DNA of 42,537 bases, taken from assembly GCA_020057185.1 (NCBI GenBank), contig JAGVGK010000031.1:1-42537 (forward strand), read 5' to 3'. The translations under genes and the position numbers were made by a program. Within the stretch, counting starts at the first letter, position 1; each line of letters opens with the position of its first letter. This document shows, piece by piece, positions 1 to 42,537 of the stretch. This DNA comes from Minisyncoccota bacterium. Its GTDB lineage: Bacteria; Patescibacteriota; Minisyncoccia; Phycocordibacterales; JACOZG01. The notes under the pieces were generated by a model. That model had not been told where the DNA came from and did not search any database. It saw only the letters and a program-made list of their open reading frames with translations.

Positions 1-186
1 CGTCACGCGCTCGGTGACACCGAGCGCTCGCGCCACAGCCTGCGTGAAAGTGGTTTTCCCGGCGCCGAGATCACCCTGCAAAGCAACCAGTGTTGCTTGT
101 TTTGTTTGTTTTCTGTCAGCTAATTCCGCAAGAATTTTAGCAGCCAAATCAGCTGTTTCCGTCAAATTGTGACTAATAATTTGCAT
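1..186 (-). CDS. tsaE: TsaE (tRNA t6A biosynthesis ATPase), N-terminal part, truncated by window edge
   Basis: Reverse translation from ATG at 186: MQIISHNLTETADLAAKILAELADRKQTKQATLVALQGDLGAGKTTFTQAVARALGVTERVT; Walker A GDLGAGKTTF and TsaE-type flanks. Confidence 0.9.
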   Translation of the reverse strand, partial: MQIISHNLTETADLAAKILAELADRKQTKQATLVALQGDLGAGKTTFTQAVARALGVTERVT

Positions 187-264
187 TGACCAATCTTAGC
201 ATATTGTGATAGGTATATAAGAGGTTGGAACAAAGTTTGGTCTTTTAATGAAAGGAAACTCCCA

Positions 265-480
265 ATGGGAAGACCTGCGGTCAAAAAGGAACTCCCGACG
301 TGGAAAAAAATGGGAGGCGATTTTAGCCAGTTTGTGGAAATTCAGGTTGGCAAAAATATCGTCAAGGTAAGAAGTAACACATATGGTCGCCCGGGTCGCT
401 CTTTACTTCTACGGCGTGAGATATGGGAACAATTCAAGACAGTAATACTTGAAAACTTCGTAGTGAGCAATCCTGTATGA
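265..480 (+). CDS. Small hypothetical protein (71 aa)
   Basis: ORF followed directly by a strong hairpin/T-run terminator. Confidence 0.6.
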   Translation: MGRPAVKKELPTWKKMGGDFSQFVEIQVGKNIVKVRSNTYGRPGRSLLLRREIWEQFKTVILENFVVSNPV

Positions 481-490
481 ACAAGTAGCC

Positions 491-530
491 CCCGTCGACG
501 ATAACATTATCGTCGACGGGATTTTTTATC
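491..530 (+). terminator. Rho-independent terminator
   Basis: Perfect 14-bp arms cccgtcgacgataa-ca-ttatcgtcgacggg followed by attttttat. Confidence 0.9.
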
Positions 531-584
531 CGCAAAAATCTTTAGCGAACGGAGTTATCACCACGTCAATCTAGGCGATCAAGA

Positions 585-2300
585 GTGGTTGTGCTAGGAA
601 TAGGGATGATGTCAGTTATTTTTAATGAAGACAAGCAAAGTAGACGACTCGAAGAACTCCGCAGTCAGGAGGCCGAAGAGCTCACGGCGCTTCTCGCCCC
701 TCGTCATCACCTACCTTATGTTGATCTCTCTAAATTTCCCATCAATACCGACGCCTTGCGTTTAATTCCGGAGCCCGAAGCGCGAATGGGAGCGATTGCC
801 GGCTTCCGCGTCAACGGCAAAACGCTTGATGTCATTATTCACTCGCCAGAAAGTCCCGCCACGCAAAAGATATTAGCCGAACTTAAAGATAAAGGTTTCG
901 CCGTCACCCCCTATTTGGGTTCCGTTGCCAGTCTCGAGCGCGCCTTTTCCCGTTACAGTGAAATTTCTCGATCCACCCGCGCCACCGCCGGGGTAATTGA
1001 TATCTCGAGCGAAGAAATTGAAGCTTTTCTTAAAGAAGTTGTCGATCTAGAGGAGGTGAAACGACGATTTGCGAAAGAGAGCGAGGTGGCGCTAGCGGAA
1101 GGGAGCATCACTGATATTTTAGAAATTATTTTAGCCGGCGGGATTCTTGTCCAAGCGTCAGATATTCATCTCGAGCCAGAAGCCGACGCGGTACGACTGC
1201 GTTACCGACTCGACGGTGTGCTTCATGATATTACTTTTTTCAATTCCAAACTTTATCGGCAAATTCTCTCGCGAGTAAAATTAATTTCCGGTCTCAAACT
1301 CAATGTGCTAAAGACCGCTCAAGATGGGCGCTTCAGTATCAAACTTTCAAAACAAGAAATCGAGGTGCGCACTTCGGTCTTGCCCGGTGCCTACGGCGAA
1401 TCAATTGTCTTAAGAATCTTAAACCCGGAATCAATTCTGGTTGAACTGGAAGCGTTGGGCGTTGAGCCAACCCTCTACCAAATACTCCAACAAGAAATCG
1501 CTAAACCGAATGGGCTGATCTTACTCACTGGACCAACCGGCTCGGGCAAGACGACAACTCTCTACGCCATCTTGCGTCAAATTAATTCCACGGAAACAAA
1601 AATTATTACGATCGAAGACCCAATCGAATATCATCTCGAGGGTATTAATCAAACTCAAGTGAATGTTGGGGAAGATTACACCTTCCTCACCGGCTTGCGA
1701 TCCGCCCTTCGGCAAGATCCGGATGTCATCATGGTTGGTGAAATTCGTGACACGGAAACCGCTAAAATTGCTATCAACGCTTCGCTCACCGGCCATCTCG
1801 TCCTCTCCACCTTACACACCAATAATGCCGCGGGCACGATCCCGCGGCTAATCGACCTCGAAGCCAATCCGAAGGTGTTGGATGCGGCGCTCAATATCGC
1901 CATGGCTCAACGGCTCGTCCGCAAACTCTGTCCCGTTTGCAAAAAACCGGTAGTCATCACTCCAACCGACACCCAACTCCTTAATCAAGTTTTGGCCGGG
2001 ATTAAGAAAAAGCGCGCTGGCTTCACGGCCCCCCCGCTCGCCCTGTGGGAAGCGGTCGGCTGTCACGAGTGTCACGGCACCGGTTATCGTGGGCGAATTG
2101 GCGTCTTCGAAGCCATTCTCTTGGACAAAAATGTCGCCGAACTCTTGATCAAGAACCCCAACGAACGAGAGATCAAGCGCGTGGCGCTCCAACAAGGGAT
2201 TCTCGATCTGCGAGAAGACGGCGTGACCAAGGCCATGGCGGGGATCACTTCACTCGGTGAACTTAACCGCGTGATTGATATGGGGGAAGAGTTTCTTTGA
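585..2300 (+). CDS. pilB: Type IV pilus assembly / type II secretion ATPase (PilB/GspE family); true start possibly 606 or 609
   Basis: GPTGSGKTTTLYAIL Walker A, EDPIEY, RQDPDVIMVGEIRD, TGHLVLSTLHTN, CPVC...CHEC zinc motif. Confidence 0.93.
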   Translation: MVVLGIGMMSVIFNEDKQSRRLEELRSQEAEELTALLAPRHHLPYVDLSKFPINTDALRLIPEPEARMGAIAGFRVNGKTLDVIIHSPESPATQKILAELKDKGFAVTPYLGSVASLERAFSRYSEISRSTRATAGVIDISSEEIEAFLKEVVDLEEVKRRFAKESEVALAEGSITDILEIILAGGILVQASDIHLEPEADAVRLRYRLDGVLHDITFFNSKLYRQILSRVKLISGLKLNVLKTAQDGRFSIKLSKQEIEVRTSVLPGAYGESIVLRILNPESILVELEALGVEPTLYQILQQEIAKPNGLILLTGPTGSGKTTTLYAILRQINSTETKIITIEDPIEYHLEGINQTQVNVGEDYTFLTGLRSALRQDPDVIMVGEIRDTETAKIAINASLTGHLVLSTLHTNNAAGTIPRLIDLEANPKVLDAALNIAMAQRLVRKLCPVCKKPVVITPTDTQLLNQVLAGIKKKRAGFTAPPLALWEAVGCHECHGTGYRGRIGVFEAILLDKNVAELLIKNPNEREIKRVALQQGILDLREDGVTKAMAGITSLGELNRVIDMGEEFL

Positions 2301-2301
2301 C

Positions 2302-2472
2302 ATTCGAGCTTATAAACCTCTCAGCAATCCTTGAGACATGACATCTCAAGTTAGGTAACCGTTAGAGGATGGTCCCAGAGTTTCGCCCGAAAGCGAAGTC
2401 CAGAGCGTCCTTGAACTGAAACCCGTTTAAACCAGTGAAAGTCTAGTTGCTGAGAGGTTTATGACCTCGAAT
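2302..2472. ncRNA. Putative structured RNA or MITE-like element with a 26-bp closing helix
   Basis: 2302-2327 pairs with 2447-2472 (16 bp perfect core 2312-2327/2447-2462, one C.C mismatch, one G.U), enclosing hairpins 2330-2336/2344-2350, 2366-2371/2406-2411 and 2382-2386/2393-2397. No ORF. Confidence 0.55.
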
Positions 2473-2509
2473 TACGGTCACGGTACGATGTTAGCATAAA
2501 AACATATCC

Positions 2510-3523
2510 ATGTCAATAGACCTAGAGAAAACCCCTAAAACCGACTGGTTGCTTGATAGTGCCCTCCGCCCCAACGTTTGGGACGAATATGTCGGCCAAA
2601 CGAGCATAAAAGAGAACTTGAAGATATTACTACAAGCTGCTAGGGAACGGCAACACCCCCCCGAGCACCTCCTTTTCTATGGTCCACCCGGCCTGGGCAA
2701 GACCACCCTCGCCCATTTGATTGCTAAAGAGATAAACGCTCAACTCAAAGTGACTTCCGGACCAGCGATTGAAAAGGTTGGCGACCTCGCCTCGATTCTC
2801 ACCAACCTCTCGCCGAGCGATATTCTTTTTATTGACGAGGTCCATAGATTAAATAAGTTAATTGAAGAAGTTCTCTACCCGGCCATGGAATCCGGCACGC
2901 TCAATATCGTCATCGGCAAAGGCCCGGGCGCGCGCGTCATCCAACTTGATCTTCCTCCCTTCACTCTGATCGCGGCGACCACGCGCATTGCCCTGCTCTC
3001 TTCTCCTCTCCGCTCGCGCTTCTCGGGTGGGACCTTCCGACTTGATTTCTACACCACCGCCGAGATTGAAAAAATAATTAAACGCTCGGCGAAAATTCTG
3101 GAAGTGGCGCTTGACGGACAAGCCGCGGCGGCGATCGCGGAGCGGAGCCGCTTCACCCCCCGAATTGCCAATCAACTTCTGAAACGATGCCGCGATTTCG
3201 CCCAAGTCCACAAACAACCACTGGGGGTGGAAACCGTGGGGAAAACTTTGACCATGCTTGGGATTGACGAACTCGGTCTCTCGTCCGCCGACCGACGAAT
3301 TCTCGAAATTCTCATCGAAAAGTTTGCCGGCGGACCGGTCGGTCTCGGCACCATCGCCGCGGCGGCGTCCGAGGAAGAAGCGACGATCGCCGATGTCCAC
3401 GAGCCCTACTTACTCCAGCTCGGCTTCCTCGAACGCACCCCCCGCGGTCGCCTCGCCACCCGCAAGGCGTATGACCATCTCGGCAAAACCCTCCCCGCCG
3501 ACCGACAAGATAAATTGCTTTAA
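2510..3523 (+). CDS. ruvB: Holliday junction branch migration helicase RuvB
   Basis: LRPNVWDEYVGQ, GPPGLGKTTLAHLIA, FIDEVHRLN, AATTR, C-terminal winged helix (GLGTIAAAASEEEATIADVHEPYLLQLGFLERTPRGR). Confidence 0.97.
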   Translation: MSIDLEKTPKTDWLLDSALRPNVWDEYVGQTSIKENLKILLQAARERQHPPEHLLFYGPPGLGKTTLAHLIAKEINAQLKVTSGPAIEKVGDLASILTNLSPSDILFIDEVHRLNKLIEEVLYPAMESGTLNIVIGKGPGARVIQLDLPPFTLIAATTRIALLSSPLRSRFSGGTFRLDFYTTAEIEKIIKRSAKILEVALDGQAAAAIAERSRFTPRIANQLLKRCRDFAQVHKQPLGVETVGKTLTMLGIDELGLSSADRRILEILIEKFAGGPVGLGTIAAAASEEEATIADVHEPYLLQLGFLERTPRGRLATRKAYDHLGKTLPADRQDKLL

Positions 3524-3594
3524 CACCACAGATATTTATAAATCTCTTTCTCGTCCAAATGGCATTTCCCGGCTAGAAACTTCAGAGGAAGTTG

Positions 3595-3957
3595 CTAACA
3601 AACAGCTTCTCGAAGAGTTAAGGTCGTTTCGCTGTCTCCTTCAATATCCAATTGCTTCTCCATTGAAACAATCTTATTAAACATTTCTTCCATCTGAAGA
3701 TGTTTATTAGAGAGTGGAACATAAAAACCAATGAGCCTTCTTACTTCCTCTGGGATTTCGAAGTGAGTAAATATGGCATCATTTATCATTACGATTAACT
3801 CGGTGGCGTTGACGGCCTGCGTGTAACAATTGGATAACTTTCCATCCAGCGTAGACACCTTAGCCCAAAGACCATCATTCGTATTTTCCACATTGACGAT
3901 TACCCGATTAGGTAAAACGGCTCGAAATTTGGCTATTTTTTGTTGAGAACCATTCAT
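3595..3957 (-). CDS. HicB-like (antitoxin-fold) small protein, no adjacent HicA seen
   Basis: 120 aa ORF; segment VNVENTNDGLWAKVSTLDGKLSNCYTQAVNATELIVMINDAIFTHFEIPEEV resembles the HicB-like antitoxin fold. Confidence 0.45.
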   Translation of the reverse strand: MNGSQQKIAKFRAVLPNRVIVNVENTNDGLWAKVSTLDGKLSNCYTQAVNATELIVMINDAIFTHFEIPEEVRRLIGFYVPLSNKHLQMEEMFNKIVSMEKQLDIEGDSETTLTLREAVC

Positions 3958-4075
3958 ATAATCGAGTATACCTTAATAGAATATAAATTTCTAGGGGGAG
4001 CAAGTGTACAGCGAACTGTAACCTGCTTAACACTCAGTGTCTCAAAACCTTATAAATTACTTGCCCCAAGCTTGT

Positions 4076-4094
4076 CGGGAGGCAACGCCTCCCG
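4076..4094. repeat. Short palindrome cgggaggc-aac-gcctcccg
   Basis: 8-bp perfect arms, 3-nt loop. Confidence 0.7.
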
Positions 4095-4105
4095 CAATTA
4101 GCCAC

Positions 4106-4138
4106 AAAAACAGCGAGGAGGGATGAACCTTCTCGCTG
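4106..4138 (-). terminator. Terminator for the DUF397-like gene
   Basis: On the minus strand: cagcgag...ctcgctg followed by tttttg, just downstream of the 4164 stop. Confidence 0.7.
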
Positions 4139-4163
4139 GTTGGGTCACAGATCAGGTGACAAT

Positions 4164-4367
4164 TTACTCTGTCCCGATTTTGGGATCGTACTCGCCGTTT
4201 CTGACGGCGGTGATAAAATCCGTCCACTCTCCCCCCGTCATTTCCACCTTACGACGCTTGTTGTTGCTCGAACGCACCAGAACCCGATCGAGCTCGGGCT
4301 TGGCTACCTCAACGCAACCAATCCCCCTACAGTTCTTGGGCGCTTGCCATTTCAATCTTTTTTTCAT
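4164..4367 (-). CDS. DUF397-like small protein
   Basis: MKKRLKWQAPKNCRGIGCVEVAKPELDRVLVRSSNNKRRKVEMTGGEWTDFITAVRNGEYDPKIGTE matches the DUF397 pattern (NCVEVA...VAVRDS...W..F..GVR.GEFD). Confidence 0.65.
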   Translation of the reverse strand: MKKRLKWQAPKNCRGIGCVEVAKPELDRVLVRSSNNKRRKVEMTGGEWTDFITAVRNGEYDPKIGTE

Positions 4368-4482
4368 TCCTGTTCCCTTTCTTTTTTCCCAAAAATGATC
4401 CATAACCCTACTGCTTTTAAGTATACACAAATCGGTTTTCTTGTCAATGATGAGATACCAAATCTTTTTGCTAAACTAAACC

Positions 4483-4519
4483 CACAAGCTAAGAAGCTAA
4501 AGAAGCTACAAGCTAATTA
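4483..4519 (+). repeat. AGCT-rich repeat directly upstream of yebC
   Basis: aagctaagaagctaaagaagctacaagctaat; shares aagctacaagctaat with the repeat beside the IVP gene at about 19.47 kb. Confidence 0.7.
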
Positions 4520-4521
4520 AA

Positions 4522-5085
4522 ATGTCCGGGCATAATAAATGGTCACAGATCAAACATAAGAAAGGCGCCGAGGACGCGAAGCGGAGCCAGCGCTTCTCGA
4601 TTTTGGCGCGAGCGATTACGATGGAAGCTAAGCGGGCGAACGGTGATCGAAATGCGGTCGGTTTGAAAACCGCGATTGATAAGGCGCGGGGCGAGAATTT
4701 ACCGAATGAGAATATTGAGCGAGCCGTCAAAAACGCGCAGGGCGCGGACGCTTCGTCGCTGACGGAAGTGCTTTACGAGTGTTACGGCCCGGGTGGCGTC
4801 GCGATGATGATTGAAGGAATCACCGATAATAAGAATCGCACTTCGCAAGAAATTAAACATCTCTTGAGCGAACACGGCGCGACTCTCGCCACGCCCGGCG
4901 CCGTCACTTGGGCGTTCCGAAAAAATGATAATGGCTTGCCCGCCGGTGAGGCGGGGTGGCAAGCATTGACCCCAATTTCGATCAGCGCCCCCGACCGAGA
5001 AACTCTAACCACTCTAATTGATGCACTGGAAAATAATGATGCGGTGCAAACAGTAATCACCAACCATGATCACAATGGGTATTGA
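4522..5085 (+). CDS. yebC: YebC/PmpR/TACO1-family protein, internally shortened
   Basis: MSGHNKWSQIKHKKGAEDAKR... plus C-terminal LIDALENNDAVQTVITNHD; middle domain largely missing. Confidence 0.92.
   Translation: MSGHNKWSQIKHKKGAEDAKRSQRFSILARAITMEAKRANGDRNAVGLKTAIDKARGENLPNENIERAVKNAQGADASSLTEVLYECYGPGGVAMMIEGITDNKNRTSQEIKHLLSEHGATLATPGAVTWAFRKNDNGLPAGEAGWQALTPISISAPDRETLTTLIDALENNDAVQTVITNHDHNGY
4934..4964. repeat. In-frame two-tier palindrome inside yebC
   Basis: gcttgcc-cgcc-ggtga-ggcg-gggt-ggcaagc; encodes LPAGEAGWQ. Confidence 0.75.
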
Positions 5086-5569
5086 CCCGGGCTATGAGCG
5101 TCTTGGTTTAGCGGTAATTGAAACTAGCGCGGGAAAAAAAGATGAACTCTTATACTCGGTTTGTTTAATCACCTCCAAAACGCTCCCTTTTTATGAGCGA
5201 CTTAAGTCCCTCGCCGACGGAGTGGAAAAAGTATTGGCTAAATATCAACCCGACACGCTCGCCATTGAAGAATTATTTTTCAGCGGGAATCAAAAGACCG
5301 CCATGAAAGTGAGTGAGGTGCGCGGAATGATTATTTATCTTGCCGTCCGAGTGGGGATTAAAATTATCAATCTCACCCCCCTGCAGGTGAAAATGTCGAT
5401 CACCGGCTTCGGACGCGCCAGTAAATCACAAGTTGAGACCATGATTGGGAAGTTAATTCAGATCCCCGCGGGCAAACATTATGACGACGAATATGACGCC
5501 ATCGCTATTGCTCTTGCCGGCGCCGTCCACGCTCGTCATGAGCTTATCCACACCCACGCTAGACAGTAG
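5066..5569 (+). CDS. ruvC: Holliday junction resolvase RuvC
   Basis: MGIDPGYERLGLAVIE, LAIEELFFSGNQKTAMKVSEVRG, HYDDEYDAIAIALA; overlaps yebC by 20 nt. Confidence 0.95.
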   Translation: MITMGIDPGYERLGLAVIETSAGKKDELLYSVCLITSKTLPFYERLKSLADGVEKVLAKYQPDTLAIEELFFSGNQKTAMKVSEVRGMIIYLAVRVGIKIINLTPLQVKMSITGFGRASKSQVETMIGKLIQIPAGKHYDDEYDAIAIALAGAVHARHELIHTHARQ

Positions 5570-5646
5570 TTGCAAAAATTATCGACGGGTGATAAAACAG
5601 AGTGGTTATAAAGGTCGCAATATTTTTAGATGATAAAAACTATCGT

Positions 5647-5790
5647 ATGATAGACGACGAAGAAATCATAGACGAGCTTGGGGACGACGATGCCGTCATT
5701 GGTGATGAGGAGGAAGAGGAAGGATTGGGAGGAGACGGGTTGCCAAAGGTGCCCGGCGAAGGGCTAGAAGAAGAGGGTGATTTATTATAA
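5647..5790 (+). CDS. Small acidic protein
   Basis: MIDDEEIIDELGDDDAVIGDEEEEEG...; ORF track start at 5602 is an alternative. Confidence 0.5.
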   Translation: MIDDEEIIDELGDDDAVIGDEEEEEGLGGDGLPKVPGEGLEEEGDLL

Positions 5791-5814
5791 ATATTTCCCG
5801 ATCATAAAGTGTGA

Positions 5815-5840
5815 ACCACCCGCCCTGGCGGGTGGTTTTT
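5815..5840 (+). terminator. Rho-independent terminator
   Basis: accacccgcc-ct-ggcgggtggt followed by ttttg. Confidence 0.85.
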
Positions 5841-5856
5841 GTGCTACGATTAAATA

Positions 5857-8319
5857 ATGAAAAAAACTTTGTGGTTGATTGCCAAACTGATTGGGGTCGT
5901 CGGTCTTCTGAGTGCCGGGCTTTTAATCTTCTGGCTCTTTACCCTTAAAATTCCCGATCTCAAAGCTATCGACACTCGTTTGGTCGCGGAGTCAACTAAA
6001 ATATATGATCGCACCGGTAAGATTCTTTTGTATAGCGTTCAGGGGGGCGTTCGGCGGAAAGTTGTCCCCTTTGGTGATATTTCTAAGCAAGTGAAAAATG
6101 CCTCGGTCGCGATTGAAGACGCTGAATTTTATAATCACCGCGGCATTAAACCAGAATCAATTCTCCGGGCTTTTTTCGCTAATCTCCAGAGTGGTTCCTA
6201 CGGGCAGGGCGGTTCAACCATCACTCAACAGGTGGTAAAAAATTCTCTTCTCACCACCGATAAAACCATCGCGCGTAAGTTGAAAGAATGGATTATCGCC
6301 GTCCGGCTCGAGCAGGCAATGTCTAAGGATGAGATTCTTGGTTGGTATCTAAATGAAATACCCTATGGGGGAAATATTTATGGCGTGGAGGAGGCGTCCC
6401 AATCCTTCTTTGGCACGAGCGCGAAAGATCTCTCGTTGACCCAAGCGGCTTATCTGGCAGCGATTCCCAAAGCCCCAACTTTTTATTCTCCCTACGGTCT
6501 CAATCGGGCGAAACTTGATGAACGCAAGAATTTGGTGCTCGAACGAATGCGCGCGCTCGGCTTTATTTCCGAATCGGAATACACCACCGCTAAAGCCGAG
6601 ATCGTCACCTTCCGCCTGACGAATGACAATAGTCTGCGCGCGCCCCACTTCGTGATGTTGGTCAGAAGTTATCTTGAAGAACGTTACGGCGCGGACACTA
6701 TCAGAAATCGCGGGTTCAAAGTCATCACCACTCTAGATTGGAACTTGCAACAAAAAGCGGAAACCGCTGTGTCTCATTACGGCGCCAGTAATGAGAAAAA
6801 TTTTAATGCTAAAAATACTGGGTTAGTAGCAATTGATCCTAACACGGGCCAAATTTTGGCAATGGTTGGTTCGCGTGATTACTTCAATACCACGAGAGAT
6901 GGAAATTTTAATGTCACCCTTGGACAACGGCAACCCGGATCATCCTTCAAACCCTTCGTTTACGCCACGGCCTTCAATGAGGGGTACACACCAGAAACTA
7001 TGTTGTTTGATTTACCAACGCAATTTGACACCAATTGCGCTAAAGACTCAACTAAATGCTATACCCCGGTCAACTATGATGGCAAATATCGTGGACCAAT
7101 TTCACTTCGTTCGGCGCTGGCGCAATCAATCAATGTGCCCGCGGTCAAACTTCTTTATCTCGCTGGTATTACCGACTCAATCCGGACCGCGAAAAGTATG
7201 GGGATCGAGAGTTTGGGTAATGCCAAAGAATATGGTCTGCCCCTCGTGCTCGGGGGTGGCGCGGTTTCTCTCCTTGATCTAACTAGCGCTTATGGCGTCT
7301 TCGCCACCGAGGGTGTGCGGCATCCCACCGAAAAAATTCTCCGCGTGGAAGATACGAGTGGCACAGTGTTGGAATCTTTTACTGATCATCCACAAAAAAT
7401 TTTACCAGAAAACACCGCCCGGTTAATTTCCGATATTCTCTCTGATGAAACCGCTCGCGCGCCGATGTTTGGCTCGGGATCCCCCCTCTACTTCCCTAAT
7501 TACGAGGTGGCGGTCAAAACCGGCACCTCCGATGATCACCGCGACGCTTGGGTGGTTGGCTATACCCCCAATCTAGTCGCTGGCGCTTGGGTGGGAAATA
7601 ACGATAATTCCCCGATGTCGAAAAAGGTGTCGGGTTTGATTATTACTCCTTTGTGGCACGAATTTTTTGCTTCCGCGGTAGTTAATCGGCCAGTAGAACA
7701 ATTTACTCCCCCTGAACAAACTTCCCCCACCCTGCCACCAGTTTACCGCGGGCATTGGAATGGTGGGGTGAGTTATTATCTCGATAAAATTTCGGGTCTA
7801 CGCGCCACCGACAACACTCCACCCGAACTGCGGGTGGAAAAAGTTCTTCAACAAACCCACTCCATTCTCTATTGGCTTAATCGACAATCAGATTCCCAAT
7901 TCCAATTTTGGGAAGGGCCGATTCGACAATGGGCGACGGGGCATGGAATTATCGACGAAACCGAAGCGGTAATTCCCCAAGAATTTGATAACATCCATTT
8001 ACCGGAACTGGCGCCACTCGTCGCTTTTTCGGAAACAACCAACGGGCAAAGCTATCGCCCAGATGATAAAATCAGTGTCACGCTCCGCGACCTCGGTTCC
8101 CGTTTCCCCCTCGCCCAAGCTGATTATTTCTTAAATGGCGGATTCCTCGGCTCAATCAAACAAGCCCCCTTCTCAATCAGTTTCAAACTTAGCGATTCTG
8201 AAACCATTCAAGCCACCAACGAACTCAAGGCGGTCATCTACGACAGCGTGAGAAATCAAACTACCCTCACTGCGAATTTAACCGCCATTGGTTCGCCAAC
8301 TAATTCTTCGCCAGAATAA
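5857..8319 (+). CDS. Class A penicillin-binding protein (PBP1A-like transglycosylase/transpeptidase)
   Basis: EDAEFYNHRGI, GGSTITQQVVKN, GSSFKPFVYA, SINVPAVKLL, KTGTSDDHRDAWVVGYTP. Confidence 0.96.
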   Translation: MKKTLWLIAKLIGVVGLLSAGLLIFWLFTLKIPDLKAIDTRLVAESTKIYDRTGKILLYSVQGGVRRKVVPFGDISKQVKNASVAIEDAEFYNHRGIKPESILRAFFANLQSGSYGQGGSTITQQVVKNSLLTTDKTIARKLKEWIIAVRLEQAMSKDEILGWYLNEIPYGGNIYGVEEASQSFFGTSAKDLSLTQAAYLAAIPKAPTFYSPYGLNRAKLDERKNLVLERMRALGFISESEYTTAKAEIVTFRLTNDNSLRAPHFVMLVRSYLEERYGADTIRNRGFKVITTLDWNLQQKAETAVSHYGASNEKNFNAKNTGLVAIDPNTGQILAMVGSRDYFNTTRDGNFNVTLGQRQPGSSFKPFVYATAFNEGYTPETMLFDLPTQFDTNCAKDSTKCYTPVNYDGKYRGPISLRSALAQSINVPAVKLLYLAGITDSIRTAKSMGIESLGNAKEYGLPLVLGGGAVSLLDLTSAYGVFATEGVRHPTEKILRVEDTSGTVLESFTDHPQKILPENTARLISDILSDETARAPMFGSGSPLYFPNYEVAVKTGTSDDHRDAWVVGYTPNLVAGAWVGNNDNSPMSKKVSGLIITPLWHEFFASAVVNRPVEQFTPPEQTSPTLPPVYRGHWNGGVSYYLDKISGLRATDNTPPELRVEKVLQQTHSILYWLNRQSDSQFQFWEGPIRQWATGHGIIDETEAVIPQEFDNIHLPELAPLVAFSETTNGQSYRPDDKISVTLRDLGSRFPLAQADYFLNGGFLGSIKQAPFSISFKLSDSETIQATNELKAVIYDSVRNQTTLTANLTAIGSPTNSSPE

Positions 8320-8379
8320 AAGTCGCCGACATCCGAATAATGGTGTAAACAAAGGCTATATTTGCCCTCCCCAAAACGC

Positions 8380-8409
8380 TTGACAAGTGGTAGCGTTTTA
8401 TGCTAAGCT
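8380..8409 (+). promoter_or_regulatory. Sigma70-type promoter with extended -10
   Basis: TTGACA (8380-8385), 18-nt spacer, TGC-TAAGCT (-10 at 8404-8409). Confidence 0.5.
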
Positions 8410-8484
8410 AGTGGCAGTCAATGGTCGTGGGGATGTGTTCCTCACTTTGTCAACTGGATAAACCTTGTTTTAAAGGAGCATGCA

Positions 8485-8910
8485 ATGTCAAAGTTTCAAA
8501 AGTCCGGATTGGTTACCGCTCTGATTTGTCTCGTGCTGGTCATCGTGGCCGGAGAGATGCTTCAGGGGACACCGACACCGAGAGTTTGGAAGGGTGAGGA
8601 AGCCGTGGTGGTCGGTGGTCCAGGTTACGCGCGTGGCGCTTACCTAGTTTCAGTTGTTCCGATTGAACCAGGAAAGAAGCCTGCTCCACTACCGTGGTAC
8701 ATCAAAGCCGCTTGTTTCGAAGAGTGGAGCCTGAAAAAAGGAGACACGGTCCGTCTGTACACGAAAAAATCAGGGACAATCTGGGCGGAGCCGACAAAGG
8801 TCGAGACGAAGTTAAATAAAGCCGACATCACGAGTTGGTACGCATGGTCACGGATGGGCCTCAGTTCTCAGTATGTCGCCACGCACGATGTCGAACACAT
8901 TGTACGTTAG
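8485..8910 (+). CDS. Hypothetical membrane-anchored/secreted protein (141 aa)
   Basis: N-terminal hydrophobic segment SGLVTALICLVLVIVAG, RBS aaaggag, own promoter and terminator. Confidence 0.75.
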   Translation: MSKFQKSGLVTALICLVLVIVAGEMLQGTPTPRVWKGEEAVVVGGPGYARGAYLVSVVPIEPGKKPAPLPWYIKAACFEEWSLKKGDTVRLYTKKSGTIWAEPTKVETKLNKADITSWYAWSRMGLSSQYVATHDVEHIVR

Positions 8911-8930
8911 CTATGTGGTGAAGGGAAACG

Positions 8931-8965
8931 AAACGCCGTAACCTCACGAGGTGCGGCGTTTTTCT
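8931..8965 (+). terminator. Rho-independent terminator
   Basis: aaacgccg...cggcgttttt hairpin with T-run. Confidence 0.8.
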
Positions 8966-9082
8966 TTTGCCCAACTTTTGCTCAACCAAAATCTAAAACC
9001 AATCTCTTACAATATCGACGATCGTCAGTTTATTAAGAGATGCGAAATTGTGACGATAGCAGAAATTGGGGATAATAATATC

Positions 9083-9343
9083 TTAACGGATTAGTTTCGG
9101 CGCTTGGCGATCAAAGCGGTCAGTGAGAAGGGCGAGGATTTTTTCGCGGTGGCGGAAGATGAGATTGCGAGCAGTGGGCGATGATTTGATGGTTAGGGTC
9201 GGGGGGCGCCAAACCAATTCGGTGGGAGCGAGATTCACCCCACTCACTTGATAAATTATCTCACGCACTTCATCAAGAAAATTAGTTTGAGCGTCTAAAA
9301 AATTTTTAATTTTTGTGAAGTGAGATGAAGAAAGTGATTCCAT
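9083..9343 (-). CDS. DUF721/DciA-like protein (possible replicative helicase loader)
   Basis: 86 aa; LTIKSSPTARNLIFRHREKILALL resembles DUF721; located just downstream of dnaN. Confidence 0.5.
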   Translation of the reverse strand: MESLSSSHFTKIKNFLDAQTNFLDEVREIIYQVSGVNLAPTELVWRPPTLTIKSSPTARNLIFRHREKILALLTDRFDRQAPKLIR

Positions 9344-9353
9344 ACCAACAAAA

Positions 9354-10457
9354 CTAGCGATTGATCGGCATAATTAGATAAGTAAACGAGGCGTCCCCCA
9401 CCCCTTGAACCACCACTGGTTTATTCGGCCCATTAAATTTAAGCTTGAGCGAGTCGGTGTTAATTGATTGGAAACAATCCAATAAATATTTTATATTCAT
9501 CGCCAAGGTAATTGGCTCACCTTCAATCGTGGCGGTGAGGCGCGAGGTATTTTCACCCCGATCGTTGCTAGCAGTAAATTCAAGTTTTTTGTCCGCTGGT
9601 GAAACCATAATCGTCACTTGCCCGAAACGGTCAACAAAAATATTAAGCAATTTCAAGGCTTCTAATAAGTCGTTTTTAAGAACCACGACCTCGGTCGTTC
9701 TAGTGGTGGGGATAATTTGTCGATAATCCGGATAAACCCCATCCACCAACCGGGAAGTGAGATAAACTTCACCGGCTTGGAAAGAAATTTGGTGTTGATT
9801 ATACTCAACTGCCACCTCGTTGGTGTTGGTTTCCAAAACTCTAATCAATTCGGGAATATTTTTAGTGGGGATAATTAGGTTGGTGGCAGTTAAATTTATT
9901 TTGACGGTCGGCGGAAAAACCTTTTCCGCTAAACGGAACGAGTCGGTCGCCACAATTGCCAATTCGCCACCGTGGTTGTATAAGCAAACACTAGCAATTT
10001 CTGGTTTTACCAGTGAAGTTGAGGCGCTATAAGCCACCGCGCGTAGCGCGGTAGAAAAATAGTCACCAGGGATAACAAAAGATTGTTTTCCCTCAACCAC
10101 CCGAGGTAGAGATGGGAAATCGGCCGGCGGAAAACCTTTAATAATTGTGGTATGTTGGAGGGAAGAAACAACCAGATTCCCCGCCGTTACTTCTAGCGCG
10201 ACCGTGCTCGCGGCGAGGCTGGATAAGAAATTAAATAGGACCGCGCCGGGAACCGCCGCGACCCCAGTCTTTAAAACCTTACAAGGTAAAACAATTTCAA
10301 TTCCCAATTCCAAATTAGTCGCTCGAATCACTAAATTTCGCCCACTCGCGTCGAGTAACACTGAATTCAAAATTGGCAATGATAAATTCTTGCCGGTTAT
10401 TTTTTCAGCTAAGCCGATCGCATCTCGAAGTTTTTCTTTAGCACATTCTAATTTCAT
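9354..10457 (-). CDS. dnaN: DNA polymerase III beta sliding clamp
   Basis: MKLECAKEKLRDAIGLAEKITGKNLSLPILNSVLL...; C-terminal FTYLIMPINR. Confidence 0.97.
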   Translation of the reverse strand: MKLECAKEKLRDAIGLAEKITGKNLSLPILNSVLLDASGRNLVIRATNLELGIEIVLPCKVLKTGVAAVPGAVLFNFLSSLAASTVALEVTAGNLVVSSLQHTTIIKGFPPADFPSLPRVVEGKQSFVIPGDYFSTALRAVAYSASTSLVKPEIASVCLYNHGGELAIVATDSFRLAEKVFPPTVKINLTATNLIIPTKNIPELIRVLETNTNEVAVEYNQHQISFQAGEVYLTSRLVDGVYPDYRQIIPTTRTTEVVVLKNDLLEALKLLNIFVDRFGQVTIMVSPADKKLEFTASNDRGENTSRLTATIEGEPITLAMNIKYLLDCFQSINTDSLKLKFNGPNKPVVVQGVGDASFTYLIMPINR

Positions 10458-10653
10458 ATAATTATTATTTATCTAATTAAGTTTTATTATTAATACTAGC
10501 CGGCTGAATTATGGTGATAAGTTAATTAAGTGTTGATGGGGTTGGTTTTTATCAAATTTTTTGTTGGGGATATTTTGTTTAAAGATTTTATTTTTATCCC
10601 CATATGTTTTATTTTTATTTTTTATTAAATATTTATCCCCAACTAACACCCAG
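10458..10653. promoter_or_regulatory. AT-rich dnaA-dnaN intergenic region with DnaA-box-like sites; candidate oriC component
   Basis: ttatcccca at 10594-10602 and 10633-10641, inverted tggggatat at 10565-10573, in a very AT-rich stretch. Confidence 0.45.
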
Positions 10654-12009
10654 TTAATACAAGAGTGCGCGGATTTGATCAATTTCTCGACTCAAAAGAT
10701 TATTGGTTTTTAGTTCATTTTTGATTTTCTCATAAGCGTGGATAACAGTGGTGTGGTCGCGCCCCCCAAGCTTCTGTCCAATATAAGGATAAGAGGTGTG
10801 AAGATCTTCTCGCAGGAGATACATAATCACCTGCCGGGGCTTAACCACCTCTTTTTTTCGAGTTTTCTCATATAGTGTTTGCTCTTCAATATTATAAAAT
10901 TCAGCGACAATTATCGCGACATCTTTTATAGAAATCATTTTTTTAGGTTTAATATTATTTTTTATTAATTGTTTAACCTCAACCAATGTTGGTTCACGCT
11001 TCTTAAGATATGATTGACAGACAATTGAATTAAGTGCCCCCTCCAGCTCCCGGATATTATCCTGAATAACATTGGCAATGTAACCAAGAATCTCGTCGCT
11101 CACTGGGACATTTCCCAACCTAACTTTCGCTTGAAGAATTGCCAACCGCGACTCATAGTCTGGTTTATTAACATCAACAATCATCCCCCCCTCCAACCGC
11201 GACCGCAGTCGTTCTTCAATGCCACTGATATGTTTTGGGGGTTTGTCGGAGGAGAAAATAATTTGTTTGTTATTTTCATAAAAATTATTAAAAAGATGGA
11301 AAAGTTCTTCCTGGGTTTTTTCTTTTTCTGATAAGAATTGCACATCATCCATAATCAAAACATCATATTTACGGTATTTTTCCTTAAAAAGATTGGCACG
11401 ATTATTTTGCACGGAATTAACATAATCAATCATAAAACGTTCCGAGGTGACATAGTAAACCTTTTTTCCGCCGAGATGTTTTAAATAATTACCAATCGCT
11501 TGAGTGAGATGGGTTTTTCCTAGACCAGTGCCCCCGTAGATATACAAAGGGTTGTAAAGAGAGCCAAGTTTCCGAGCAACGGCATGCGCCGCCGCATGGG
11601 CTAATTCATTGAAAGGGCCGACGATAAATGATTCAAAAAGATAACGAGGGTTTAAATTATCCTCTTTGTTAATATAAAGTTCCTGCATCGCTAATTGTTC
11701 AGTGTAAGCTGGTTTTTCAAACACCACTTCACGCTTTTCCTTCGCGGGGTCTTCGATTTTGCTGATTAAATATTCTACCCCTCGGATTTCCGGGTGGAGA
11801 TCGCGGAGAGATTTGATAATGAATTTATGGTACTTGTTTACCAGCCATTCTTTCACGAAGGCATTAGGGACGCTTAGATAGACGATGCCCAATTCTTGCC
11901 TAGTGATATTAGTATTTTTAAACCAGGTGCCAAAATTAGCTTTTGAAACATTAAGTTCAATGTCAGCCAAAGCTTCCGCCCAAAGTGTTTTGTGATCAAT
12001 AAGTAACAT
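10654..12009 (-). CDS. dnaA: Chromosomal replication initiator DnaA
   Basis: NPLYIYGGTGLGKTHLTQAIGN, DVLIMDDVQFL, C-terminal LGGRDHTTVIHAYEKI. Confidence 0.98.
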   Translation of the reverse strand: MLLIDHKTLWAEALADIELNVSKANFGTWFKNTNITRQELGIVYLSVPNAFVKEWLVNKYHKFIIKSLRDLHPEIRGVEYLISKIEDPAKEKREVVFEKPAYTEQLAMQELYINKEDNLNPRYLFESFIVGPFNELAHAAAHAVARKLGSLYNPLYIYGGTGLGKTHLTQAIGNYLKHLGGKKVYYVTSERFMIDYVNSVQNNRANLFKEKYRKYDVLIMDDVQFLSEKEKTQEELFHLFNNFYENNKQIIFSSDKPPKHISGIEERLRSRLEGGMIVDVNKPDYESRLAILQAKVRLGNVPVSDEILGYIANVIQDNIRELEGALNSIVCQSYLKKREPTLVEVKQLIKNNIKPKKMISIKDVAIIVAEFYNIEEQTLYEKTRKKEVVKPRQVIMYLLREDLHTSYPYIGQKLGGRDHTTVIHAYEKIKNELKTNNLLSREIDQIRALLY

Positions 12010-12109
12010 GTCGTACGAAACATTATAACTGGTTACTTCAACAACTCTAGTTCCGCGATTTTGTTTATAACTAGTGGATTAATGTGGATAACTGGTATAT
12101 ACTACGCTC
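12010..12109. promoter_or_regulatory. dnaA-rpmH divergent intergenic region, candidate oriC/promoter region
   Basis: Consensus DnaA box (TTATCCACA on the minus strand) at 12083-12091; three ATAACTRGT 9-mers. Confidence 0.5.
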
Positions 12110-12244
12110 ATGTCGCAGACCTATCAACCCAAGAAGCGTAAGCGTCACAAAAAACACGGATTTTTAGTCCGCCAACGAACCACCAGTGGAAAACAGGTTG
12201 TTCAACGGCGCCGCCGGAAGGGGCGGGAGCGCCTGGCGGTTTAA
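12110..12244 (+). CDS. rpmH: 50S ribosomal protein L34 (44 aa, absent from ORF track)
   Basis: [44 protein letters not shown]. Confidence 0.96.
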
Positions 12245-12260
12245 AAGGACACTCATTGAT

Positions 12261-12611
12261 ATGTTGTCGCGACAACATCGAGTGACTCGCCGACAATTTC
12301 CGCTTGTCCTTAAGGCGAGTCGTTCATACCACTCCCCTTTTTTGTCCTTAAGGGCGGCTCGGAAGTCCAATAGTGATTTAAGGCCAACTCCATTTGCTTT
12401 TATTGTGTCTCACAAGGTGGCGGCGAAGGCGGTTGACCGTAATAAATTAAAACGGCGCGCTCGCGCCATTGTCCGAGAGCTTCTACCTAAGATAAAAGAC
12501 AATTATGCCTGTCTCTTATTTTTCAAAAAGGAAGCAGTCGCCCTTACTTATCAAGAATTAAAAAAAACTATTCAAGACATTCTTATTCACGCCAATGTCA
12601 TATCTTTTTAA
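12261..12611 (+). CDS. rnpA: Ribonuclease P protein component
   Basis: MLSRQHRVTRRQFPLVLK...FIVSHKVAAKAVDRNKLKRRARAIVREL (RNR-like motif); in rpmH-rnpA-yidC order. Confidence 0.93.
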   Translation: MLSRQHRVTRRQFPLVLKASRSYHSPFLSLRAARKSNSDLRPTPFAFIVSHKVAAKAVDRNKLKRRARAIVRELLPKIKDNYACLLFFKKEAVALTYQELKKTIQDILIHANVISF

Positions 12612-13326
12612 CCAATTATTTTTTAACCCTCTTTACAATCTCCTGATTTGGCTGAGTGCTGTTTTGCCGTGGCACAGTTTGGGCTTAGCCATTATTATCT
12701 TAACGATTATTGTTAAAATAATTCTTCTCCCTCTTTATCATAAAACCACCACTTCCCAAAAGAAAATTAAGGCCCTAGAGCCGAAACTCAAAGAGCTCAA
12801 AGAGAAACATGCCAATAATCGCGAGGAACAAGCGAAGCAAACGATGGCGCTTTATCGTGAACACGGCATTAACCCCTTGACCAGTTTCTGGTTGCTTCTA
12901 ATTCAAATCCCTATTGTCTTAGCCTTATTTTGGGTCTTTCGAGATAGTTTTAATGTCCGCCCCGAAATTTTATATTCATTCATTACTCCGCCAGCATTAA
13001 TTAATGCGACTTTGTTTGGGTTAGATTTAACCGCCAAAAACTATGTGCTCGCGATTTTAGTCGGGGCCAGTCAGTTTATCCAAATGCGTTTAGCTATTCC
13101 CCCCATTCCCCCATCAACTTCCCAAGAGAAATCTTTTAAAAATGATTTTGCCCGAAGCATGAACCTCCAAATGCGTTATATGATGCCGGCGTTTATTACC
13201 CTCGTTTCTTTCGGTTTCCCAGCCGCTCTAACCCTCTATTGGTTAACGAGCAACCTCTTCGCGATTGGTCACGAATTGTTTGTTAAACGCCAAGCGACCA
13301 CAATGCCGCTGTCCAGCGGTCAATAA
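12595..13326 (+). CDS. yidC: YidC/OxaA membrane protein insertase
   Basis: LAIIILTIIVKIILLPLYHKTTTSQKKIKALEPKLKELKEK; C-terminal FPAALTLYWLTSNLF. Confidence 0.95.
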   Translation: MSYLFNQLFFNPLYNLLIWLSAVLPWHSLGLAIIILTIIVKIILLPLYHKTTTSQKKIKALEPKLKELKEKHANNREEQAKQTMALYREHGINPLTSFWLLLIQIPIVLALFWVFRDSFNVRPEILYSFITPPALINATLFGLDLTAKNYVLAILVGASQFIQMRLAIPPIPPSTSQEKSFKNDFARSMNLQMRYMMPAFITLVSFGFPAALTLYWLTSNLFAIGHELFVKRQATTMPLSSGQ

Positions 13327-14545
13327 AGATTAAACGTTTTCCGGTTTCATCGAGAATCAGATTAATTGCGTCTAATTTATTATTGCCAGTTAAATTATTG
13401 GTAAATATAATTTTCGCTTCGCCAGTGCTGGTGTCTACTTGCCAGAAGCTGTCATTGAAAGTCACTTCTCCGCGCCACCAATCGTCGGGATATTGGGCGC
13501 CGAGTGAGGGGGAATTTGGGACGGCACAATAAAGAGTCACGGCATCGGACGCCCAAACACATTTTTCTGGTAAGGTGGCGATGGTTAGCGCGCGAGTCTC
13601 GCCGTCTCGCGGTGAATAAATTGACAGCGCGCTCAAGCCCTGACCATAGAGAACTTTGGTTCCAGTTTGGTTTACGAGCGCGGTAAAGCCAAATTTATCA
13701 CCAAGAACGCGAGTCAAGGCGCCAGTCTCGGGATTAAGAAAATAGAGTGTGCCCGGGGTCTCGGCGCTCGCGCGCGGAGTGAGGGCGATGATAGTGGTGG
13801 ATGGCCAACTGACGGTCCAAGATTTCAAACGAGAAGTGAAAACGGTGCGGGTTTTGCCAGTGAGAAGATCGGTGACGGTGCCACTTACTCCATCAACAGT
13901 GTTGGCGAGCGAGAAAAAACGATTGCGATTGGGTGAGACGGCAATCCCGCCTGCCACCACATTAGGCATTACCGCGCCGACCAAATCAGTTAGCTCGGTG
14001 GTGGTCGCCTTGAGATTATAAGCGCCACGGAAAGTGGTTGGCTGATCTTGATTGTCTAGAGATTGAGCTAATAAAATAAGTGTGTCGTCTTTTTTATTGC
14101 GAGCGATCCCCCACCAGGTATGGGCAACCCCGGGTAAAGAGTTGATAGTTAGTTGTTGATTATTCTGCCCATCGGTCATGGCGCGGAAAAGATTACCCGT
14201 GTTCTCTTCGAGATAAATAAGCGTGGCGGGCGTGGTGGAACTCACGCGGGGCAAGAGAACTGCACCAGTGACCGCGGTCGGCGCCAGTTTGGTTAAACCA
14301 CTGATGTTGATTGGTGGAGGCAAAAGATTAATCGGGTTTGTTTCCACTGGTGAGAGTGGGACATCAGATGTTGGTGGCACTTCATTGACGACTGGTGGCG
14401 AAACTGGGAAACCAGAGAGCGGAGTCTCGATGGGGGCTGGTGGCGTGCTGTTTTTGCTGGGACGATTAACCCAAAAAAGAATACCACCGGCTAAGGCGAG
14501 AATTAGGACAATGAGGGAGATCGCGATTAAAAGTCGTTTGTTCAT
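13283..14545 (-). CDS. Hypothetical membrane-anchored extracellular protein (420 aa), probable T4SS-cluster member
   Basis: N-terminal TM segment, Pro-rich linker, repeated beta-rich segments; last gene of the minus-strand cluster. Confidence 0.8.
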   Translation of the reverse strand: MNKRLLIAISLIVLILALAGGILFWVNRPSKNSTPPAPIETPLSGFPVSPPVVNEVPPTSDVPLSPVETNPINLLPPPINISGLTKLAPTAVTGAVLLPRVSSTTPATLIYLEENTGNLFRAMTDGQNNQQLTINSLPGVAHTWWGIARNKKDDTLILLAQSLDNQDQPTTFRGAYNLKATTTELTDLVGAVMPNVVAGGIAVSPNRNRFFSLANTVDGVSGTVTDLLTGKTRTVFTSRLKSWTVSWPSTTIIALTPRASAETPGTLYFLNPETGALTRVLGDKFGFTALVNQTGTKVLYGQGLSALSIYSPRDGETRALTIATLPEKCVWASDAVTLYCAVPNSPSLGAQYPDDWWRGEVTFNDSFWQVDTSTGEAKIIFTNNLTGNNKLDAINLILDETGKRLIFIDRWTAALWSLGV

Positions 14546-14552
14546 ATTTATA

Positions 14553-14948
14553 TTATAAATCTAATTTAAAATTAATTAAATCGGGATTGATGGTGTTCAA
14601 AATTAACCAAGCGGAGAGCGCGAGAATAAGCCCGACTAAAGCATTACTGATTCGTTCTTTGCCCGAGCTTTTAACTCCTGGCACTTCGCTAAGAATATAT
14701 TGAAGACCGCCAACCACAATTAACAAAACCGCAATCCCGCCGGCGAGGGCGATCAGGGTTCCAAATAATAAACTAAGATAATGACCCAAACTTACTTCTT
14801 GTTCTTGTCCGTTGACAATATCGGGCTGGAGCAGACACACGCCATTGTTTTTAGGAACACAATCTGTTGCTTGGGCTGGCGTAACCCCCACTCCCCAAAA
14901 GCTAGTGAGAAGAGTGAAGATAGTGAGTGAAATAATTAAATAGCGCAT
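14553..14948 (-). CDS. T4SS pilin-like (VirB2/TrbC-type) protein
   Basis: Signal peptide plus two hydrophobic segments (LFGTLIALAGGIAVLLIVVGGLQYIL; ISNALVGLILALSAWLIL). Confidence 0.7.
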   Translation of the reverse strand: MRYLIISLTIFTLLTSFWGVGVTPAQATDCVPKNNGVCLLQPDIVNGQEQEVSLGHYLSLLFGTLIALAGGIAVLLIVVGGLQYILSEVPGVKSSGKERISNALVGLILALSAWLILNTINPDLINFKLDL

Positions 14949-14950
14949 AG

Positions 14951-15697
14951 TTAGAAATTAAATTCGGATAAGCCGAAACCGAGTGTGATCACGCGGTTAG
15001 CGGTTTGAAGAAGTTGGACTTCGCTTCGCGCGGTGACCGAGAGCTTAACTTCCCCTGACCCTTGACTTGGCGCGACGACGGTGAAAAAGCGCGGATCTTC
15101 TCTCTGCGCTGGCGCGCTTGTCCCATCCACTCGCCAATCGAAGGTGACCCGCCGAGTGGCGAGCTCGAGCGGCGAGAAGCCAAAAGCTTCCGCGAATAAA
15201 GTGGTCTCGGCGGTGCCGATAGGGATGAGGCCGGTTAAACTGCGCGCGCGAGTGGGATTAGTTAATTGGCGCGGGGCGAACAGAACAATTTTAGGTGGCG
15301 TCGTCGGAATAGTGACGCGAGACTCGGCCAAGCGCTCGCTTTGACCATTTAAGACCTCGACATTAACGATACTCGAGGCGCCATCCTGATCGGCGCGATA
15401 TTCCAGAACATCCTTTCCTCGACCAGACGCGGATTGAATTGGGTTGCGATCTTTAACCCACCGAAAAATTAGTTGGCTGGAAACTAATCGCTGGCCATTT
15501 TGCGTCACATTAGGAATAGCGACCACGCGGACGAGATTACCAGCCGTGGGCAACGGCCGACCGGCATAGAAGACAGGCGCGGAAGTCTCCCCCTCCCACA
15601 AGAGGTCCACAGTATTCGTGGTGGCACCGTGAACTGTCATCGCAACCATCGCGCTAGTGAAAATTAAACTGAAGATAAGAATTAAAAAAGTTTTCAT
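14951..15697 (-). CDS. Secreted hypothetical protein, T4SS cluster
   Basis: N-terminal signal sequence; Ig/PKD-like beta pattern. Confidence 0.7.
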   Translation of the reverse strand: MKTFLILIFSLIFTSAMVAMTVHGATTNTVDLLWEGETSAPVFYAGRPLPTAGNLVRVVAIPNVTQNGQRLVSSQLIFRWVKDRNPIQSASGRGKDVLEYRADQDGASSIVNVEVLNGQSERLAESRVTIPTTPPKIVLFAPRQLTNPTRARSLTGLIPIGTAETTLFAEAFGFSPLELATRRVTFDWRVDGTSAPAQREDPRFFTVVAPSQGSGEVKLSVTARSEVQLLQTANRVITLGFGLSEFNF

Positions 15698-16050
15698 ATT
15701 TTGTTTAAAGCGCGACTGGCGATCGGCGCGACATTACCTAAAGTTTTCGCGGCAATAATTTTCGCGACCATGGGCCAAATCACGGCCGTCCAACCCGGGA
15801 CGCCGGCGGAGCCGGCGACGAGGGGCGCTATTAGTATACCAATTCTTTTGAAGTTTGCCTCGCCCTTGAGTGTTAACCAAACACTGAACGACATAAAAGC
15901 AAACAGATTCGGGATCCAATTGATAATGAAGCCTAGACCGAAAGTGATGACCGTAATGATCGTCGTGGTCAGATCAACCAACAGAGCCACCGCAATCATT
16001 CCACCCCCCGTGAGCCAATTCAGTCCGTCCTTTTTCTGATCGTCAGCCAT
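15694..16050 (-). CDS. Small integral membrane protein, T4SS cluster
   Basis: Multiple hydrophobic segments; stop/start overlap with neighbour. Confidence 0.7.
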   Translation of the reverse strand: MADDQKKDGLNWLTGGGMIAVALLVDLTTTIITVITFGLGFIINWIPNLFAFMSFSVWLTLKGEANFKRIGILIAPLVAGSAGVPGWTAVIWPMVAKIIAAKTLGNVAPIASRALNKI

Positions 16051-16053
16051 AAT

Positions 16054-17880
16054 TTATTGAACGGTTTCCCCCTCAACTCCCGCCACGAGGTCTTGCTTGG
16101 CTTTCTTGATCGAGAGAAGTTGCGACGGATCGGAGGTGATGATCTGATCTTCAGTATAGGAAGCAATGATTTTCAACGCCACATGTTTCAAGCCCGCGAA
16201 GAAAATACCTTCGCCGACGCCGGATTCGAGTAAGAGATATTTCTCTTCATCGGTCAGTTGAAAAGTTTTTTGAACCAAATCAATTGACGCCGGCGACTGT
16301 TTGAGCAGAAGTTGAATCGACGAGTTGGTGATAATGGCGAGCCCGTAGGGCGAGAGGAGGAAGTCACCGACATCTTGAGTGATGGTCGCCACGCCGAGAT
16401 AATATTTCCGACCGCGTTTGACGAGCGAGAAGAGGAAGGAGCCGGTGTCTTTCGACTTCATCATCCACCACGCCTCGTCAATCACCAAGAGTCGTTTCTT
16501 GAGCGTCCGCCGAATCGCGTTCCAGATATTGTGCATCACGATATACATTGCCACCGGCTTGAGTTCGTCTTCCATATCGCGCACCGAGAAAACGACGAAC
16601 TTTTTATTGATATCCACATTGGTCGGCCGATTGATGAAACCTGCCCACGACCCTTGAGTATATTTGAGCAGGCGTTGCGCCAGCGCCCCGCCCCCTTCCA
16701 TCCCCGTCAGTACCAACTCGAGGTCGGAGAGCAAGGGCGCCGACTTACCAGTGAAATCTGAATCCGGCGTAATATCTTTAAGCGCGTAAGTTTCGGTGAT
16801 AGCACTGTCAATGATCGCGTCTTCATCGGGCGTTAGCCCGCCCAACATTAAGCGGAAGAGCCCGACGAGATTAATGATATTGGAACGGAGAACATCGGCC
16901 GGTGATTCGTCTTCGCGCGGATAGGGTAGATCAAAAGGGTTGATGTGGTGCTCGGAAGTGAGGGAGATGTTGAAGTAGCGCCCGCCGACCGCTTCGGCCA
17001 AGTATTCATATTCGCGCTCCGGATCAACGACGATAACATCGGTGCCAAACATTAGGGTGCGCAAAATCTCGAGCTTAGTGGCGTAAGATTTGCCGGCGCC
17101 GGACTTGGCGAAGATGACGGAATTGTAGTTCTCGAGCGAGAAACGGTCGAAGAGCACCAGCGACGAATTGTGGCGGTTGACCCCATAAAGGATTCCTTTG
17201 TTGGAAGTGAGATCGAAAGAGACAAAGGGAAAGAGTGACGAGAGCGGTGAAGAATTCAATTTATAATTCACTTGCAGTCGATCGAGTGCGACGGGTAAGA
17301 CGGTTTCGAAACCTTCCGCTTGTTGGAAGAGCGCCGGCTTCAAGTGCACCAGTTTGGCATCCAGAATTCCTTTCACTTCGGACTCGGTTTTGTTTAATTC
17401 TTCCTCGTTGTCACCGTAGATGGTGATGTAGAGACCGACATCAAAAATCTTTTCCTGCGCCTGCTGGAGCGCGTCGCGCAGATTCTCGATATCTTGATAA
17501 GCGATGTCAAGAATCGGATCACGGACGAGCCCCTTATCTTCCTTAATACTGATTTGGCTTTGCACCTCCGCCACCTTTTTCTCCAACTGGCGCAAGGCAA
17601 TCGCGGTGTCAATCGGGTGAATGAGAATGGAGACATCAAAAATTTTGTCGAGATTAATAATTGGAGAGAACCAGTCGCCGGTGAGAAAGCGCGGGTAAGA
17701 CATCACGAAGAGCGTCCGCGCCACTTTCTCACCGAGGTTGATGAGGCGCGGGGTGACGCGCAAGGCGGCGGGGGCAATAATATCGCGCAGTTCAAGGACG
17801 CCCGTCTTGTAGATATCGCTCGGCAGAATCGGGGCGATCGCGGTCGAGGGATTGGTTGATGAAGGTTTGAAAAAAGACAT
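16054..17880 (-). CDS. virB4: VirB4/TraC-family T4SS ATPase
   Basis: VIFAKSGAGKSYATKLEILR, DVIVVDPEREYEYLAEAVGG, RLLVIDEAWWMM, GVATITQDVGDFL. Confidence 0.93.
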   Translation of the reverse strand: MSFFKPSSTNPSTAIAPILPSDIYKTGVLELRDIIAPAALRVTPRLINLGEKVARTLFVMSYPRFLTGDWFSPIINLDKIFDVSILIHPIDTAIALRQLEKKVAEVQSQISIKEDKGLVRDPILDIAYQDIENLRDALQQAQEKIFDVGLYITIYGDNEEELNKTESEVKGILDAKLVHLKPALFQQAEGFETVLPVALDRLQVNYKLNSSPLSSLFPFVSFDLTSNKGILYGVNRHNSSLVLFDRFSLENYNSVIFAKSGAGKSYATKLEILRTLMFGTDVIVVDPEREYEYLAEAVGGRYFNISLTSEHHINPFDLPYPREDESPADVLRSNIINLVGLFRLMLGGLTPDEDAIIDSAITETYALKDITPDSDFTGKSAPLLSDLELVLTGMEGGGALAQRLLKYTQGSWAGFINRPTNVDINKKFVVFSVRDMEDELKPVAMYIVMHNIWNAIRRTLKKRLLVIDEAWWMMKSKDTGSFLFSLVKRGRKYYLGVATITQDVGDFLLSPYGLAIITNSSIQLLLKQSPASIDLVQKTFQLTDEEKYLLLESGVGEGIFFAGLKHVALKIIASYTEDQIITSDPSQLLSIKKAKQDLVAGVEGETVQ

Positions 17881-17888
17881 AATGATAA

Positions 17889-18572
17889 TTAACCTAAGGT
17901 GGGCGCCGTGGTCTCGCCCGGGTTGAAAATTTTGAAGAAGAGTTCGACCAGCTCTTGCGTGCCCAGCTCGACCACTCGCACCCCGACGCGCGCTAGACCT
18001 TGCTCAACGACCCCGGCCCGTTGCTCGAGCTGGGTGCGTTGCTCGTCGAAGTTGTCTGTTGAACCACTGGTCGACTCGTCGCGCCCGCCTTGCCATCGGG
18101 CAGGCTTAGCGCGACCCGGGAATAACCGACGCCAGAAGCCCGTTCGCTGGGAGAAAATCGGTGGGTCGTAAGGCACGACGACGAAAAAAGTTTTCGCCAT
18201 AATGTTGGTGCTCTCGGTGAACTTCTTAATGAATTCAATATATTCGCGAGTTTGGATTTTAAGCAGATCATTCAACTGATCCTTCTCGAGGGCTTCGAGC
18301 GTTTCCAGATACGGGCGAATGTCGAGCTTGCGCGATTCGACGAAAATCTGGATATGGAAGTCGAGCGAGTTCAAGAAGTTCTGATATTGCAGAAGCATCG
18401 CCGTCTGCTCGTCTTCCGATTTCAAGGCGAAGTTGACGGACGAGGCAATGAGCACGAGACGCAGTCCCCCGCCTTTCAAGATGGCGACACCGTCGCGGAT
18501 CTCTTTAATCGGGACGAAGTCCTGCGCCGCTCGCGCTTTCGCCTTATTCTCATTTTGATTTATGTTTTGCAT
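17889..18572 (-). CDS. VirB4/TraC N-terminal-domain-like protein encoded separately
   Basis: VPIKEIRDGVAILKGGGLRLVLIASSVNFALKSEDEQTAMLLQYQNFLNSLDFHIQIFVESRKLD; immediately upstream of virB4. Confidence 0.75.
   Translation of the reverse strand: MQNINQNENKAKARAAQDFVPIKEIRDGVAILKGGGLRLVLIASSVNFALKSEDEQTAMLLQYQNFLNSLDFHIQIFVESRKLDIRPYLETLEALEKDQLNDLLKIQTREYIEFIKKFTESTNIMAKTFFVVVPYDPPIFSQRTGFWRRLFPGRAKPARWQGGRDESTSGSTDNFDEQRTQLEQRAGVVEQGLARVGVRVVELGTQELVELFFKIFNPGETTAPTLG
18081..18114. repeat. In-frame palindromic insert in the VirB4-N-like gene
   Basis: Minus strand cgcgctaagcctgcccgatggcaaggcgggcgcg; core resembles the yebC palindrome (CTTGCCCGCCGGTGAGGCGGG vs CCTGCCCGATGGCAAGGCGGG). Confidence 0.6.
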
Positions 18573-18624
18573 TTTGTTTTAATCTTTTCGCTGTTGTTTT
18601 ACACTTTGCGTTTTTAGTTTTGCG

Positions 18625-19026
18625 TTACTTTAAGTTCTCCTTCACATCCAGCGACCAGGCGAGATCGTGCAGTTTGCTCGGGGAAAGTTTGGGAATCTCC
18701 ACGGCTCGTTCGGTCCCCAGAATGATCGGGGTGGCGGTGGCCGTCGAGTCTTGCCGTTTCCAGAGATAGAGTTTGGCGCTCAAGAGATAGCGGAAGCTCG
18801 CTTCGAGGACGAAAATGAACGAACGATTGTTAACTTTGTAAAAAGCAAGGGCCAGCGCCAATAAAGCGACGGGAATCATTAGCCACATTCCTAACCAGAA
18901 GGGCAAGAGAGTGTAGATGATGAAGACGGCCCCCGCCCCGCCCGCCAAGTAGATGAACTGTTTGAAGGTCAGCGGTCCGAAAATCTTGTCTTCGACTTCG
19001 ATAAATTGTGGCACCTGGAAATTCAT
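18625..19026 (-). CDS. PrgI family protein
   Basis: MNFQVPQFIEVEDKIFGPLTFKQFIYLAGGAG, typical PrgI N-terminus. Confidence 0.88.
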   Translation of the reverse strand: MNFQVPQFIEVEDKIFGPLTFKQFIYLAGGAGAVFIIYTLLPFWLGMWLMIPVALLALALAFYKVNNRSFIFVLEASFRYLLSAKLYLWKRQDSTATATPIILGTERAVEIPKLSPSKLHDLAWSLDVKENLK

Positions 19027-19454
19027 AAAATAGCTTGCTGATTAGCTTGTAGCTTGTAGCTGATTAGCTTTTTAGCTTTAGAATCAGGAAGAGGAAGTAA
19101 TTGTAATTTACCGACCATAACATTTAGCATCCTCATAATCTCATCCAACAACCTCTCCGTATTAGTATAATCGGTTTTCTCTCCAAAGGATAATTTTCCC
19201 GCTATTAATAATTGTGTTTCCAATTCGGATCCCGAGCCGTAAGCAATTCTAAGAAATTGTAAATAATCTTTTCGGGTGCCTCGTCGTCGGCCTTCAGCAA
19301 TGTTCGATGGAATGGAAACAGCCGATCGCCGCATTTGAGAAGTAAGGCCGTAAGTTTCCGATGAGGGGAATTTTTTAGTCAGTCCATAAACACTCATAAC
19401 TAATTCGATAGATTTTTTCCAAACCGTCAGATCTTTGTATGAATGTATTTCCAT
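19023..19454 (-). CDS. Four-helix bundle protein (S23 / 23S rRNA intervening-sequence protein family)
   Basis: SYKDLTVWKKSIELVMSVYGLTKKFPSSETYGLTSQMRRSAVSIPSNIAEGRRRGTRKDYLQFLRIAYGSGSELETQL. Confidence 0.93.
   Translation of the reverse strand: MEIHSYKDLTVWKKSIELVMSVYGLTKKFPSSETYGLTSQMRRSAVSIPSNIAEGRRRGTRKDYLQFLRIAYGSGSELETQLLIAGKLSFGEKTDYTNTERLLDEIMRMLNVMVGKLQLLPLPDSKAKKLISYKLQANQQAIL
19027..19080. repeat. AGCT-rich repeat at the 3' end of the IVP gene
   Basis: aaatagcttgctgattagcttgtagcttgtagctgattagctttttagcttta; encodes the IVP C-terminus. Confidence 0.8.
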
Positions 19455-19466
19455 TTTCCTAATTTC

Positions 19467-19503
19467 CTAAAAAGCTACAAGCTAATAAGCTAACCAGCTA
19501 TTT
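19467..19503. repeat. AGCT-rich repeat upstream of the IVP gene, inverted relative to 19027-19080
   Basis: ctaaaaagctacaagctaataagctaaccagctattt. Confidence 0.8.
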
Positions 19504-20094
19504 CCCCGGTTTTTCCAAATACGGATCCAAATCCACCTCCTCTCTCGGTATCCGAAACAGTTTCCCCATCTTCTGCTCGAAGACGCTCTCTTCCGGCGTC
19601 TTGGCTGGATTCTCGATCCCGTCAATCACTTCCTCACGGTTGGGCAGATTCACTGTCGCCGGTTGATCGGCCATCGCTGGTCTTGGGTCAGGAATCGTCT
19701 CCACCCCGTTAGAGACAGAGGGTCGCTGCGAGCCCTCGCGGTCTCTAACGGGGTCCACGCCGTAATTATCTGGTCCATCTTGATGCAACTCCTGCAACGA
19801 CTCGCGAATCTTGAGAAAAATTTGTTCGTTCACCTCGCGCGCTATCCCCTCCGCCACTGCCCGATCAAGACCAATCCGCGCGATGATATTAGTCACAAAA
19901 TTTTCCGGTCGCGAAAAACCAATGATAACCATGGCCACTTGGTCAGCCAGTATCCCGATTTGGTCAATATGCAAGACATATTTTTGACCGATTTGACCGA
20001 TTGCCCCGGCTGGGTCTAATAAATCAACTGCCTCCTTAATGTCTTGAGGTAATCGTTTGTATTGCTCAACTATTTGTTCGTAAGTGTAAGTCAT
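19498..20094 (-). CDS. Hypothetical protein in T4SS cluster (198 aa)
   Basis: ORF in operon context; contains palindrome-encoded peptide DPVRDREGSQRPSVSNGVE. Confidence 0.75.
   Translation of the reverse strand: MTYTYEQIVEQYKRLPQDIKEAVDLLDPAGAIGQIGQKYVLHIDQIGILADQVAMVIIGFSRPENFVTNIIARIGLDRAVAEGIAREVNEQIFLKIRESLQELHQDGPDNYGVDPVRDREGSQRPSVSNGVETIPDPRPAMADQPATVNLPNREEVIDGIENPAKTPEESVFEQKMGKLFRIPREEVDLDPYLEKPGK
19704..19753. repeat. In-frame 50-bp palindromic insert
   Basis: ccccgttagagac...gtctctaacgggg, 13-bp perfect arms, inner gaggg...ccctc stem. Confidence 0.85.
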
Positions 20095-20097
20095 AGT

Positions 20098-22377
20098 TTA
20101 TTCTTCTTTTTCTGGTTTCTTTTCTTTACCTTCTCCTTCATCCCCACCTTCTTTTTTCGTTGCACTCTCGACCTTACCCAATCTTTCTTCCAGATCATCC
20201 TTATCTCTTTGCCTCTCTTCTTCAAGAACTAGACGAGCCAAACGGCTTTCTTCATTCGATGAGAGGCTCTCCTCTTTCCCTTTTTTCTTCAGGTCTTCAA
20301 TTTCTTTACTTCGCGTGTCGCCCTTTCCTTGTTTTGTCCGTTCCTTGTCCATTTTTTCTCTTTCTGATTCTGGTAGCGTTTTTTCTATTTCCCGTAGATC
20401 GGCCAACTGTTTATCATATTTTTTCCCAATTTCAACTCGGCGTTGCTCTAAATTGATCGGTTTACCTCCAGATAGAGCTTGTTCTACTTCTCGTTTCAAC
20501 TCCCTTTCTTTTAGTTTCGGAATCTCTCGCTCAAATTTCACTCGATCCTTAACCGATAGTTTTTCATACGCGGCTTGCTGAATTAATTTGTCGCCACCAA
20601 GGAGTGGGATATTGCGAATTACGGGGAGATTACCGATAAGTGGGACACCTTTGCCCAAACTAGCGATATATTTTGTCTGCAATTCTGGGAATTTTTTAAG
20701 AGTCTCAACAGTTTTAGCTTTCTCTTTAATTGTTTTTTCAAAACCTTTTTTACTTCCAAAACCAGCCCTAGCTCCATAGTCAGCGATTTTCTTAAGTGTG
20801 CCACCAATTCGTGGCGACCCAGCCATCATTTTACCCATTCTTTCAGATGTGCCCGCTCGATACGCCAATCTGCCAACAGTGTTTCTACCGAGAAATCCAC
20901 CGGCGAGATTGCCAGCAGACCTGACAAATTTTTCTGCACCCTTCGCCCCCGCTGCGCCGAGGGCTTTGGCGACGATGATCGCGCCCAAGAGGAGTCCCAT
21001 AATCAGGAGGAAGAAAATCACTGAACCGTCGTCAGTTTTTCCTGCCCCACCAATTTCTTGGGTAATTTTAGTCACCGCATAAATCATAATCAGAAAAGCG
21101 GGCGCAAAGGTCGCGTCATCCATAAGGGCTTTGAACCACTTTCCGGCATAACTCGCGGTTTTGGGTAAAATTAGGAAAAAGAAAGCGAAGGGTGAAAGAA
21201 TAATTAGAAATAGGAGACGAAGAGTGCGGATGATAAAAAGAACGGCGCCGGTGAAGAGGACAAAAGCGGCAACCAACGCGAGAGCGACTGCGCCGAAAGT
21301 GCCAACAAGAACTTGTCGCCAAGTAAGAACCCCCCCCGCCATTACTGATTTAATTGAGAGGTCAGTTTCTTCTCCAATGCTTTTAGCAGTTAACCAGTTG
21401 GTGCTAAAAACTTTAATGTTTTTGAACAGAGCGGTGGTGACATCTGGGGCGCCGGTGAAGGTCACTCCGGCCGATGTTCTGGATGATGTTGTGCCTTGCG
21501 CCGCGCTGGTATAGAACTGATTAGCTGTCACATTAGAGATATCAATTACTACCCGCGTGAAAAACATACTGAAGTTGACGAGCAGAGCGACAATAATCAG
21601 TTTAGGCACGAGCTTCTTCCAATCATTAGCCCCGACACCGAGAATCGTGCTGATGGCGATGTAGAGGAGGACGAAAATGAAACCCATATTGACGAGATCG
21701 CGGATCACACTCCAAGCAACTTTGACGGAGGGCATATTGGCGTAGCTACTAAAAGTGCGGACCGAGATATTAATTGATTGGTTAAAAAGTTCATTCGCGA
21801 ACCAAGTAATGCGCGTGAAAAAGAAAACCAGGATTGCTCCAGCCCAACTGAAAGCTGCGGTTAAGCAGTTTCCCACATTGAAAAATCCACCAGTAACACC
21901 AGCCCAACATTCTCCTCTATCTTCTGCCGCTTTTGCCGCCGCCGCCCTCGCCTTTTCCGCCTCATCTTTTGTTTGCTCCAGTGATACAAGTTTTCCTTCC
22001 GCTTCATCCAATTGATTTTGAACATCTGTTAGATTTTGATTAGTTACATTATCTGGAGAAGGCAAATCCAAATCCTGCTTCTTCATCATAAGTTCCAATT
22101 TGTCCGCAAGCAATTTAGTTTTTGGTTCCAGGTAAAATTCTGGGTTTCTCTCCTGGCTAGTCAAAATGCCATTGTTTATTATTCCTAGATCATGATCAAT
22201 CAAACCGATGTTATCGTTTATTTGTTGTATCGTATCGTTCGGACTATAAGCATATTCATGATTGTAGTTATATGGATCGCTGGCTCCTGTCTTGTTTGTC
22301 CATCCCACTCCCGCGAAGACAACGAGGGTGAGAAGCAGGACGGGGAAGATTTTTTTAAGGTTGGGTTTCATTATCAA
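20098..22377 (-). CDS. VirB6/TrbL-like polytopic T4SS membrane protein with long charged C-terminal tail
   Basis: 759 aa, many hydrophobic segments, large Lys/Glu-rich tail. Confidence 0.8.
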   Translation of the reverse strand: MIMKPNLKKIFPVLLLTLVVFAGVGWTNKTGASDPYNYNHEYAYSPNDTIQQINDNIGLIDHDLGIINNGILTSQERNPEFYLEPKTKLLADKLELMMKKQDLDLPSPDNVTNQNLTDVQNQLDEAEGKLVSLEQTKDEAEKARAAAAKAAEDRGECWAGVTGGFFNVGNCLTAAFSWAGAILVFFFTRITWFANELFNQSINISVRTFSSYANMPSVKVAWSVIRDLVNMGFIFVLLYIAISTILGVGANDWKKLVPKLIIVALLVNFSMFFTRVVIDISNVTANQFYTSAAQGTTSSRTSAGVTFTGAPDVTTALFKNIKVFSTNWLTAKSIGEETDLSIKSVMAGGVLTWRQVLVGTFGAVALALVAAFVLFTGAVLFIIRTLRLLFLIILSPFAFFFLILPKTASYAGKWFKALMDDATFAPAFLIMIYAVTKITQEIGGAGKTDDGSVIFFLLIMGLLLGAIIVAKALGAAGAKGAEKFVRSAGNLAGGFLGRNTVGRLAYRAGTSERMGKMMAGSPRIGGTLKKIADYGARAGFGSKKGFEKTIKEKAKTVETLKKFPELQTKYIASLGKGVPLIGNLPVIRNIPLLGGDKLIQQAAYEKLSVKDRVKFEREIPKLKERELKREVEQALSGGKPINLEQRRVEIGKKYDKQLADLREIEKTLPESEREKMDKERTKQGKGDTRSKEIEDLKKKGKEESLSSNEESRLARLVLEEERQRDKDDLEERLGKVESATKKEGGDEGEGKEKKPEKEE

Positions 22378-22379
22378 AA

Positions 22380-25300
22380 TTAAATATCAATTTGTTTCCA
22401 ACCGGTTGAGGGGCAGGGCCCGGGCCCGGGGCAAGGGTCTTTGCCTTGGAATATACTCTTTAGCGCCTCGGAGAAACTATCCACCACTTCACTAAGATCG
22501 CTCAAATTCTTAAGTCGCTCGGCGCTCAAAGATACCTCGCCTTGGATAAAATCTGAACCGGGACCATTCGAGGTTTCGGCTTGGTGAAGCGGGCTGGCAT
22601 TTATTTCTTCGCCGTAAGCGCCGATCGTCGAACCCGGCGTGAGGATTTGCCACTTGGCGCAATAGCCGTCGGCGGTTTGGGCGATGCACTCACGCGTGCC
22701 GGCATAACCCTGACCGGCAATATATTCATCCCGCGCCGCACTCTCTTCTTCAGCTACTCGTTGACCAATTAACGCGTCAACTTTCAATTTGCGGGTGTAG
22801 ATATTATTTCGGCCCAACTCGGTGAAAGTGTCCCAAAATTCAGCGTTGGAAAGTTTCTCTGGTTCATTACGAAATTTGGTCATTATTTCTGGGTCGATTG
22901 TGTCTTTAAGTTCATCAATACTTCCTTCGGTCGCTAACGATTTGTTGATTGTTTTTAAGTCGGAATAATTTGGATCGTCTTTCGCCAACTCGGTGAGCTG
23001 TTCCAAGACAACCGCCTTAGCTTCCTTCCCCGCTTCGTTAATGTGCTCCGGCAGATTTCCGATAATTAAGGGATCTTTATTATTGGGCGCTTCGCCACTA
23101 TCCACATTATTCATCCCGTCGCTAATTTCCCGTCCCTCGTTTAAAAATTTGTTGTAGTCTAGCATTGTTTGGAAAATAGACGCCGAGTTGGCTTTACGGG
23201 CGTTGGGGGTCCAGATAAACATTTCTTCTTCGGCCATCAATTGGATTCTCCGCATCACTTTCAGATTGGTGCAGGATTGAATTTGTAGGTTGAGCAATTT
23301 CTGGGTTAGCTCCGTGGTCTGCTTTTCGGTGCTCAAGATTTTCCCGGAAGTCCGCCCGACCCCTTGGGTGGCCGTTAAAATACCAATGGCGGTGCCACGC
23401 ACGCCTATATCCATCACGGGTAAACCACCGGCGACATTGGCGGCGGTGGTGCCAAACATTGCTTCGTTGAGAAGTTGCTCCACGAGTTGGGCCAAGATCG
23501 GACCGACATAGGGTATCCCTTCAAATAACGCCCCGATCGAGGCCGTAAACATTTTGCCGGTGCCGGTGTATAAATTGCCGGCGATACTGGAGGCAAAGCC
23601 CGGTTTTCCATCGGCGCCGATCGGCATTTGTTTACCCATGGCATCGTTAGTTACCTGTTCAGTGGCGTTTTGGACGCCTTCGGCGGAGTCGCTGGCAATG
23701 CCGTCAACGGCGCTCCAAGTTGGTGGCAAAGCGCCGGCGAGTGACCCGTCATCATTGGAGCCGATTTCGGCGAGATAATCAGAATAACGGATTTCACCGG
23801 GCCCCGTTGGGCGGCCAAGATCATCATGAACTACCGTCCAACCAAGACTCTGCATCGCTTCATAATCGTCCCGATAAATAGCATTGGGGGCCAGCGATTC
23901 TTCGATATTAAGGTCCCGATCAACAATAATCAACGGCGGGGGTTGGAAAATGAGATCCTGAAGGCCGAACCCGACCGTGGTAATGCCATCGCCGATAAAA
24001 TTTCCAAAACCGGTGGCGTTCGCGGTAATCCCGGCGGCAAAGGGGTAAAAGGCCTCGCCGAGAGTGCTATCAATAGACGCCGCCATTTCTATTCCCACCC
24101 GATCAATCATCGCGGTGACTGGCACGGTGATTTGGGCAATGGCGGTGTTGAGTTGCAAATCAAAGGCCTTGACGATTGGATCGAGAAAGGCGTCATCGAT
24201 GTTATTGACCGCCCCGACCACGGCATTAACCGGGTCAATGAAAGCGTCCATTACTTTGTCAATTGATTGTTCCAATGACCGGTTGATTGGCCCGGAAATC
24301 GCACCCCCAATAGCATCGGCTAATTTCTCGATATTGTTCGGCTGGGTCATCTCTGTAATTAACTGTGTCGTCAGCCCGTCAATCATATCTTTTACTAGTT
24401 GTTCTTTGTTTAGTCCCTTCAGCCAGTCAAGAAATTCTGCAATGCCCTCTATCTGGGCGATAAGATTTTTAATTAAAAGTTCGGCTTGCTTTATCTCTGG
24501 AAATGCTTGCATAATGTCACCAGTCAAGAAGACAGTAACCCCTCTTGTCACGGCGCACAATGGGGTCGTCCAACATTCCGCTGCTTGGGTTTTCAGTTGT
24601 TCCAGTCCGGCTTGAGTGCCCTGAATTGTGTCTCGAAGAGTTTCCACCTGCTCTTTTACCATATCCGGGATCTGCTTGAGCATGGCGTCAATCTGAACGC
24701 CGTAATATTCTTCAATCGTAGTTTTACCAACTTGGTTGAAATTTAGGCGCAGATTGTTTTTGAGTGAACTGCGCAGACCCCGTTCAGATGCTCGAATCGC
24801 GCTTCGATTAATAAAATCTTTGTTTAGGACTTTCGGCCAGGTTTCGCGAACCGAGGCCTCAATTAAGCCCTCGAATCGCCCTTGAGTTCGCCAGACCTCC
24901 TCGGTCACGCCCCGAGACTTGGCCTCGGCCCAATCATCCGCCAATTTCTGGGCCAAAGTTTTGGGCAATTCTTCTCTTAGCCCATCTTTAATTCCCTCTT
25001 GGATTTCTATTTGCAGTTCTTTTTCTATCTCTTGTGAAGTGCTTTCCAGAATCGCCGGGTCGGTGTAATCAACCGAGGCGGGTAAAGCTTCCATTCCGAT
25101 TTTTTCATTAATGGCGTCTTTGAATGGTTTGGTCACGGCACCGGCCGCTAATTGTCCGAGGGTTGGGGTCTTTTTCCCATTGGCTTCAGCTTCACAGCGT
25201 ATCTGGTCTGCTTCTCTCCACTTGGCCAATTGATCTTTTGAAGCGCTACCACCCGGCGGGATTGGTGGGTTGAAGTTGTCAGCGGGATTAATAGCTGTTG

Positions 25301-25505
25301 AGTTTGGTGGTGTCGGGGGGAAGGAATCGTTGGGGTTAAAAGGAATATTGACAGTTGGTTTTGGGTCGGGGGTCGGCGCGACGACTGGGTAAGGGACGGA
25401 GGGGGGAATTCCCACCACCGCCGATGAAATTGATGGCAGAAGCAACGCCGTGATGGTGAGGACGGCGATCAATTGGTGGGCAAAAATGAATTTAGTTTGT
25501 TTCAT
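22380..25505 (-). CDS. Large secreted hypothetical protein (1041 aa), T4SS cluster
   Basis: Signal peptide; Pro-rich N-region; long helical body; Cys pairs near C-terminus. Confidence 0.75.
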   Translation of the reverse strand: MKQTKFIFAHQLIAVLTITALLLPSISSAVVGIPPSVPYPVVAPTPDPKPTVNIPFNPNDSFPPTPPNSTAINPADNFNPPIPPGGSASKDQLAKWREADQIRCEAEANGKKTPTLGQLAAGAVTKPFKDAINEKIGMEALPASVDYTDPAILESTSQEIEKELQIEIQEGIKDGLREELPKTLAQKLADDWAEAKSRGVTEEVWRTQGRFEGLIEASVRETWPKVLNKDFINRSAIRASERGLRSSLKNNLRLNFNQVGKTTIEEYYGVQIDAMLKQIPDMVKEQVETLRDTIQGTQAGLEQLKTQAAECWTTPLCAVTRGVTVFLTGDIMQAFPEIKQAELLIKNLIAQIEGIAEFLDWLKGLNKEQLVKDMIDGLTTQLITEMTQPNNIEKLADAIGGAISGPINRSLEQSIDKVMDAFIDPVNAVVGAVNNIDDAFLDPIVKAFDLQLNTAIAQITVPVTAMIDRVGIEMAASIDSTLGEAFYPFAAGITANATGFGNFIGDGITTVGFGLQDLIFQPPPLIIVDRDLNIEESLAPNAIYRDDYEAMQSLGWTVVHDDLGRPTGPGEIRYSDYLAEIGSNDDGSLAGALPPTWSAVDGIASDSAEGVQNATEQVTNDAMGKQMPIGADGKPGFASSIAGNLYTGTGKMFTASIGALFEGIPYVGPILAQLVEQLLNEAMFGTTAANVAGGLPVMDIGVRGTAIGILTATQGVGRTSGKILSTEKQTTELTQKLLNLQIQSCTNLKVMRRIQLMAEEEMFIWTPNARKANSASIFQTMLDYNKFLNEGREISDGMNNVDSGEAPNNKDPLIIGNLPEHINEAGKEAKAVVLEQLTELAKDDPNYSDLKTINKSLATEGSIDELKDTIDPEIMTKFRNEPEKLSNAEFWDTFTELGRNNIYTRKLKVDALIGQRVAEEESAARDEYIAGQGYAGTRECIAQTADGYCAKWQILTPGSTIGAYGEEINASPLHQAETSNGPGSDFIQGEVSLSAERLKNLSDLSEVVDSFSEALKSIFQGKDPCPGPGPCPSTGWKQIDI

Positions 25506-26287
25506 AAATCAAAAGCGATAATTACTTCTTTGTTTTCCAGACCTAAATTATGACCAGAGAAGAACAGGTTAATATTTCCGATTGTGGCCAGCATTTGGCG
25601 CAGTCGACTTGTTTGGAGTTGGGCGGCGCTTAGAGCGACCATCGGCTCCTCGTTGATTTTGGTCATTAGCCAGGCATTCTCGGCTAACCGCGTTAGATTG
25701 TTGATGAGATTGAGATGAATCTGACCGGCGGTTTTGGGGACAGTGAGAGCTAATAATTTATTGATTGACAGATTATATCGATTGGCTGATTTTACTATTT
25801 CTTGTTGCTTTTCTTGGCTCGCGTCACTCCCATTCGCCATGGCGGAAATTAGGGTTAACTCATCGCCGAGGCCGGGTTCGCGATAAGCCGACATAATTTG
25901 CGTCAGTTTTTGGCCGTATTCAATAATCACCGGTTCACTTGTTTGATCCGTTAATTTCAAATCTGATAATTGATAGGTTTTGCTCGAAACCATCGGCAAA
26001 GTTTCCATTCCCAAAAGGGGGTGCCGTTTTTCTTTTAACGCTTCGAGAACTAGAGACACGGCTTGTTCGTTTTCATCAAATTTTTCTTCCCAGTCATTTA
26101 CTTTATTGCTATTTTTGTCTGTCGTTGGACGAATAATCGGTTGGTCCAGGTTGTTCCCCTTTATTTCCTTCACCGCCACCTTTTGTTCAGTGCTGGGTAT
26201 TTTGGGCGCGCCTAAATACCATAAATACGACAAACCACTAACTGCCAAAAGCAGAATAACAAAAATTATTACCCCTAATTTCTTCAT
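25502..26287 (-). CDS. Membrane-anchored hypothetical protein (261 aa), first gene of T4SS cluster
   Basis: N-terminal TM segment; 4-nt overlap with next gene. Confidence 0.7.
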   Translation of the reverse strand: MKKLGVIIFVILLLAVSGLSYLWYLGAPKIPSTEQKVAVKEIKGNNLDQPIIRPTTDKNSNKVNDWEEKFDENEQAVSLVLEALKEKRHPLLGMETLPMVSSKTYQLSDLKLTDQTSEPVIIEYGQKLTQIMSAYREPGLGDELTLISAMANGSDASQEKQQEIVKSANRYNLSINKLLALTVPKTAGQIHLNLINNLTRLAENAWLMTKINEEPMVALSAAQLQTSRLRQMLATIGNINLFFSGHNLGLENKEVIIAFDL

Positions 26288-26469
26288 TGGCTTTATTATA
26301 CTAGTTTTTCCTTTGGCGGTATATGGTATTTGGTGGGAAGTGGATAACGCCTTGTCTTGTTGGGGGGGGAAAGGAGTAGGTTAGAAGATGGAATTGGTTT
26401 TTGGGATTTAAGGACAGTCCTTGGCGTGTAGCCAAAGACCGTCCTCGGGAAAAGAAAGAGAGGGAAATT

Positions 26470-26727
26470 GTGACTAGACCACAGGTGAGGGAAAAACTGA
26501 TTGAGATTGTGTGGAAAGAGTTGTCAGTGGAAGATGGGGTGAAAATCACTGATGCGACGAGCTTCGCTAATGATCTTCATGCTGATTCTCTGGATAGTGT
26601 CGAATTGGTGATGAAGATCGAAGAGGAGTTTGGCATCACAATCCCCGAAGAGGAAGTCGCGAAGCTTAAAACCATCAGCATGACTATCGATTATGTGTTC
26701 AACGCCCTCGTGAAAAAGCGTGGCTGA
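26470..26727 (+). CDS. acpP: Acyl carrier protein (GTG start proposed)
   Basis: [42 protein letters not shown] with the DSL phosphopantetheine site. Confidence 0.93.
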
Positions 26728-26758
26728 AACCAAGATCGATCGCGCTCTTGCTCACCCT

Positions 26759-26795
26759 GTCCCCCACTCCAAGTGGCGGGACATTTTTTATTCCA
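26759..26795 (+). terminator. Terminator after acpP
   Basis: gtccc-c-cac-tccaa-gtg-g-cgggac followed by attttttatt. Confidence 0.75.
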
Positions 26796-26820
26796 ACAAA
26801 TTTTCCAAAACCTAAAAAAC

Positions 26821-26839
26821 TGGGAGGAATTTCCTCCCA
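26821..26839. repeat. Palindrome tgggaggaatttcctccca, copy 1 (downstream of RAYT)
   Basis: Identical to 27558-27576; also sits in a larger aaaaaactgggagga...tcctcccagtttttt inverted repeat (26814-26855). Confidence 0.85.
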
Positions 26840-26853
26840 GTCCTCCCAGTTTT

Positions 26854-27531
26854 TTACTCAGAATTAGGTGATTGGCTATATTCCATCCAATCATCTAAAA
26901 AATTTTTAAAATTAATCTCGCTATTGAAATAATCGGGGAAGGCGTCAGGATTTAGAATAACTTTTTCTTGGCGTTCGCGGCCAAGATAATCTTGATAACT
27001 GGAGTAGGGGTAATTGTTCAGAAAAGATTTGGCTTTCTCGATATTTTTTATTATTTTGGTTGGCCAACCATCGGGGTTAGAAATCTTGACGGGGTTGAGA
27101 TGAACATAGGAGTAGAGATAATTTAAATAAGGGTCATTGTCCACTTGGGTTGCTTTAAATGGGCCTTCAAATAACTTACCGCTCCGTCCGTGTTTTAAAT
27201 TAAAATAAGAAGAATAACTAGTTAAAAACTTTCGCGTAAAAGTGGTAATGCCACCCTCTCGTTTCTCTCTGATTAATAAATGGAAATGATTAGGCATCAA
27301 ACAGTAGGCTCCAATATCAACCAAGGTTTTTCCCCGATCTTGTTCCCAAACTTGCTTAGACCATCGGGGAAAATCACTTAAATGGATTGACTTGGAACCG
27401 TTGGCGGCGTAAAGCGAGCAAATGAATCTCTGATAATCATTATTGGTCAAGAAAATTTTACGCTTGTCATTTCCTCGATTGTATAAGTGGTAAAACTCCC
27501 CCACACTAAAAACTACTTTTCTTTCTGACAT
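26854..27531 (-). CDS. REP-associated tyrosine transposase (RAYT, Y1_Tnp/IS200-like)
   Basis: FYHLYNRGNDKRKIFLTNNDYQRF, GAYCLMPNHFHLLI (HUH), YLYSYVHLNPVK, YPYSSYQDYLG. Confidence 0.93.
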   Translation of the reverse strand: MSERKVVFSVGEFYHLYNRGNDKRKIFLTNNDYQRFICSLYAANGSKSIHLSDFPRWSKQVWEQDRGKTLVDIGAYCLMPNHFHLLIREKREGGITTFTRKFLTSYSSYFNLKHGRSGKLFEGPFKATQVDNDPYLNYLYSYVHLNPVKISNPDGWPTKIIKNIEKAKSFLNNYPYSSYQDYLGRERQEKVILNPDAFPDYFNSEINFKNFLDDWMEYSQSPNSE

Positions 27532-27557
27532 ACGCTAAGTCTACCATGAATAGTTTC

Positions 27558-27576
27558 TGGGAGGAATTTCCTCCCA
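27558..27576. repeat. Palindrome tgggaggaatttcctccca, copy 2 (upstream of RAYT)
   Basis: Exact 19-nt copy of 26821-26839. Confidence 0.85.
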
Positions 27577-27580
27577 ACCT

Positions 27581-28018
27581 CTATCTCAAAACCGCTTGGG
27601 TGCCAATCGTAATGTGGTGCGTGGTGATGAAACCGGCGTTGACTTCGAGGACATAGCGCGCGGGCGCGCGCGGTTGATAAGTGGTGGGGAAGTTTTGAGG
27701 TAAGGCATTGATGGTGATGTCAACGACACGCCAATTATTGTCGAGCCAAATAATATCAATCGGAAAGTTCATTTCTTCCATCCAAAAACCGTAATAGTCG
27801 GCACGGTTGAAAATAAAAAGCAGGCCGGTATTCTCGGCGAGTGATGCGCGCCCAGAGAGACCGCGGGTACGCGTGGCTTCCGTGTCAGCAATTTCCACTG
27901 CGATTTTTGTGTCACCAATCGTGAGGGTTGGGTTTTGAGTCGCCAGTGGCGCTTCACGCGAACCAAGTAAAATAATTAAAACAACCAGCGCGCTAGCGAA
28001 AATAATTTTCTTTTTCAT
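27581..28018 (-). CDS. DUF192 family protein
   Basis: TRGLSGRASLAENTGLLFIFNRADYYGFWMEEMNFPIDIIWLDNNWRVVDI. Confidence 0.92.
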   Translation of the reverse strand: MKKKIIFASALVVLIILLGSREAPLATQNPTLTIGDTKIAVEIADTEATRTRGLSGRASLAENTGLLFIFNRADYYGFWMEEMNFPIDIIWLDNNWRVVDITINALPQNFPTTYQPRAPARYVLEVNAGFITTHHITIGTQAVLR

Positions 28019-28054
28019 CCATCCAAGTATAAATCCTCCCCATTTTTTCTGGGA

Positions 28055-28084
28055 TTGACTTTTTAATCAAGTTGTGCATACAAT
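28055..28084 (+). promoter_or_regulatory. Sigma70-type promoter
   Basis: TTGACT (28055-28060), 18-nt spacer, TACAAT (28079-28084). Confidence 0.5.
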
Positions 28085-28143
28085 ACAAGCAGTTCTTCGA
28101 AATGTTGGGAAACGATGGTTGCTATTATAGAAAGGTGAGTGTT

Positions 28144-28608
28144 ATGAAAAGGATAAATGACCCCATTGTTCATGTTGATCTTTTGCTTCCCCCGTATGGT
28201 TGGCAGAAAAAAGTCAGGTATCCTGAATTGGAAATGACAGGACCTGACCAATTTGATGTCAGGCAACTTGAACGATGGATCCATCCTAACGGGCAGGAAG
28301 ACCCGGATACCTTCGGGAGCACCATTCTCGAGTATCTCGAGGAGAACAGTATGCTCACGAGTTGTCTCGGGGTTCGCGACTTGCTGGGGATCAAGAGAAG
28401 AGGTCTCGGATTTTTCAAAAAACACTTTCAGGGGAAATTGTTTTTTGGTTGGCGATCAGTCGTTCAGGTCACTTACGAGGATGCCCCTGACGCTCCGGAA
28501 CTTGTTGTTCCATGCCTCGGCCTGTTTACCGGTGAGGTTGTGTTGGATTGGAGGGGGGTTACTGTTACTTGGGATTCCAACTACTACGCATTGCGTTTTC
28601 CAAGTTAG
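28144..28608 (+). CDS. Hypothetical protein (start probably at MKRINDP)
   Basis: ORF with promoter upstream and terminator downstream; no recognised domain. Confidence 0.65.
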   Translation: MKRINDPIVHVDLLLPPYGWQKKVRYPELEMTGPDQFDVRQLERWIHPNGQEDPDTFGSTILEYLEENSMLTSCLGVRDLLGIKRRGLGFFKKHFQGKLFFGWRSVVQVTYEDAPDAPELVVPCLGLFTGEVVLDWRGVTVTWDSNYYALRFPS

Positions 28609-28629
28609 GTTTCGGCTCCCAGAATAGTA

Positions 28630-28667
28630 TCGGTCTCGTGTCTAAGGACGCGGGACCGATTTTTGTT
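28630..28667 (+). terminator. Rho-independent terminator
   Basis: atcggtc...gaccgat followed by tttttg. Confidence 0.75.
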
Positions 28668-29430
28668 TCGCCAAACAAAACCACTGATCAGTCGTCAAAT
28701 TTTCGGCGCGGGCGGTGGACGCGACACCACAACTGGCGAGTTCTTCGTTAGTTAGCCCGAGTTTGGCGCGAAGCATTTTCCGTTTCGCGGCGAAGCCGCG
28801 GTGAAGCAGGGCGAAAAATTCTGTTTCGGTAATTTTATTTTTTATGAAACGATCACGACTGATATTATCAATCTGAAGAATCGCCGAGTCCACTTTCGGC
28901 GTTGGTCGGAAGGCTCCTCGCGGGACGGTGCGAATATAATGTGGCAGGCCGTAGCATTTTACAGAGATCGAGAGCAAACTTTCTTTTCCGTCCTTCGCCA
29001 CAATTCTTTGCGCCACTTCTTTTTGCAACATCAGGGTCATTGTTTCTGGTTGATTGGCGGCGGTGAGAAATTGCCGAATAATTTGACCGGTTAAGTAATA
29101 TGGAATATTTGCTATCAGTTTATAGTTGTTGTTTTTAATTTTTAGTTTTGAACTTTGCACTTTCATAATATCATCGTGAATCAGAGTTAGTCGTCTATTT
29201 TTTATTGCGTCAGTGAATTTAGTTTGTAGAAAATCAATCAGCCGATCATCTTTTTCTACCGCGATGACGCGCGCGCCAGTTTCGAGTAACGCCGTGGTTA
29301 AGAAACCTTCGCCCGGGCCGATCTCGAGCGCGGTCTCCCCCGCTTTCAAATTAGCGGTGGCGATAATCGTCGCCCGCGCCGTTTGATCGGTGAGCCAATG
29401 TTGACCGAGAGATTTTTTTGGTCTAGTCAT
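28642..29430 (-). CDS. rsmA: 16S rRNA dimethyladenosine transferase
   Basis: KKSLGQHWLTD, ALEIGPGEGFLT, ANIPYYLTGQIIR, FRPTPKVDSAIL. Confidence 0.96.
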   Translation of the reverse strand: MTRPKKSLGQHWLTDQTARATIIATANLKAGETALEIGPGEGFLTTALLETGARVIAVEKDDRLIDFLQTKFTDAIKNRRLTLIHDDIMKVQSSKLKIKNNNYKLIANIPYYLTGQIIRQFLTAANQPETMTLMLQKEVAQRIVAKDGKESLLSISVKCYGLPHYIRTVPRGAFRPTPKVDSAILQIDNISRDRFIKNKITETEFFALLHRGFAAKRKMLRAKLGLTNEELASCGVASTARAENLTTDQWFCLAKQKSVPRP

Positions 29431-31357
29431 ATTTCATTATTTCTTCGCCCAATGGTTCGACCAAAGTGTCATCGAGATCGAGCAGAAAATCGGAGGGAAT
29501 ATTGACGCGCGTTCGGCCGAAGATCGTTCGCGTTTCGGCATAAGCGAGATAAAGTTTCTGACGCGCGCGCGTGAGGGCGACATAGAAGAGTCGGCGTTCT
29601 TCCTCAGTATCAATTTCTTCACCGTTACCAGCGTTCTCGAACAAGCGCCGATGCGGAAAGAGATCTTGTTCCAGTCCAGTGACAAAAACCTGATTAAATT
29701 CAAGTCCCTTGGCGGCGTGGACAGTCATCAGACTGACAGCCGCACCCGCTTGTTTGTTATTGGTCATAGCATCTTGATCCGAGACTAGCGCCGCCTCGGT
29801 GAGGAGCCGAGTGATTCCCGTTTCGCCAGGCTCACCATCATAAGCGAGTGAGAGGGTGACGAGCTCGCGGAGGTTCTCGAGCCGTTCGAGATCGTCGCTA
29901 CCACCTTGACGCAAACTTTCCCCTAGCCCCGAATGTTCGAGCGTGTACCGAACGGTGTCCGAAGGCTTCTCAACCAGCGCCTTCGCGCGGATGTCGGTGA
30001 GAATAGCATCAAAAACTTCGACCTTGGTTTGAGTTTTAGCCGGCAAACTGGCGACATCATTGGCGAGCACTTTCGCCACGGTGACCTTACCCAAACCTCG
30101 GGGCGGGACATTGATGATTCGTTTCCGACTAATAAAATCTTGCGGATTAAGCGCGACTTTCAGATAAGCGAGCAAGTCTTTGACCTCTTGCCGTTCGAAA
30201 AAGCGCACGCCTAAAACGCGATACGGCACGCCGGCGTGGAGCATCGCTTCTTCAAGCGCGCGTGATTGGAAGTTGGCGCGGTAGAGGACGGCAATTTGTT
30301 CTGGCGCCCCACCTTGGTCAATAATTCTTTTGGCCAAACCAGCAATCAATCCGGCTTCTTCGCGTTCATCGAGCGCGGTGATGAGCGTGAGTTTTTCGCC
30401 CCGACCATTTTTAGTGTACAGCGTTTTTTCCAATCGATTCACATTTTTCACAATCACGCGATTGGCGGCTTCGAGAATCATTTGGGTTGAGCGATAATTT
30501 TCTTCCAAAGTGACAATCACGGCGCGCGGAAAATCGTGTTCGAAGCGGAGCAGATTTTTGAAATCCGCACCCCGCCAACTGTAGATGGATTGATCGAGAT
30601 CACCAACGGCGCAAATGTTTTCGCGCGCTCCGGCGAGGAGTCGAGCGAGCTGATATTGAGCAACATTGGTGTCTTGGTATTCATCAATATGGATATATTG
30701 CCACCGCGCTTGGACAACGGACAGGATCTCGGGGTGATCACGGAGAAGCAGAACGGTTTTCAAAATAAGGTCATCGAAGTCGAGCGCTTGGGTGGTAACT
30801 AACGCTTGTTCATAATGACGCCAGACTTCGGCGACCACTTGGCCGAAAGGATTCTGTTCGAGATGTTCAGTATAGTGGGCGACAGTGATCAATCGCCCCT
30901 TCTCGCGGGAGATCGCATTCAAGAGACCGCGCGGTTCAATCGATTTCGGATCGTAACCCAAATCTTGCAGGGCGGTTTTAATTAGCGTCAACGAATCGTC
31001 GCGATCGGCGATGGAGAAGTGGCGCGAGAGATTAAGAACTCGGCCGTGTTCGCGGAGCAAGTGGACGCCGAGCGCGTGGAAAGTCGAGAGGAAGGGGCGG
31101 ACCCGTTCATCACGCAATTCTGGTTCGCGAGCGAGTAAGTCGGTGACTCGATGGAGCATCTCCTTCGCGGCTTTGTTGGTGAAGGTGATGGCGAGAATCG
31201 CGTCGGGGCTAACCCCACTTTTGATCAAGTGGAGAATGCGGTGGGTGATCGTTTTTGTTTTGCCGGCGCCCGCGCCGGCGACGACCAAAAGCGGTCCGTC
31301 GCGATGAGTCACCGCGCGTCGCTGGGCGTCATTAAGTTCAGCTAGATAATCAGTCAT
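29423..31357 (-). CDS. UvrD/PcrA-like superfamily 1 DNA helicase
   Basis: LNDAQRRAVTH, VVAGAGAGKTKTITHRI, IDEYQDTN, VGDLDQSIYSWRGA, TVHAAKGLEFNQVFVTGLE, RRLFYVALTRA. Confidence 0.96.
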   Translation of the reverse strand: MTDYLAELNDAQRRAVTHRDGPLLVVAGAGAGKTKTITHRILHLIKSGVSPDAILAITFTNKAAKEMLHRVTDLLAREPELRDERVRPFLSTFHALGVHLLREHGRVLNLSRHFSIADRDDSLTLIKTALQDLGYDPKSIEPRGLLNAISREKGRLITVAHYTEHLEQNPFGQVVAEVWRHYEQALVTTQALDFDDLILKTVLLLRDHPEILSVVQARWQYIHIDEYQDTNVAQYQLARLLAGARENICAVGDLDQSIYSWRGADFKNLLRFEHDFPRAVIVTLEENYRSTQMILEAANRVIVKNVNRLEKTLYTKNGRGEKLTLITALDEREEAGLIAGLAKRIIDQGGAPEQIAVLYRANFQSRALEEAMLHAGVPYRVLGVRFFERQEVKDLLAYLKVALNPQDFISRKRIINVPPRGLGKVTVAKVLANDVASLPAKTQTKVEVFDAILTDIRAKALVEKPSDTVRYTLEHSGLGESLRQGGSDDLERLENLRELVTLSLAYDGEPGETGITRLLTEAALVSDQDAMTNNKQAGAAVSLMTVHAAKGLEFNQVFVTGLEQDLFPHRRLFENAGNGEEIDTEEERRLFYVALTRARQKLYLAYAETRTIFGRTRVNIPSDFLLDLDDTLVEPLGEEIMKYD

Positions 31358-31407
31358 TGACCCTATTTATAGCATATTGAGTTATCCACTTGATATCCCG
31401 TAGACGG

Positions 31408-31435
31408 TTGACGGGGGTTTTGATTACGCTATAAT
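31408..31435 (+). promoter_or_regulatory. Sigma70-type promoter for the M23 gene
   Basis: TTGACG - 16 nt - TATAAT. Confidence 0.55.
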
Positions 31436-31461
31436 GGTTTCTTGCTGAAATGATTGACTGA

Positions 31462-32544
31462 TTGGGGATACCGTGCGACAGACGAGCAGATTTTAGGCTT
31501 ATAATCTCACCCTTACATCTTAATAAAAGGCCGATTCTCTTCGTTTTTGCCATCGGTCTTGTCTTGGTTCTGGCTCGTCCAGTCTCGGCGAGCTTCTTGT
31601 CTTTTGTCGGTCTTAATGATGTTTTTGGTCAAACCTCGTCGGATTCTCCCGCTCTTTTCTCAAATGTCGGCAATTCGCAAACGATGCCTTTACTTGAGCC
31701 ATTAATGGGACCTGATTCCAACGCTCGGCGTGGTGGTGGTGATACGACAGTGGTTGATGGGAGCGCACTCCTGCCCGATTCTGGTCCGCTCGGTACCATG
31801 AGTGATATCAAGGATTTACCGCCGGTTGATCAAGTGAGCGTCTATGTCGTCCGGTCGGGCGACACGCTCTCGGAAGTGGCGCGAATGTTTCAGGTGTCAG
31901 TCAACACCATTATTTGGGCGAATGATCTGCCTCGCGCCACAGCGATTCGCGAAGGTCAGGTGCTGGTGATTTTACCGATCAGCGGTATTCAACACACAAT
32001 TGTAAAGGGTGAGACCCTCAAAAGTATTGCCAAGAAATATCAAGGCGAGGCCAAGGAGATCGCCCAATATAATGATCTTGAGATAGATTCGTCGCTCGCG
32101 GTTGGAGAGATTCTAATTGTTCCCAATGGTGAGGAAACCCCGCCACCCACCACGACCGGTCGTCCATCCCGACCGATTCGAGGTAGTGGTCCAAGTTACG
32201 CCGGTTATTATATTCGACCAACTAAAGGCGGAGTTCGGACGCAGGGTATTCATGGCTACAACGGCGTTGATTTGGCGAATTCAACTGGCGCGCCGATCTA
32301 TGCTTCGGCGGGCGGTACGGTGATTGTGAGTAAAGAGAATGGTTGGAACGGCGGGTATGCTAAATATATTGTGATTCAACATAGCAATAACACCCAAACG
32401 CTTTATGCCCACAACAATGACAACATTGTGGCGCGCGGGCAGAAGGTGGTGCAAGGCCAGGTGATTGGCTATGTTGGTTCAACGGGTAATTCCACTGGCC
32501 CCCATGTCCACTTCGAAATTCGCGGCGCGAAAAATCCGTTTTAA
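31462..32544 (+). CDS. LysM-domain M23 family peptidoglycan endopeptidase
   Basis: YVVRSGDTLSEVARMFQVSVNTIIWAN, HTIVKGETLKSIAKKYQ, GYNGVDLAN, TLYAHN, GNSTGPHVHFEIR. Confidence 0.93.
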   Translation: MGIPCDRRADFRLIISPLHLNKRPILFVFAIGLVLVLARPVSASFLSFVGLNDVFGQTSSDSPALFSNVGNSQTMPLLEPLMGPDSNARRGGGDTTVVDGSALLPDSGPLGTMSDIKDLPPVDQVSVYVVRSGDTLSEVARMFQVSVNTIIWANDLPRATAIREGQVLVILPISGIQHTIVKGETLKSIAKKYQGEAKEIAQYNDLEIDSSLAVGEILIVPNGEETPPPTTTGRPSRPIRGSGPSYAGYYIRPTKGGVRTQGIHGYNGVDLANSTGAPIYASAGGTVIVSKENGWNGGYAKYIVIQHSNNTQTLYAHNNDNIVARGQKVVQGQVIGYVGSTGNSTGPHVHFEIRGAKNPF

Positions 32545-32559
32545 AATTTTTTAATATTT

Positions 32560-32943
32560 ATGGCTACTCGGAAAAATCTTTCAATCATTCCCCTTGAAAG
32601 ATTAGACGGAATATTGACCGGTTTCCTAAAGATTTTATGTTCAAACTTAGTGAGAATGAAAAGGCAGAGGTGGTCGCAAATTGCGACCACCTTCAGCGTC
32701 TCAAATTTTCCCCTGTTTTGCCTTATGTTTTTACTGAACACGGCGCAATTATGGCGGCCAATGTTTTGAATTCAAAACAAGCCGTCGTGGCGAGTGTCTA
32801 TGTTGTCCGCGCCTTTGTGAAACTGCGAGAAATATTATCAACCAATAAAGAATTAGCGCAGAAACTTAAAGAGCTTGAGGGGAGATTAGATAAAAATGAC
32901 TCCGCCGGAAGAACTGCCCAAACCGCTGATTGGTTTCCGCCCT
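32560..32943 (+). pseudogene. Degenerate ORF6N-domain protein
   Basis: In frame: NIDRFPKDFMFKLSENE...LPYVFTEHGAIMAANVLNSKQAVVASVYVVRAFVKLREIL...; N-terminal ORF6N part missing, conserved-looking PPEELPKPLIGFRPS tail lies in another frame. Confidence 0.75.
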
Positions 32944-32944
32944 T

Positions 32945-33604
32945 CTAATTAAACACCAGCCATTTTCCTTCGCTCACAACTTCAACTTCTCCGTCAATAA
33001 CCTTAAGAGCTGACTCGTCGTCAAGAACATAAATGGTTTCGGAAATTTCTTTTGCCACTTTTTCCAAATTATTTTTTCTAGCTTGGGGGAAATCTAGTGA
33101 ATTAAAATGTGGCCGGACATAAAAATTAACCAAACCTAAAGCTTTGTCGTTATTGTAATCAAAATTTTCTTCGTAATAAATTCTTTTGTCCTTACTGCTT
33201 AAAAATAGAGTGGGATTAGTCACCATACTACCGGCACTGATACCAGCATATACTCTAGTTTTTAGTAATTCAGGCAAGAGTTCTGTAAGACCAGATTCGT
33301 TGAGCCATCGCATTAAATGGAACGAATTTCCACCAGAAAAAAATAAAACATCGGAGGCTTCTATCCTTGGTAGCCATATCTCTTTTGGTAGTGCAGAGAT
33401 ATCAACAATATCAATATTTTTTAATTCCTGTTTTTTAAGATTAGAGAGATCGTTGATAAACCACTCCTTGTCTCCGGTGCCAACATTCATTGCTGTAGGG
33501 ATAAAGGCGATCGAAGTTTCGGACGCCGGTTTTTCAACTAGATCAAATAAAGCTTTTACGATTGATTGATTTGAAAGTCCGTTTGAAGTGAGGAGTAGTT
33601 TCAT
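32945..33604 (-). CDS. Peptidase E-like (S51 family)
   Basis: VLFFSGGNSFHLMRWLNESGL, YAGISAGSMV. Confidence 0.88.
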   Translation of the reverse strand: MKLLLTSNGLSNQSIVKALFDLVEKPASETSIAFIPTAMNVGTGDKEWFINDLSNLKKQELKNIDIVDISALPKEIWLPRIEASDVLFFSGGNSFHLMRWLNESGLTELLPELLKTRVYAGISAGSMVTNPTLFLSSKDKRIYYEENFDYNNDKALGLVNFYVRPHFNSLDFPQARKNNLEKVAKEISETIYVLDDESALKVIDGEVEVVSEGKWLVFN

Positions 33605-33611
33605 AATGATT

Positions 33612-33935
33612 TTAATGAAACAATTGTTTGATCACATTCATTATTTTTTGAAGTACTGATTTTTCTATCATACCCACGGCTCTAACGAGTCGCCTTTTAT
33701 CTATCGATCTAAGGTGAAAAATCAACGCGATTGAATCTGTATCTAAACCGTTTTCTTTCGTCGCTTTCGTCTGGATAGTATATGGGAACCGCAAAGCTTT
33801 CAAGTTGGTAGTCAGAGGAATAACAATGACCAGACTCGTTGGTGTATCAGTTAAAATAATTGCCGGGCGCAAGCCTTGCTGTTCATGACCAAAAGTTTCG
33901 CCTAATTGAACTAACCAAACTTATCCGCGTTTCAT
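33612..33935 (-). pseudogene. MazF/PemK-like toxin gene interrupted by TAA at codon 5
   Basis: ATG at 33935 gives MKRG*VWLVQLGETFGHEQQGLRPAIILTDTPTSLVIVIPLTTN... Confidence 0.75.
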
Positions 33936-34135
33936 GATGTTCGGTCCACTTCGGCCAAGGATTCATCGGCGAGTCTATCCCAAGCGGCTAGTTCGTTTTT
34001 TAAATCTAAATACGGGCTAAGATTATCAAGGTAAAAAGTGAGAGCGTTATTGACCAACTCGGCTTTTTTAACCCCGAGTTTTTTCGAAGCCAATTTTATT
34101 TTAATATTCAAATTGTTTGATAACTTTGTTGGCAT
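33932..34135 (-). CDS. MazE-position antitoxin-like small protein
   Basis: 67 aa ORF overlapping the mazF-like ATG by 4 nt; small DNA-binding antitoxin-like character. Confidence 0.6.
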   Translation of the reverse strand: MPTKLSNNLNIKIKLASKKLGVKKAELVNNALTFYLDNLSPYLDLKNELAAWDRLADESLAEVDRTS

Positions 34136-34186
34136 ACTTAAAATCTAGCATTAACAGCTTTTGTTTTCAAGCTTCGAATTATTTTC

Positions 34187-34333
34187 CTAATCCATAGCAA
34201 AGTGGTTAAGCAATCGGCGGTGACGGCGGGCTTCGAGCAGGTAAGGCAAACCGCGGAGAATTTTCCAATCAATGTGTTCGTTGAGTTGACGGAGTTCGTG
34301 GCGCAAAACTTTTTTCACTTGGTATTTTGTCAT
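34187..34333 (-). CDS. Small basic hypothetical protein (48 aa, not in ORF track)
   Basis: MTKYQVKKVLRHELRQLNEHIDWKILRGLPYLLEARRHRRLLNHFAMD. Confidence 0.5.
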   Translation of the reverse strand: MTKYQVKKVLRHELRQLNEHIDWKILRGLPYLLEARRHRRLLNHFAMD

Positions 34334-34349
34334 AGTCGTATAAAACTTA

Positions 34350-34922
34350 TTAAGTATATTTTCTAATGACCGCCTTGACCACGGCGACGATTGATAATGT
34401 TTCGCGCGGGAAGATTGGCTGGAAATCGGGATTCGCCGGTTCCAGATAACGCTCCCCGCTTTTCTCCCGCAGATATTTCATCGTCCATTCGCCGTCCACT
34501 TCCGCGACGACGATGTCTCCCGTTTTTACTCGCGCCGTTTTCTCCACCAAGACCATATCCCCTTCGCGGATGCCGGCGTTGATCATCGACTCGCCTTTCA
34601 CGCGCAAGAGATAAGTGCTTTCTTTTTTCTCAATCAGCCAGTCGTCCAAGCTTAAGGTGTCGAGCTCGACCTCTTCCACCGCGGTCGGGAAACCGGCTTC
34701 GACTAAACCCAGCATACGCACTTGCCCCCAACCTTCGCCCGGGACGAGATGACCACTCCCGTCGCGTGATAAAAAACCAGCCGTGATTAATTTCTCCACC
34801 AACTTATGAACGGCGTTCGTGGATTTGAAACTAAAAAGTTTCAGCATCTCGCGATAGCTCGGCATGCGCCGTTTGTCGTTATAAAAATTCAAAATCCTAT
34901 CTCCTCTTTCTCGTTCGTTCAT
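34350..34922 (-). CDS. lexA: LexA repressor-like S24 protein
   Basis: YREMLKLFSFKSTNAVHKLVEKL, LRVKGESMINAGIREGDMVLVEK, WTMKYLREKSGERYLEPANPDFQPI. Confidence 0.9.
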   Translation of the reverse strand: MNERERGDRILNFYNDKRRMPSYREMLKLFSFKSTNAVHKLVEKLITAGFLSRDGSGHLVPGEGWGQVRMLGLVEAGFPTAVEEVELDTLSLDDWLIEKKESTYLLRVKGESMINAGIREGDMVLVEKTARVKTGDIVVAEVDGEWTMKYLREKSGERYLEPANPDFQPIFPRETLSIVAVVKAVIRKYT

Positions 34923-34936
34923 GCCGACCAGTATAA

Positions 34937-34952
34937 GTGAACACCCGTTCAC
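34937..34952. promoter_or_regulatory. SOS (LexA/DinR-type) box
   Basis: Palindrome gtgaac-accc-gttcac, containing GAAC-N4-GTTC, 14 bp before the lexA start. Confidence 0.75.
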
Positions 34953-35007
34953 CAGTCAAGAACGAGAGTGTGGATAACCTTTTTAAACTTGGTTATACTA
35001 TACGGTT

Positions 35008-35652
35008 ATGCGTAATTCATTTGAAAGATTAAGCGGATATACCGGTGGCGCGTTTGAGGATGAGTTGCTTGGGGAGGTTACTTGCGGTTGGGATGGTCAG
35101 TTATATATTGAATTACTCGAAAAAGGGGATAGAGCGTCGGCTGATGCGCTGGTTGATAAATGGGCCGAGGGGCATTTGTCGCCCGAAGCGTTTAACCAAT
35201 GGGACAGAGCTAACAGCGCCAAACGGAAACGCTTAATTATGGATTTCGCGAGTGAACATCAGCCCGTCGATCGGAATCCTCGGGACCCGCGTTATATGCC
35301 CGACGATGACCGAGCAATCAGAAGGCATATTTTAGAGGGTAATTTCCATGACGAGGTGGCCGAGAAGATGGGGGTGGAAGACCCAAATGAACTTGAAATT
35401 ATAACAACAATTAGTACCCCGGTTGATACGAAATGGCGAATAGATTGCTATTTTCGATTCGAAGGGTTTGTTTTTACGATCGATGTCACACTTCGAGAAA
35501 AGGAGGGATCCTCTAGCGCTGATTATGTTATGCGGATTAATGATCCGGGCAATGAGCAAGAGTTAGCCGAGCAAGCCGGGATTATCGCCAGTCGCTTCCA
35601 AGAATCAATCCGCCTGCAAAAAGATAATGAAAAGCGTCGTCGCGTGGCGTAG
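35008..35652 (+). CDS. Hypothetical protein divergent from lexA (214 aa)
   Basis: Good ORF; -10 tatact at 34994-34999 leaves almost no leader. Confidence 0.7.
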   Translation: MRNSFERLSGYTGGAFEDELLGEVTCGWDGQLYIELLEKGDRASADALVDKWAEGHLSPEAFNQWDRANSAKRKRLIMDFASEHQPVDRNPRDPRYMPDDDRAIRRHILEGNFHDEVAEKMGVEDPNELEIITTISTPVDTKWRIDCYFRFEGFVFTIDVTLREKEGSSSADYVMRINDPGNEQELAEQAGIIASRFQESIRLQKDNEKRRRVA

Positions 35653-35733
35653 ATTGACTTATTTGGGAGGTGCATAGTAAACTACTTGTACTATGCAAAA
35701 AGGGGATAAACTGCATAATACACTATAGACACT

Positions 35734-37005
35734 ATGCTAAAAGCCACGGTTTTCAAGCAAAAAGAGGATAAAGAGCGACTTCTTTCGCGTGCCTACATCG
35801 AACGAACTAAGGGGAAAGATGTTCAAAAATGGCTCTCTTCCGACCTAATAAAGGTCATTCTAGGTCCTCGCCGGACCGGGAAATCGGTCTTTGCTTTAAT
35901 GCTCCTGCGGGGGCAAGACTTTGCCTACTTTAATTTTGACGATGAATCGCTTCCGGGCGAAGAAAAAATTGATCTTGACGAACTTCTTTCAGAACTCAAG
36001 CAAGTATATGGAGAGACAAAATATATTCTTTTTGACGAAATACAGAATCTTCCCAATTGGGAACTCTTCGTGAATCGGTTGCACCGCGCGGGATATAATT
36101 TGGTGCTGACCGGTTCTAACGCCAGTCTCCTCTCCAAAGAATTGGCCACGCATCTCACTGGCCGGCATATTCCCATAGAAATACTGCCGTTTGATTTTAA
36201 GGAAATTTTGAAAGCCAAACAATATAAAGTTTCGGCTGATAAACTTTTACTACCGGAAGAAAAAGCCAAACTCCAGGGTTATGTCACTCAATATCTGATA
36301 AACGGAGGCTACCCAGAGGTGGTGACAAAAGATGTTGATCCTCGCGGTTACCTCGATGTGCTTTTCGATGCCGTTCTTTTTAAAGATGTCATCAAGCGTC
36401 ACAAAGTTCGTTTTTCTAAACAAATAGACAATCTCGGATCATATTTGATAAACAATGTTTCTAATCAGTATACCGCCCGAAAAATGGCCAACGCTTTGGC
36501 TTTCAAAAGTGATGTGACGGTGGCAAAATATTTAAGTTATCTAATCGAAGCCTATCTAATTTTTTCTTTGGATTATCACTCAACTAAAACTAGTCTGAGA
36601 GTGCGATTACCCAAGAAAACATATGTTGTGGACAATGGTCTGGTCACAGCCAAAGCCATCCAACATTCGCCTAATAACGGCAAGCTTATGGAGAATCTCG
36701 TTTTTATGGAACTCGTCAAGCGGGGGAACCAGCCAAACCGAGAATTGTTTTATTACAAAACTCGCAATGATCGAGAGATAGACTTTGTGCTTAAAGAGGG
36801 ATATCGGGTCACACAGCTTATACAGGTTACCTATGATTCAACCAGTCCAGAGGTTGAGGAAAGAGAAGTAAAGGCGTTGGTGGAAGCCGGAAAAGAATTG
36901 AATGTTGGTAAGTTATTAGTGATCACTTGGAATGAGAAAAGAGAAGTGGTGAAAGAGGGCGTCACCATACAATTTGTTCCTTTATGGGAATGGCTGACTG
37001 CCTAG
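35734..37005 (+). CDS. AAA_14/DUF4143 family ATPase
   Basis: VILGPRRTGKSVFALML, YILFDEIQNLPNWELFVNRL, LVLTGSNASLLSKELATHLTGRHIPIEILPFDFKE, C-terminal RNDREIDFVLKEG. Confidence 0.92.
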   Translation: MLKATVFKQKEDKERLLSRAYIERTKGKDVQKWLSSDLIKVILGPRRTGKSVFALMLLRGQDFAYFNFDDESLPGEEKIDLDELLSELKQVYGETKYILFDEIQNLPNWELFVNRLHRAGYNLVLTGSNASLLSKELATHLTGRHIPIEILPFDFKEILKAKQYKVSADKLLLPEEKAKLQGYVTQYLINGGYPEVVTKDVDPRGYLDVLFDAVLFKDVIKRHKVRFSKQIDNLGSYLINNVSNQYTARKMANALAFKSDVTVAKYLSYLIEAYLIFSLDYHSTKTSLRVRLPKKTYVVDNGLVTAKAIQHSPNNGKLMENLVFMELVKRGNQPNRELFYYKTRNDREIDFVLKEGYRVTQLIQVTYDSTSPEVEEREVKALVEAGKELNVGKLLVITWNEKREVVKEGVTIQFVPLWEWLTA

Positions 37006-37083
37006 TCATTGACTTATTTTGGGGGTGTGGTAGGGTGGGGGTTGGATGAGAAAAAAGCTATTTTGAAGTAGAGAAAGGGGGGA

Positions 37084-37308
37084 TTGGTGCGAGAATTGGC
37101 TTACTATTTTCGGTGTTCGAAATGCGGTTTGTACCCAGTGAAGCCAGAGACTTTTTCCCGTTTTTTGACTCCAGACATTAGGTTAGAGTTGGAGCAAAGA
37201 ATCAAAGGTGGGGCGCCAGGTGCCACACTAGAGTTTGAAGCCGGTTGCCCCCAATGTTTGCCCCGTGGTGTAAGCAAGGCCAAGGTCATAGTCTTGAGTT
37301 CACACTAG
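37084..37308 (+). CDS. Small zinc-ribbon-like protein
   Basis: Two CxxC motifs (CSKC, CPQC) in 74 aa; followed by terminator. Confidence 0.55.
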   Translation: MVRELAYYFRCSKCGLYPVKPETFSRFLTPDIRLELEQRIKGGAPGATLEFEAGCPQCLPRGVSKAKVIVLSSH

Positions 37309-37318
37309 CCAGTAGTCC

Positions 37319-37349
37319 GCAGGCTTCGAGATCGAAGCCTGTTTTTTTG
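37319..37349 (+). terminator. Rho-independent terminator
   Basis: caggcttcgagatcgaagcctg followed by ttttttt. Confidence 0.85.
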
Positions 37350-37375
37350 TATCGCTTCGGCGATTAAGCTATAAT

Positions 37376-40138
37376 TTGCCGATGGAGAAGTTTAAGCTAA
37401 ACGAGCACCCCAAGTTTAATTCCCCCGCCGAGGAGCTGGACTTTTTGCGTTCGGAAGTGGCTCGCCACGAGGTTGAAGCCGAGAAGCGAGGCGAGACTGT
37501 CGAACGCGGGCAGATCGTCAAACAAAAGATTGAAGACTACAAGAATCTGCCCGCCGAGAAAGTGCTGACCGAAAATTTGCATCTCCCCGCCGAGCAAACT
37601 GAAGCCTTGGTTTTAAAACTAGCACCCGAGGATCACGACGAGACGATGGCCGAGCTACTGGGACTTTTACGGCAAAAAGGAATTAAGAATACATTGGCCA
37701 TTGTCGGCAAACTCAATAACTCGCACATTGAAGATGACTTCCATCGTTTCTTGGTGGAATATTTGCAAGAGGGGCATGCTATCTCTCATCTGAAAGAGCG
37801 TTCGCCCCTCTTTCGCGCGCTCAATATGGCGCTGTACGAAATTATTTTACCCACGCTGGTGACGACCGAACAGCCGAAGAGCTTGAAGGAAATTGTGTCG
37901 TCGATGGAACAATTCTTCGCCGGCCTGCTCTCGATTCCGGGGAAGAATAATCGCGGTCAGAATTATTTCACGCTCGAATTAGCGATTCCGAATTACGGCG
38001 AGGAGTACAGTTTCTATGCGTCGATCCCGATTGATAAGCGAGAATTATTTGAGAAACAAATTCTCGCTATTTTCCATAACGCTAAAATTAGCGAGAAGCG
38101 AGATGATTACAATATCTTCAACGAGACCGGCGGACACGCGGCGGCTTATGCCGTCTCGGGCAAGAATCCTATTTTCCCGCTCAAGACTTACAAAAATTTC
38201 GATCACGATCCGCTCAATGTGGTCTTGAATAGTTTTTCTAAAATTGATCGCGCGGGCGAGGGCGCCGCGCTCCAAATTATTTTTCAGCCGACTGATGACA
38301 CCATCGCCAAGAAATACGAATCGGCCATCAAGGCCATTCAGAAAGGGACACCGATTAAAGACGCCATCAATATTGCTTATACCACAGGGCAAGAAGTTTT
38401 GGGTTCATTGAAGGAAGTCTTTTTCGCGCGGGAGAAGAAGCAGTCGGATAGTCCCCTGCCGTCACCGGACTCGGCGGTGGTGGAGAGGATTAAAGAGAAA
38501 ATTTCTAGCCCGATTATGAAGGTTAATATCCGAGTCGCCAGTTCGTCGCGCACGGTGGCGGAGGCCGAATCTATTCTCGCGGATATTGAATCCTCTTTTA
38601 ATCAATTCGAGAACACGCTCGGCAATCGGCTGGAATTTGAGCGCGTCAAATCGGCGCGGTTGGGACAATTTCTTCATAACTTCTCTTACCGCTTATTTTC
38701 CACCGAACAAAGTATTCCTTTGAATATTGAAGAAGCGAGCACGATCATGCACTTCCAGACTACGGCGCTTAAAGGCGCGGATCAACTCAAACAAACGCGC
38801 GCCACGGCTAGTCCCTCGCCCAGCGACTTGCCCGAGAGCGGATTATTATTGGGAGTCAATCGCTCGCGCGGAGCGGAGAAAAGTATTTTTATGACCGAGG
38901 AAGATCGGTTGCGTCACTTCTATGTGATTGGTCAGACGGGCACCGGCAAGACGACGCTCCTTAAAAATATGATTGCCCAAGATATCGCGCGAGGCAATGG
39001 TGTTTGTCTGATTGATCCGCATGGTCTCGATATTATGGATGTGTTGTCGCTGGTCCCGCCCGAGCGCTATGACGATGTGATTTATTTTGATCCGAGTTAC
39101 ACCGCGCGTCCGATGGCGCTCAATATGCTCGAATACGATGAGCGTTATCCGGAGCAAAAAACTTTCGTGGTGAACGAACTGTTTAATATCTTTCAGAAGC
39201 TCTATGGCGCGGTGCCGGAATCAATGGGGCCGATGTTTGAGCAGTATTTTCGGAACGCGACGATGCTGGTGATTGAGGATCCAGCATCCGGTTCGACCTT
39301 GCTCGATGTGTCGCGGGTCTTGTCCGACAAAGCGTATCGCCAGCTGAAACTCTCGCGCTGCCACAATCCGGTGATCGTGCAGTTTTGGCGTGAGGTGGCG
39401 GAGAAGGCGGGTGGTGAAGGCGCATTGGCTAATATCGTTCCTTATATCACGAGTAAGTTCGATGTCTTTCTCGCCAATGACTTTATGCGGCCGATTGTGG
39501 CGCAAGAGAAATCCGTTTTTAATTTCCGGCAAATTATGGATGACCGGAAAATTTTGCTGGTCAATTTAGCTAAAGGTCGTCTCGGCGATATCAATGCCAA
39601 TCTGATTGGTTTGATTCTCGTCGGCAAGATTCTAATGGCGACGCTCTCGCGGGTTGATTCTCTCGGTCAAGATTTGCCAAGTTTTTACTTCTACATTGAT
39701 GAATTCCAAAATGTGATCACCGACTCGATCGCCACCATTCTCTCCGAGGCGCGGAAATATAAATTGAGTTTGAATGTGGCGCATCAATTTATTGCGCAGT
39801 TGGATGAGAAGATTAGAGATTCGGTGTTTGGCAATGTCGGCTCGATTGTTGCCTTCCGCGTTGGCAGTGACGATGCCGAATATCTGGAGAAACAGTTCGC
39901 CCCCACCTTCACCGCCCAAGATCTAATGAATATCGATAACTGCCAGGCGTATGTTAAGCTTTTGGTCAATGGCAAGCCGGTGAAGCCCTTCGACTTGAGC
40001 GTTCTCCCGCCCGAGCATGGTTCGTCGGCGAAGATTGAAGCGCTCAAACAATTATCATATACTAAATATGGTCGAGACCGCGCCGAAGTCGAGGCCCTAA
40101 TTTTAGCCAAGTATCAGAAACCTAACCTAATTAATTAA
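37376..40138 (+). CDS. VirD4/TraD-like coupling ATPase
   Basis: LRHFYVIGQTGTGKTTLLKNMIAQDIARGNGVCLIDPHG, FYFYIDEFQNVITDSIATILSEARKYKLSLNVAHQFI. Confidence 0.92.
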   Translation: MPMEKFKLNEHPKFNSPAEELDFLRSEVARHEVEAEKRGETVERGQIVKQKIEDYKNLPAEKVLTENLHLPAEQTEALVLKLAPEDHDETMAELLGLLRQKGIKNTLAIVGKLNNSHIEDDFHRFLVEYLQEGHAISHLKERSPLFRALNMALYEIILPTLVTTEQPKSLKEIVSSMEQFFAGLLSIPGKNNRGQNYFTLELAIPNYGEEYSFYASIPIDKRELFEKQILAIFHNAKISEKRDDYNIFNETGGHAAAYAVSGKNPIFPLKTYKNFDHDPLNVVLNSFSKIDRAGEGAALQIIFQPTDDTIAKKYESAIKAIQKGTPIKDAINIAYTTGQEVLGSLKEVFFAREKKQSDSPLPSPDSAVVERIKEKISSPIMKVNIRVASSSRTVAEAESILADIESSFNQFENTLGNRLEFERVKSARLGQFLHNFSYRLFSTEQSIPLNIEEASTIMHFQTTALKGADQLKQTRATASPSPSDLPESGLLLGVNRSRGAEKSIFMTEEDRLRHFYVIGQTGTGKTTLLKNMIAQDIARGNGVCLIDPHGLDIMDVLSLVPPERYDDVIYFDPSYTARPMALNMLEYDERYPEQKTFVVNELFNIFQKLYGAVPESMGPMFEQYFRNATMLVIEDPASGSTLLDVSRVLSDKAYRQLKLSRCHNPVIVQFWREVAEKAGGEGALANIVPYITSKFDVFLANDFMRPIVAQEKSVFNFRQIMDDRKILLVNLAKGRLGDINANLIGLILVGKILMATLSRVDSLGQDLPSFYFYIDEFQNVITDSIATILSEARKYKLSLNVAHQFIAQLDEKIRDSVFGNVGSIVAFRVGSDDAEYLEKQFAPTFTAQDLMNIDNCQAYVKLLVNGKPVKPFDLSVLPPEHGSSAKIEALKQLSYTKYGRDRAEVEALILAKYQKPNLIN
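40035..40071 (+). repeat. 37-bp direct repeat copy A (inside virD4-like 3' end)
   Basis: ttgaagcgctcaaacaattatcatatactaaatatgg, identical at 41628-41664. Confidence 0.95.
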
Positions 40139-40144
40139 ACTACT

Positions 40145-40447
40145 ATGACTATGGAACAACCGCCGAAGCTTGAAGGGAATGCTGAAAATAAGAAAGAGAT
40201 GACCCAAGAGAGATATGTTGAAATCGAAAATTTGTTCAAAAAGTCGCTAGACCCTCGTTCGGAGTTGGGGAACTGGCTATGGTTTGGTCTCGGGACGAGG
40301 GCGAGCTCGGGCGGTGCCATGAATGCTGAAGCAAATAAAAAATTATTGGAAATTTCTAACACTATTGGTGTTCCGGGAGATGAGATCGAAGATTTCTGGG
40401 ATAGATACTACCTTAATCATACTCCTTACCCTGATGATGATAATTAA
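40145..40447 (+). CDS. MEQPPK-family small protein 1
   Basis: MTMEQPPKLEGNAENKKEM...; leader aattaaactactatgactatggaacaa shared with later genes. Confidence 0.7.
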   Translation: MTMEQPPKLEGNAENKKEMTQERYVEIENLFKKSLDPRSELGNWLWFGLGTRASSGGAMNAEANKKLLEISNTIGVPGDEIEDFWDRYYLNHTPYPDDDN

Positions 40448-40491
40448 ATCACTATGCCAAAATTTGAAACACCAGAAATGCCTTTTGATTA
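40446..40491 (+). pseudogene. Truncated copy of MEQPPK-family gene start
   Basis: attaaatcactatgccaaaatttgaaacaccagaaatgccttttgattaa; ccaaaatttgaaacaccaga(a/g)atgccttttga recurs in the gene starting at 42048. Confidence 0.75.
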
Positions 40492-40499
40492 ATCTTATG

Positions 40500-40528
40500 T
40501 AATCTTATATACTCAAAGTATAAGATTA
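40500..40528. promoter_or_regulatory. Operator-like inverted repeat at the Fic gene start
   Basis: taatcttata-tactcaaag-tataagatta, perfect 10-bp arms, ending 1 nt before the ATG. Confidence 0.7.
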
Positions 40529-40529
40529 T

Positions 40530-41615
40530 ATGGGCGAGTCAACCACTCAAAACACAGAGAAGCACCGATTTAACCTTCGATTGGAAGGGCTTCCTTCTGA
40601 TGTTTGGTCAAAACTCACGCAAATTGATGAACTTAAAGGGCGATGGATCGCCGGCGCCCAACTTAGTCCACAAGCTTTGGGTCGTCTCAAGCGATCGACC
40701 CTGATTACCTCAACCGGGGCTTCGACTCGCATCGAAGGAGCCAATCTCTCGGATGAAGACATTGAGAAAATGATGCGAGGCATCGCCATTCAAAAATTCA
40801 TCGATCGCGATAAACAAGAAGTGCGGGGTTACTACGAGCTTCTGGAAAATGTGTTTGATTCGTGGAAATCGCTCAACTTCTCGGAAAGCTCTATCGGGCA
40901 CTTTCACCGAGAGCTTCTTAAGTATGTAGAGAAAGATCAAACTCACCGTGGTAATTATAAAAAGCAGGAAAATCAAGTACAGATGATCAATGAAGCCGGC
41001 GAGTCCGTCGGTGTGCTTTTTGACACCACACTAGCTTGGCTGACACCCAAAGAAATGCAGGAACTCGTCGAGTGGACGCAAAAATCACTGGCCGAGGGGA
41101 AGATGCATCCACTTTTGGTGATTGGCAACTTTCTGGTTGAGTTTTTGCAGATTCACCCATTTCAAGACGGCAACGGTCGCCTGTCTCGCGTGCTGACTAA
41201 CCTCCTTTTACTTAAAGTCGGGTACTTGTATGTACCCTATGTTTCTCACGAGAAGCTAGTTGAGGATAATAAACCCGACTACTATGTCGCTCTGCGCCGG
41301 AGCCAAAAAACATTCAAGTCGGAGCATGAAGATATTACACCGTGGCTCGATTTTTTCTTTTCTATTCTTCTGAAGCAATCTAAAGAGGCAGTGGGGCTTC
41401 TGGCAAAAGAAAATATTGATAAACTTCTCTCGCCTAAACAGCTTAAGGTGTGGGAGTATATTGAAAAAATTGACGAAGTGAGTCCCGGCGAGATTTCAAA
41501 GGCCACCGGCGTGGCCCGACCGACCATCAATCAAGTCCTCGATAAACTCCTTCGGCTTAAAAAAATTGAACGGGTTGGACAAGGTCGGACCACGAGGTAT
41601 AAAAAAATAGCTTGA
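40530..41615 (+). CDS. Fic family protein (N-terminal Fic-N, C-terminal winged helix)
   Basis: HPFQDGNGRLSR Fic motif; TGASTRIEGANLS inhibitory-type motif; C-terminal SPGEISKATGVARPTINQVLDKLLRLKKIERVGQGRTTRY. Confidence 0.95.
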   Translation: MGESTTQNTEKHRFNLRLEGLPSDVWSKLTQIDELKGRWIAGAQLSPQALGRLKRSTLITSTGASTRIEGANLSDEDIEKMMRGIAIQKFIDRDKQEVRGYYELLENVFDSWKSLNFSESSIGHFHRELLKYVEKDQTHRGNYKKQENQVQMINEAGESVGVLFDTTLAWLTPKEMQELVEWTQKSLAEGKMHPLLVIGNFLVEFLQIHPFQDGNGRLSRVLTNLLLLKVGYLYVPYVSHEKLVEDNKPDYYVALRRSQKTFKSEHEDITPWLDFFFSILLKQSKEAVGLLAKENIDKLLSPKQLKVWEYIEKIDEVSPGEISKATGVARPTINQVLDKLLRLKKIERVGQGRTTRYKKIA

Positions 41616-41627
41616 ATATTGAAAGGT

Positions 41628-41664
41628 TGAAGCGCTCAAACAATTATCATATACTAAATATGGC
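41628..41664 (+). repeat. 37-bp direct repeat copy B
   Basis: Exact copy of 40035-40071, followed by a second shared block tcagaaacctaa..aattaaactactatga.tatggaacaa. Confidence 0.95.
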
Positions 41665-41707
41665 AAAGATTATTAATCAGAAACCTAATTTAACCAATTA
41701 AACTACT

Positions 41708-42028
41708 ATGATTATGGAACAAGTGCCGGGGTTTGAAACGGAACAAGAAGTAACCGAGGGCTGGCAGGGAGATTGGCACAAGGGTGAACGGCCACCGGGA
41801 TATCGGGCAACGACCGAGCGATATGATTCTCTCGGCGAATTGGGTTATAGCTCAATCGAAGCTCTGGGGCGAGATTTCGTAGGTCAATATAATAAACTAA
41901 TGACTAAAGCCAAAGACGGAAATTTGGATCAAGCAGAACTGGAAGAGTTTTTAGAAGCCAATGCCAAATTTCATGAATCTCTGGATGAGTTTGAAGTTAA
42001 GATCAAATCAAGTAAAGAGGCTACTTAA
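41708..42028 (+). CDS. MEQPPK-family small protein 2
   Basis: MIMEQVPGFETEQEV...; same leader. Confidence 0.7.
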   Translation: MIMEQVPGFETEQEVTEGWQGDWHKGERPPGYRATTERYDSLGELGYSSIEALGRDFVGQYNKLMTKAKDGNLDQAELEEFLEANAKFHESLDEFEVKIKSSKEAT

Positions 42029-42047
42029 GTGTGTTTATTAAACTACT

Positions 42048-42377
42048 ATGACGAATAATATGGAACAACCGCCAAAATTTGAAACACCAGAGATGCCTTT
42101 TGAGGATTTGAGAAATGATATTGAAACAAGTCAGGCGCAACTGAAAGATTTGGTGCGCGAAGGACAAGAGAGCCAAGAGGAAACTCTGAACTCTTTTGCG
42201 GAGCAAATTAAATTAATGCAACGACTGGGCGTGCCGGAAGATCTGGTGGAAGTTTTTAATCACGATCTAACTGATTTGCGAAATGAAGGGAAGTCTTGGT
42301 CGGCGCGATTAGCGGATTTTAAAGATAAGTTGGTGGGCAAAGTCCTAGAATGGGTTACCCTTAAACAAAAGTCTTAG
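42048..42377 (+). CDS. MEQPPK-family small protein 3
   Basis: MTNNMEQPPKFETPEMPFEDLRNDIE...; leader tattaaactactatga. Confidence 0.7.
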   Translation: MTNNMEQPPKFETPEMPFEDLRNDIETSQAQLKDLVREGQESQEETLNSFAEQIKLMQRLGVPEDLVEVFNHDLTDLRNEGKSWSARLADFKDKLVGKVLEWVTLKQKS

Positions 42378-42448
42378 TATCACGAATTATTTTTTGGGCG
42401 ATATTGGAGCGCTTCGAGGAGGTGTTCGTCGCGGATGAGAAGTAAGAT

Positions 42449-42476
42449 TTGACAAGTTGATTTAATTATGTATAAT
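42449..42476 (+). promoter_or_regulatory. Sigma70-type promoter
   Basis: TTGACA - 16 nt - TATAAT upstream of ggaggaacaagtgATG. Confidence 0.65.
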
Positions 42477-42529
42477 CGTGGGTAGTTAAGATTTTTGACA
42501 AAAGTGACCTAAATTGGGAGGAACAAGTG

Positions 42530-42537
42530 ATGGCTAA
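42530..42537 (+). CDS. Start of a gene cut by window end
   Basis: Strong RBS gggagg then atggctaa. Confidence 0.45.

What the first reader, a model, noticed from the sequence alone, without database searches (positions are those of the whole stretch)
2302..2472. Undescribed-looking multibranch RNA (or MITE-like element) between pilB and ruvB
A 26-bp helix (one mismatch, one G.U) closes a 119-nt interior holding at least three more stems (7-bp hairpin 2330-2350; 2366-2371/2406-2411 enclosing 2382-2397). I see no conserved core of RNase P, tmRNA, SRP, 6S or hammerhead. The shape fits either a structured ncRNA / ruvB 5' element or a small terminal-inverted-repeat element; no target-site duplication is evident. 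The pairings are seen; the function is inference.
Basis: partly seen in the sequence, partly recalled or inferred. Interest (0 to 1): 0.75.

Follow-up and report, generated by a model that had tools for sequence, protein, structure and literature searches.

The report
Class-wide structured RNA beside ruvB
Between two ordinary genes sits the gene for a small folded RNA that matches no catalogued RNA family but is kept, with its own strong promoter, in most genomes examined of one order (and many of the wider class) of tiny uncultured bacteria, so it probably does a core cellular job that is still unknown.

Summary
Window 2302-2472, read on the minus strand, is the body of a free-standing RNA gene: a long closing helix (P1), hairpins P2 and P4 and a long arm P3 meet in a compact four-way junction. 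An extended sigma-70-type promoter (TTGACA-17-TAACAT with TGC) lies just upstream, at 2516-2488 (-). The RNA runs away from ruvB and towards the end of pilB, so it leads neither gene. It is single-copy. A covariance model finds it in 165 of 197 genomes of the order and 60 of 144 sampled across the class (Patescibacteria/CPR, Paceibacteria-type lineages), nearly always in the same place and direction. In largely held-out sequences 50 of 57 base pairs change on both sides, and 58 of 59 carry the promoter on the RNA strand, none on the other. One genome has RNA and promoter inverted together. No Rfam family matches and I found no description of it. A mobile repeat, a ruvB leader and SRP RNA are rejected; a 6S-like role is possible but not supported. 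Best explanation: a new, probably abundant housekeeping RNA acting with protein partners not yet known.

The parts
2302..2481 (-). Predicted RNA gene, about 180 nt; start about 2481 inferred from the promoter, 3' end about 2302 or a little beyond (covariance model covers 2463-2311)
   Evidence: Model R1 115.2 bits minus against 44.9 plus; promoter; homologues
2488..2516 (-). Promoter: -35 TTGACA 2516-2511, 17-nt spacer, -10 TAACAT 2493-2488 with extended TGC; the -35 overlaps the ruvB start codon
   Evidence: 2 matches in the window, 0.02 expected; present on the RNA strand in 58 of 59 distinct held-out loci, none on the other
2446..2472 (-). P1, 5' strand of the closing helix
2302..2328 (-). 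P1, 3' strand of the closing helix
2428..2445 (-). P2 hairpin; all 5 model pairs covary
2353..2424 (-). P3 long arm; conserved AGGAC (2411-2407) opposite AUCCU (2370-2366), then the 2406-2399 / 2380-2373 helix with tandem G.U
2330..2350 (-). P4 hairpin; all 7 model pairs covary
585..2300 (+). pilB (type II/IV secretion ATPase), convergent with the RNA
2510..3523 (+). ruvB, divergent from the RNA

Best explanation
Supported by sequence and comparison: window 2481-2302 (-) is an independent gene for a structured non-coding RNA of about 180 nt. It is read from its own near-consensus extended sigma-70-type promoter, divergent from ruvB and convergent with pilB, folds into a four-way junction (P1 to P4), and is inherited as a single-copy locus across a class of Patescibacteria. 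Inferred: the strong promoter makes it abundant; the sequence-conserved P1 core (CUCUAAGCAA) and the AGGAC/UAUCCU internal loop with tandem G.U in P3 are protein-binding sites; it works in trans as the RNA part of a housekeeping ribonucleoprotein, in the general way that 6S or SRP RNA do, with a partner and target not yet known.
For: 42 of 57 pairs covary in a MAFFT alignment, 0 of 500 shuffles reach any measure; 50 of 57 in a largely held-out set, 85.8% of cells paired against 36-54% with partners slid. Promoter on the RNA strand in 58 of 59 distinct held-out loci, 0 on the other strand or end; the pattern is rare. G.U 468 against A.C 112 cells. Present in 165 of 197 order genomes and 60 of 144 class genomes, almost always one copy. 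In L138 RNA and promoter are inverted together. No conserved ORF. T-runs follow the RNA in 66 of 116 loci against 28 of 116 on the other strand.
Against: No expression data were available. A trans role, abundance and protein partners are inference. The strict linkage to ruvB and pilB could mean a local (cis) role. The window's own P1 has one pair that is U.G on plus but A.C on minus. About 16% of order genomes gave no hit, though model R2 recovered at least one of them (G062).
Confidence: 0.6

Rival explanations
1. A highly diverged or analogous 6S RNA: it binds RNA polymerase by mimicking an open promoter, with P1 as closing stem and P3 as apical stem.
For: No 6S found in the own genome and none in the seven class members of a phylum sample, while 15 of 117 sampled genomes, all from other classes, have 6S-like hits. 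Similar size, own strong promoter, single copy.
Against: No Rfam 6S match in 21 sources. The 6S-like RNAs of other classes keep a large 5' bubble and an ACCCACCU(hairpin) 3' side; this RNA has a tight four-way junction with a hairpin on each side, and its P1 is sequence-conserved. Locus differs (no ruvB or pilB near those 6S hits).
Confidence: 0.12
2. A local regulator: transcription of the RNA, or the RNA itself, controls the divergent ruvB or the convergent pilB.
For: Gene order pilB - RNA - ruvB is kept across the class; in the window the -35 overlaps the ruvB start codon.
Against: Distance to ruvB varies from 34 to 270 nt; the inverted copy L138 and extra copies L127 and L128 away from ruvB; mere interference would not need a covarying four-way junction.
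Confidence: 0.2
3. A cis-acting element of the ruvB mRNA on the plus strand.
For: It lies upstream of ruvB on the plus strand; the window's P1 has one more standard pair on plus.
Against: Conserved promoter, G.U pattern, model scores and the inversion all point to minus.
Confidence: 0.03
4. The SRP RNA of this lineage in disguise.
For: No SRP RNA is detected in the order.
Against: Ffh M domain is absent in 31 of 31 order genomes while 14 of 14 controls ring; loss of ffh and ffs in Parcubacteria is published (PMC4508563); no domain IV core in the genome.
Confidence: 0.01
5. A MITE-like mobile element whose terminal inverted repeats make the long helix.
For: Long inverted repeats at its ends; rare second copies.
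Against: One copy in the own genome and in nearly all carriers, at the same locus in different families; inner stems covary.
Confidence: 0.01

Closest known systems
6S RNA (Rfam RF00013)
   Same: Size class, long closing stem, independent promoter, single copy, wide conservation.
   Different: No Rfam match; four-way junction with P2 and P4 in place of a large open bubble; sequence-conserved P1; different locus from the 6S-like RNAs of other Patescibacteria classes.
Bacterial SRP RNA (RF00169, RF01854)
   Same: Housekeeping-type structured RNA.
   Different: No domain IV core; the order lacks Ffh.
Orphan structured RNAs of bacteria such as OLE or raiA (from general knowledge)
   Same: Deeply conserved, strongly structured, free-standing, found by comparative genomics.
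   Different: No match to any of the 4,227 Rfam families; different lineage and architecture.

Membership tests
6S RNA | Match to the Rfam covariance model RF00013 | tested here: not met
6S RNA | Rod with a large central single-stranded bubble between closing and apical stems | tested here: not met
   Junction is nearly closed by P2 and P4 with short linkers
6S RNA | Binds RNA polymerase and templates product RNAs | not testable with these tools
   Needs biochemistry
SRP RNA | Domain IV with the Ffh-binding internal loops | tested here: not met
   No credible match to the core pattern; no RF00169 or RF01854 match
SRP RNA | Ffh partner in the same genome | tested here: not met
   PF02978 0 of 31 genomes, controls 14 of 14
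ruvB mRNA leader / riboswitch | Same strand as, and transcribed into, the gene it controls | tested here: not met
   Minus strand, divergent from ruvB, convergent with pilB
MITE | Multiple dispersed copies | tested here: not met
   One copy; conserved locus
RNase P RNA, tmRNA and the other Rfam families | Rfam match at the gathering score | tested here: not met
   ARAGORN finds no tmRNA in the window. Whether RNase P RNA or tmRNA occur elsewhere in the genome was not tested
Free-standing structured non-coding RNA (broad kind) | Own promoter, covarying structure, no coding potential | tested here: met

The most novel reading that the evidence does not exclude
An undescribed, near-universal core RNA of a whole bacterial class: the RNA of a ribonucleoprotein machine not known in other bacteria, or a wholly re-built replacement for a classic one such as 6S, in a lineage that has also lost SRP.
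Probability: 0.35. Interest if true: 0.92.

Novelty: categorically new. Interest (0 to 1): 0.78.

Why it matters
RNAs this widely conserved, free-standing and strongly promoted tend to serve core functions (6S, SRP RNA and OLE, from general knowledge). Patescibacteria are abundant, largely uncultured and have stripped many core functions, SRP included. An RNA kept through that reduction, with promoter and fold intact, points to a process that protein-based annotation cannot see. The alignments allow a covariance model that makes it annotatable in public genomes at once. 'Categorically new' is claimed for the RNA family (no relative among known families); its mechanism is not shown and could still prove familiar.

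Tried and rejected
MITE: single copy. ruvB leader: strand evidence. SRP RNA: no SRP RNA, no Ffh. Peptide-coding: longest ORFs no longer than in shuffles, lengths spread over all three remainders modulo 3. Pseudoknots: mutual information gave no consistent extra helix beyond extensions of P3 and P4. Alignment A1 had one sequence in the wrong orientation and was replaced. Two pattern scans of viral contigs gave no answer, so presence on viruses is untested. Literature searches found no description; the 2017 survey of 224 candidate RNAs is not held, so description in a paper outside the open library is not excluded.

Full report
Observation. Both strands fold far better than shuffles: plus -66.8 kcal/mol, z -8.3; minus -68.9, z -7.4. 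Rfam has nothing. The element is single-copy in a 783-kb, 98.8% complete genome.

Homologues. All three genomes of the family carry it. A ruvB search in named genomes showed the same inverted-repeat element upstream of ruvB in Kaiser-, Zambryski-, Nomura-, Yonath-, Ryan- and other Patescibacteria. An alignment of 19 sequences supported P1-P4: 42 of 57 pairs with changes on both sides, no shuffle matching. Model R1 then found 165 of 197 genomes in the order. R2, built from 57 sequences, found 60 of 144 in the class and, in a phylum sample, 19 of 382, all but one within the class. The exception, G326, lies on a 2.7-kb contig that may be misbinned. Weak matches, or a P1-like helix with the same promoter, occur upstream of ruvB in Moranbacteria-type, Sungbacteria and Harrisonbacteria loci. 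Large scans use strict filters, so the counts are lower bounds.

Strand. Five lines agree on the minus strand. (a) A TTGACN-13..15-TGNTA promoter lies upstream on that strand in 59 of 60 loci fetched after the model was built, and in none by the same scan on the other strand or end; one of the 60 (L204) duplicates a training sequence, leaving 58 of 59 distinct, and the one miss, L190, is cut by its contig end. (b) The full pattern occurs twice in 42.5 kb, 0.02 expected. (c) G.U outnumber A.C cells 468 to 112, including a tandem U.G/G.U nearly always kept. (d) Minus-strand scores exceed the other strand in every case; this is partly by construction, since the model was built on that strand. (e) In L138 the RNA is flipped relative to ruvB and its promoter is flipped with it. 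Against this, the window's own P1 has one U.G on plus that is A.C on minus.

Context. In the fetched loci where both genes are present the order is pilB, RNA, ruvB, with the RNA opposing both genes, except L138. Second copies exist away from the pair in L127 and L128, without a clear promoter, and as a tandem in L125. So it is a gene of its own, not a leader. T-runs follow it in 66 of 116 loci, against 28 on the other strand. The stretch between the -10 box and the model start varies (12-189 nt, median 51).

Structure. P1 is sequence-conserved over much of its inner part, which is unusual if only pairing matters. P3 carries the AGGAC/UAUCCU block with a mostly conserved C opposite A, then an 8-bp helix with tandem G.U. 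P2 and P4 covary throughout. In the largely held-out set A8, 50 of 57 pairs change on both sides and 85.8% of cells are paired, against 36-54% when partners are slid. A8 includes one wrong-strand row (L213) and a few class-level sequences, and was fitted to the model, so it leans towards the structure; the MAFFT alignment does not have that bias. Loops vary in length (RNA 124-223 nt) and there is no conserved ORF.

What it might be. Not SRP RNA: the order has neither SRP RNA nor Ffh by these searches, in line with Nelson and Stegen 2015 (PMC4508563). Not matched by the 6S model; 6S-like RNAs in other classes of the phylum differ in shape and place. A functional analogue of 6S cannot be excluded. 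The most economical reading is a housekeeping RNA of unknown partner. That the gene is real, on the minus strand and absent from Rfam I hold at about 0.95; that it works in trans as a ribonucleoprotein at about 0.6.

Limits. No expression data; no phylogenetically corrected covariation test; the numbered genomes are known only by kinship to the window, and lineage names come from ruvB loci in named records; literature limited to the open library.

Noticed in passing
whole order (genome search samples): No SRP RNA (0 of 41 genomes) and no Ffh M domain (0 of 31). Loss of SRP in Parcubacteria is published (PMC4508563); here it extends over a whole order.
   Followed up: partly
L159-L168 (other classes of the phylum): Recognisable but mostly sub-threshold 6S RNAs in 15 of 117 Patescibacteria genomes, with a conserved ACCCACCU-hairpin on the 3' side; Rfam's 6S model misses most at its cut-off.
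   Followed up: partly
L138 2001-2206: The whole transcription unit, promoter included, is inverted between pilB and ruvB, and the P3 tip carries an insertion of roughly 60 nt.
   Followed up: yes
L125 2001-2363: Two copies of the RNA in tandem with nearly identical cores, only the first with the promoter.
   Followed up: no
L127 and L128, 2001-2159: A second, diverged copy in one genus, outside the pilB-ruvB locus and without a clear promoter, that keeps most of the structure.
   Followed up: no
window 8380-8409 (+): The only other match to the extended promoter pattern in the window, upstream of a 141-aa ORF at 8485-8910 that was not identified.
   Followed up: no
window 2488-2497: The -10 region is nearly palindromic (ATGTTAGCAT), so it could also serve ruvB on the plus strand as a bidirectional promoter.
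   Followed up: no

Follow-up and report, generated by a model that had tools for sequence, protein, structure and literature searches.

A palindrome that is translated in frame inside a gene of a type IV secretion (T4SS) cluster raises the question of whether the repeat belongs to the gene or has entered it and, in the latter case, what kind of element it is and which enzyme moved it. The palindrome lies in the window, i.e., the whole 42,537-nt stretch of DNA that was analyzed, and its 50 bp were found where the initial annotation had placed them (Table 1). Perfect 13-bp arms and an inner stem had been described as well; the arms are in fact 14 bp long (19703-19716 and 19741-19754), and the inner stem, a second and imperfect one, does lie within the 24 nt that separate them. 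Folded as single-stranded DNA, the palindrome reaches -19.9 kcal/mol vs. a mean of -8.9 for shuffled sequences (z -5.3). The peptide that had been read from it, DPVRDREGSQRPSVSNGV, was obtained again from the minus-strand host ORF. The palindrome also has a TCCA direct repeat on either side, which is absent from the initial annotation, and the 50 bp plus one such 4-nt duplication make 54 nt, or 18 in-frame codons.

Table 1. Coordinates of the palindrome, its parts and its host gene in the window, and of other copies in the same genome (contig:position).
Feature	Location	Strand	Remarks
Host gene, 198-aa protein of type IV secretion cluster	19498..20094	-	No Pfam family; insert at residues ~113-130
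Mobile palindromic element	19704..19753	.	50 bp; 11 further 50-bp copies with 38-50/50 identities, each at another genomic place
Target-site duplication copy 1, TCCA (coding strand TGGA)	19700..19703	.	Single-copy target GTGGA kept in G001 orthologue
Terminal inverted repeat 1, CCCCGTTAGAGAC	19704..19716	+	
Inner imperfect stem-loop	19719..19736	.	Based on fold
Terminal inverted repeat 2, CCCCGTTAGAGAC on - strand	19741..19753	-	
Target-site duplication copy 2, TCCA	19754..19757	.	
Intact copy	C6:8432		End of methionine aminopeptidase-like ORF (gene name read from sequence)
Intact copy	C7:10299		Inside TsaD
Intact copy	C16:16815		End of tRNA-guanine transglycosylase-like ORF (gene name read from sequence)
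Intact copy, 68 bp	C21:18097		Inside pilin leader
Intact copy	C27:11658		Flanks TCAA/TTAA
Intact copy	C46:511		
Broken half copy	C40:2641		

The neighbors of the host gene match the TraG/VirB4-like, PrgI and, weakly, TrbL families, and its assignment to a type IV secretion cluster therefore stands. A homologue of the host protein is present in 210 of the 297 genomes of the order that were searched, the nearest orthologue being that of a genome from the same family as the window genome (G001). The initial annotation had looked to homologues lacking the segment for proof of an insertion, and in the alignment the G001 orthologue lacks exactly 18 residues at the insert position, while its DNA holds one copy only of the target (TGGA/TCCA) in the same codons (GTG-GA). 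The palindrome is thus a genuine insertion. Among 19 host-protein loci that were read, the CCCCGTTA or TAACGGGG string was found in one only, and paired strings in none. A reading in which the segment is instead conserved in the T4SS gene, as a feature of its protein or RNA, would fit the segment's being translated and open, but it can be given almost no credence, as host orthologues lack the segment (the exact 18-residue gap in G001 already refutes it), copies occur in unrelated genes and between genes, and a search of the window against Rfam matched no family. Neither conservation of the segment without the palindrome nor a lack of further copies, the two outcomes named beforehand as contrary to an insertion, was encountered. 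Directly adjoining the palindrome-bearing gene is a gene for a 23S rRNA-intervening-sequence/bAvd-like four-helix protein (19023-19454).

A search of the window genome (G000) for end pairs, as suggested in the initial annotation, revealed six other intact copies (Table 1) plus variants. The 4-nt flanks match in all of the intact copies except that on contig C27, and a variant on C3, 48 bp in length and starting with TCCC, has the flanks TTCA/TTCA and lies ~70 bp downstream of a GIY-YIG gene. Twelve copies carry the 50-bp interior of the window palindrome at 38-50 of the 50 positions, nine of them with exact, mostly differing duplications, and an identical 50-mer is present at another site in G001 with the duplication TCAA. 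Because the duplications differ by place among copies with a shared interior, the 50-mer itself is the moving unit. The palindrome is short and gene-less, has terminal inverted repeats and a target duplication, occurs as dispersed copies and is matched by an empty site in a relative; it is, with confidence approaching certainty, a MITE-like miniature mobile element. Mobility was read here from the comparison of sequences, and no movement event was observed.

The element belongs to a cross-phylum family, defined by the ends YCCCGTTARA and a 4-nt YNNR duplication. Within the order, 31 of 397 genomes contain the end pair CCCCGTTARA...TYTAACGGGG, and a reversed control pattern had no match in those of its genomes that were listed. 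Among GTDB genomes at large, at least 119 stretches carry the same ends; the matches listed come from many phyla, including Patescibacteria, Omnitrophota, Nitrospirota, Elusimicrobia, Deltaproteobacteria, Planctomycetes and others. The 4-nt flanks match exactly in 60 of 129 copies (mean 8 and maximum 17 in 2000 trials with shuffled right flanks), and an exact duplication is missing in the other 69, in a set that includes short matches in isolates (Planomicrobium, Pseudomonas, cyanobacteria) without direct flank repeats, which may be terminators or chance matches. In a non-redundant set of 140 exact duplications, from which these isolate matches are excluded, YNNR fits 139, and 128 are T..A or C..G. 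Bases 11-13 of the ends differ among copies yet agree between the two arms in 107 of the 140 (shuffled mean 10, maximum 18). Copy lengths are mostly 28-50 bp, and some copies of 98-142 bp combine the same ends and duplication with largely unrelated interiors. Viral contigs (181 loci for TTTA/TAAA plus CCCCGTTAGA) contained few copies only and no autonomous form, and unpaired ends in the closed Velamenicoccus genome led to no transposase. No mention of TCTAACGGGG as a bacterial repeat was found in titles, abstracts and passages of the literature outside subscription journals. A CCCCGTTAGAGAT end pair in the genome G140 (C60:13895-14000, or L228:2896-3001), 106 bp apart and with differing flanks, encloses an apparently whole tRNA gene.

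Insertion into protein genes was assessed with empty sites that were reconstructed by a script joining the flanks, copies being counted if the ORF was 150 codons or longer and extended for 25 codons or more on each side. Counted by ORF and frame, as the initial annotation had envisaged, 26 copies were located in such ORFs and 20 of them had a length divisible by three, compared with 48 of 85 copies outside such ORFs, a bias that alone is modest evidence because the commonest sizes, 29 and 50 bp, already yield multiples of three. Nineteen of these 20 copies are open, and every open host copy occupies one of two TAG-free repeat frames, which read PVR...SNGV or TPLE...LTG, the third frame containing TAG. 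Hosts confirmed by family search or by solved chains include TsaD, IleRS (in G001), IF-2, PolA, a ClpB-like ATPase, a pyridine nucleotide-disulphide oxidoreductase and a GspH-type pilin. The prepilin site GFT/L was struck three times in different genomes (G000 C21, L032:18097; L304:3913; L247:1019); TTTA within the F-T codons is a favored target and its duplication restores the motif, and the L247 copy has a stop. Peptide inserts from one mobile family in essential proteins (TsaD, IleRS, IF-2, PolA) of Patescibacteria and other uncultured phyla affect annotation and structure work on these organisms, whatever enzyme moves the family. Two of these hosts display additional features. The TsaD ORF of the window genome (L009:629-1945, contig C7) contains, also in frame, several more palindromes that belong to other families (AAGGCAACGCCTT and AAGGACNGTCCTT types); these inserts lie in regions missing from solved TsaD chains, and no clear target duplication was seen for them. 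In the IleRS of G001 (C39, L045), a histidine-phosphatase/phosphoglycerate-mutase-like domain is situated at residues ~124-322, between the two matching stretches of the protein.

The insertion of palindromes in coding frame had brought Rickettsia palindromic elements (RPEs) to mind in the initial annotation. This likeness is borne out insofar as the present element is a mobile, in-frame coding palindrome with many copies and with orthologues that lack it; RPEs, too, are palindromic repeats that lie in frame in unrelated protein genes, add a peptide to the product and use more than one coding frame. It does not extend to family membership, which is highly improbable. The CCCCGTTARA core is constant and copies are mostly 28-50 bp, vs. 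~150 bp for RPEs (PMC10969869), and the tag CGTC in which the R. conorii RPEs end (PMC3733652) is absent, the 50 bp of the window palindrome having CCCC...GGGG as outer bases. A clear 4-nt target duplication is present, and the hosts are Patescibacteria, Omnitrophota, Nitrospirota and others. These ends, the spread over many phyla and the gene-bearing GIY-YIG relatives, which the initial annotation had not envisaged, set the family apart from RPEs as published.

REP-type palindromes moved by RAYT/IS200-like HUH transposases were considered first because the window genome contains eight Y1_Tnp genes, one of which lies in the window at 26854-27531. By its known mechanism, transposition of the HUH type does not duplicate the target, whereas a duplication is evident here, and the CCCGTTA pair was found at none of the eight Y1_Tnp loci; a RAYT/REP origin was rejected on these two grounds. 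REP/RAYT systems (REPtrons, TIRtrons) do resemble the present family in their short palindromes of many copies, some of them intragenic (PMC3733652), and in the small nuclease gene that is flanked by repeats in related elements. Unlike the present family, they comprise HUH tyrosine enzymes and GTAG-tagged REPs and produce no target duplication; the ends described here carry neither a GTAG nor a CGTC tag and are flanked by variable YNNR sequences. This origin is very unlikely, as the duplication largely refutes it. A 16-bp perfect inverted repeat at 26813-26856 of the window overlaps the end of the Y1_Tnp (IS200/RAYT-like) gene and is possibly that gene's own repeat. Contig C41 of the window genome, which also has a Y1_Tnp gene, contains repeats of the sequence TGTTGAACACCGAGTGTTCAACA (L041:1111-1156 and 1890-1912), and related palindromes are present elsewhere in the genome (L028, L031, L040); they represent a possible REP family of the C41 RAYT.

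A candidate for the mobilizing enzyme came from elements that have both the same ends and a gene. Among all elements listed with these ends and an exact duplication, two contain an ORF (275 and 277 bp), and both encode a GIY-YIG protein, in a scan that was not aimed at that gene. All elements with these ends in which an ORF was found measure 274-289 bp and encode an 86-aa GIY-YIG nuclease, the one protein scanned matching PF01541 (E 2.3e-16). Its nearest solved relatives are UPF0213 proteins (1ZG2, 1YWL) and SLX1, and its invariant residues include Y3, Y5, Y16, G18, R26 and E62. UPF0213/Slx1-like standalone nuclease genes, unlike the genes of these elements, are host genes and are not known to be bounded by repeats. 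In the 275- and 277-bp elements the protein ends in SLTG, four residues that result from translation of the inverted repeat.

Of the 397 genomes of the order, 315 have a GIY-YIG homologue. At the best 30 loci, the ORF ends have inverted repeats scoring at least 13 in 26 cases (0 of 1,241 controls reached 12), and the flanks are unrelated with the exception of one pair. The usual end of the GIY-YIG elements is TCCCGTTAGAGAY, and the 27 listed, with one locus entered twice, include 16 with exact 4-nt and three with 5-nt duplications, mostly TGAA and also TGAG and CAGA; the TGAA flank also supplies the stop codon, so that duplication and target preference are partly confounded in these elements. 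One element lies between genes resembling pheS and pheT. In the genome G398, a GIY-YIG copy and numerous small copies have the same unequal ends (GATGA/GATAG) and the same outer TAAGGTTTT flank, and at locus L168 a GIY-YIG gene of the same family is interrupted by a small copy with the flanks TGGG/TGGG. The GIY-YIG genes of Velamenicoccus and of other phyla are bounded by the same ends or by related, different ones, and the existence of GIY-YIG clades with other ends (CCCCGTTCCAAAT, CCCCGCCCTTCCT, CCCCGTTAAGTAA) suggests a joint variation of ends and nuclease. Co-occurrence of nuclease and small copies is imperfect, because the copy-rich genome G140 (about 25 pairs, largely in a common longer CTCG/CGAG context and not all independent events) has no GIY-YIG match, and G400, G403 and G406 have distant matches only, without these ends. 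In the window genome, repeats of this type do not directly bound the close GIY-YIG homologue (contig C3, 65% identity), though the 48-bp variant with the flanks TTCA/TTCA follows it after ~70 bp.

These observations bear on the parentage of the small copies. Prokaryotic MITEs such as Correia, ERIC, RUP and the Coxiella QMITE1 are likewise short and gene-less, with terminal inverted repeats, a target duplication and, at times, a location in ORFs. The present copies differ from them in being near-perfect palindromes as short as ~28 bp, in having ends common to GIY-YIG elements and one core over many phyla, and in that no DDE parent was found in the loci fetched. They could nonetheless be MITEs of an ordinary DDE-type insertion sequence that is missing from these assemblies, with the GIY-YIG elements as passengers borrowing its ends; inverted ends with a short target duplication of fixed length are the usual mark of DDE transposition, and some copy-rich genomes have no cognate GIY-YIG element. 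Yet the fetched loci, from genomes that are fragmented, contained, among pairs spanning up to 6 kb, no transposase-sized one with a duplication; of the only two longer pairs, one measures 391 bp and the other joins two small copies that are separate. The exclusive recovery of GIY-YIG genes in the unbiased scan and the apparent covariation of ends and nuclease also speak against a DDE parent, which is considered rather unlikely.

The preferred reading, that of a MITE-like insertion together with mobilization in trans by GIY-YIG elements, is regarded as probable with moderate confidence; taken by itself, the inferred mobilizing role of the GIY-YIG protein is given an even chance. The 50-bp unit entered the T4SS gene at a TCCA target, which a 4-nt staggered cut duplicated, and the insertion added 18 codons in frame. 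A small Slx1/UPF0213-type GIY-YIG nuclease, encoded by ~280-bp elements with the same ends, would mobilize the family in trans by recognizing the repeats, possibly as extruded hairpins, and making the staggered cut in the target. Hairpin recognition is proposed in view of the SLX1 relatives, nucleases that are structure-specific. GIY-YIG enzymes act as hydrolytic nucleases and are not known to be strand-transferases; a repair step is therefore needed, in which host enzymes would seal the joints. Selection would then retain, in coding sequence, only insertions that are divisible by three in total length and lie in one of the two open frames.

The gene-bearing elements may accordingly be described, in a proposal that is evenly poised, as a new minimal autonomous class: ~280 bp consisting of two ~14-bp inverted repeats and an 86-codon GIY-YIG gene that ends in repeat codons. 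Members of this class would move with a YNNR duplication of 4 nt and give rise to the ~28-50-bp palindromic derivatives in essential proteins across many uncultured phyla. Novelty as a category would follow only if GIY-YIG-driven transposition were proven; otherwise, the family is a MITE-like one whose candidate parent is unusual. If the role of the nuclease is true, the gene-bearing elements would rank with the smallest DNA elements that move by themselves, a nuclease class would be added to the known ways of DNA transposition, and protein-coding palindromes of this kind would have a testable origin.

No description of GIY-YIG elements with these ends was found in titles, abstracts and passages of the literature outside subscription journals. 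According to passages of one paper, CPR rRNA genes contain non-intron insertions with GIY-YIG proteins at varied, poorly conserved sites outside the homing pattern, beside many short ORF-less insertions (PMC11270868). GIY-YIG proteins and short ORF-less insertions at varied sites are thus common to both cases; unlike the present family, no inverted repeats or target duplication were found for the rRNA insertions in passages of that paper, and the two appear compatible by description only. Other GIY-YIG genes of the window genome (L522 and L521, on contigs C40 and C16) adjoin palindromic repeats of other sequence (CCCGATTTCGTAAACGAAATCGGG; CCCCGACTTCG type), and these may constitute additional families of this kind.
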